NCBI GenBank assembly: GCA_022565795.1
Contig: JAIUMA010000038.1
Coordinates: 1 to 32,119 of the forward strand
Direction of reading: 5' to 3'
Length of the DNA stretch: 32,119 bases
From: Balneolia bacterium
GTDB lineage: Bacteria; Bacteroidota; Rhodothermia; Balneolales; Cyclonatronaceae
This document shows, piece after piece, positions 1 through 32,119 of the stretch. Every line of letters starts with the position of its first letter. Position 1 is the stretch's first letter. Both the position numbers and the translations under genes were made by a program. A model generated the notes under the pieces. That model saw nothing but the letters and a program-made list of their open reading frames with translations, was not told the origin of the DNA and did not search any database.

Positions 1-403
1 GAACGGCCTGATAAATCGGCAGATTTTCATCGGCTGTGTTGCTGTAGGACACGCCCCGAAGCAGAATTTTATCCCCCCGGCGCTCCCACTGTACCACCTG
101 CTGACCCGCCAGACGGTCGCCGCCCCAGCCCAGGCCTTCGGCGGTTTTAGCAATCCGGCTCATGATGGCCATATCGCGGCCGAGCATCTCGTTGGGAATT
201 TCGTAGAAAATTTTGTCACCGTACTGATGTACTGTAAACAGCCCTTCATCGCTTTGTGCCCCGGCGGGTATGGCCTGAGCTTGTGATGATGACGGCCTGT
301 TTTCAGAAGCGGTAGTTTGATCCGTTGTCTGGCAGGCAGTGTTCACAAAAAAGATAGCCACCGATAAAACAAGCAGCCTTTTAATCGTAGAAAGTGATGT
401 CAT
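1..403 (-). CDS. DUF5117/DUF5118-type zinc-dependent metalloprotease, N-terminal fragment (runs off window)
   Basis: Only the first 134 codons are inside the window; the gene continues past base 1. The start ATG is at 403-401. The N-terminus has a basic, hydrophobic export segment ending near NTAC (Cys24), so it may be a lipoprotein, although the lipobox is not canonical. After a Ser/Gln/Ala-rich linker comes GLFTVHQYGDKIFYEIP, then LGRDMAIMSRIAKT and QQVVQWERRGDKILLR. This is the pattern of the N-terminal DUF5118/DUF5117 region of large secreted HExxH metalloproteases common in Bacteroidota and relatives. The catalytic domain lies outside the window, so activity cannot be judged. Family recognition is from memory of conserved motifs. 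Confidence 0.75.
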   Translation of the reverse strand, partial: MTSLSTIKRLLVLSVAIFFVNTACQTTDQTTASENRPSSSQAQAIPAGAQSDEGLFTVHQYGDKIFYEIPNEMLGRDMAIMSRIAKTAEGLGWGGDRLAGQQVVQWERRGDKILLRGVSYSNTADENLPIYQAV

Positions 404-626
404 AGAGATCGAAATGTTTGGTTTTAGAATCGAGTCTCTAAATACTGAGTTCTGTGCTGATACGCAAAGGGATGGACAACTTTTAACTGTCCGCACCATT
501 GGGCCGGTGTGCTCACTGCTTATACTTGCACCGCTATTGCTGTTTGGGGCCTGGCCTGGCCACTATGCATCAGGCAGGTTTGGCGTTTACAGTTTGGAGT
601 GGCGCCAATGACTTAAAAATCTTGCT

Positions 627-920
627 TTAGCTTCCCCAGTTTGTAAACACGCCTACTGCCATTTCAGCCCATATCCAAAGGAAAAGGAGAACGACACCCA
701 GAGCTGCGAATAATCGGTGTTTGCGCGAAATCCTGCGCGCCGCAAGTACATAAACCGATCCTGAGGTAAACAGAAGCGCGCCCATTACCAGAAAGTCAGT
801 CAGGTCCCACATCACCTCGCTTGTGAACAGCATGGCGACAAGGGGAATCAGCAGAAATATGCCGCTGAAGGCAGCAATAACCAGAAAAACGCGGTTTTGC
901 GCTAAGAGGGGCTTGGTCAT
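627..920 (-). CDS. small integral membrane protein, three predicted helices
   Basis: A 97-residue protein with three hydrophobic segments at about residues 12-33, 41-61 and 70-92, and a basic loop (AARRISRKHR) between the second and third that should be cytoplasmic. The SEVMWDLTDFLVMGALLF stretch resembles a widespread small membrane-protein family of unknown function in Bacteroidota and relatives, recalled by its (D/E)EVxWxxxDF core. No catalytic motif is visible. It lies 223 bases upstream of the metalloprotease fragment on the same strand, too far to assume one operon. Function unknown. Confidence 0.7.
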   Translation of the reverse strand: MTKPLLAQNRVFLVIAAFSGIFLLIPLVAMLFTSEVMWDLTDFLVMGALLFTSGSVYVLAARRISRKHRLFAALGVVLLFLWIWAEMAVGVFTNWGS

Positions 921-1310
921 GAATCGGTCTCCGGACTAAAGGTGGGTTTTTGACATCAATGGATACATAAATATACGATCCGGATAGCTATATTTTGTGA
1001 TCAGGCTCTGTGGTTTTAGCGTTTTCATGTTTAAGGGCACCTCAACTGCGTCATCTGGTCTGCATCACTACTTCCAAAGCTAATCAACCATGTCTCGTTA
1101 GTATAAGTTGTATACCAAATTAGTTTAAATGAAAGTTTAAAAAGCCTGCAGATTTCCTGAGTGTATTAAATGGTTGTTTGAAAAGGGTATTCGTTATATT
1201 TTTAACGACTCTTTACTACTGATTCTGAAATCTTCTTAAACGTTTACTATTGTGCAAATATCAGGCAATAGGTTTTTAAGTTTTTCGATTGAGAAACCAT
1301 AATAATTATC
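921..1310. other. intergenic region between divergent genes, no gene seen
   Basis: This 390-base AT-rich gap separates the minus-strand membrane protein from the plus-strand envelope cassette, so it should hold promoters in both directions. The only promoter-like string noticed is TTGACA (950-955), 16 bases, then TATACG (972-977), pointing right, but it is over 330 bases from the next start. No sigma-28-like box, stable hairpin or plausible small ORF was found. Confidence 0.4.
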
Positions 1311-2342
1311 ATGTATTATTGCCTGTTACCTTTGAAACTTGTTCTTGTTCTTACGCTTACACTTCTTACAGGTATTCCCTCCACATTTGCAACTCATAAT
1401 AGTGAATCTGATAGCCGCCGGACCATTTCCAACGAGAAGACAGGTATCATTGAGTTTTCGGTTCAGGCTGACTCCCTGTTCTTGTATCTGAACGAGAATT
1501 ACCGAAACCGAATAACCATCACGGATGGGATGACGCTCAGAGCACCAATCGGAGCCAATAAGCTTGAAATTTTCGGCCCAACAATTCCGGACAGGACTGA
1601 ATTTATTTTTCTGAGAGAAGACAGAACTTATTCACTTATCCTGAGAAACCGTTTTATCAGAGAAGACCAGCCGAATCCTATGTACGCCGCATACCGTTGG
1701 GATGCCAACCTGATGATGTTCAGTGAAGAAGACACAGAAATCTCCGTTTTATTTACCGATTATCGTGCAACCGGCGCGCTGAAAGCCAAGCTGCCTCCCG
1801 GAACTCACCGCGTGCGCTACGAAAGCTCCACGGGCAGAGTAACAGAGCGGTTTATTGAGGTGAACCGCTATGAACTTTTAATCGATGAAAGGTATTTCAG
1901 ACCCAGAAAAAATATTACGATAATGGCTGGAATCGTGCCGGGTGGGAGTCAGCTCTATAAAAGACAGCCAGCCAGAGCTGCTTTGGCTTTTGGTCTTGTT
2001 GGCGTTTCAACCGGCCTGGCTATTCATTACAATCAGCAGTTAGGAGCCGACGGCAGACGGTTTGAAACAGCGCTGAACCGCTATCAATGGGCCGACAACG
2101 CCGAAGATGCACTAAGATACGGGAATGAGCTGGATCAGCTTGCCCCAAGGATAGACGGGCACAGAAGAAACAGGACAATCTTTGGCGCAGCCGCTCTTGT
2201 TTTTTACGCGGCTCATATTTTTGACACATTCCGGGAGCCCGATTCCGGATTTGCCCAAAGACGCACCTTTAATCCCTACCGTGACTTCTCATTCGATATG
2301 CAGAATGATATTATAACGGCACACCTGCAACTGCGATTCTGA
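1311..2342 (+). CDS. exported PEGA-like protein with C-terminal hydrophobic domain (cassette copy 1)
   Basis: This 343-residue protein starts with a signal peptide (hydrophobic residues 7-27). Residues about 45-115 and 142-188 are beta-rich and PEGA-like, for example LRAPIGANKLEIFGP and LPPGTHRVRYESSTGRVTERFIEV. The C-terminal third begins with PGGSQLYKRQP (about 210-220), followed by hydrophobic stretches near 222-238 and 287-303, resembling the DUF5683-type pattern seen in Bacteroidota envelope proteins. It is paralogous to the protein at 8635-9648 (same PGGSQ-(L/F)-YK core and an NPY-x-DF motif near the C-terminus). The next lipoprotein gene starts 3 bases after its stop, so the two are co-transcribed. 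Likely an envelope anchoring or carbohydrate-binding role, but this is inference. Confidence 0.75.
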   Translation: MYYCLLPLKLVLVLTLTLLTGIPSTFATHNSESDSRRTISNEKTGIIEFSVQADSLFLYLNENYRNRITITDGMTLRAPIGANKLEIFGPTIPDRTEFIFLREDRTYSLILRNRFIREDQPNPMYAAYRWDANLMMFSEEDTEISVLFTDYRATGALKAKLPPGTHRVRYESSTGRVTERFIEVNRYELLIDERYFRPRKNITIMAGIVPGGSQLYKRQPARAALAFGLVGVSTGLAIHYNQQLGADGRRFETALNRYQWADNAEDALRYGNELDQLAPRIDGHRRNRTIFGAAALVFYAAHIFDTFREPDSGFAQRRTFNPYRDFSFDMQNDIITAHLQLRF

Positions 2343-2345
2343 GCT

Positions 2346-3944
2346 ATGACGTCATCTAATTCTTTCCCCTTCTCATGGTTCCTGTTTGCAGGTTTCCTTT
2401 TTACAGTTGCTCTTGCAGCTTGCAATACGGTCGATACCGATTTTAAGAGAGACAACCCAATTGATCCGGTCCTACCGAAGATCGAGATATTAAGCCCGGA
2501 AAATGAGTTCATCAACCATCACAACGACACTCTTTTTGTAGAAATTCAGGTTCAGGATGTTAACAGCCCGCTTGACGAACTCGAAATAAATGTTTCCAGC
2601 CACAGAGACGGTTTTTTAACATCTGTTCGTCCAAATTCTTCCGGTTATGCGAATATAAACCTCACAGGCTTGTCGATCAGTACCCATTACATTAAGGCAG
2701 AGGCAACCAACACCCTTGGGAATACCCAGGCAGATTCTGTTTTTGTTCGTAACAACGCTGCACCTGCTGTTAATATGCTGACAGCAGAATTTGTTGAGGG
2801 TTTCTACAATGAGCTGACGTGGGAGCAGAGTCCGGATGATGAGTTTCAATATTACGACCTGTATAAGATTAACTCTTTAGGAGCCTCCAGAAATATTGCG
2901 AGAATTACAGACCGAGGTGCTACAACCTACAGGCACCCTGCCCCCATTGACAGCCTTACTACCTATTTCATAAAAACGTCTTCCACATTTTACCAAACGC
3001 CGCATACAGGCCGGTCGAAGGATATTCACCGACCGGCTTTTTTTGGTATGCAGGGAGCACAGTTTTTTTCCGCGATTCACTATCCAAACATACCTGTTAT
3101 TATAGTAAACAAGAGAGTAACCTCCTTCTTTCATAAGCTCATTGCGTATAATTATGTCCGAAACGAAATAATAGCTGCCGATATTCCGGACGGATCGAGG
3201 ATTCTACAAATGGCAGCGGGTAAGAATGGTTCTGTTCATGAAGTTTATATAACAAAAGCCGTAAATCCGGGGCGGCTTTATATTTATGATGCTCTGACGA
3301 TGGAATTGATTGAATACATTAATTCTGCATGGCCCATTAGCCAATTGTTTACTGACAACAGTGGAAACCTAATAAGACGCAGCAACAATTTGATTCATGT
3401 TTCAGGAAGGAATGAGTTTCCTGCATTTAATTCACAGGTCACTATTAACTCCTACAATGCCACCATTTCTGTTTCGGGAGAAAGCAATGAAATTTACCAC
3501 AGGACCCTTGGCCATACCCGACAGGTTCGGCATATGCACTATGATAATAACGGAAACGTATCCGGACTGAACGGACCTTATAGCGGACTGGATTTTTCCG
3601 GGGCGACAGTAATCCATCCAAACGGTGACTATCTGGTTACGTCATCACAAGCAAAAATCATAGATAAAGCACCCTCATTAGAACACCTGGAAACACTCAA
3701 ATTAAATGCCAGTTATATCGGCTTCACCTTTGGCAGAACCGGAGATATTTTATTCGCACTTGACAGCAGAGGCTGGGTCGATGTATATGAAAATCTAAGT
3801 CTCACCGACCATATCGAAGTTGATATGATTCCGGAGCGCATTTTCTATAATGATGGTACTATTGTGCTCTTCGGAAAATCTAAACATTTATCCGGAAATC
3901 ACAGAGATTACTATGGTGTCGCTGCCATACCTGTTAACTATTAG
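2346..3944 (+). CDS. lipoprotein with Ig/FN3-like domains and a C-terminal beta-propeller-like region
   Basis: A 532-residue predicted lipoprotein. Hydrophobic residues 8-25 end in the lipobox LAAC (Cys26), followed by the linker DNPIDP typical of Bacteroidota-type surface lipoproteins. Residues about 40-130 look like an Ig-like domain (IEILSPENEF, then alternating strands) and about 145-215 an FN3-like domain (NELTWEQSPDDEFQYYDLYK). The remaining 300 residues are short alternating beta strands and likely form a propeller, with no recognised catalytic residues. It sits between the PEGA-like gene (3-base gap) and the larger FN3/propeller lipoprotein (107-base gap). The second cassette at 6419-9648 has no counterpart of this gene. 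Exact function unknown. Confidence 0.75.
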   Translation: MTSSNSFPFSWFLFAGFLFTVALAACNTVDTDFKRDNPIDPVLPKIEILSPENEFINHHNDTLFVEIQVQDVNSPLDELEINVSSHRDGFLTSVRPNSSGYANINLTGLSISTHYIKAEATNTLGNTQADSVFVRNNAAPAVNMLTAEFVEGFYNELTWEQSPDDEFQYYDLYKINSLGASRNIARITDRGATTYRHPAPIDSLTTYFIKTSSTFYQTPHTGRSKDIHRPAFFGMQGAQFFSAIHYPNIPVIIVNKRVTSFFHKLIAYNYVRNEIIAADIPDGSRILQMAAGKNGSVHEVYITKAVNPGRLYIYDALTMELIEYINSAWPISQLFTDNSGNLIRRSNNLIHVSGRNEFPAFNSQVTINSYNATISVSGESNEIYHRTLGHTRQVRHMHYDNNGNVSGLNGPYSGLDFSGATVIHPNGDYLVTSSQAKIIDKAPSLEHLETLKLNASYIGFTFGRTGDILFALDSRGWVDVYENLSLTDHIEVDMIPERIFYNDGTIVLFGKSKHLSGNHRDYYGVAAIPVNY

Positions 3945-4051
3945 ATTTGCTGAGAAAAGCCCTGATTTTTGCACTTAACCTTACATTTACTTGTACGTTC
4001 TACGCCCCTTGGTAATTCATCCGCTGAGCTGGAAACCCTTTAAATCATCCT

Positions 4052-6256
4052 ATGAAAACGTTTATAATCATACTCCTTGTTTCGCTTTTATGGATTTTTA
4101 GCGCCTGCGACTCACCTACACGCCCATTCAATAATACGAATGTAAATGATCCTCAGTCTGGACGCTTTGTACCAACCGAAACAGAGAATATACACCTGCA
4201 TGCAGATTCGACCGGTGTAATTACAATCACATGGTTCGAGACTGAAAGCGCAGCGGAAAAGATCATTATTGAAAAATCTCTTGGCGACTCACTTAGCTAC
4301 GTATCAATTGCCGAACTCAGTCCTGATGTAAGATCTTTTAAAGACTCCTCCTTAGTTGTGCAGAACGAAACATTCTACAGGGTTTCCGCATGGGTGAGAC
4401 CCTCAAAAGTGGATATACTGCTGGAAAAAGCAGAAGCAAAACTCGATATCGGCGAAATTTTTGACCTTGAGCTACAGCTCATTGATGACCAAACGAGTTT
4501 AGAGCTTAAATGGAAAAGTACATATCCATTTTTCACCCACTTTGATATCACATCCAATTACTATCTGAACGATCAACAGGAAAAGACAGTCCGTATCGAA
4601 GCTGACGGGCGGAACCACAGCTTTACAGATCATTTTAAAAGTATTGAGTTTAACGACAGAACCTACACTGTATCAGCTGTCATTAAGCATGATGACACCG
4701 AAGAGATTGTTTCTGAAATCGAAGACGTTTTCGACACAGCCTCTGTTTTCAAACCTCAAAGTGGCCGGATTATCATTCTTAATGAGACAGACTGGATCGT
4801 TACATGGGAGGGCGCTCCGTTTTTTGCGACAGGCGTAGAGGTAACCCGGGAGAAAAACGGGGAGGATGATCTTGTATTCAACTTGCCGGTCACAAGGACT
4901 TCACTTACTGATCGTGAGTTTGCGCGTCAGGCAAATCAGACTCAGGAGTTCAGGCGTTATTTGATTCGATACACGACGGGAGAATTTAAAAGCGAGCCCG
5001 CGCAGGTAAGTTCAGCAGTAACCGTAAGCAGGCCTGTAATTAACCTTGCAGGAAGCCAGCAGGATACGCCATCTTCATTTACCCTTAGCTGGAGCGTAAC
5101 TCCGTCGTCCAGAGCATTGGTGAACGAATTCGTGATTGAGCAAAACACAGCAGAGGACGGCCGGTCATTTGAAGAAATTGCGAGGGTCGACGGCAACGTA
5201 ACGGAGCTTATCATAGACAACCTGGAACCTGATGAGCAGATCGAATACCGCGTACGATCACGTACATCAGCATATAGTAACCCAACGACATTCGTCTACA
5301 GTAACGACTACCAACCCGACTTCACTCTGCCAACCGGGATGAGCTCCGTAACGCGAATGGAAACCAGTTCCGACAATCGGTATCTGGCAGCAGTCTCCCA
5401 TGAAGGGGGAGCCAGTAATCCAATTATCATTTACGATTTGGTTACGCAGCAACAAGTTTCCTCGATCAATATTCACCTCAGACAAATCAAAGACTTCGCC
5501 ATCAGCCCTGATGATGATTTCATATACTTTACGGTACCCTCCCAGAGCACTATATATCAGGCCGATTTTCCTTCAGGCAATAACATTGCAGCAATTATTG
5601 AAGACGCCAGTGTTTTCAATAATGGCGTTCACGGGTTAGCTATCAGCAGCGACGGATCGTTTCTCGTAGGCGTTGGAGGCAGCATTTTTGTTAAACGGTG
5701 GAATCTTAACACGTTCGAACTCGTGTTCACATACAACAACACCAGCGCCCCTTTCAACCCGGATAAAAAACCAGCCATTTCCCCCGATGGCAAATTTATA
5801 GCTGCAGGTGGCTCCAGACCCTTAATTTTTGATGCAGAAACCGGTGAAATTGTTGAGTTTTTATTTCCTATCCTATCAGACTTCAGAGACTTACAGTTCA
5901 GTGCTGACGGCACCTATGTTTCATTTGTCACTACTTCTTCAACAGGAACAGACGCGTTTATTTATTCAACGGCCAATTGGGAAGGTGTGCACACCTTACG
6001 CGATGCTTACAGAATCGCTTTTCATCCTCAAAATTCTGACATTCTGCTCTCGGGCGAGGCACGTAGCTTAATTTTCGACGCAGAGACTCTCACCATTACC
6101 GACTTAATTTCGGATGAAGAAGGCTTCGGATTTTCACCAGATCCGCGTCATGCGCTTTTATACATAGATGATGATACCGTGGCGCTGGTTGACGACGACA
6201 GTTCAATACAGATCTGGAAACGAAGTAACACTGAAGGCTGGAGGTTCATCAGGTAA
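4052..6256 (+). CDS. FN3-repeat and beta-propeller lipoprotein (cassette copy 1)
   Basis: A 734-residue predicted lipoprotein with lipobox FSAC (Cys19) followed by DSPTRPFNNTNVNDP. Four beta-sandwich repeats start with an L-x-W-like strand near residues 58, 150, 248 and 343 (ITITWFE, LELKWKS, WIVTWEG, FTLSWSV) and look FN3-like. From about 430 to the end, SxDG-type turns recur near 439, 485, 532, 577 and 617 (ISPDGKFIAAGG is the clearest), as in WD40/PD40 beta-propellers. It is clearly paralogous along its whole length to the minus-strand protein at 6419-8626 (shared CDSPxRPFNNTNxNDP, STYPFFTHF/TTYPFFTHF, DFPSGNNI). The likely role is extracytoplasmic protein or polysaccharide binding; no enzyme motif is seen. 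Confidence 0.8.
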   Translation: MKTFIIILLVSLLWIFSACDSPTRPFNNTNVNDPQSGRFVPTETENIHLHADSTGVITITWFETESAAEKIIIEKSLGDSLSYVSIAELSPDVRSFKDSSLVVQNETFYRVSAWVRPSKVDILLEKAEAKLDIGEIFDLELQLIDDQTSLELKWKSTYPFFTHFDITSNYYLNDQQEKTVRIEADGRNHSFTDHFKSIEFNDRTYTVSAVIKHDDTEEIVSEIEDVFDTASVFKPQSGRIIILNETDWIVTWEGAPFFATGVEVTREKNGEDDLVFNLPVTRTSLTDREFARQANQTQEFRRYLIRYTTGEFKSEPAQVSSAVTVSRPVINLAGSQQDTPSSFTLSWSVTPSSRALVNEFVIEQNTAEDGRSFEEIARVDGNVTELIIDNLEPDEQIEYRVRSRTSAYSNPTTFVYSNDYQPDFTLPTGMSSVTRMETSSDNRYLAAVSHEGGASNPIIIYDLVTQQQVSSINIHLRQIKDFAISPDDDFIYFTVPSQSTIYQADFPSGNNIAAIIEDASVFNNGVHGLAISSDGSFLVGVGGSIFVKRWNLNTFELVFTYNNTSAPFNPDKKPAISPDGKFIAAGGSRPLIFDAETGEIVEFLFPILSDFRDLQFSADGTYVSFVTTSSTGTDAFIYSTANWEGVHTLRDAYRIAFHPQNSDILLSGEARSLIFDAETLTITDLISDEEGFGFSPDPRHALLYIDDDTVALVDDDSSIQIWKRSNTEGWRFIR

Positions 6257-6275
6257 AGGTAAAGGCAAAGGCAAA
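6252..6275 (+). repeat. tandem hexamer GGYAAA x4 across a stop codon
   Basis: Four consecutive copies of GGYAAA (two GGTAAA, then two GGCAAA) begin inside the last codons of the plus-strand FN3/propeller lipoprotein and run into its 3' flank. The TAA stop lies within the first and second units. The last unit merges into the 5' arm of the terminator hairpin. Confidence 0.6.
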
Positions 6276-6295
6276 TCCAGCCTTTAGTTTTTATT
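6267..6295 (+). terminator. intrinsic terminator after the plus-strand lipoprotein cassette
   Basis: AAAGGC (6267-6272) and GCCTTT (6280-6285) form a 6-bp stem with a 7-base loop, followed by AGTTTTTATT. A second, longer-loop pairing is possible between AAAGGCAA (6267-6274) and TTGCCTTT (6294-6301). It lies 11 bases after the lipoprotein stop codon, where termination is needed to avoid reading into the opposing cassette. Confidence 0.5.
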
Positions 6296-6418
6296 GCCTT
6301 TTTGGAGCTGGAAGAATTTATAAGCTGAAAAGTAAGTCCATCCGGGGAGTTATACGAAATCCTGCTTTCATTTAAACGGGCACGCACGACGCTTCCCCCT
6401 GAACCGCGGAAACGCAGC

Positions 6419-8626
6419 CTACTGAAGAAAAGTCCAGCCTTGCTGTGTGGTTTTCTGCCAGATATTAATCGCGGTATGATCTGAATTTGCCCCAGCCACC
6501 CTGTTATCGTCTAAATATAGATTCGACTGAAACCAGGCCAGACCAATACCGAGATTATTCGTATTCACAATTATATCGTCAACCCTCATTTCCAGCAAAT
6601 CATACGTAAAAGATCGTATGGTTCCCGCTACAACTAGCCGGGGCTCGGTAGGGTGAAAGCTAACTCTGTGTGCACCGACCAGCTCAGCAGTACGCTGCCA
6701 GTTGTTTGTCGAGTATACATAGGTTCTCGTATTCCAGGTGCCGAGTACATCAACATAGGCATAATATTGGCCGTCGTTACTAAAATGACCATCAGCAGTA
6801 TTCCGGGTTGTCGTAGACAGCGTGTGCATGAGCTGTCCATTAGAGGCGTCAAAAATATACTGTCCATATCCGGCATATGCACCATCTGGTGAAATAGATA
6901 ACTTACGAGCGGGGTAAATAGTAGTATCGCCGAAATAAGTGAGATACTCCTCCTGAAACGTCTGCAGGTTCCAGCGCTTTATAAAATCAAAGCCTGCGCC
7001 TATCATAAAAGAACCATCGCTGCTTATTCCGATTTTCCGTACCTGAGAGTTGTTGTTTCCTGCATTTGTAATCACCTGTTCAATATTATTTCCCGAGGGA
7101 AAATCTGCCCTGTAAATCACCCCTTGTGTTCTGGCGATAAAATAAATGTGCTCTTCATCAGGACTTAGCACAAAATCGGAAATCCGGTGCGAAGGTATGC
7201 TTATGCTCGCAACTGTTTCCCTGTTTACGATATCCTGTATCTGAATAGGGTTTCCATCAAGAGCATTGGAAGATACCAACACTATATACCGGTTATCGTT
7301 GGTGGTCTCCAGGGTGTTTATAAAGCTTCCGGCCTGTGTCTGAAATGTATAGTAGGGAGTATAAAAATTGGTGAATTTAAAGGTTTCGCCATTACTGTAT
7401 GCCGACGAAAGCGTGCGAACCCTGTACGTGAAAGACTGTTCCGCATTCGTATTGGTATCAACAAACTCCAGCACGTCGCCACTCACTACTCCTATTTGGG
7501 AGAACCCAGAGTTATTTCCCGATAAACTTCGCTCTATAATAAACTCTCTACTTAGAGTATTGCCCGGAGCAGCAATCTCCCAAGTAACTCTTAACGAATT
7601 CGGATCGCTTTGATTGGAAACGGACCGAGTTAACTGAGGAGCCTGAATGGTAAGCCCTCGGGTTAGCGACACCGTTTCAGAAGTGCTGTTTTCGGCAAGG
7701 AAACGAAGCTCATACTCCCGAATCTGTCCCGAGTTTGCCGGGGGCCGAATAAAAAAATCATCGAGATAGCTTATAGCTTCGGCTGGAAGGTCAATCACGA
7801 TATCGTTATGACCGTTTCTTACCCTGGTAAGCTCAATTCCGGTTACAAAAGACGGACTTTCATCCCATCTTACATCCCATTCCACTTCATCAAGAATAGA
7901 TACCCTGAATCGTTTAGGGCCAAATAATGACTTCGCATCGAAAGATGTGGATAGTTCGGAGATTTCCAGATGGGAGTCCTCATAATCAATAATGGCAGTA
8001 ACGGTGTACTCTCTTATTTCAAATTCCAAATCCGGCAGCGGCAGTTTATAGCTATGGCTGATACCATCTGCTTCAATACGGACCGTATTCTCACCATCTT
8101 CTGCAACGGTATAATCCGATGAAATTTCGAAATGCGTAAAGAACGGATAGGTAGTCTGCCAGGTAAGCAGCAGCATATTTTCCTCGCCCAGGTATTCGTT
8201 TTGCAGGTTGAACATCTCCCCTATATCGAGATTACCACTCTGCGAGGAGCTAATCTTTATGCCGTCATCGTCGGGCCTGCCTTTCCAGGACGTAAGCCTG
8301 TAGATTGTCTGAGGAAGGAATACCCTTGAGGAATCTACAAAGCGGTCCGTCGAAGGATCGAATTCCGCAATCATCACAAAATTCAGTGAATCACCTATTG
8401 ATTTTTCAAGAAGCAGATGGTCTGCAAATTCATCCTGCTCAGGCCACACGATGGTTACATTGCCTGTGGTATCGGCGGCAACAAACAGCTCTTCTCCTTC
8501 AGACGGCCGGAAATTGGGCGAAAGCGGATCGTTTGCGTTCGTGTTGTTAAAAGGTCTTGAAGGCGAGTCACATGCGGCCACAATCCCCGCAAGAACTATT
8601 AAAGCTAATACAGTATACGTTTTCAT
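6419..8626 (-). CDS. FN3-repeat and beta-propeller lipoprotein (cassette copy 2)
   Basis: A 735-residue paralogue of the plus-strand lipoprotein at 4052-6256, nearly equal in length. The lipobox is VAAC (Cys19), followed by DSPSRPFNNTNANDPLSP. The same order of FN3-like repeats (TIVWPEQ, LLTWQTT, WDVRWDE, RVTWEIA) precedes a C-terminal propeller with turns such as LSPDEEHIYF, ISSDGSFMIG and ISPDGAYAGY. It begins 8 bases after the stop of the PEGA-like gene upstream (8635-9648), so the two form an operon. The two copies are diverged enough that they are not a recent duplication. Likely an outer-membrane-anchored binding protein; ligand unknown. Confidence 0.8.
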   Translation of the reverse strand: MKTYTVLALIVLAGIVAACDSPSRPFNNTNANDPLSPNFRPSEGEELFVAADTTGNVTIVWPEQDEFADHLLLEKSIGDSLNFVMIAEFDPSTDRFVDSSRVFLPQTIYRLTSWKGRPDDDGIKISSSQSGNLDIGEMFNLQNEYLGEENMLLLTWQTTYPFFTHFEISSDYTVAEDGENTVRIEADGISHSYKLPLPDLEFEIREYTVTAIIDYEDSHLEISELSTSFDAKSLFGPKRFRVSILDEVEWDVRWDESPSFVTGIELTRVRNGHNDIVIDLPAEAISYLDDFFIRPPANSGQIREYELRFLAENSTSETVSLTRGLTIQAPQLTRSVSNQSDPNSLRVTWEIAAPGNTLSREFIIERSLSGNNSGFSQIGVVSGDVLEFVDTNTNAEQSFTYRVRTLSSAYSNGETFKFTNFYTPYYTFQTQAGSFINTLETTNDNRYIVLVSSNALDGNPIQIQDIVNRETVASISIPSHRISDFVLSPDEEHIYFIARTQGVIYRADFPSGNNIEQVITNAGNNNSQVRKIGISSDGSFMIGAGFDFIKRWNLQTFQEEYLTYFGDTTIYPARKLSISPDGAYAGYGQYIFDASNGQLMHTLSTTTRNTADGHFSNDGQYYAYVDVLGTWNTRTYVYSTNNWQRTAELVGAHRVSFHPTEPRLVVAGTIRSFTYDLLEMRVDDIIVNTNNLGIGLAWFQSNLYLDDNRVAGANSDHTAINIWQKTTQQGWTFLQ

Positions 8627-8634
8627 ATCGTGTT

Positions 8635-9648
8635 TCAGAAAGAGGCCTGAAAGCCAATTACAGGTTGCCTGTACACAGGATTGAAGTCCATGTATGGATT
8701 AATAATGCGGCTTGAATCCCTGAAGCCGATAGACGGGGCGATAAAACCATCAACGATATTTACAAGGTAGAGGACTGCTGTTCCGTAGATAAATACATCC
8801 CTGATGTTGGCATATCGCTCCGCATCATCTCGTGCGCTTTGTGCCCGGATACCCAGTTCATAAGCTTCAGATACGTCTCCCGCGCTAGCGTAAAGATCCG
8901 CCAGCTCATTAAATTCATCATAGCGCTCACGGTACAGGCTATCATAATTGAAGGCCAGAGCCGTGCCTCCAAGCAGGCCGGTAATAAACGAAGCCGCTTT
9001 AATATTCTGCCCCTTGTAAAACTGGCTCCCGCCCGGAACCCAGCTTAGCGCCATGGATATCGTTCTCGATGGCTGCAGCATGCGGCGATGAGAGTGAAAC
9101 AGCGATTCATCGTCATCAGCCCGGAATGTCTTTCTGAACGTTGCGCCGCTGCTGTGCACACCCAAAACCTCAAATCGACCCGTGGTATCTACCGTCGCGA
9201 AATGAGTTCCGATATACTCCGCGTTTATATACAATTCTGTTTCAGGATCTGAAAGAATGAAGTTATTTGCTCCCCAAAAAATCCGGGGATAACTGCTCAT
9301 CCCAATCAGCCTCGAACGTCCGGCAATGGGCACCAAAGAAGCGCGCCAGCCTGTTACCTCGTTTTCCTCAATCGTAAAGCTGGCTGTCTGATCGACATAA
9401 TACCGCTGGATAATTCTGAGATCGGCAGAGCCAACAGGAAGTGCAAGCGTGTCTCCCGAGGCAAAATGAAGCGCTCCTTTGAAATCATCGTTGATAACCA
9501 CATAGGCGGAATCCATACCGGCCACCGCAATTCTCAAATAGCCGTTCAAAACCTCATCTTCTGAGTCATTATCTATTGCCTGGGAATACGATGCCTCTGC
9601 CAAAGAAATAAGCAGCAGCAGAGCAAGGGGTAAAATCAGTTTTTTCAT
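8635..9648 (-). CDS. exported PEGA-like protein with C-terminal hydrophobic domain (cassette copy 2)
   Basis: The ORF is open from 9672, but the ATG at 9648 is preferred because it starts a clean signal peptide (MKKLILPLALLLLISLAEAS). The product is then 337 residues. Residues about 36-110 are PEGA-like (LNGYLRIAV, DDFKGALHFASGDTLALPVG). A WVPGGSQFYKGQ motif near residue 208 opens a C-terminal domain with hydrophobic segments, ending with INPYMDFNP. This matches the organisation of the plus-strand protein at 1311-2342 (GIVPGGSQLYKRQ, FNPYRDF). It is the first gene of a two-gene operon with the lipoprotein at 6419-8626. Function unknown; an envelope role is inferred. Confidence 0.75.
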   Translation of the reverse strand: MKKLILPLALLLLISLAEASYSQAIDNDSEDEVLNGYLRIAVAGMDSAYVVINDDFKGALHFASGDTLALPVGSADLRIIQRYYVDQTASFTIEENEVTGWRASLVPIAGRSRLIGMSSYPRIFWGANNFILSDPETELYINAEYIGTHFATVDTTGRFEVLGVHSSGATFRKTFRADDDESLFHSHRRMLQPSRTISMALSWVPGGSQFYKGQNIKAASFITGLLGGTALAFNYDSLYRERYDEFNELADLYASAGDVSEAYELGIRAQSARDDAERYANIRDVFIYGTAVLYLVNIVDGFIAPSIGFRDSSRIINPYMDFNPVYRQPVIGFQASF

Positions 9649-10056
9649 TAATCTAATTAAGCATACAGTCAAGCTTGTTCTAATAATATACTAAACAGAT
9701 ACATGAGCAGAGCTTGACAAATAAAATCCGGAACTGTAATAGTGAAGCCCCGGACACATAATTCAACAATAGTTAAAGCGAGTAAAAGGATAACATAATC
9801 TCTCTTTTCTAACAAATTATTATTGGATTTGAAGTTTTTAAAAAGAGTGTTTCGGATCCAAACCGTATCCCCCATTCACATCTGATGCACTATGGCCTCT
9901 ATGTTTTTGGTAATAACATACCTGAATCAACTTATTCATAGCTGATTACCATTTTTATTACCTAAAGCTAAACTTAATAAATCTTAATTGAGTATTTTTA
10001 GCTGTTCACCACACGCTATCTACATTCATTTGGCCGTATTTATACAACATCGAGAT
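9649..10056. other. AT-rich divergent intergenic region
   Basis: This 408-base gap lies between the minus-strand PEGA-like gene and the plus-strand histidine kinase. A minus-strand ORF at 9669-9875 (68 codons, hydrophobic C-terminal half) was considered but has no recognisable family or ribosome site, and its composition fits AT-rich non-coding DNA. No sigma-28-like box, hairpin or repeat was found. Confidence 0.4.
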
Positions 10057-12858
10057 ATGAGATTTAACGAGATTGAGCTTCCTCTGCCTGATCTGATTAT
10101 ACAATCAGAAGATTTTATCATTTCTGCATTCGACACAAAACTGAACTGTATTTACGTAAACAAGTCTTTAGCAAATATTACTGGTTCCGAACCCAGTGAT
10201 TTAATCGGAAATACCCTAAAAGATCTATTTAAGCCCGAAGACTCAGGCCAGGTCCTTGAAGCTGCAAATAAGTGTTTAATTGAGCAGGACTCTCAACAAA
10301 TAAGTCAGATACGGATTTTAGCCAAAGCTAGTTCATTCCGGCTAATCAAGGCCGAGTTTTTCAAACTCCGCAGCGACAACTCTAAGCCTGAAGGAATAGT
10401 GATGGTCGGCAAACTGCTCTCAAAAAAACCTATGGAAGAGAAGCCCGAAATATGGCAGACATTAAATAACTTAGACAAACTAGCCTGGACTGTTGATACC
10501 GAGGGAATAATCAACCATGCTTCAGAAGCCTGGCATGAGCTTTCAATTCACCCTGGTTCTGACTTGGTCGGTAAAAAGCTGCTTGGTCTGATTCATCCGG
10601 ATGAGACAGAGCGGGTTCAAGACAGTCTGACACGGTGTGCAGGATCTTCAGAAAACATTTGCCGTCTTCAATACAGGTTTAAAGACGGTCTTGGTGGATG
10701 GGCCTGGCATGAAACCAATTTAAAACCATTAAGTAATGGACTTGTTCTTGGAATTACGAGGGATATTAGCGAACCTCAGACATTATCAGTAAAAAAGGGT
10801 AACCATATACCAATACTCCCGGATCTGCAGTCCTTCTATGTTATCCGATTAAACCTTCAGGGAGAATATAATTATGCTAATCAAAAGTACCTTGCCACCT
10901 TCGGCTACAACTATCTAAAAGAGAATGGAACGTATGAATACAAGGGAGTTTATGCATTCAACTCGGTATATAAAGATGATGTTTCGGTTGTACAGAACGC
11001 AATAAAAAAGCTGCATAAACATCCATCAAAGGTTGTACAGACAGAGATTAGAAAACTGCTTGAAAACGGCGATATTGGTTATACGCTTTGGGATATGTCA
11101 TTCATTTCTGATGAAAATCGAATACCTGTCGAGATTCTATGCATCGGGATAGATAATACCGAAACCAAAGCTATGGAGTATCAGGAAATTCTGCTTAAGG
11201 AATCCGAACAGAACCATATGGGTCTTGTTAGCCTCATTGAAGACAATGAAGAAATAAACAAGGCTTTGAATCGAAATCTGAAATTTCAGCAGGCAATTTC
11301 AGAAGTATCCACTTCCTTCGTAAGGACTACACAAGAGAGTTTCGTAAGCGACGTCGAGCAAATGCTTGAAAAAGCTGGTTCATTATTTAATGCCCTTAGA
11401 GCCTATTTACTTCTTTTAACAGACGATTCAGAAAGTATAAGCGCTATACATGAATGGAGTAATAGCAATGTTGAACCACTTAAAAAAGGTGAGATACAAA
11501 AAATCCTAACGTCTAATATCAAAGATCTTAAGTCAAAGCTTGAAAGGGAGAACTTTGTGCATCTAATCGATGATGATGTAACTTTTTCTTCTATTAGCAA
11601 AAGCAGGAGCGAAAGCACACTTCTATTAATCCCAATAAGAAATAAACATCAGATTTGGGGTTTAATTGGCTTTGAAATTCCTGCTAACAGTGAGCTTTGG
11701 CCAGATGAACACTTGAATGGTTTAAAAGTACTGGCGAACATTGTTGCTGAACTTCTACAGAAACAAGAAGCGGAGCAGAGACTGCAGGCTGCAAGGGAAG
11801 AGTTGTATAAAACCGTTCTTGAGATTACCAAAAACGTGGAAATTGGAATGTGGTCCATGGATATGGATGATAATATACTCTTCATGAACGATGCTACAGA
11901 GTCTATTACAGGCCATACGGTTGAGGAATGGCATCAGAATCCGGAATTGTGGGAAAAGGTTTACCTTGGCAGCGAGTCTGATATTGTAGAAAACGCACGT
12001 ACAGAGGTAATGCAATCAGGAAGCCACGAAAGACTTCAGAAACTAATAACGAAGCATGGTGAGCAAAAAACCGTTAAGATACAGCACAAGCTTGTAAAGA
12101 ATAAACAAGGTAAACCTATTCGTATCGACTCTACATCAACAGACATCACCAAGATTATTGCATATCAAAGAAGGCTTGAACAACTTAACGATGAGCTAAA
12201 TGCATTCAGCTATACCATCTCTCATGACTTAAGAGCACCATTGAGAAGTATTGAAGGATATACAGAAATAATTAAAGAGGAGTATTCTGACAAACTTGAC
12301 GATTCAGGTAAACATTTCTTAAATAGGATTCAGAGTTCGTCACAGAAAATGTCTGAGTTAATTAACGATCTTCTTGAACTTTCCAGGTTAAGCACGAAGA
12401 GTACTGATAAAAGGAAGATTGATATTTCGTACGCTGCTGCACAGACGATGGAAATGCTTCAGGAGAGTTTTAATTTAGACTCCGAAAAGTTAAGTTGCAC
12501 AATCGAGCCAAAAATGTATGGCATGGCCGATCCTACCCTTATTAAACTTGTTTTGCAGAATCTGTTGCAAAATGCAATTAAGTACTCTGCAGAAAAAGGC
12601 GATATAGCAATCCATATTGGCAAAGCCACAATCAACGAGAGAGAGACTTTTTACGTGAGCGACTCAGGTGTAGGGTTTGATATGCGCTATGTCGATAAGC
12701 TTTTCAAACCTTTCCAAAGGTTGCATTCAAAAAGTCTCTATAGTGGAACAGGTATTGGGCTGGCAATCGTAAAACGAGTAATAGATAAGCATGACGGACA
12801 AATATGGGCCGAGAGTGAGGTTAATAAAGGAAGTACATTTTACTTCACTCTCGGCTAA
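10057..12858 (+). CDS. soluble multi-PAS/GAF sensor histidine kinase
   Basis: The ORF is open from a TTG at 9988, but the ATG at 10057 gives a natural start (MRFNEIELPLPDLI) just before the first PAS domain; the product is 933 residues. Domains by eye: PAS at about 12-118, 133-240 and 255-378; a GAF-like domain at 405-565; PAS at 585-700; HisKA at 715-780 with phospho-acceptor His723 in YTISHDLRAPLRS; HATPase_c at about 825-930 with N box QNLLQNAIKYS, G1 SDSGVGFD, F-type KLFKPFQRL and G2 GTGIGLAIVKRV. No membrane segment is present, so it should sense cytoplasmic signals. The HDLRAPLRS box is typical of phytochrome-type and orphan PAS kinases. It has no receiver domain; the minus-strand receiver at 14393 is a possible partner by proximity only. 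Confidence 0.88.
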   Translation: MRFNEIELPLPDLIIQSEDFIISAFDTKLNCIYVNKSLANITGSEPSDLIGNTLKDLFKPEDSGQVLEAANKCLIEQDSQQISQIRILAKASSFRLIKAEFFKLRSDNSKPEGIVMVGKLLSKKPMEEKPEIWQTLNNLDKLAWTVDTEGIINHASEAWHELSIHPGSDLVGKKLLGLIHPDETERVQDSLTRCAGSSENICRLQYRFKDGLGGWAWHETNLKPLSNGLVLGITRDISEPQTLSVKKGNHIPILPDLQSFYVIRLNLQGEYNYANQKYLATFGYNYLKENGTYEYKGVYAFNSVYKDDVSVVQNAIKKLHKHPSKVVQTEIRKLLENGDIGYTLWDMSFISDENRIPVEILCIGIDNTETKAMEYQEILLKESEQNHMGLVSLIEDNEEINKALNRNLKFQQAISEVSTSFVRTTQESFVSDVEQMLEKAGSLFNALRAYLLLLTDDSESISAIHEWSNSNVEPLKKGEIQKILTSNIKDLKSKLERENFVHLIDDDVTFSSISKSRSESTLLLIPIRNKHQIWGLIGFEIPANSELWPDEHLNGLKVLANIVAELLQKQEAEQRLQAAREELYKTVLEITKNVEIGMWSMDMDDNILFMNDATESITGHTVEEWHQNPELWEKVYLGSESDIVENARTEVMQSGSHERLQKLITKHGEQKTVKIQHKLVKNKQGKPIRIDSTSTDITKIIAYQRRLEQLNDELNAFSYTISHDLRAPLRSIEGYTEIIKEEYSDKLDDSGKHFLNRIQSSSQKMSELINDLLELSRLSTKSTDKRKIDISYAAAQTMEMLQESFNLDSEKLSCTIEPKMYGMADPTLIKLVLQNLLQNAIKYSAEKGDIAIHIGKATINERETFYVSDSGVGFDMRYVDKLFKPFQRLHSKSLYSGTGIGLAIVKRVIDKHDGQIWAESEVNKGSTFYFTLG

Positions 12859-12970
12859 ATAACCCGGTTTTTGTATTGAACAGAAATATCAAACTAAAGG
12901 TAAACCAACGCAGATTGATTTTGCGATGTCTCTATAATTAAAACAGGTACAACTTTGCCCGGAGCTCTTC

Positions 12971-13477
12971 TTAGTTCTTTGCCGTTTGAAGAACATCATC
13001 CGGAACGTTAAATAGCACTTCGTGTACATTCACGATTATACGAACTGAATCTTTTACTTTGCCAATTCCGGATAAAAACTGGCTCTTACCATTTTTTCCA
13101 ACGGTAGGCACGTCTTCAATTTGCGATCCATCAATATCGGCTACTTCAGATACTTTGTCTACTACAATACCCATTTGATAGTTGTTATCCTGGATAACAA
13201 TAATACATGTTTCATCAGTATCTTCAACTGCAGGCAAACTAAATCTTGAGCGTAGTTCCATAACAGGAACAATTTTACCTCTCAGATTTAAAACACCCCT
13301 TATATAATCGGGCATTTTGGGAACAGGTGTAATTGCCATCATTCCGATTATTTCCTGAACTTTTAATATTTCTATTGCATATTCTTCTTCTCCTAGGAAG
13401 AAGCTCAAAAACTTACCCCCCTCAACCAAAGTAGCTGCTTCTGTATTGACTGCAACTTTAATCTTCTCAGTTTCCAT
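12971..13477 (-). CDS. cheW: chemotaxis coupling protein CheW
   Basis: A 168-residue single-domain CheW that links chemoreceptors to CheA. Diagnostic features are FLSFFLGEEEYAIEILKVQEII, PDYIRGVLNLRGKIVPV (with the conserved Arg-Gly at about 66-67) and GIVVDKVSEVADI. It carries a short N-terminal extension of about 20 residues. It is monocistronic in appearance, about 4 kb from the che operon, with its own sigma-28-like promoter at 13525-13551. An AGGA ribosome site sits about 9 bases before the ATG. Confidence 0.95.
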   Translation of the reverse strand: METEKIKVAVNTEAATLVEGGKFLSFFLGEEEYAIEILKVQEIIGMMAITPVPKMPDYIRGVLNLRGKIVPVMELRSRFSLPAVEDTDETCIIVIQDNNYQMGIVVDKVSEVADIDGSQIEDVPTVGKNGKSQFLSGIGKVKDSVRIIVNVHEVLFNVPDDVLQTAKN

Positions 13478-13524
13478 GACTTTTTTCCTTTATCATTAGT
13501 TTATGTCTACAGATACCTATTTGT

Positions 13525-13551
13525 TTATCGGCTTTATCATAAATTACTTAA
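13525..13551 (-). promoter_or_regulatory. sigma-28-type promoter of cheW
   Basis: On the minus strand, TTAAG (13551-13547), 14 bases, then GCCGATAA (13532-13525). The -10 box matches the FliA consensus exactly, and the spacing is identical to the five other copies in this window. It ends 47 bases before the cheW ATG. Confidence 0.8.
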
Positions 13552-13587
13552 GGAAACTCCCGCCGATGCTAATAAATGGAGCACATT

Positions 13588-14352
13588 TTATTTAAAGGCG
13601 AAAGATACTCCCAGACCCAAATAATGTGGAATCTCCGAACTTAAGCTTAGACCTGAATGGAAATCTATCTGTACCGTATTAATTGGCAGAATTAATACAG
13701 CTAATTCTACAGCAGTGAAGTAATTTTTCGCATTAATACTATAAATTGAATATAACTCAGTAACCAAAGAGATTTTATCCGACAAGTTAATTTCAGCACC
13801 CAGTGCAGTAGCAGGTAACCACTCTCTGTTATTCTCATCATGCTCAGATTCAATCTGCACACCACCAAAATTTGAGATCATGTCAGAGATATCAATTTCC
13901 CACATAACCCCAACCAAATGGTCCAGAGCAAGCATATTGCCACTACTAAAACCGCCTAATCCTACAATTAGCGTAAGCTCTAATGCTTCCGTCTCAGTTA
14001 ATTTTACTTTGCCACCTAGCAATGGCCACTCAGTCGCGATTTCATTTTGGCCGTGGTGTTTTTCAAAACCATCCCACTCTATAAATATTTCAATTTTGCT
14101 TGTTAAACCGGTACGTAAATTAATCTGAGGCATATTACTTAATTCAACCCCTAAGTTACTTCGAAATAAGTAACGATAGCCGGTTTCGACGTATAGTTCT
14201 CCTACTGGCACGGTATAGGTTCCTGTTGAGAAACCTGGTCTGTCCGGAACAATAGCTTCCATCTGCGCACAAACTTTATACGGCAGCAAAATGATTGAGA
14301 TTACAAGCACTGTTTTATAAAGCAACGGCAAATACAAAATCGTCACCCTCAA
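13588..14352 (-). CDS. outer-membrane beta-barrel protein, MetA-pathway (Phenol_MetA_deg-like) family
   Basis: A 254-residue exported protein with a signal peptide of about 29 residues ending VCAQ. The mature start PDRPGFSTGTYTVPVGELYVETGY is characteristic of the 'putative MetA-pathway of phenol degradation' family of small outer-membrane channels often annotated as transporters. Amphipathic strands follow, ending in the barrel-type C-terminus GLGVSFAFK with a terminal aromatic. It follows the receiver gene at 14393-14827 with a 40-base gap, so they may be co-transcribed. There is no evidence here for a phenol substrate; the family name is historical. Confidence 0.75.
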   Translation of the reverse strand: MRVTILYLPLLYKTVLVISIILLPYKVCAQMEAIVPDRPGFSTGTYTVPVGELYVETGYRYLFRSNLGVELSNMPQINLRTGLTSKIEIFIEWDGFEKHHGQNEIATEWPLLGGKVKLTETEALELTLIVGLGGFSSGNMLALDHLVGVMWEIDISDMISNFGGVQIESEHDENNREWLPATALGAEINLSDKISLVTELYSIYSINAKNYFTAVELAVLILPINTVQIDFHSGLSLSSEIPHYLGLGVSFAFK

Positions 14353-14392
14353 TCCTATTCAATCAATTTATATTTAGTAATTGAAACTCACT

Positions 14393-14827
14393 CTAATTTG
14401 CTGACAGATGAATCTGTTTCTTGGAAGTCTCTTTTTTGAGCTCCCGCATTATTCCACCCATTATCTCTCGTCCCATTGGCTTCACTAGGTAACGATCTTC
14501 CAAACCATATCTTCGGGCAAGATTTCTGTCTTCGTGGCTTTCCGAACTTGTATAGAGATAAATATTTAGTTTTTTAAGCCAACCTAATTCTTCAATTTTT
14601 CTTAGAAAATCCCAACCGTCCCAAACGGGCATCATTATATCGAGAAGAATTACATCGGGAAGAGGCTGCTTATCTTTAACGCATCGCAGAAGATACTCAA
14701 AGCCATCACGGCCATTTTTCTCAACCTTAATTTGGCTTACATTCGCTGTTTTCTGAATCATTTTCCTGGTAATCAGAATCGTTATATCGTTATCTTCGAT
14801 GAGAAGTAGCTGATTAATTTTTGTCAT
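14393..14827 (-). CDS. single-domain response regulator (Rcp1-like)
   Basis: A 144-residue lone receiver. Acidic residues Glu11/Asp12, phospho-acceptor Asp63 in LLDIMMPVWDGWDF, Thr93/Ser94 at the switch position and Lys116 in YLVKPMG are all present. The longer beta3-alpha3 region and LLDIxMPxWDGW pattern resemble receivers paired with phytochrome-like or PAS kinases more than CheY. No output domain. It is followed by the MetA-type OMP gene (40-base gap) and separated from the chemoreceptor upstream by a terminator; no sigma-28-like box precedes it. Partner kinase unknown; the soluble kinase at 10057 is a candidate. Confidence 0.88.
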   Translation of the reverse strand: MTKINQLLLIEDNDITILITRKMIQKTANVSQIKVEKNGRDGFEYLLRCVKDKQPLPDVILLDIMMPVWDGWDFLRKIEELGWLKKLNIYLYTSSESHEDRNLARRYGLEDRYLVKPMGREIMGGIMRELKKETSKKQIHLSAN

Positions 14828-14890
14828 CTGAATAAACCTGAACGATTAGTGTCTGCCTTAGCTAAATCTGTGCAAAACCGAGTGCTCTTT

Positions 14891-14931
14891 AAAACAGGGT
14901 GTGATGAGCCCTTTTGAGACTCATCATACCC
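14891..14931 (-). terminator. intrinsic terminator after the chemoreceptor gene
   Basis: GGGTGTGATGAG (14897-14908) and CTCATCATACCC (14920-14931) form a 12-bp stem with one G-T pair and an 11-base loop. On the minus strand it is followed by TGTTTTAAAG. It begins 30 bases after the chemoreceptor stop codon. Confidence 0.7.
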
Positions 14932-14960
14932 GTTTAACCGTATAGCTTTAAATTTTAGCT

Positions 14961-17042
14961 TTAGAAATCGCTAAAATCATCTTCCTCTAGTGGTATCAAT
15001 TCCCGAACGCTTTTCTTTGTCTTTTGAGAGCTTGAGCTTGTCCCATTAGAACTTTTGGATGAGGCTCCGTTACTACTGTTGAATTTGGGATATGTCGACT
15101 CGGGTACTGGTCGCCTGGGAGCTGACGCTCCTGAACCCAGCCTGCCCTTCATATTAGAGATAATATTAGAACCTGAACCAAATCCTGAGGCTCCCTCATT
15201 TCCCCTTCCAACCAGCTCTACAAGTTGATTAACGATTTGTTTGAGCTCATTTGCCTGAGAAGACAATTCTTCAGCTGCACTTGCGCTTTCCTCACTTGAT
15301 GAAGCGTTTTGTTGTACAACTTTATCCATCTCAGTCATTACTGAATTTATTTCAGAAATTCCGGTTGCCTGCTCTTTGCCTGCTGCAGCGATTTCCAGTA
15401 CTAGTGTACCTACCTGAGATACACTGTCTTTAATGAGCGATAGATTCTCTGAGACTTCATTAGCTACCTTAGCTCCTCTTTCGCTGCTTGTGTGCGAACG
15501 CTGGATTAATTCGGATGTATCCTGAGCCGCCTGCGCACTTCTCTGAGCCAGATTTCTAACCTCTTCAGCAACTACCGCAAAGCCTTTTCCTGCTTCACCT
15601 GCACGAGCGGCCTCAACAGCTGCATTTAGGGCCAGAAGATTTGTTTGGAAGGCAATATCGTCGATAGTTTTAAGGATTTTCGAAGTCTCTTGCGATGCTT
15701 CCTGAATATCGCTCATAGCAACAGACATTCGCTGCATAGCTTCTACACCTTTGGCTACTCTTGGCTCGGTCTCTTTTACTGCCAATTCTGCCTGGTGGGC
15801 ATTTTCGGCAGTCTGCTTTGTTTGCGTACTCATCTCTTCAAGTGAAGAAGTCGTTTGCTGCAATCCCGCGGCCTGCTCACTTGCGCTTTCAGACAGCTCC
15901 TGGCTTGCTCCGGAAAGCTGCTCGGATGAAGCATTTACCTGATCTGCTCCGCTGTTTAGCTGATCTATAACCCTGCGCAGATTATTGCTTATAGACCTGC
16001 TCATATAGAAACCTAGTACAAGGGCAACACCAACACCAAGGAATAGTCCTATAATGGTAATCACGCTTACCATTACAGCATTGGATGTCGCTCTTTCAGA
16101 TTCATCTCTGGCATATTGGAGGTTCATAGCTACAACTTCTTCCAGCAGCCCATCTAACTCTAACTGGGATGCGTAAAGATTTCCAAGTAACAAGCCCTCA
16201 GCTTCTCGCATGTATTCCAGAGCCTCATTAGACAATACCAACATGCCATCAAAAGCGGCGAAAACGTCATTCATTGCCGGTATAAACTGCTGAGAATACG
16301 TTTGGCGCGCCTGAGTCATATTGCCATTATCAACTTGTGACTTGATCTGAGCAACAGACTGGTGGAATCTTTGGTGTGGTTCATCAAACTCTCTGATTAG
16401 CTGCTGAAGCTGAGCATTATCGGTACGGAGATCCGGGAAATAGCGACCCGCATTACATGCCGTATAATCTTCTCCTCCGGGAAATAATCCAGTATTCATA
16501 TGAAGCATGTGAAGCACCTGCTGAACCACTGCGTAATGGTCTTTCTGGAACATTTCAAGACGCCGTGAAAGGTTTACAGGGTTATCTATGCCTCTTTGGT
16601 CAAATGCCCTGGACATCTCTAAAAATAATTCAACATTGCCATTCCAGTCTCTGTGAATGCCCGCAAACCTGCTCCAAACGTTAGCTTCATTAGCAGATTG
16701 TGGCAAGATCTCAAATGCAGCTATATCTTGATTAAACTCTTCCATAGACTGATTAATCTGGCTATAGTATTGCCTTCTGTCTGAAAAAGCTATACCAGGA
16801 ATACTTAAAGTTCTCATCAAGCTATTGATCTCTTCCATACTAGCTTCTGAACTCTGGATATAGTTTACACTTGGAAGGCGTACCTCAGTAATCTCTTCAA
16901 TACTGTCTCTAAGAACATATGCACCGCCAAAGCCCAGTAAAGCTACAATCATTGTTATGGCAGCCATCGCCATAAAAGAAGCCATCAGCTTTTTACCAAT
17001 GGTCCACTTGCTGCCCGTTGAATCCCCATTAAACGTTTTCAT
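14961..17042 (-). CDS. methyl-accepting chemotaxis protein with a periplasmic zinc-site-like motif
   Basis: A 693-residue transmembrane chemoreceptor. TM1 is at about 19-44 and TM2 at about 322-347, giving a periplasmic helical domain of about 275 residues. The signalling hairpin tip is at about 461-499 ([20 protein letters not shown], then [19 protein letters not shown]). There is little or no HAMP domain: the methylation helices start almost directly after TM2 ([20 protein letters not shown]). The periplasmic part contains DH (His169), C-x2-G-x-YF (Cys196) and H-x3-H (His223, His227), resembling CZB-type zinc sites. The Gly/Ser-rich tail ends in an acidic-aromatic stretch (EEDDFSDF), not the NWETF CheR-binding pentapeptide. 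It has its own sigma-28-like promoter. Ligand unknown. Confidence 0.92.
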
Positions 17043-17084
17043 CCTGACACCTATTTAAATTACGGTTAAACATTGTTTTCTATC

Positions 17085-17115
17085 AGTTCAGTCTTATAAG
17101 CACAGAACCTGAACT
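17085..17115 (-). other. hairpin in the chemoreceptor leader
   Basis: AGTTCAG (17085-17091) and CTGAACT (17109-17115) are perfect 7-base inverted repeats with a 17-base spacer. They lie in the long leader between the sigma-28-like promoter and the chemoreceptor ATG. There is no following T-tract in the minus direction, so it is not a terminator; it may shape the leader RNA. Confidence 0.35.
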
Positions 17116-17182
17116 TTTTGTATTGCCTGGTTTTCCAGAAGGATTATGCAAACACAATTAATAATCTGATGGTGTTACTTTA

Positions 17183-17209
17183 TTATCGGAGCTTTTGGAA
17201 AATTCTTAA
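17183..17209 (-). promoter_or_regulatory. sigma-28-type promoter of the chemoreceptor gene
   Basis: On the minus strand, TTAAG (17209-17205), 14 bases, then TCCGATAA (17190-17183), seven of eight bases of the FliA -10 consensus. It implies a leader of roughly 130 bases before the chemoreceptor ATG at 17042. Confidence 0.75.
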
Positions 17210-17305
17210 ACGTTTTTCACCTAAGTCGTTACGTTTTCTTGAAACCGGCAAAATTTAATCTGATTAGCAAAAGCAAGGTGCTTCTGCCTCATTATGCTCG
17301 GCATC

Positions 17306-17380
17306 ATTAATAACGGAGCTTTGTATTAAAAATTAAAGGCTCCGTTATTAATTCATTTTCGGCAAATAAATAACGGAGCC
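17306..17380 (-). repeat. three-arm inverted repeat with terminator after the che operon
   Basis: Three copies of one sequence occur in alternating orientation. ATTAATAACGGAGC (17306-17319) is inversely repeated perfectly at 17339-17352, and GGCTCCGTTATT (17338-17349) is inversely repeated perfectly by AATAACGGAGCC (17369-17380). On the minus strand the first two arms met (17380-17369 with 17349-17338) make a 12-bp stem followed by TTTAATTTTTA, a good intrinsic terminator for the che operon 54 bases after its last stop. The third arm can pair with the middle arm in a 14-bp stem, excluding the terminator. Confidence 0.7.
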
Positions 17381-17433
17381 CATTTTTAAAACCGGAAAAA
17401 ATCGTCTTATGATTGCAATATAACCTACCTGTA

Positions 17434-17811
17434 CTAAGCCCGCTTTAAAAGACTAACTATCTTCTTTTTGAGGTCTTCAGGCGTAAACGGTTTATGGAGG
17501 AACTCGGCATTCTGGGACTTGATATACTCAATCCGTTTTTCATTGCTTTCTGTCGAGATAATAAAAACGGGAAGTGCTTGACTTTCCGGGTTATGCCTTA
17601 CCCGTTCAAGCATCTCCAGACCGTCCATTACAGGCATATTTACATCAATGAGCAGTACATCAACCGAATGGCTTTCCATTAGTTTCAAAGCCTCCTGACC
17701 GTTCCCTGCCTCAAAGTAACCGGATACATTTAGCCCGGAAAGCCCAAGGGTCTTTTTAATCATGCGCCTCATTATGGGGCTGTCATCAACAATTAGGATA
17801 TTCAAGCTCAT
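17434..17811 (-). CDS. single-domain CheY-like response regulator, last gene of the che operon
   Basis: A 125-residue lone receiver with Asp9/Asp10, phospho-acceptor Asp56 (LLIDVNMPVMDGLEML), Thr87 and Lys107 (LHKPFTPEDLKKK), all at canonical positions. It differs from the first operon CheY (24715), which has the DWNMP signature typical of flagellar-switch CheY, and is closest in sequence to the receiver at 19377-19760 (shared MPVMDGLEMLE and HKPFT). It starts 35 bases after cheB ends, with a GAGG ribosome site. It could be a phosphate sink, an adaptor or a second motor effector; the sequence does not decide. Confidence 0.9.
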   Translation of the reverse strand: MSLNILIVDDSPIMRRMIKKTLGLSGLNVSGYFEAGNGQEALKLMESHSVDVLLIDVNMPVMDGLEMLERVRHNPESQALPVFIISTESNEKRIEYIKSQNAEFLHKPFTPEDLKKKIVSLLKRA

Positions 17812-17846
17812 GCTTCAACCTCTCAGGTTTTTTTCTTTTAATTCGT

Positions 17847-18902
17847 TCATTGTAATTGTGGGCGTTCTGCCAATTCGCGCATTATAGCTCCTGAAATCGA
17901 TTGCAGCGGCAAAATTCTGTCAGCAGCTCCCAGCTTAGCTGCCTCCTTCGGCATGCCATATACAACCGAGGTAGCTTCATCCTGAGCATAGGTACTGGCA
18001 CCCTTATTCTTCATCTCCAGTAAGCCTTTAGCCCCGTCGTTTCCCATTCCGGTTAGAATAATTCCCGTTGCATTTTTTTCCGCAACTTTTGCAACTGAGT
18101 TAAAGAGCACATCTACACTTGGCCTGTGAAAGTTGACCGGTGGCCCCTGCTTAATTTTTACGTAGTATTTAGCCCCTTTCTTCTCAAGTATCATATGAAA
18201 ATTACCCGGAGCAAGCAGAGCCGTACCACTCTGTACGAGATCCCCGTCGACAGCTTCCTTTACGTTTATCATGCACAGGTCGTTAAGTCTGTCGGCGAAA
18301 CTTTTTGTAAAAACAGGAGGCATGTGCTGAACGATGACAATACCCGGAATATTTACGGGCAAATCTCTCAGAACCATTTCAATTGCTTTTGTTCCTCCTG
18401 TAGAGGCGCCAATAGCAATTAATTTATGTGTCGTAAGTGCCAGTCCTCTTTCGATCTGACCTGAGAATTTTTTCGTTCCGGAAGCTGCAGGTGATTCTTT
18501 ATAAACCTGAACCTTCGCCATAGAAGCAGCGCGCACAGCTTTTATAATATCCCTTGCTACATGCTGCGTGGAATAAGCAGAACCGGGCTTACAAATTACA
18601 TCAACAGCTCCGATATGTAGCGCTCTCATTGCGTTTTCACTGTTTTTAGGCACAAGAGAACTTACTACCACAACCGGCAAAGGGTAGTGTTTCATAAGCT
18701 TTTCAAGAAAAGACAAACCGTCCATACGAGGCATTTCAAGATCGAGTGTAAGCACATCGGGTTTGAGCTCGATAATTTTTTCTCTTGCCACAAACGGATC
18801 TATGGCGGAGCCTACAACCTCAATATCAGGCTGCCGATCTAATTCATCTGTAAGTACTCGCCTGACTAATGCAGAATCGTCTATTACCAAAACTTTAATC
18901 AT
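17847..18902 (-). CDS. cheB: chemotaxis protein-glutamate methylesterase/deamidase CheB
   Basis: A 351-residue two-domain CheB. The N-terminal receiver has Asp54 as phospho-acceptor (LTLDLEMPRMDGL). The C-terminal esterase has the catalytic triad Ser167 (IGASTGG), His193 (VQHMPP) and Asp289 (GMGNDG). A linker of about 40 residues joins them. It removes methyl groups from receptor glutamates when phosphorylated by CheA, giving adaptation together with CheR. The start ATG shares one base with the stop of the CheX-like gene upstream (TGATG), implying translational coupling. Confidence 0.97.
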   Translation of the reverse strand: MIKVLVIDDSALVRRVLTDELDRQPDIEVVGSAIDPFVAREKIIELKPDVLTLDLEMPRMDGLSFLEKLMKHYPLPVVVVSSLVPKNSENAMRALHIGAVDVICKPGSAYSTQHVARDIIKAVRAASMAKVQVYKESPAASGTKKFSGQIERGLALTTHKLIAIGASTGGTKAIEMVLRDLPVNIPGIVIVQHMPPVFTKSFADRLNDLCMINVKEAVDGDLVQSGTALLAPGNFHMILEKKGAKYYVKIKQGPPVNFHRPSVDVLFNSVAKVAEKNATGIILTGMGNDGAKGLLEMKNKGASTYAQDEATSVVYGMPKEAAKLGAADRILPLQSISGAIMRELAERPQLQ

Positions 18903-19387
18903 CAGTCTGCATCTTTAAAATAAATGGTCACTTTAGCTATCCCCTCATCTACATAGGCCTCAAACTTCTCATGCCCGTATCCTTTAGATTCAAAAAGCTT
19001 TTTGTTTTTAAAAGATCCGATTTCAGGAGGGTTTATTTTGCATATTTCTCCATTTTTAGCAAAGAAGGGCACAATATTACCACAAATAATGTTTGCTATC
19101 TCGCATAAAGCTGCATCTTTTTCATCTTTACTTGCCGTGTCTTCACCAAGCATATTAGACGCAAGAGCATGGTATAAATCATCATTTACAGCAATAAAAA
19201 CAGCACCTTCTGCGGCGCCCTCAAATGTAATGACAGAGCTTGTTAGTTCATCATCAGATACATTGGTATCTATTCCCATTTCTTGGAGCTCATCCGCTTC
19301 AACGGGGAACATATAACATGTAACCTCAAGAGTACGATAAACCGCTTTACTTACATAAGATTCAAGCTTTTCCTTATCAACTAACAT
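18902..19387 (-). CDS. cheX: CheX-like chemotaxis phosphatase (second copy)
   Basis: A 161-residue protein of the CheC/CheX/FliY class. The phosphatase helix is DAALCEIANIICGNIVPFF with the E-x2-N pair Glu96/Asn99; one such helix is visible, as in CheX. Its expected role is dephosphorylation of CheY-P. Its start overlaps the end of the receiver at 19377-19760 by 11 bases and its stop overlaps the cheB start, so all three are likely coupled. It is clearly different in sequence from the other CheX-like protein at 24206-24700, which suggests each serves a different receiver. Assignment to CheX rather than CheC rests on the single motif and length. Confidence 0.82.
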   Translation of the reverse strand: MLVDKEKLESYVSKAVYRTLEVTCYMFPVEADELQEMGIDTNVSDDELTSSVITFEGAAEGAVFIAVNDDLYHALASNMLGEDTASKDEKDAALCEIANIICGNIVPFFAKNGEICKINPPEIGSFKNKKLFESKGYGHEKFEAYVDEGIAKVTIYFKDAD

Positions 19388-19760
19388 CTATCCCTCCCAG
19401 CTTGGCGAGCTCTTTTTTTAACAAGACTTTAGTAAATGGCTTATGGACAAAACCAAGACCTTTTCTAATAATCGCATCTACCCGTTTATCGTCGTTTTCT
19501 GTTGAAACAACTATTACAGGTATATCTTTCAAGTCGGGCCTTGACATAACATGCTCAAGCATTTCCAGCCCGTCCATAACAGGCATATAAATATCTACAA
19601 GGAGAAGATCAATTTTTTGGGAATTGAGCACATCCAATCCCTCCCGACCGTTTTCGGCTTCTAAAATGTCTCCTATATCAAGATTACTATCCAGCAGTAT
19701 TTGTTTAATAATGCTTCTGGTAATCTGCTCATCTTCTACTATCAGTACGTTCAAATTCAT
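19377..19760 (-). CDS. single-domain CheY-like response regulator
   Basis: A 127-residue lone receiver with Glu9/Asp10, phospho-acceptor Asp56 (LLVDIYMPVMDGLEML), Thr87 and Lys107 (HKPFTK). It overlaps the following CheX-like gene by 11 bases and follows another receiver by 10 bases. No output domain. Physical coupling to a CheX phosphatase suggests that this receiver may be its main substrate, but that is inference. Possible roles are a second CheY for the motor, or a phosphate sink draining CheA. Confidence 0.9.
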   Translation of the reverse strand: MNLNVLIVEDEQITRSIIKQILLDSNLDIGDILEAENGREGLDVLNSQKIDLLLVDIYMPVMDGLEMLEHVMSRPDLKDIPVIVVSTENDDKRVDAIIRKGLGFVHKPFTKVLLKKELAKLGGIDVS

Positions 19761-19770
19761 CGGTTTTTAT

Positions 19771-20163
19771 TTATGCATTGCTGACTTTAGTCATCACATA
19801 CACGAGTTTGTCTCTAAGAGCCTCGGGTTTGAAAGGCTTTTGAAGAAATTCGAAGCCCATAGAAGAAACAAGTTTTAAGGTTTCTTCCTGAGCATCAGAT
19901 GAGACTACAATAATTTGAGTCTCGGAACTATTTACGTCCTCCCGCAAATAATCAATCATTTCAAAACCGCCCATAACCGGCATATTTAAGTCCATGAAGA
20001 TTAAATCATAGATTTTATTTCCGGCCTGTTTAAGGCCTTCAATGCCATTCCCTGCAGTGTCTACCTGATAGCTTGAGAGGCCAATCATTGAAAGCGACTT
20101 TTTGATGATGCTTTGCATTACTTCACAGTCATCAACTATTAGAATATTCAGATTACCTTTCAT
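19771..20163 (-). CDS. single-domain CheY-like response regulator
   Basis: A 130-residue lone receiver. Asp11/Asp12, phospho-acceptor Asp58 (FMDLNMPVMGGFEM), Ser88/Ser89 at the switch position and Lys109 (LQKPFKPE) are present, so it should be phosphorylatable. The Gly-Gly after the phospho-site replaces the usual DG. It lies 5 bases after cheD and 10 bases before the next receiver, so the operon encodes two receivers in a row. Partner presumably CheA; output unknown. Confidence 0.9.
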   Translation of the reverse strand: MKGNLNILIVDDCEVMQSIIKKSLSMIGLSSYQVDTAGNGIEGLKQAGNKIYDLIFMDLNMPVMGGFEMIDYLREDVNSSETQIIVVSSDAQEETLKLVSSMGFEFLQKPFKPEALRDKLVYVMTKVSNA

Positions 20164-20168
20164 CAGTT

Positions 20169-20681
20169 TTAGAGATTAAGTTTATTGGCAAGGGACTGGG
20201 CCTTATTTATTTCTACTGGCTTTTTATTAATCAAAACCAAACCATCGGAAAGCTGCACCGACATGGTTCTTGAAATTGAGCCGCCAACATCCTGGAAGTC
20301 TATCATATATCCATTTTTCCAGAGTAGTTTTCGTAATGTCGTAAAGTTTCTTGCACCAATTTTAAAGTAGTCGTCATTCGATGATGTTTTCATACTCGCA
20401 CCACCGGCAACTATTATTTTAATCCTGCTTTTTTCTGCCCCTAATTCATAAAAATCTCTTAAAAGTACCGAAAAACCGGAATCCACAAACATTGCCGGTT
20501 TAATTTTGGCTTTCTCTGGATCTTTACCCGAAAATGGAAGCATGGTATGAAGTAAACCTGCTATCTGAAGAGCCGGATCATAAACCACGATACCCAGACA
20601 GCTTCCCAGAGCATAGGTTATTATCGTTTCCTGAGGGTTGGCAGAAACTCGCCAATCACCTACTCCGACTACAGATCTCAT
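20169..20681 (-). CDS. cheD: chemoreceptor glutamine deamidase CheD
   Basis: A 170-residue CheD. The catalytic residues are Cys28 in YALGSCLGIVVYD and His45 in GLLHTMLP, with Thr22 upstream, the same relative spacing as the Thermotoga CheD triad (Thr21, Cys27, His44). IIVAGGASMKT and IGARNFTTLRKLLWKNG are also typical. It deamidates receptor glutamines. In several bacteria CheD activity is controlled by CheC binding; here no two-motif CheC is seen, only CheX-like proteins. It starts 2 bases after cheR ends. Confidence 0.95.
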   Translation of the reverse strand: MRSVVGVGDWRVSANPQETIITYALGSCLGIVVYDPALQIAGLLHTMLPFSGKDPEKAKIKPAMFVDSGFSVLLRDFYELGAEKSRIKIIVAGGASMKTSSNDDYFKIGARNFTTLRKLLWKNGYMIDFQDVGGSISRTMSVQLSDGLVLINKKPVEINKAQSLANKLNL

Positions 20682-20683
20682 AA

Positions 20684-21532
20684 TTATTTCCCGATTTTCT
20701 GATAGGCTGCAGGTAAAATGGTTCGAAACCCAATATCTTTATTGGTAACGCTCTCCGAATGTCCTACAAAAAGGTAGCCTCCTGGTTCTAACATGTGATA
20801 AAAACGCTCAACAAGCTTTCTTTGCGTCTCTTTATCAAAGTAAATCATCACATTACGGCACATGATAATTTGAAACGGCCCTTTCATAGGCCATGGTTTA
20901 AGCAGGTTTAGTCTGCCATAGGTAATAAGGTTCTTAATAGGGGTTTTCACTTCATAGCTATTCGATGATTCCGGTATTTTAGAGAAATATTTCTTCAAAT
21001 AGTAGTCCGGCATTTCTTTCAGCTTGTCACTTGTGTAGATACCCTGTTTGGCGTACTGAACAACTTCACTGGAAAGGTCTGTAGCTAGAATTTTTACTGG
21101 TGGATTTCCTCCTGTCCCATATCCCTCTTTTAATAGCATCGCCATTGTCATAGGCTCCTCGCCCGAAGAACAGCCTGCAGACCACCATTTTACAGATCGA
21201 TTACCAAGCTTGGGAATTATTTCACTTACCATATAATCGTAATGAGAACTTTCCCTGAAAAAGCTGGTCTTGTTGGTAGTAAGGATATCTATAAAGCGAC
21301 CAAACTCTTCACCCCGCTCATCTCTTTCGATATAGTCTAAATATTCGCTAAAGGAACCTAGCTGCAAAGCCCTTAGTCTTTTCATTAATCGACCCCTGAC
21401 CAACGCTTGCTTACCTTCATGCAGGTTAATACCGCAAAAGTCGTAAACAATTCGACGAATCTTATCAAACTCAGAAGGCTTTAGATCCGTCTGGCTGCTG
21501 GCAGAAATTGTTTTTTTTAAGGTAGACTGCAT
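20684..21532 (-). CDS. cheR: chemotaxis protein methyltransferase CheR
   Basis: A 282-residue SAM-dependent methyltransferase that methylates receptor glutamates. The N-terminal helical domain leads into TNKTSFFRE (86-94). The SAM-binding region is WSAGCSSGEEPMTMAM (about 117-132), with ATDLS (150-154) and MCRNVMIYFD (224-233). No TPR or pentapeptide-binding extension is obvious, consistent with the local receptor lacking an NWETF tail. A GGAG ribosome site lies about 8 bases before the ATG. It follows cheA by 85 bases, the largest gap inside the operon. Confidence 0.97.
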   Translation of the reverse strand: MQSTLKKTISASSQTDLKPSEFDKIRRIVYDFCGINLHEGKQALVRGRLMKRLRALQLGSFSEYLDYIERDERGEEFGRFIDILTTNKTSFFRESSHYDYMVSEIIPKLGNRSVKWWSAGCSSGEEPMTMAMLLKEGYGTGGNPPVKILATDLSSEVVQYAKQGIYTSDKLKEMPDYYLKKYFSKIPESSNSYEVKTPIKNLITYGRLNLLKPWPMKGPFQIIMCRNVMIYFDKETQRKLVERFYHMLEPGGYLFVGHSESVTNKDIGFRTILPAAYQKIGK

Positions 21533-21617
21533 TTTTATAGCTCCTGATAAGTTTTGTTTTACAAATCTGATAAATGACCCATACGAATCTTCGGTCTATC
21601 AGATTCAGAAACATCTA

Positions 21618-24188
21618 TTAGCTGGCAAGCGCAGCCGTGTCTATAATCAAACCTACTTTTCCATCGCCAAGAATGGCGCCGCCTGAGATGTAATCCATTT
21701 TGACGTTCATGTTTATGGATTTCCCTACAAGCTGCTGCTGACCGATTATTTCATCTACCAGCAGAGCATAAAGCTGATTATTATTTTTTATAACTAGCAA
21801 TGTTCCTCCCTCCAGGTCTTCCTGTGCTCCGCTAATCTCGAACATTCTGTGCAGTCGAAGTACCGGAACAGAATTGCCCCTGTATTTGACCTCCTCAGCG
21901 GAACCAAGTATTGTGAAAACCTCATCTTGTTTCACCCTGAAAGTCTTTTCAATATTTATTGTTGGTATAATAAACTTCTGAGTCCCGACGCTAACAAGCA
22001 TTCCGTCTGTAATTGCCAAAGTAAAAGGAAGCTCCAGAGATACTTTTGTTCCTTTTCCTTCATCCGACTCGACCTCTACCTTACCCTGTAGCTGGTCTAT
22101 AGATCTGCGAACAACATCCATGCCTACCCCCCTGCCTGACAACTCCGTCACTTTATCTACCGAAGATAGTCCCGGATGAAATATTAGCGCACATATCTCT
22201 GAGTCTGTAAGTTTTTGGTCTTCATTTACGAGCTTTTTATCTATGGCCTTTTGAAGCACTTTTTGCTTATTGATTCCCCTGCCGTCGTCTTCAATTTCAA
22301 TTACGACCTTACCGCCTTCCTGATAGGCTCTCAGCCAAATATTAGCTACAGCCGGCTTAGAGGTCCCTGAACGCTCATCCGGTGTTTCGACTCCGTGATC
22401 GATCGAGTTTCGGAGCATGTGTACGAGTGGCTCATTAATTATATCGACCATATTTCTGTCAATTTCTGTATCGTCTCCAAAGGTCGTAAGCTTTACGTTC
22501 TTTCCACCTTTTCTCGACAAATCACGAACAAGCCTGTTCATCTTCTGGAAAGTCGCCTTTAGGGGTACCATCCTGAGTGTTAGACTTGTGTCCTGTAGCT
22601 CACGCAGAATTTTTGAGGTGTGGTTGATTTTCTTCATCAACTCCGAGTCCTTGCCTACCGTCTGGTCCTGAGAAACTACAGAGTGGGCAATTACCAGTTC
22701 CCCAACCATATCAATCAGACGGTCTAATCTTCCGAGATTTACCCTGACCGTAGAATCCTGTTCGCTTTTTTCGACCTTAGGCTCTTCTTTACTCACGTCC
22801 GAGAAGCCGTTACCACCTATTTCGAGTATTTCAGGAATAGGAACACTTTCATCTGTCTCAGCTTGTTGCTCATGATCGGTTGGAGCAGACTCAGAACTGT
22901 ATTTCAGGACTGCCTCTTTCGGTTGTACCCCGTTTTCTGCTATGTCTTCAAGTATGTTGAACAAGCGCTTGTACTCGTCGGATCTCGGTATAATATCGCC
23001 CGCTGAAACAGTGCTGATTTTTTCCAGAAGCTTTTTAATTACATCGATGGAATCCAGACTAATATCGGCAGCAGCTCTGTCGAATTCGAGCTCTCCATCG
23101 CGCACATTACTCAATAACGTTTCCGCTAAATGGGTAAAGTCTGATACTGGGTCCAGCCCCATAAAAGCCGAAGTCCCTTTTATAGTGTGAAACGACCGAA
23201 ATATGGTATTGATGAGTTCCTGATCTCCCGGGCTGCTTTCCAGCTCGAGTAAGGCTGCTTCTGAAGCATCGATTAAGTCGCTACACTCGGTTATAAATTC
23301 ACCGATCATATCAAGATCCACCTCGGATGAGACGACAAATTCATTTACGTTTTCTGCCTCCTCCGGCAATTCACCGTTCTCTTCTACAACATTAAGAGAA
23401 GCTGTCTTAACAGCGCTTGACTCAACAGCGTCTTGGTCCGGAGCATCCCCCCAATTTACATCTTCCTGTGCCTGAATCGCATACTCTATTTTCTCAGAGA
23501 CTTTTAGCAACCACTCGTTATTTACTTCAGTGCCCCCGGTTATGGCCAGGTTGACTTCTGCTTTAACCTCACTTATAAACGAGGCCACTTTACCATTTGT
23601 GGAGTCGATGATGGCTTCAGCAAGCGGAACCAATGCTTCCAACTCCTCGGGCTGCGAATCATCTCCTATGGCCACTATGGCAAGTGCAAGATCATTAAGT
23701 GTTGCTGCGGGCGCTGGCGTCGCCTCTTGCTCTTCTGATGTTCCATCCTGCTCTGTATCGCTCTCTTGTTCAGACACAGACTCTGCCTCAGCTTTAGCAG
23801 AGGGTATCGCGTCCAAATCAACAACTTTATCTGCAGATTCACCACTACCGGAAATGGCTTTTTCCATAAGCTCACAAGATCGTTCGAAGTCTTCAACGGG
23901 AATATCACCATTCTTGAGCACGTACTCCCGAATGGTGTTAACCGAATGCATCGTTGCATTTTTAACGGTAATGAAAAACTCATCTTTCTCATACAGATGT
24001 ATCATCCCCTGCCAGGCGAGGTCCATAAGTCGTTTGAGCTGCACCCCTGATACATCCATATTACCGGATATCTCTTCAAAAGCTGCCCCAGCTACCATCA
24101 CCCCGTCACGATCATTTGGCCACACGTCGGCAAGTTCACGTATTACATCAGCAAGCTTATCGATATATTTCTCGTTGTCTTCGAACAT
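21618..24188 (-). CDS. cheA: chemotaxis histidine kinase CheA with a long N-terminal extension
   Basis: An 856-residue CheA. The P1 Hpt domain is at about 293-400 with phospho-acceptor His334 (FRSFHTIKGTSAFMG). A linker with no recognisable CheY-binding P2 domain follows; P3 dimerisation is at about 480-545 (VRVNLGRLDRLIDMVGELVI). The P4 kinase domain has N box HMLRNSIDHGVE, G1 EDDGRGIN and G2 GRGVGMDVVRR. The P5 CheW-like domain runs from about 720 to 856. Before P1 there are about 290 extra residues: a helical segment at 1-115, an acidic linker, and a second helical segment at 163-245. It autophosphorylates and passes phosphate to CheY-type receivers and CheB. A GGGAG ribosome site precedes the ATG. 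Confidence 0.96.
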   Translation of the reverse strand: MFEDNEKYIDKLADVIRELADVWPNDRDGVMVAGAAFEEISGNMDVSGVQLKRLMDLAWQGMIHLYEKDEFFITVKNATMHSVNTIREYVLKNGDIPVEDFERSCELMEKAISGSGESADKVVDLDAIPSAKAEAESVSEQESDTEQDGTSEEQEATPAPAATLNDLALAIVAIGDDSQPEELEALVPLAEAIIDSTNGKVASFISEVKAEVNLAITGGTEVNNEWLLKVSEKIEYAIQAQEDVNWGDAPDQDAVESSAVKTASLNVVEENGELPEEAENVNEFVVSSEVDLDMIGEFITECSDLIDASEAALLELESSPGDQELINTIFRSFHTIKGTSAFMGLDPVSDFTHLAETLLSNVRDGELEFDRAAADISLDSIDVIKKLLEKISTVSAGDIIPRSDEYKRLFNILEDIAENGVQPKEAVLKYSSESAPTDHEQQAETDESVPIPEILEIGGNGFSDVSKEEPKVEKSEQDSTVRVNLGRLDRLIDMVGELVIAHSVVSQDQTVGKDSELMKKINHTSKILRELQDTSLTLRMVPLKATFQKMNRLVRDLSRKGGKNVKLTTFGDDTEIDRNMVDIINEPLVHMLRNSIDHGVETPDERSGTSKPAVANIWLRAYQEGGKVVIEIEDDGRGINKQKVLQKAIDKKLVNEDQKLTDSEICALIFHPGLSSVDKVTELSGRGVGMDVVRRSIDQLQGKVEVESDEGKGTKVSLELPFTLAITDGMLVSVGTQKFIIPTINIEKTFRVKQDEVFTILGSAEEVKYRGNSVPVLRLHRMFEISGAQEDLEGGTLLVIKNNNQLYALLVDEIIGQQQLVGKSINMNVKMDYISGGAILGDGKVGLIIDTAALAS

Positions 24189-24205
24189 TACAATACTCCC
24201 TTAAT

Positions 24206-24700
24206 TTATCTTGATTCGCTCAGAGCCATATTTAACCAAAAAACACCGTTATTAGCCTCGAACTTCATTTTTTTTGTGGGTGGCTTATTGGGCATAAACA
24301 AGGTTAGATCACTGCCTCGCGTGGCTGTAGGCAATGACGATTGCCCTCGGAATCCGATTGTTTCGATATTAGCAGCTACTTCTCCCGCTAGTATATTTGA
24401 TATTTCACCAACCAAGTCGCCCATATCGTCACTCTCGAAAGGGAGCTCCATACCTACAAATACCTCCGATAGCGCAACGGCTGTCTCCTTTGGGAATGCC
24501 AGCATTAGCGTGAGCGTATGCTCGGGATTAAAAACCGCAATATTGCCAATCATGCCATTAAGAGGACCGCTTTGAGTTTCGCTTTCGTTGTATACTGGCG
24601 GCTCGCCAAGAATAGATTCGAATGTATTGATTACCGATTGCTTAACCAGGTCTACGATTTCATCCGGAATAGTACGCGTTGGTGTCTTGTTTTCAATCAT
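24206..24700 (-). CDS. cheX: CheX-like chemotaxis phosphatase (first copy)
   Basis: A 164-residue CheC/CheX/FliY-class protein. The catalytic helix DMGDLVGEISNILAGEVAAN holds the E-x2-N pair Glu99/Asn102. The surrounding pattern (alternating strands MIGNIAVF and TLTLMLAFP before, and DLTLFMP after) fits the CheX fold. It should dephosphorylate the CheY encoded immediately upstream (14-base gap); cheA begins 17 bases downstream. An AAGGGG ribosome site lies about 10 bases before the ATG. Alternative: a general CheC-type protein. Only one phosphatase motif is visible, favouring CheX. Confidence 0.85.
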   Translation of the reverse strand: MIENKTPTRTIPDEIVDLVKQSVINTFESILGEPPVYNESETQSGPLNGMIGNIAVFNPEHTLTLMLAFPKETAVALSEVFVGMELPFESDDMGDLVGEISNILAGEVAANIETIGFRGQSSLPTATRGSDLTLFMPNKPPTKKMKFEANNGVFWLNMALSESR

Positions 24701-24714
24701 TGGAACAGTCCCCT

Positions 24715-25164
24715 TTAGGATTTAAGTATATTGCTGAAAAAGCTTTTCTTTTCGGCTTTTTCTTTCCCGGTAATAAGGTTGCCGCTATCATCGAAGTAGC
24801 GTTTTATAGTTTTATGCATTTTATCTGCTGTAAATGGCTTTGTGAGATACTCATTAGCACCGCCCTCATTAAGCGCTATATCGACTTTACCCATCGACTT
24901 TTCGGCAGTTACCATAATAATTGGTATATGATCTGTATCTCCTCTTTCACGCAGTGCTTTAGCAAATTCCACACCGGTCATTTTGGGCATATTCCAATCC
25001 AAGAATATAATTTGAATATCGTCGGTGAACTGCTCTAATGCATCTTCACCGTTCATAGCCTCGACATACTCAAAATCAGCAATCATTAATTGATCGAGCG
25101 CGCGCTTTACTGCGCTCCTCATAATTTTTGAATCGTCGACCACAAGCGCTTTAATATTTGCCAT
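24715..25164 (-). CDS. cheY: chemotaxis response regulator CheY, first gene of the che operon
   Basis: A 149-residue receiver with Asp10/Asp11, phospho-acceptor Asp56 (IIFLDWNMPKMTGVEF), Thr86 and Lys109 (YLTKPFTADK). The DWNMP signature, including Trp58, is typical of CheY that binds the flagellar switch. It carries about 20 extra residues after the receiver (GKEKAEKKSFFSNILKS), which is unusual for CheY. It is the promoter-proximal gene, with a leader of roughly 180 bases from the sigma-28-like promoter. This is the best candidate for the true motor CheY among the receivers here. Confidence 0.93.
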   Translation of the reverse strand: MANIKALVVDDSKIMRSAVKRALDQLMIADFEYVEAMNGEDALEQFTDDIQIIFLDWNMPKMTGVEFAKALRERGDTDHIPIIMVTAEKSMGKVDIALNEGGANEYLTKPFTADKMHKTIKRYFDDSGNLITGKEKAEKKSFFSNILKS

Positions 25165-25585
25165 AAACTTATTTTTTGTGTTATGCGATTAGAAAAAAAC
25201 ATATTGGGAGCCAGTGCTTAAAGGAGCATTCAGAATGCCACACTAGCATTGGTTTCAGCATATTAGCATCAAAGCAGGCAAGGACTACAGCAGGGGCATT
25301 CAAAAAGCACCTTCTGGTTTTCTGTTTTGATAAACTAAGTCATCTTATTTATCGGCACGCCGGTAAAAACCTTAATGCTTTATTTACCCTACTAACCTGA
25401 ATTATTCCATGGGAGTCTGCTGATACAAACTCCTATTTCACCGAAATCCAGACGTACCCATACTTGAGAGCCGTCAAAATAAAAGAACTTTTAATGCATG
25501 AATGGAAAGCAGGGGCCGAAACCTGTACACAGCCTGGTACACTCAATATTTGCCTGAGATGATAGTAAAGAATAGAAGCGTTTAA
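25165..25585. other. che operon leader and upstream intergenic region
   Basis: This 421-base gap holds the che operon promoter (25349-25375) and its long leader. The leader contains a perfect 13-base palindrome, GCATTCAGAATGC (25226-25238), and a related GCATTC at 25288-25293. The part beyond the promoter (25376-25585) is the 3' flank of the degenerate kinase gene; no gene or clear terminator was found in it. Confidence 0.5.
25349..25375 (-). promoter_or_regulatory. sigma-28-type promoter of the che operon
   Basis: On the minus strand, TTAAG (25375-25371), 14 bases, then GCCGATAA (25356-25349), an exact -10 consensus match. It sits about 185 bases upstream of the first operon gene (cheY) and is the only sigma-28-like site seen for the ten-gene run 17434-25164. 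Confidence 0.8.
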
Positions 25586-26329
25586 TCAGTTAACCAGCGG
25601 GAGCATTAAAAGGATACTCGCTTTTCCCCCATCTAGTTCACTGTAGCTAAGCGTACCCTTTAAAGCCAGGAGGGCTTTTGATTTGAATGAGATATCAGAA
25701 GCTTCAGACTCAGTATCAGAGCTATCTTTGTACCTGGTCGAAAATTTGTCTCTGAGCAAAAGATCACTTAGGTCAGATGCCGGCCTTTCGGGTCTGCTGA
25801 TTACAATTTGTATAACCCCATTAGAGCCAGAACGCGTGCAGTTTATTTGTACAACGCTTTCTTTTGCCGAATAGCGAGATATAGTAAGGACGATATTGTA
25901 TAGGAATAGCTTTAGCAGGCATATATCTGCTGTTACATGCATATTTTCTGATCCAACGGAAAATCCGGTGACCATTTTTTGCTTCTTTAGACTGAACACC
26001 TGCTCCGCTTTGGAACATACTTCCGTAAGCATCCACTGAAGCTGAATCTGCATGTCCGGCAATGAATCCTGATACAGATTACATTCAAAAGCGTTTTCGA
26101 GCTGTTGAACCAGTTTGCCTATGTGATCAACTCCGGAATCTATACTGTTTCTGTACCGCAGAGCCTTATCTATTTTCGGGTTTCCGGAAAAGGCAATTTG
26201 CATAAGTTCAAGATATCCGGATGTAGCGCTTAATGGTGACTGCACATCGTGAATAGACTGTAGAAGCAGGTCGCGCTGCAGGGCATATTTAAGCTTAAAA
26301 CGTTCGATTTCGGTCTGCATAATTTGCAT
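25586..26329 (-). CDS. degenerate histidine-kinase-like protein (pseudokinase or phosphotransfer protein)
   Basis: A 247-residue soluble protein shaped like a minimal HisKA-HATPase kinase. The H box is intact (QSIHDVQSPLSATSGYLELM, His27). The ATPase half is degraded: the N-box equivalent LFLYNIVLTISRYSA has Thr149 where the Mg-binding Asn is expected, the DxGxG G1 motif is replaced by ISRPERPASDL, and no glycine-rich G2 is visible. It therefore probably cannot bind ATP normally but may accept or relay phosphate, like Spo0B, or act as a scaffold. A sigma-28-like promoter 43 bases upstream places it in the motility regulon. It diverges from a receiver/hybrid-kinase pair. A second ATG lies three codons downstream. 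Confidence 0.75.
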   Translation of the reverse strand: MQIMQTEIERFKLKYALQRDLLLQSIHDVQSPLSATSGYLELMQIAFSGNPKIDKALRYRNSIDSGVDHIGKLVQQLENAFECNLYQDSLPDMQIQLQWMLTEVCSKAEQVFSLKKQKMVTGFSVGSENMHVTADICLLKLFLYNIVLTISRYSAKESVVQINCTRSGSNGVIQIVISRPERPASDLSDLLLRDKFSTRYKDSSDTESEASDISFKSKALLALKGTLSYSELDGGKASILLMLPLVN

Positions 26330-26733
26330 ATTAGGTAATTGAGCACCATTGAGTTACAGTACGAATAAAACCTATCGGCCAAATCCGAAAAATCTTAACG
26401 CGTGTCTCCGTAAAAAGAAGTTAAATGGCGGGTGTAAGATTCAGGAGAGATATTAAATACTACATTTGCTTTCCCGCATATTAACTGCTAATCAATGAGT
26501 TTACACCAAAATAGTATAAAATGCCCATGGAATGCATATATTTCGTTAAAGACTTTTCCTTAGAGCCGTATCCCGGTCTATTACTATGGATGTTTTTGCG
26601 GTGCACGGTTATTCCGCACTGAATGGGATAATGGCTAACCTCTCTTTATTAAGTGAGATAGCAAAATTTTGAAATTGTACAAAATCAATTCCTTAGAATA
26701 AACTTTTTACCTGGGAATGGGTTCCAGCTGCTG
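26330..26733. other. divergent intergenic region between the degenerate kinase and a receiver gene
   Basis: A 404-base AT-rich gap. Next to the minus-strand gene is a clear sigma-28-like promoter. On the plus strand side, only a poor match is seen (TTAAA near 26554, then GCCGTATC), so the promoter of the receiver/hybrid-kinase pair was not identified. No ORF of note. Confidence 0.45.
26372..26398 (-). promoter_or_regulatory. sigma-28-type promoter of the degenerate kinase gene
   Basis: On the minus strand, TTAAG (26398-26394), 14 bases, then GCCGATAG (26379-26372), seven of eight bases of the FliA -10. It ends 43 bases before the ATG at 26329. Spacing is identical to the other five copies. 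Confidence 0.7.
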
Positions 26734-27168
26734 ATGACAACCAACAAAACAATCTTTATAATTGATGATGAGCAGGATGATGCTTTTCTAACCAAAAGAG
26801 CTCTCCAAAAAAAATCAGCCTATCCTCTCGATATCCATATTTTCAGCTCAGGTGAAGACCTCCTGCGATATTTACAAGCCCAGCCGGATGATACAAAAGC
26901 AGCATCCGACTTAATAATTCTGGATATTAATATGCCGGTAATGAGTGGATTTGATGTCTTAAGGCATTTACGAGCTGATAGCCGGACTAAATTTACACCA
27001 GTGGTGATGCTTTCCTCCTCCTCAGAACAGATTGATATCCGTAAAAGCTACGAAGGCGGAGCGAACAGCTATATCCAAAAACCTGTAAATTACAGCCAAT
27101 TTAGCGATATAGCGGCTCTGGTAAATCAATATTGGCTACATATTAATCTAAGCCCGAAATTTCACTAA
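26734..27168 (+). CDS. single-domain response regulator (Rcp1-like)
   Basis: A 144-residue lone receiver. An acidic cluster DDEQDD (11-16), phospho-acceptor Asp64 (ILDINMPVMSGFDVL), Ser94-97 at the switch position and Lys116 (YIQKPVNY) are present. The DDEQDD and long beta3-alpha3 pattern resemble receivers that partner PAS-type kinases. It is 18 bases upstream of a hybrid kinase in the same reading frame, so they are almost certainly co-transcribed. Confidence 0.9.
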   Translation: MTTNKTIFIIDDEQDDAFLTKRALQKKSAYPLDIHIFSSGEDLLRYLQAQPDDTKAASDLIILDINMPVMSGFDVLRHLRADSRTKFTPVVMLSSSSEQIDIRKSYEGGANSYIQKPVNYSQFSDIAALVNQYWLHINLSPKFH

Positions 27169-27186
27169 ATACATTTTCTACCCATT

Positions 27187-29652
27187 TTGTCTGTAAAAAC
27201 CCGAATACTGATAATTGAAGATTCTTATGACGACAGGGTACTTCTAAAGTACCAGCTAAAGAAAGGAGGGCTTAATCCAGATTGTCATTTTATTGAAACC
27301 AGAGATGAGTTCGAGGAAGCGCTCAAATCAAATGAATGGGATGTAATAATCAGCGACTACAATCTTCCCGGGTTTGACGGCCTGACAGCCCTGAATATGC
27401 TTCGCGATTCAGGTTCAGATACGCCATTTATCCTGATTTCAGGTGCTGTAGGAGAACAGCTTGCTGTTGAAATGATGAAGTCTGGCGCAAACGACTACCT
27501 GATGAAAGACAATCTGGCTCGTTTGGTACCGGTCATCGATCGTGAGTTAAAGGAGGCCAGAAACAGGTTAAAGCAAAAAGAAGATGAAGCACAAAGACAA
27601 CGTCTTGAAACCATTGTGCGCCAAAGCATCAATGAGGTCTATATTTTCAATAGCACAACACTGAGGTTCGAGTACGCCAACAAGAGTGCCTTAAAAAATC
27701 TGGGCTACACACATGAAGAAATTTCCTCGCTCACACCTTTTTTTTTAAAAAAAGAATACAACAGCGAAAGCTTTTCCACCCTACTCGAACCACTTTTAAA
27801 CGGATCAAAAGAACAGATCCTTTTTCATACAACACATCAGCGGAAAGATGGATCTGAATACCCGGTAGAGGTGCAGCTACAAATTATTCGTGAAGAAAAG
27901 GAGACTTTCTATGCTGCAATTGTACTCGATCTTTCAAGCCGGAAAAGAGATGAAAACATCATTCAGAAACAAAAAGAGCTGGCCAGTAAACTAGTTCAGA
28001 TAAGCAAGCATAAGTCTGAATTTATTGCAAACGTGAGCCACGAGCTGCGTACACCTCTGAATTCTATACTCCTTCTTAGCAACCTGCTTGGGAAGAAGCT
28101 TAAGCTCGATTCAGAAGATAAAAAGGCGGAGTATGCCGATGAAATCCACAACTCCGCAGTAGGGCTTATGGAGCTTATCAACGAAATTCTGGATATCTCA
28201 AAAATCGAGGCCGGCGAAATGAGCTTCAAGATTTCTGAAGTAAGCGTTGAGGCCATTATAGATTCACAGATTAAATGCTTCAAACATGTCGCTGAAGATA
28301 AAGGACTCACACTTGATGTTGGTCATAGCACTTCAACAGGCACTATAATTAAAACCGATTCACTTCGCCTGCAGCAGATACTAAAGAACCTTCTTTCTAA
28401 TGCGATTAAGTTTACGGATGAAGGAACGGTAAACCTCACCGTGTACCATCCGGAACCCGGTGAAATAGCTGCCTTTCTGCCAAAAGAGCAAAACGGTATC
28501 TCGTTTACCGTTACAGACACAGGTATTGGCATTGGGGAAAAAGACCATTTGCAGGTTTTTGAGGCTTTTCATCAGGTTGATGGTTCTGCGGAGAGAAGGT
28601 TTAGCGGAACCGGTCTTGGTCTAACGATAAGTAAAGATATTGCCAATACGCTGGGGGGTACCATAAAGCTGCAAAGCGAACCAGGAAAAGGAAGCAGCTT
28701 CACACTTTACCTGCCGGCAGACAGCACCCCGTACGTAGAGGCAAAAATGGCCAGAGAGAAAAATGAGGCACTATCTCCTGAAATACCTGAAATCATGAGG
28801 GAATATGCATCACTAAGCAGGAAAAATGCTCGTCGGATCCAAAGAGACGACGGCAGGTTTCAGATATTACTGGTAGATGACAGCGAGGTCCACGGTGAGG
28901 CCCTTAAGGAGCTCCTGGATGACGACCGTAAAGTTTGCACCATGGCTCATACAGCCAAACAAGCATACAGCACAATAGAGCAAGGGCAAATAGATTTAGT
29001 GATACTGGATTTGGGTCTGCCGGATGCCGATGGCTTTGATGTGGTAAAACACATTCGCTCATCATACTCCAAAAGCGAGCTTCCGATAATTATTTACTCC
29101 GGACGTTCAATGCCCGATGGCCTCGACACGAAAACAGACGACATGCTGAATGCATTCATCACTAAGTCTAGCGGAAGTTTCCAAAAGGTAATGCAAACGG
29201 TAGATTTTTTTGTGAATCGTGCAAATTCCCATCAGGAAGAGTTGATTACCCCCCCGGAAAACGGCAGCACTAAAACCAAAACCATATTGATTGCCGATGA
29301 CGATAAACGGAATATCTTTTCGCTGCAAAAAGCGCTGGAAGGCTATAATGTAAAGATAGCGACTGCCGGTAATGGGCGTGAGGCTTTCGACTACGTAATG
29401 AGCGGCAAGCCGGCAGACCTCATCCTTATGGATATGATGATGCCCGTAATGAGTGGGTATGAAGCAACTGAGAAGATACGATCCCTGGAAAAGTGGAAAT
29501 CTCTTCCCATTGTTGCGGTGACAGCACGAGCTATGCCCGAAGATCGTGTCAAATGCTTTGAGGCCGGTGTTTCCGATTACATTAGCAAGCCAATAGACCT
29601 GGATATCTTAATAAAAACGATCTCCAGGTGGATTAAACTGTCCGAAAAATAG
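27187..29652 (+). CDS. hybrid histidine kinase, REC-PAS-HisKA-HATPase-REC-REC
   Basis: An 821-residue cytoplasmic hybrid kinase starting at TTG (27187). No ATG precedes the first receiver strand (TRILIIEDS), and the upstream frame is closed by the TAA of the previous gene; ATT at 27184 is the only near alternative. Domains: REC1 about 4-122 (Asp57 in IISDYNLPGFDG), PAS about 138-255, HisKA about 275-342 (His285 in NVSHELRTPLNS), HATPase_c about 390-512 (NLLSNAIKFT, TDTGIGIG, GTGLGLTIS), REC2 about 557-678 (Asp608 in LDLGLPDADG) and REC3 about 697-818 (Asp749 in LMDMMMPVMSG). REC1 at the N-terminus suggests that it receives phosphate from another protein, perhaps as part of a relay. Confidence 0.92.
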   Translation: MSVKTRILIIEDSYDDRVLLKYQLKKGGLNPDCHFIETRDEFEEALKSNEWDVIISDYNLPGFDGLTALNMLRDSGSDTPFILISGAVGEQLAVEMMKSGANDYLMKDNLARLVPVIDRELKEARNRLKQKEDEAQRQRLETIVRQSINEVYIFNSTTLRFEYANKSALKNLGYTHEEISSLTPFFLKKEYNSESFSTLLEPLLNGSKEQILFHTTHQRKDGSEYPVEVQLQIIREEKETFYAAIVLDLSSRKRDENIIQKQKELASKLVQISKHKSEFIANVSHELRTPLNSILLLSNLLGKKLKLDSEDKKAEYADEIHNSAVGLMELINEILDISKIEAGEMSFKISEVSVEAIIDSQIKCFKHVAEDKGLTLDVGHSTSTGTIIKTDSLRLQQILKNLLSNAIKFTDEGTVNLTVYHPEPGEIAAFLPKEQNGISFTVTDTGIGIGEKDHLQVFEAFHQVDGSAERRFSGTGLGLTISKDIANTLGGTIKLQSEPGKGSSFTLYLPADSTPYVEAKMAREKNEALSPEIPEIMREYASLSRKNARRIQRDDGRFQILLVDDSEVHGEALKELLDDDRKVCTMAHTAKQAYSTIEQGQIDLVILDLGLPDADGFDVVKHIRSSYSKSELPIIIYSGRSMPDGLDTKTDDMLNAFITKSSGSFQKVMQTVDFFVNRANSHQEELITPPENGSTKTKTILIADDDKRNIFSLQKALEGYNVKIATAGNGREAFDYVMSGKPADLILMDMMMPVMSGYEATEKIRSLEKWKSLPIVAVTARAMPEDRVKCFEAGVSDYISKPIDLDILIKTISRWIKLSEK

Positions 29653-29768
29653 CGCCGGAACTGGTCTCATATAAATCGCATTTATCGACATTCTTTCTAA
29701 GAAAACATAAAAATCCTTGAGCCCTGAACCTGTTTAGCTCTCTATCAACAATAATTTCTCAAATTCAG

Positions 29769-30173
29769 CTATAAGATGAGTACGTAGCCCAGGGCCAGTA
29801 CCGAGCAGACCAGCGCTGCTACAGACAGGGAAACCGCAAGCTGAAATTTACGTCCCTCAAATTCCAGATCTGCCAGAATAGACATCACAAGAGGAAAATT
29901 CACGCTTAAGCCTTCAAACTTAAGTGAAGCAAAGAATGCAGCTCTGTTTCCGGCCTCATCTACGTAGCTGTACTTTTTGTTAAAATGATAATAGAGTCTG
30001 CCGAAGATCATATCCTCTTCAACCCCACAGTCTTTGGCTACTTGACCTATATCGATAGGTACACGTACGCGGGTAATCCTGTCCGGCTCCGTTCGGGCGT
30101 ACTCTTTAAAGTTTTTATGGTATCGTAAATAAATGGCCCTCAGGATTTCACGGTCTGATGGTATTTTCTTCAT
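29769..30173 (-). CDS. tail-anchored protein of unknown function in the flagellar regulon
   Basis: A 134-residue protein. Residues 1-105 are soluble and mostly helical (REILRAIYLRYHKNFKEY; IDIGQVAKDCGVEEDMIFGRLYYHFNKKY), with a layout reminiscent of a winged-helix domain; the helix-turn-helix reading of IGQVAKDCGVEEDMIFGRL is tentative. Residues 111-133 form a single C-terminal membrane helix (LAVSLSVAALVCSVLALGYVL), so it is probably tail-anchored with the domain in the cytoplasm. I do not recognise the family. It lies 118 bases downstream of flagellin, with its own sigma-28-like promoter in that gap. Confidence 0.75.
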   Translation of the reverse strand: MKKIPSDREILRAIYLRYHKNFKEYARTEPDRITRVRVPIDIGQVAKDCGVEEDMIFGRLYYHFNKKYSYVDEAGNRAAFFASLKFEGLSVNFPLVMSILADLEFEGRKFQLAVSLSVAALVCSVLALGYVLIL

Positions 30174-30225
30174 TTCACATACTCTTAAATTTATTCTTTG
30201 TACAAAGCGTGCTTCTTATTTCTAC

Positions 30226-30252
30226 TTATCGGAGCAAAATTGAAAATCTTTA
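30226..30252 (-). promoter_or_regulatory. sigma-28-type promoter of the tail-anchored protein gene
   Basis: On the minus strand, TAAAG (30252-30248), 14 bases, then TCCGATAA (30233-30226). The -35 here matches the classical FliA TAAAG better than the TTAAG of the other copies. It ends 52 bases before the ATG at 30173. Confidence 0.72.
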
Positions 30253-30291
30253 AAAATTTCCGATAGATTCACGAAACAATTCCCTACTTAC

Positions 30292-31815
30292 CTACCTCAG
30301 AAAACCGAGTACAGCCTGAGGTGCAAAATTCGCCTGAGCCAGCGCAGATATGGATGTTTGCTGTAAAATTTGAAGCCTGATCGATTCGCTCTGTGCTTTT
30401 GCAAAATCGGCGTCCATAATACGACTGATTGCAGACGAGTTCGCGCTTATCGATCTGGATAACGTCACTTCCCTTATGTTCAGTGAGTTTTGCGCAATAC
30501 CAATCGCGTTAAAGCGCCGGGACATACCGGATATAGCTCTGTCGATATAGGATATAAAATTACGGTACGCATTCGCATCGAAAGATGATAAATCCATGCT
30601 GCCCTGACCGCTTTCAAATCCTGCTGTGCTGGTCTCAATAGTTGGATCCACTCCATCCGGAGTGCCGGACTCAGTAAAGATGATGGAGTTTCCATCTGAG
30701 GAAATGGTGTGACCGGCAAACGAGATAACCTGTGCGAGGCTTGCTGCCTGTTCAACGGCCGTTGCGCCGGTAAAGTCAGTACCCATTACGTAGTTTGATC
30801 CTGCTACGCTAAAAGTTTCCCCATCTTGAAATGCTGATGTAATATCTATTGCATACACGCCGGCATCAGCTGACGTTACCGGAGCAGACTGCTGATCCAG
30901 GCTAAAGTTACTAACCCCTCCGGTAGGATTACCGCTACCGTCCGTAAGGTTTACTGAGATGTCGTTGATTGATATATCTGAGGCTGAAGGAGTATTTTCT
31001 GTTAAGGTAAACCGGCCGTTGAGGTTATTATAAACTGCGGAATAGGTGCCTTCAGCATTTATGGCATCCTGTAATACAAAAAGGTTATTAAAATCGTTGA
31101 AGACGCCGAAGGTGTAAGTCGCACCCGCAATTTGAATCGAACCGGATGTTACATCTCCGATGGATAAATCAAAGCTATACACACCGGGTGTGCTCGTGCC
31201 GCTCGGGTTTAACGTAGTAACATCACTTACCTGACCGACCGGTTCCGGCCCGACAACCGCCTGAGAGCCTGAAAACAACTGACTGATGTTAAGAGCATCC
31301 AATTGTGTATTAATGGTGCTTGATGCCCGTTCGCCTGCCTGAAACGTTAATGAAAGCGCACCCGAAAAGCTTCCGTTATTACCATTGAGCAGCTGGAAAT
31401 CCTGATACACGGTTTGATTAGCGATATCATTTATGTCCTTGCCGATTGCGGCAATCTGTTTGCCTATAAATCCTCTTTCTGTACTACCCAGCGAATCGGT
31501 TGAGGCACGGGTTGCCAGCGTTTTCATTTCAATCAGACGTTCCATCACCTGATCGAAACCGGACTCGGCAATATTTAAAACAGACCTGGCGTCACCCACG
31601 TTATTCATCGCCTGCTCCAGACCGGCAACCCGGCTTCGCAACTTATTGGCAATAGAAAGACCGGCGGCATTGTCTTCCGCACGATTAATTTTCAGTCCGG
31701 TTGAAAGGCTCAACAGATTTTGGCCAAGGGCTTTATTTACCCGGTTCAGGTTAAAGCGGGCGTTAAGGGACTGAATATTTGTATTGATCCGATTTAAATC
31801 TCCAAATGCGGACAT
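30292..31815 (-). CDS. fliC: flagellin
   Basis: A 507-residue flagellin, the flagellar filament subunit. The conserved N-terminal D0/D1 region (about 1-170) includes INTNIQSLNARFNLNRVNKAL, SLSTGLKINRAEDNAAGLSI and NQTVYQDFQLLNG. The C-terminal D1/D0 region (about 411-507) includes AIGIAQNSLNIREVTLSRSI and ends QANFAPQAVLGFLR. The variable middle contains two related modules at about 209-290 and 317-400, each opening GVY-(S/A)-(F/I)-D-(L/I) and carrying an (I/V)AG-x2-Y-x2-G segment, likely surface-exposed beta domains. There is no signal peptide, as expected for type III export. Transcription should come from the sigma-28-like promoter at 31872-31898. Confidence 0.96.
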   Translation of the reverse strand: MSAFGDLNRINTNIQSLNARFNLNRVNKALGQNLLSLSTGLKINRAEDNAAGLSIANKLRSRVAGLEQAMNNVGDARSVLNIAESGFDQVMERLIEMKTLATRASTDSLGSTERGFIGKQIAAIGKDINDIANQTVYQDFQLLNGNNGSFSGALSLTFQAGERASSTINTQLDALNISQLFSGSQAVVGPEPVGQVSDVTTLNPSGTSTPGVYSFDLSIGDVTSGSIQIAGATYTFGVFNDFNNLFVLQDAINAEGTYSAVYNNLNGRFTLTENTPSASDISINDISVNLTDGSGNPTGGVSNFSLDQQSAPVTSADAGVYAIDITSAFQDGETFSVAGSNYVMGTDFTGATAVEQAASLAQVISFAGHTISSDGNSIIFTESGTPDGVDPTIETSTAGFESGQGSMDLSSFDANAYRNFISYIDRAISGMSRRFNAIGIAQNSLNIREVTLSRSISANSSAISRIMDADFAKAQSESIRLQILQQTSISALAQANFAPQAVLGFLR

Positions 31816-31871
31816 ACTCCATTATCAGATATTTTAATACGTGGCGGAACGTAGTGAACCAGCCTATATAA

Positions 31872-31898
31872 TTATCGGCTCTTTTAATCTACGCTTAA
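31872..31898 (-). promoter_or_regulatory. sigma-28-type promoter of flagellin
   Basis: On the minus strand, TTAAG (31898-31894), 14 bases, then GCCGATAA (31879-31872), an exact FliA -10. It ends 57 bases before the flagellin ATG. Flagellin is the classical sigma-28 target, so this copy anchors the interpretation of the other five. Confidence 0.85.
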
Positions 31899-32004
31899 TA
31901 TCCGGCAGTCGATTTTTACAGATAAACCCTTATAGCCAATACTTTATCTAAGAATGGTAATATCAGCCACGCGCTCATCCTGTATTTTATACTGCAATGG
32001 AGCC

Positions 32005-32036
32005 AAAGAAAAAGCCCCTTCCTGTTTGGAAGGGGC
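32005..32036 (-). terminator. strong intrinsic terminator of an off-window gene upstream of flagellin
   Basis: GCCCCTTCC (32014-32022) and GGAAGGGGC (32028-32036) form a perfect 9-bp stem with a 5-base loop. On the minus strand it is followed by TTTTTCTTT. It lies upstream of the flagellin promoter, so it should end transcription of a minus-strand gene located beyond 32119 or ending in the last bases of the window. Confidence 0.85.
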
Positions 32037-32060
32037 CTTCATTCTTTTGTCCTTGAGTTT

Positions 32061-32094
32061 TGGAAGGGATAGTGTTTCTAACACTCCCCTTCCA
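32061..32094 (-). repeat. second hairpin sharing its arms with the adjacent terminator
   Basis: TGGAAGGG (32061-32068) pairs with CCCTTCCA (32087-32094). Inside it AGTGTT (71-76) pairs with AACACT (80-85) around a 3-base loop, giving a nearly continuous 14-bp stem. Its outer arms repeat the GGAAGGG/CCCTTCC sequence of the terminator at 32014-32036, so arms of the two hairpins could exchange partners. No T-tract follows it on the minus strand. Confidence 0.6.
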
Positions 32095-32119
32095 CTCTCC
32101 TGATTATCCGTTATCTACT

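Follow-up and report, generated by a model that had tools for sequence, protein, structure and literature searches.

Spo0B is a dimeric bundle of DHp hairpins with one histidine per chain, which passes phosphate between two receivers and leaves its ATPase domain unused (PMC3433190, PMC5231405). ChpT, a phosphotransferase with the shape of a kinase, is fed by the receiver of a hybrid kinase and binds no ATP (PMC3433190). PhyT, of the general stress response of Sphingomonas, transfers phosphate between two receivers in vitro although its ATPase domain is degenerate, and its authors suggest that it evolved from a kinase (PMC5898713). Pseudokinases of the DivL type have had their histidine replaced and have kept the ATP boxes (PMC4211667).

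Here we compare with these systems a gene found in a stretch of 32,119 nucleotides from a Balneolia bacterium of the order Balneolales, analysed as a whole and called the window below. The protein and its two domains are placed as follows.

25586..26329, minus strand: kinase-derived, ATPase-dead protein of 247 aa, a proposed dimeric histidine phosphotransferase (open reading frame, Pfam, model, tree and alignment)
26075..26287, minus strand: DHp hairpin, residues about 15-85 (model, alignment and entropy)
25589..26062, minus strand: degenerate CA (ATPase-like) domain, residues about 90-247 (model, fold matches and alignment)

The initial annotation had described this product as shaped like a histidine kinase that keeps the phospho-acceptor box and lacks the ATP-binding motifs, and the alignments confirmed both parts of the description. 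His27 (codon 26249-26251) stands in the context SIHDVQSPL and is followed at H+1 by Asp28, a residue of the kinase type. Thr149 takes the place of the N-box asparagine (NIVLTISRYS, where intact relatives have NLISNSIKYT). At G1 the sequence is VISRPERP where DNGxGIP would be expected, so that no DxGxG is present, and at G2 it is ESEASDISF where SSGLGLYI would be expected, with the G2 glycines gone. Pfam scores of the protein are below the cut-offs for both HisKA (19.9 bits against 26.9) and HATPase_c (14.7 bits against 26.4); among the hallmarks of an active kinase of this type, only the H-box histidine is found. The target is thus a protein of histidine-kinase-like shape which has His27 and no ATP motifs.

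The fold was predicted with AlphaFold2 from ten sequences (the target and nine orthologues), giving a model of moderate confidence (pLDDT 69, pTM 0.57) with a DHp hairpin made of helices 2-47 and 53-85 and, after it, a CA-like alpha/beta domain; the model of an orthologue is similar (pLDDT 73), and the hairpin is predicted in single-chain models. VIA-align groups the CA-like part with kinase catalytic domains, the best solved match being ThkA (Z 16.6, 2.6 Å over 145 residues; Z 18.1 for the orthologue model). DivL (Z 15.9) and RetS (Z 15.5) are among the structural matches of the target, and Spo0B and ChpT are absent among the fold matches listed for the target and the orthologue. A profile search of the PDB found HisKA kinases, SrrB and HK853 among them, and neither Spo0B nor ChpT. 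At E <= 1 the target has no Pfam match to PF14689, the Spo0B-type helical domain, or to PF10090, the C-terminal domain of ChpT (a weak match of 0.05 occurs in one orthologue only), and PF01627, the monomeric Hpt domain, matches CheA and three other places in the genome, none of them at the target. Membership of the Spo0B or ChpT families was therefore rejected, on the Pfam results and on the kinases found in the PDB.

As with Spo0B, the target is proposed to pass phosphate between two receivers with no use of the ATPase domain, but it belongs to another protein family by sequence, would act in chemotaxis and not in sporulation, and has surviving close relatives that are active as well as ATPase-less forms. 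As with ChpT, its gene context and co-occurrence (described below) fit a relay fed by a hybrid kinase, whereas ChpT has its own Pfam domain (PF10090), a separate origin and a role in the cell cycle through CckA-ChpT-CtrA. PhyT is also derived from a histidine kinase and also has a degenerate ATPase domain; it is, however, of the HisKA_2 type with an HRxxN motif, membrane-anchored and devoted to the stress response, while the target is of the HisKA type and its model contains no membrane segment. The target has the reverse pattern of DivL, with the histidine kept and the ATP boxes lost. We conclude that it is probably a kinase-derived dimeric phosphotransferase which works like Spo0B, ChpT or PhyT and arose independently of them.

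The family was searched in 129 genomes of Balneolales, many of them metagenome-assembled, with Gracilimonas mengyeensis among the named matches. A profile of 17 full-length members separates the members (E <= 1e-76) from the next relatives (1e-61 and weaker), and the relatives just beyond this cut are intact kinases or DHp-only forms. In a maximum-likelihood tree the degenerate copies, the DHp-only forms and a che-less pair fall on one side of a branch with support 100/99, and this split holds (99/93) in a tree restricted to the DHp columns, from which the sister row of the target was removed. The pairing of the target with L027 is unsure because both are long branches, its membership of the clade not being in doubt. 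All 27 members of the degenerate clade on the tree have the histidine and none has the N-box asparagine, and 23 of the 27 have lost the acid at H+1, replaced by Asn, Lys or Gln. The 18 intact relatives retain in every case the histidine, the H+1 acid, the asparagine, the D/G/G of G1 and both G2 glycines. According to published work on HisKA proteins, the H+1 acid is required only for autokinase activity (PMC3510030). The reduction goes further in genus g7, where eight genomes have the DHp hairpin alone (130-142 aa), with the ATPase domain absent and the locus unchanged.

The initial annotation had named loss of His27 among orthologues, or orthologues with intact N, G1 and G2 boxes in the same place, as findings that would speak against it. 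The histidine is invariant, and no intact orthologue lies inside the clade; intact che-linked kinases do exist in family f3 (G103 and G104, located before an MCP gene and cheY-cheX-cheA), placed by the tree outside the degenerate clade, and they look like the ancestral state, although an intact kinase in a che-linked place is also the kind of finding that the initial annotation had listed against itself. Other intact relatives adjoin flagellin genes (families f5, f1 and others). These flagellin- or che-linked kinases (L037, L047, G008 and others) are direct sequence relatives of the target and differ from it in having all ATP motifs and no adjoining kinase gene. Mostly they share an adjacent gene of about 150 aa. 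The genes of this small family (alignment A5) run convergently to the kinase or pseudokinase gene, in most cases between it and cheY, for example at L058:6897-7358, L065:8581-9045, L074:7699-8148 and L067:9602-10072; the family has no Pfam match, and its N-terminal and C-terminal motifs are conserved. A remnant of it was sought in the window and in the genome of the window, and none was found.

Selection on the two halves of the protein is unequal. In the degenerate set the mean identity is 49% for the DHp and 29% for the CA part, against 41% and 45%, respectively, in the intact set: constraint has moved onto the DHp half in the degenerate clade. For the family pairs in which dS could be computed, dN/dS over the whole gene is 0.09-0.21, and one pair has a DHp dN of about 0 at a dS of 0.79. 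The loss of the motifs is therefore more than chance, since it is common to a supported clade and the genes are under purifying selection. Within helix 1, the receiver-docking face (H, H+4, +7, +8, +11, +12 and +15) has an entropy of 0.07 bits, against 0.96 for the other positions of the helix. We take these positions to be the ones that meet the receiver in HK853-type complexes, an assignment for which the mutant in the title of PDB entry 4jas gives partial confirmation.

The gene is located upstream of a full che cluster (CheY, CheX, CheA, CheR, CheD, CheY-type receivers, a second CheX and CheB), beyond which MCP and CheW genes follow further along. On its other side, a receiver gene and a hybrid kinase gene are divergently transcribed, with flagellin beyond them. 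The features of interest are these.

24715..25164, minus strand: CheY-type receiver, the best-conserved neighbour on the 3' side and proposed exchange partner (Pfam and synteny)
24206..24700, minus strand: CheX phosphatase with an ExxN motif, one of two in the cluster (domains and motif)
21618..24188, minus strand: CheA, with Hpt, dimerisation, HATPase and CheW domains, which serves as the cluster's ordinary kinase (domains)
26734..27168, plus strand: single-domain receiver, divergently transcribed (Pfam)
27187..29652, plus strand: hybrid kinase REC-PAS-HisKA-HATPase-REC-REC, motifs intact, the proposed phosphoryl source (Pfam)
28864..29217, plus strand: REC2 of the hybrid kinase, the receiver kept in every genome with the degenerate gene (alignment and profile search)
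26372..26397, minus strand (read 26397-26372): sigma-28-like promoter TAAG-N14-GCCGATAG, 43 nt before the ATG, found in the window only

The last of these had been taken in the initial annotation as part of a motility regulon, and here the claim stands for the window and fails for the family. Sites of this kind are also present ahead of fliC, cheY, cheW, the MCP gene and ORF 29769, and the window contains three exact sites where none is expected, and 11 with at most one mismatch where 1.3 are expected. Among orthologues, only 3 of 23 upstream regions have a site at that tolerance, with a background of about 3%, and a family-wide sigma-28 promoter was rejected; the promoter is a trait of the genome of the window and not of the family. 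ORF 29769-30173 (minus strand) encodes a conserved protein of 134 aa with a C-terminal hydrophobic stretch, its own sigma-28-like site and no Pfam or NCBIfam match; counterparts with 60-72% identity occur in several loci of Balneolales that contain che or flagellin genes. Elsewhere in the window, 4052-6256 (plus strand) and 6419-8626 (minus strand) encode two similar proteins of about 735 aa with lipoprotein-like N-termini, and this pair in opposite orientation looks like an inverted duplication.

The position of the gene is conserved across genera. Of the che-linked copies of the clade with readable flanks, nearly all are located beside cheY-cheX-cheA, and all 24 have on the 5' side a divergent histidine kinase with a fused or nearby receiver, against none of the 13 intact loci with a 5' flank (Fisher p 3e-10, a value that overstates the strength because the genomes are related and not independent). 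In most cases this neighbour is a hybrid that ends in a C-terminal receiver. In four genomes it is a kinase with no receiver, receiver genes being nearby, and the hybrid itself is present slightly further along (G086, G089 and G071) or on another contig (G073). The aligned neighbour kinases have intact H, N, G1 and G2 boxes, and the receivers of the hybrids among them have the phospho-acceptor Asp and the Lys and are orthologous to REC2 of the window. A split kinase, with a neighbour devoid of its own histidine, was hinted at by a regular expression and rejected when the alignment showed intact H boxes in all neighbours.

Searched through the 129 genomes, a profile of the hybrid receiver, which was built from neighbours of the family and is thus biased toward finding the receiver there, reached E <= 1e-34 in 26 genomes, namely all 25 with the degenerate gene and G010, a metagenome-assembled genome whose contig ends at the syntenic spot where the degenerate gene would be. 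The next matches (4e-26 and 2e-22) are in larger proteins, and no other genome has a comparable receiver; the p value of this co-occurrence with the degenerate gene, 8e-26, likewise overstates the strength, given the bias of the profile and the relatedness of the genomes. Seven genomes without a che marker, G023, G027 and G030 of g7 and G031, G036, G038 and G039 of g8, have neither the degenerate gene nor the hybrid. Genome G021 (L132:8560-9184) has a che cluster and the small partner gene but neither the DHp gene nor the hybrid kinase; it has an intact kinase at another place, next to flagellins. Three che-less genomes of genus g24 (G094, G095 and G098) have a fast-evolving degenerate copy (LHQMVSP) beside a PhoBR-like pair, at L144:6560-7366, L143:4057-4881 and L145:5371-6195, with a second unusual HisKA protein adjoining; the link with chemotaxis is therefore not universal, and part of the family does something else.

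Four observations form the basis for proposing a relay: the ATP motifs are lost, the histidine and its docking face are kept, the genes are linked, and the hybrid receiver co-occurs with the target gene. From these we consider it probable that the target is a former HisKA kinase which no longer binds ATP and now serves as a dimeric phosphotransferase, from REC2 of the hybrid through His27 to a che receiver. Judging from fold and homology, two DHp hairpins would assemble into a four-helix bundle carrying His27. The divergent hybrid kinase (27187-29652) would autophosphorylate and transfer the phosphate to its own REC2, from which it would pass to His27 of the target and then to a chemotaxis receiver, most likely CheY 24715-25164. 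Such a relay would provide the chemotaxis circuit with a second phosphoryl input, independent of CheA. Phosphorelays of this type are able to run backwards, and the target could also drain CheY-P. We infer dimerisation, phosphotransfer, its direction and the identity of the CheY partner. The initial annotation had suggested a Spo0B-like phosphotransfer linking the che receivers to the hybrid: the comparative evidence (histidine in 27/27, asparagine in 0/27, receiver co-occurrence) favours this reading, though the target is not a member of the Spo0B or ChpT families by the Pfam tests.

As for the receiving end, three features make CheY 24715 the leading candidate: in 21 of 23 informative loci its gene is the next conserved one, no receiver of the cluster is better conserved (67-77% identity), and it has a tyrosine at the output switch. 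This residue, at position K-3, is Tyr in all 21 readable orthologues of the 23, whereas in the aligned REC2 domains of the hybrids it is Val, Ile or Phe and never Tyr. In CckA-Rec, a relay receiver, the K-3 residue is variable (PMC9981736). Deduced from linkage, CheY 24715 is most likely the exchange partner of the target.

The most serious alternative, which we nevertheless regard as unlikely, is a pseudokinase sensor or scaffold in the manner of DivL or RetS, which would bind a receiver or the DHp of the hybrid and modulate it without carrying phosphate. Both proteins are among the structural matches, DivL has a kinase fold that now serves to read DivK-P (PMC4211667), and the kinase linkage is also compatible with control through a heterodimer. 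But DivL has a tyrosine in place of the histidine, while the clade keeps it in all 27 members, even those with no ATPase domain, and the near-invariant face of helix 1 is precisely the one on which receivers dock around the histidine. A pure decoy or scaffold, the other possibility raised in the initial annotation, is less likely for the same reason, as the histidine and the docking face are the most conserved parts. A phosphatase dedicated to CheY-P and derived from the phosphatase activity of HisKA proteins appears improbable: a HisKA DHp can dephosphorylate receivers with no need of the H+1 acid (PMC3510030), but the Thr/Asn at H+4 required for that activity is Ser in 26 of 27 clade members, and the cluster already has two CheX phosphatases. 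There is even less to recommend the view that the protein is still active as a kinase through an unusual ATP site, for which the predicted CA-like fold and the retained Asp28 would speak; the N, G1 and G2 boxes are all gone, and the DHp part stands alone at the same locus in related genomes. A decaying pseudogene or unneeded remnant, suggested by the fast evolution of the ATPase half, is hardly credible: dN/dS is well below 1, the DHp is almost invariant, the family copies examined have open frames, and the position is conserved across genera.

The dimeric phosphotransferase thus remains our preferred reading, and the publications searched on Balneolaceae chemotaxis and on phosphotransferases consisting of a DHp alone contained no direct precedent for it, although this does not prove that none exists. 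Phosphotransferases such as Spo0B and ChpT are regarded as dead kinases, and to our knowledge surviving intermediates are rare. Because the family matches neither of them, it represents an independent case, located in chemotaxis, in which intermediate and end states are preserved. At roughly even odds, the Balneolales present a series from an active, flagellum-linked kinase through ATP-dead forms to an ATPase-less DHp phosphotransferase, with the hybrid recruited as a chemotaxis input independent of CheA. Since active, degenerate and ATPase-less forms occur in related genomes with clear synteny, it can be tested when kinase activity disappeared and what took its place. Should the relay feed CheY, the hybrid kinase could steer swimming without the CheA array.
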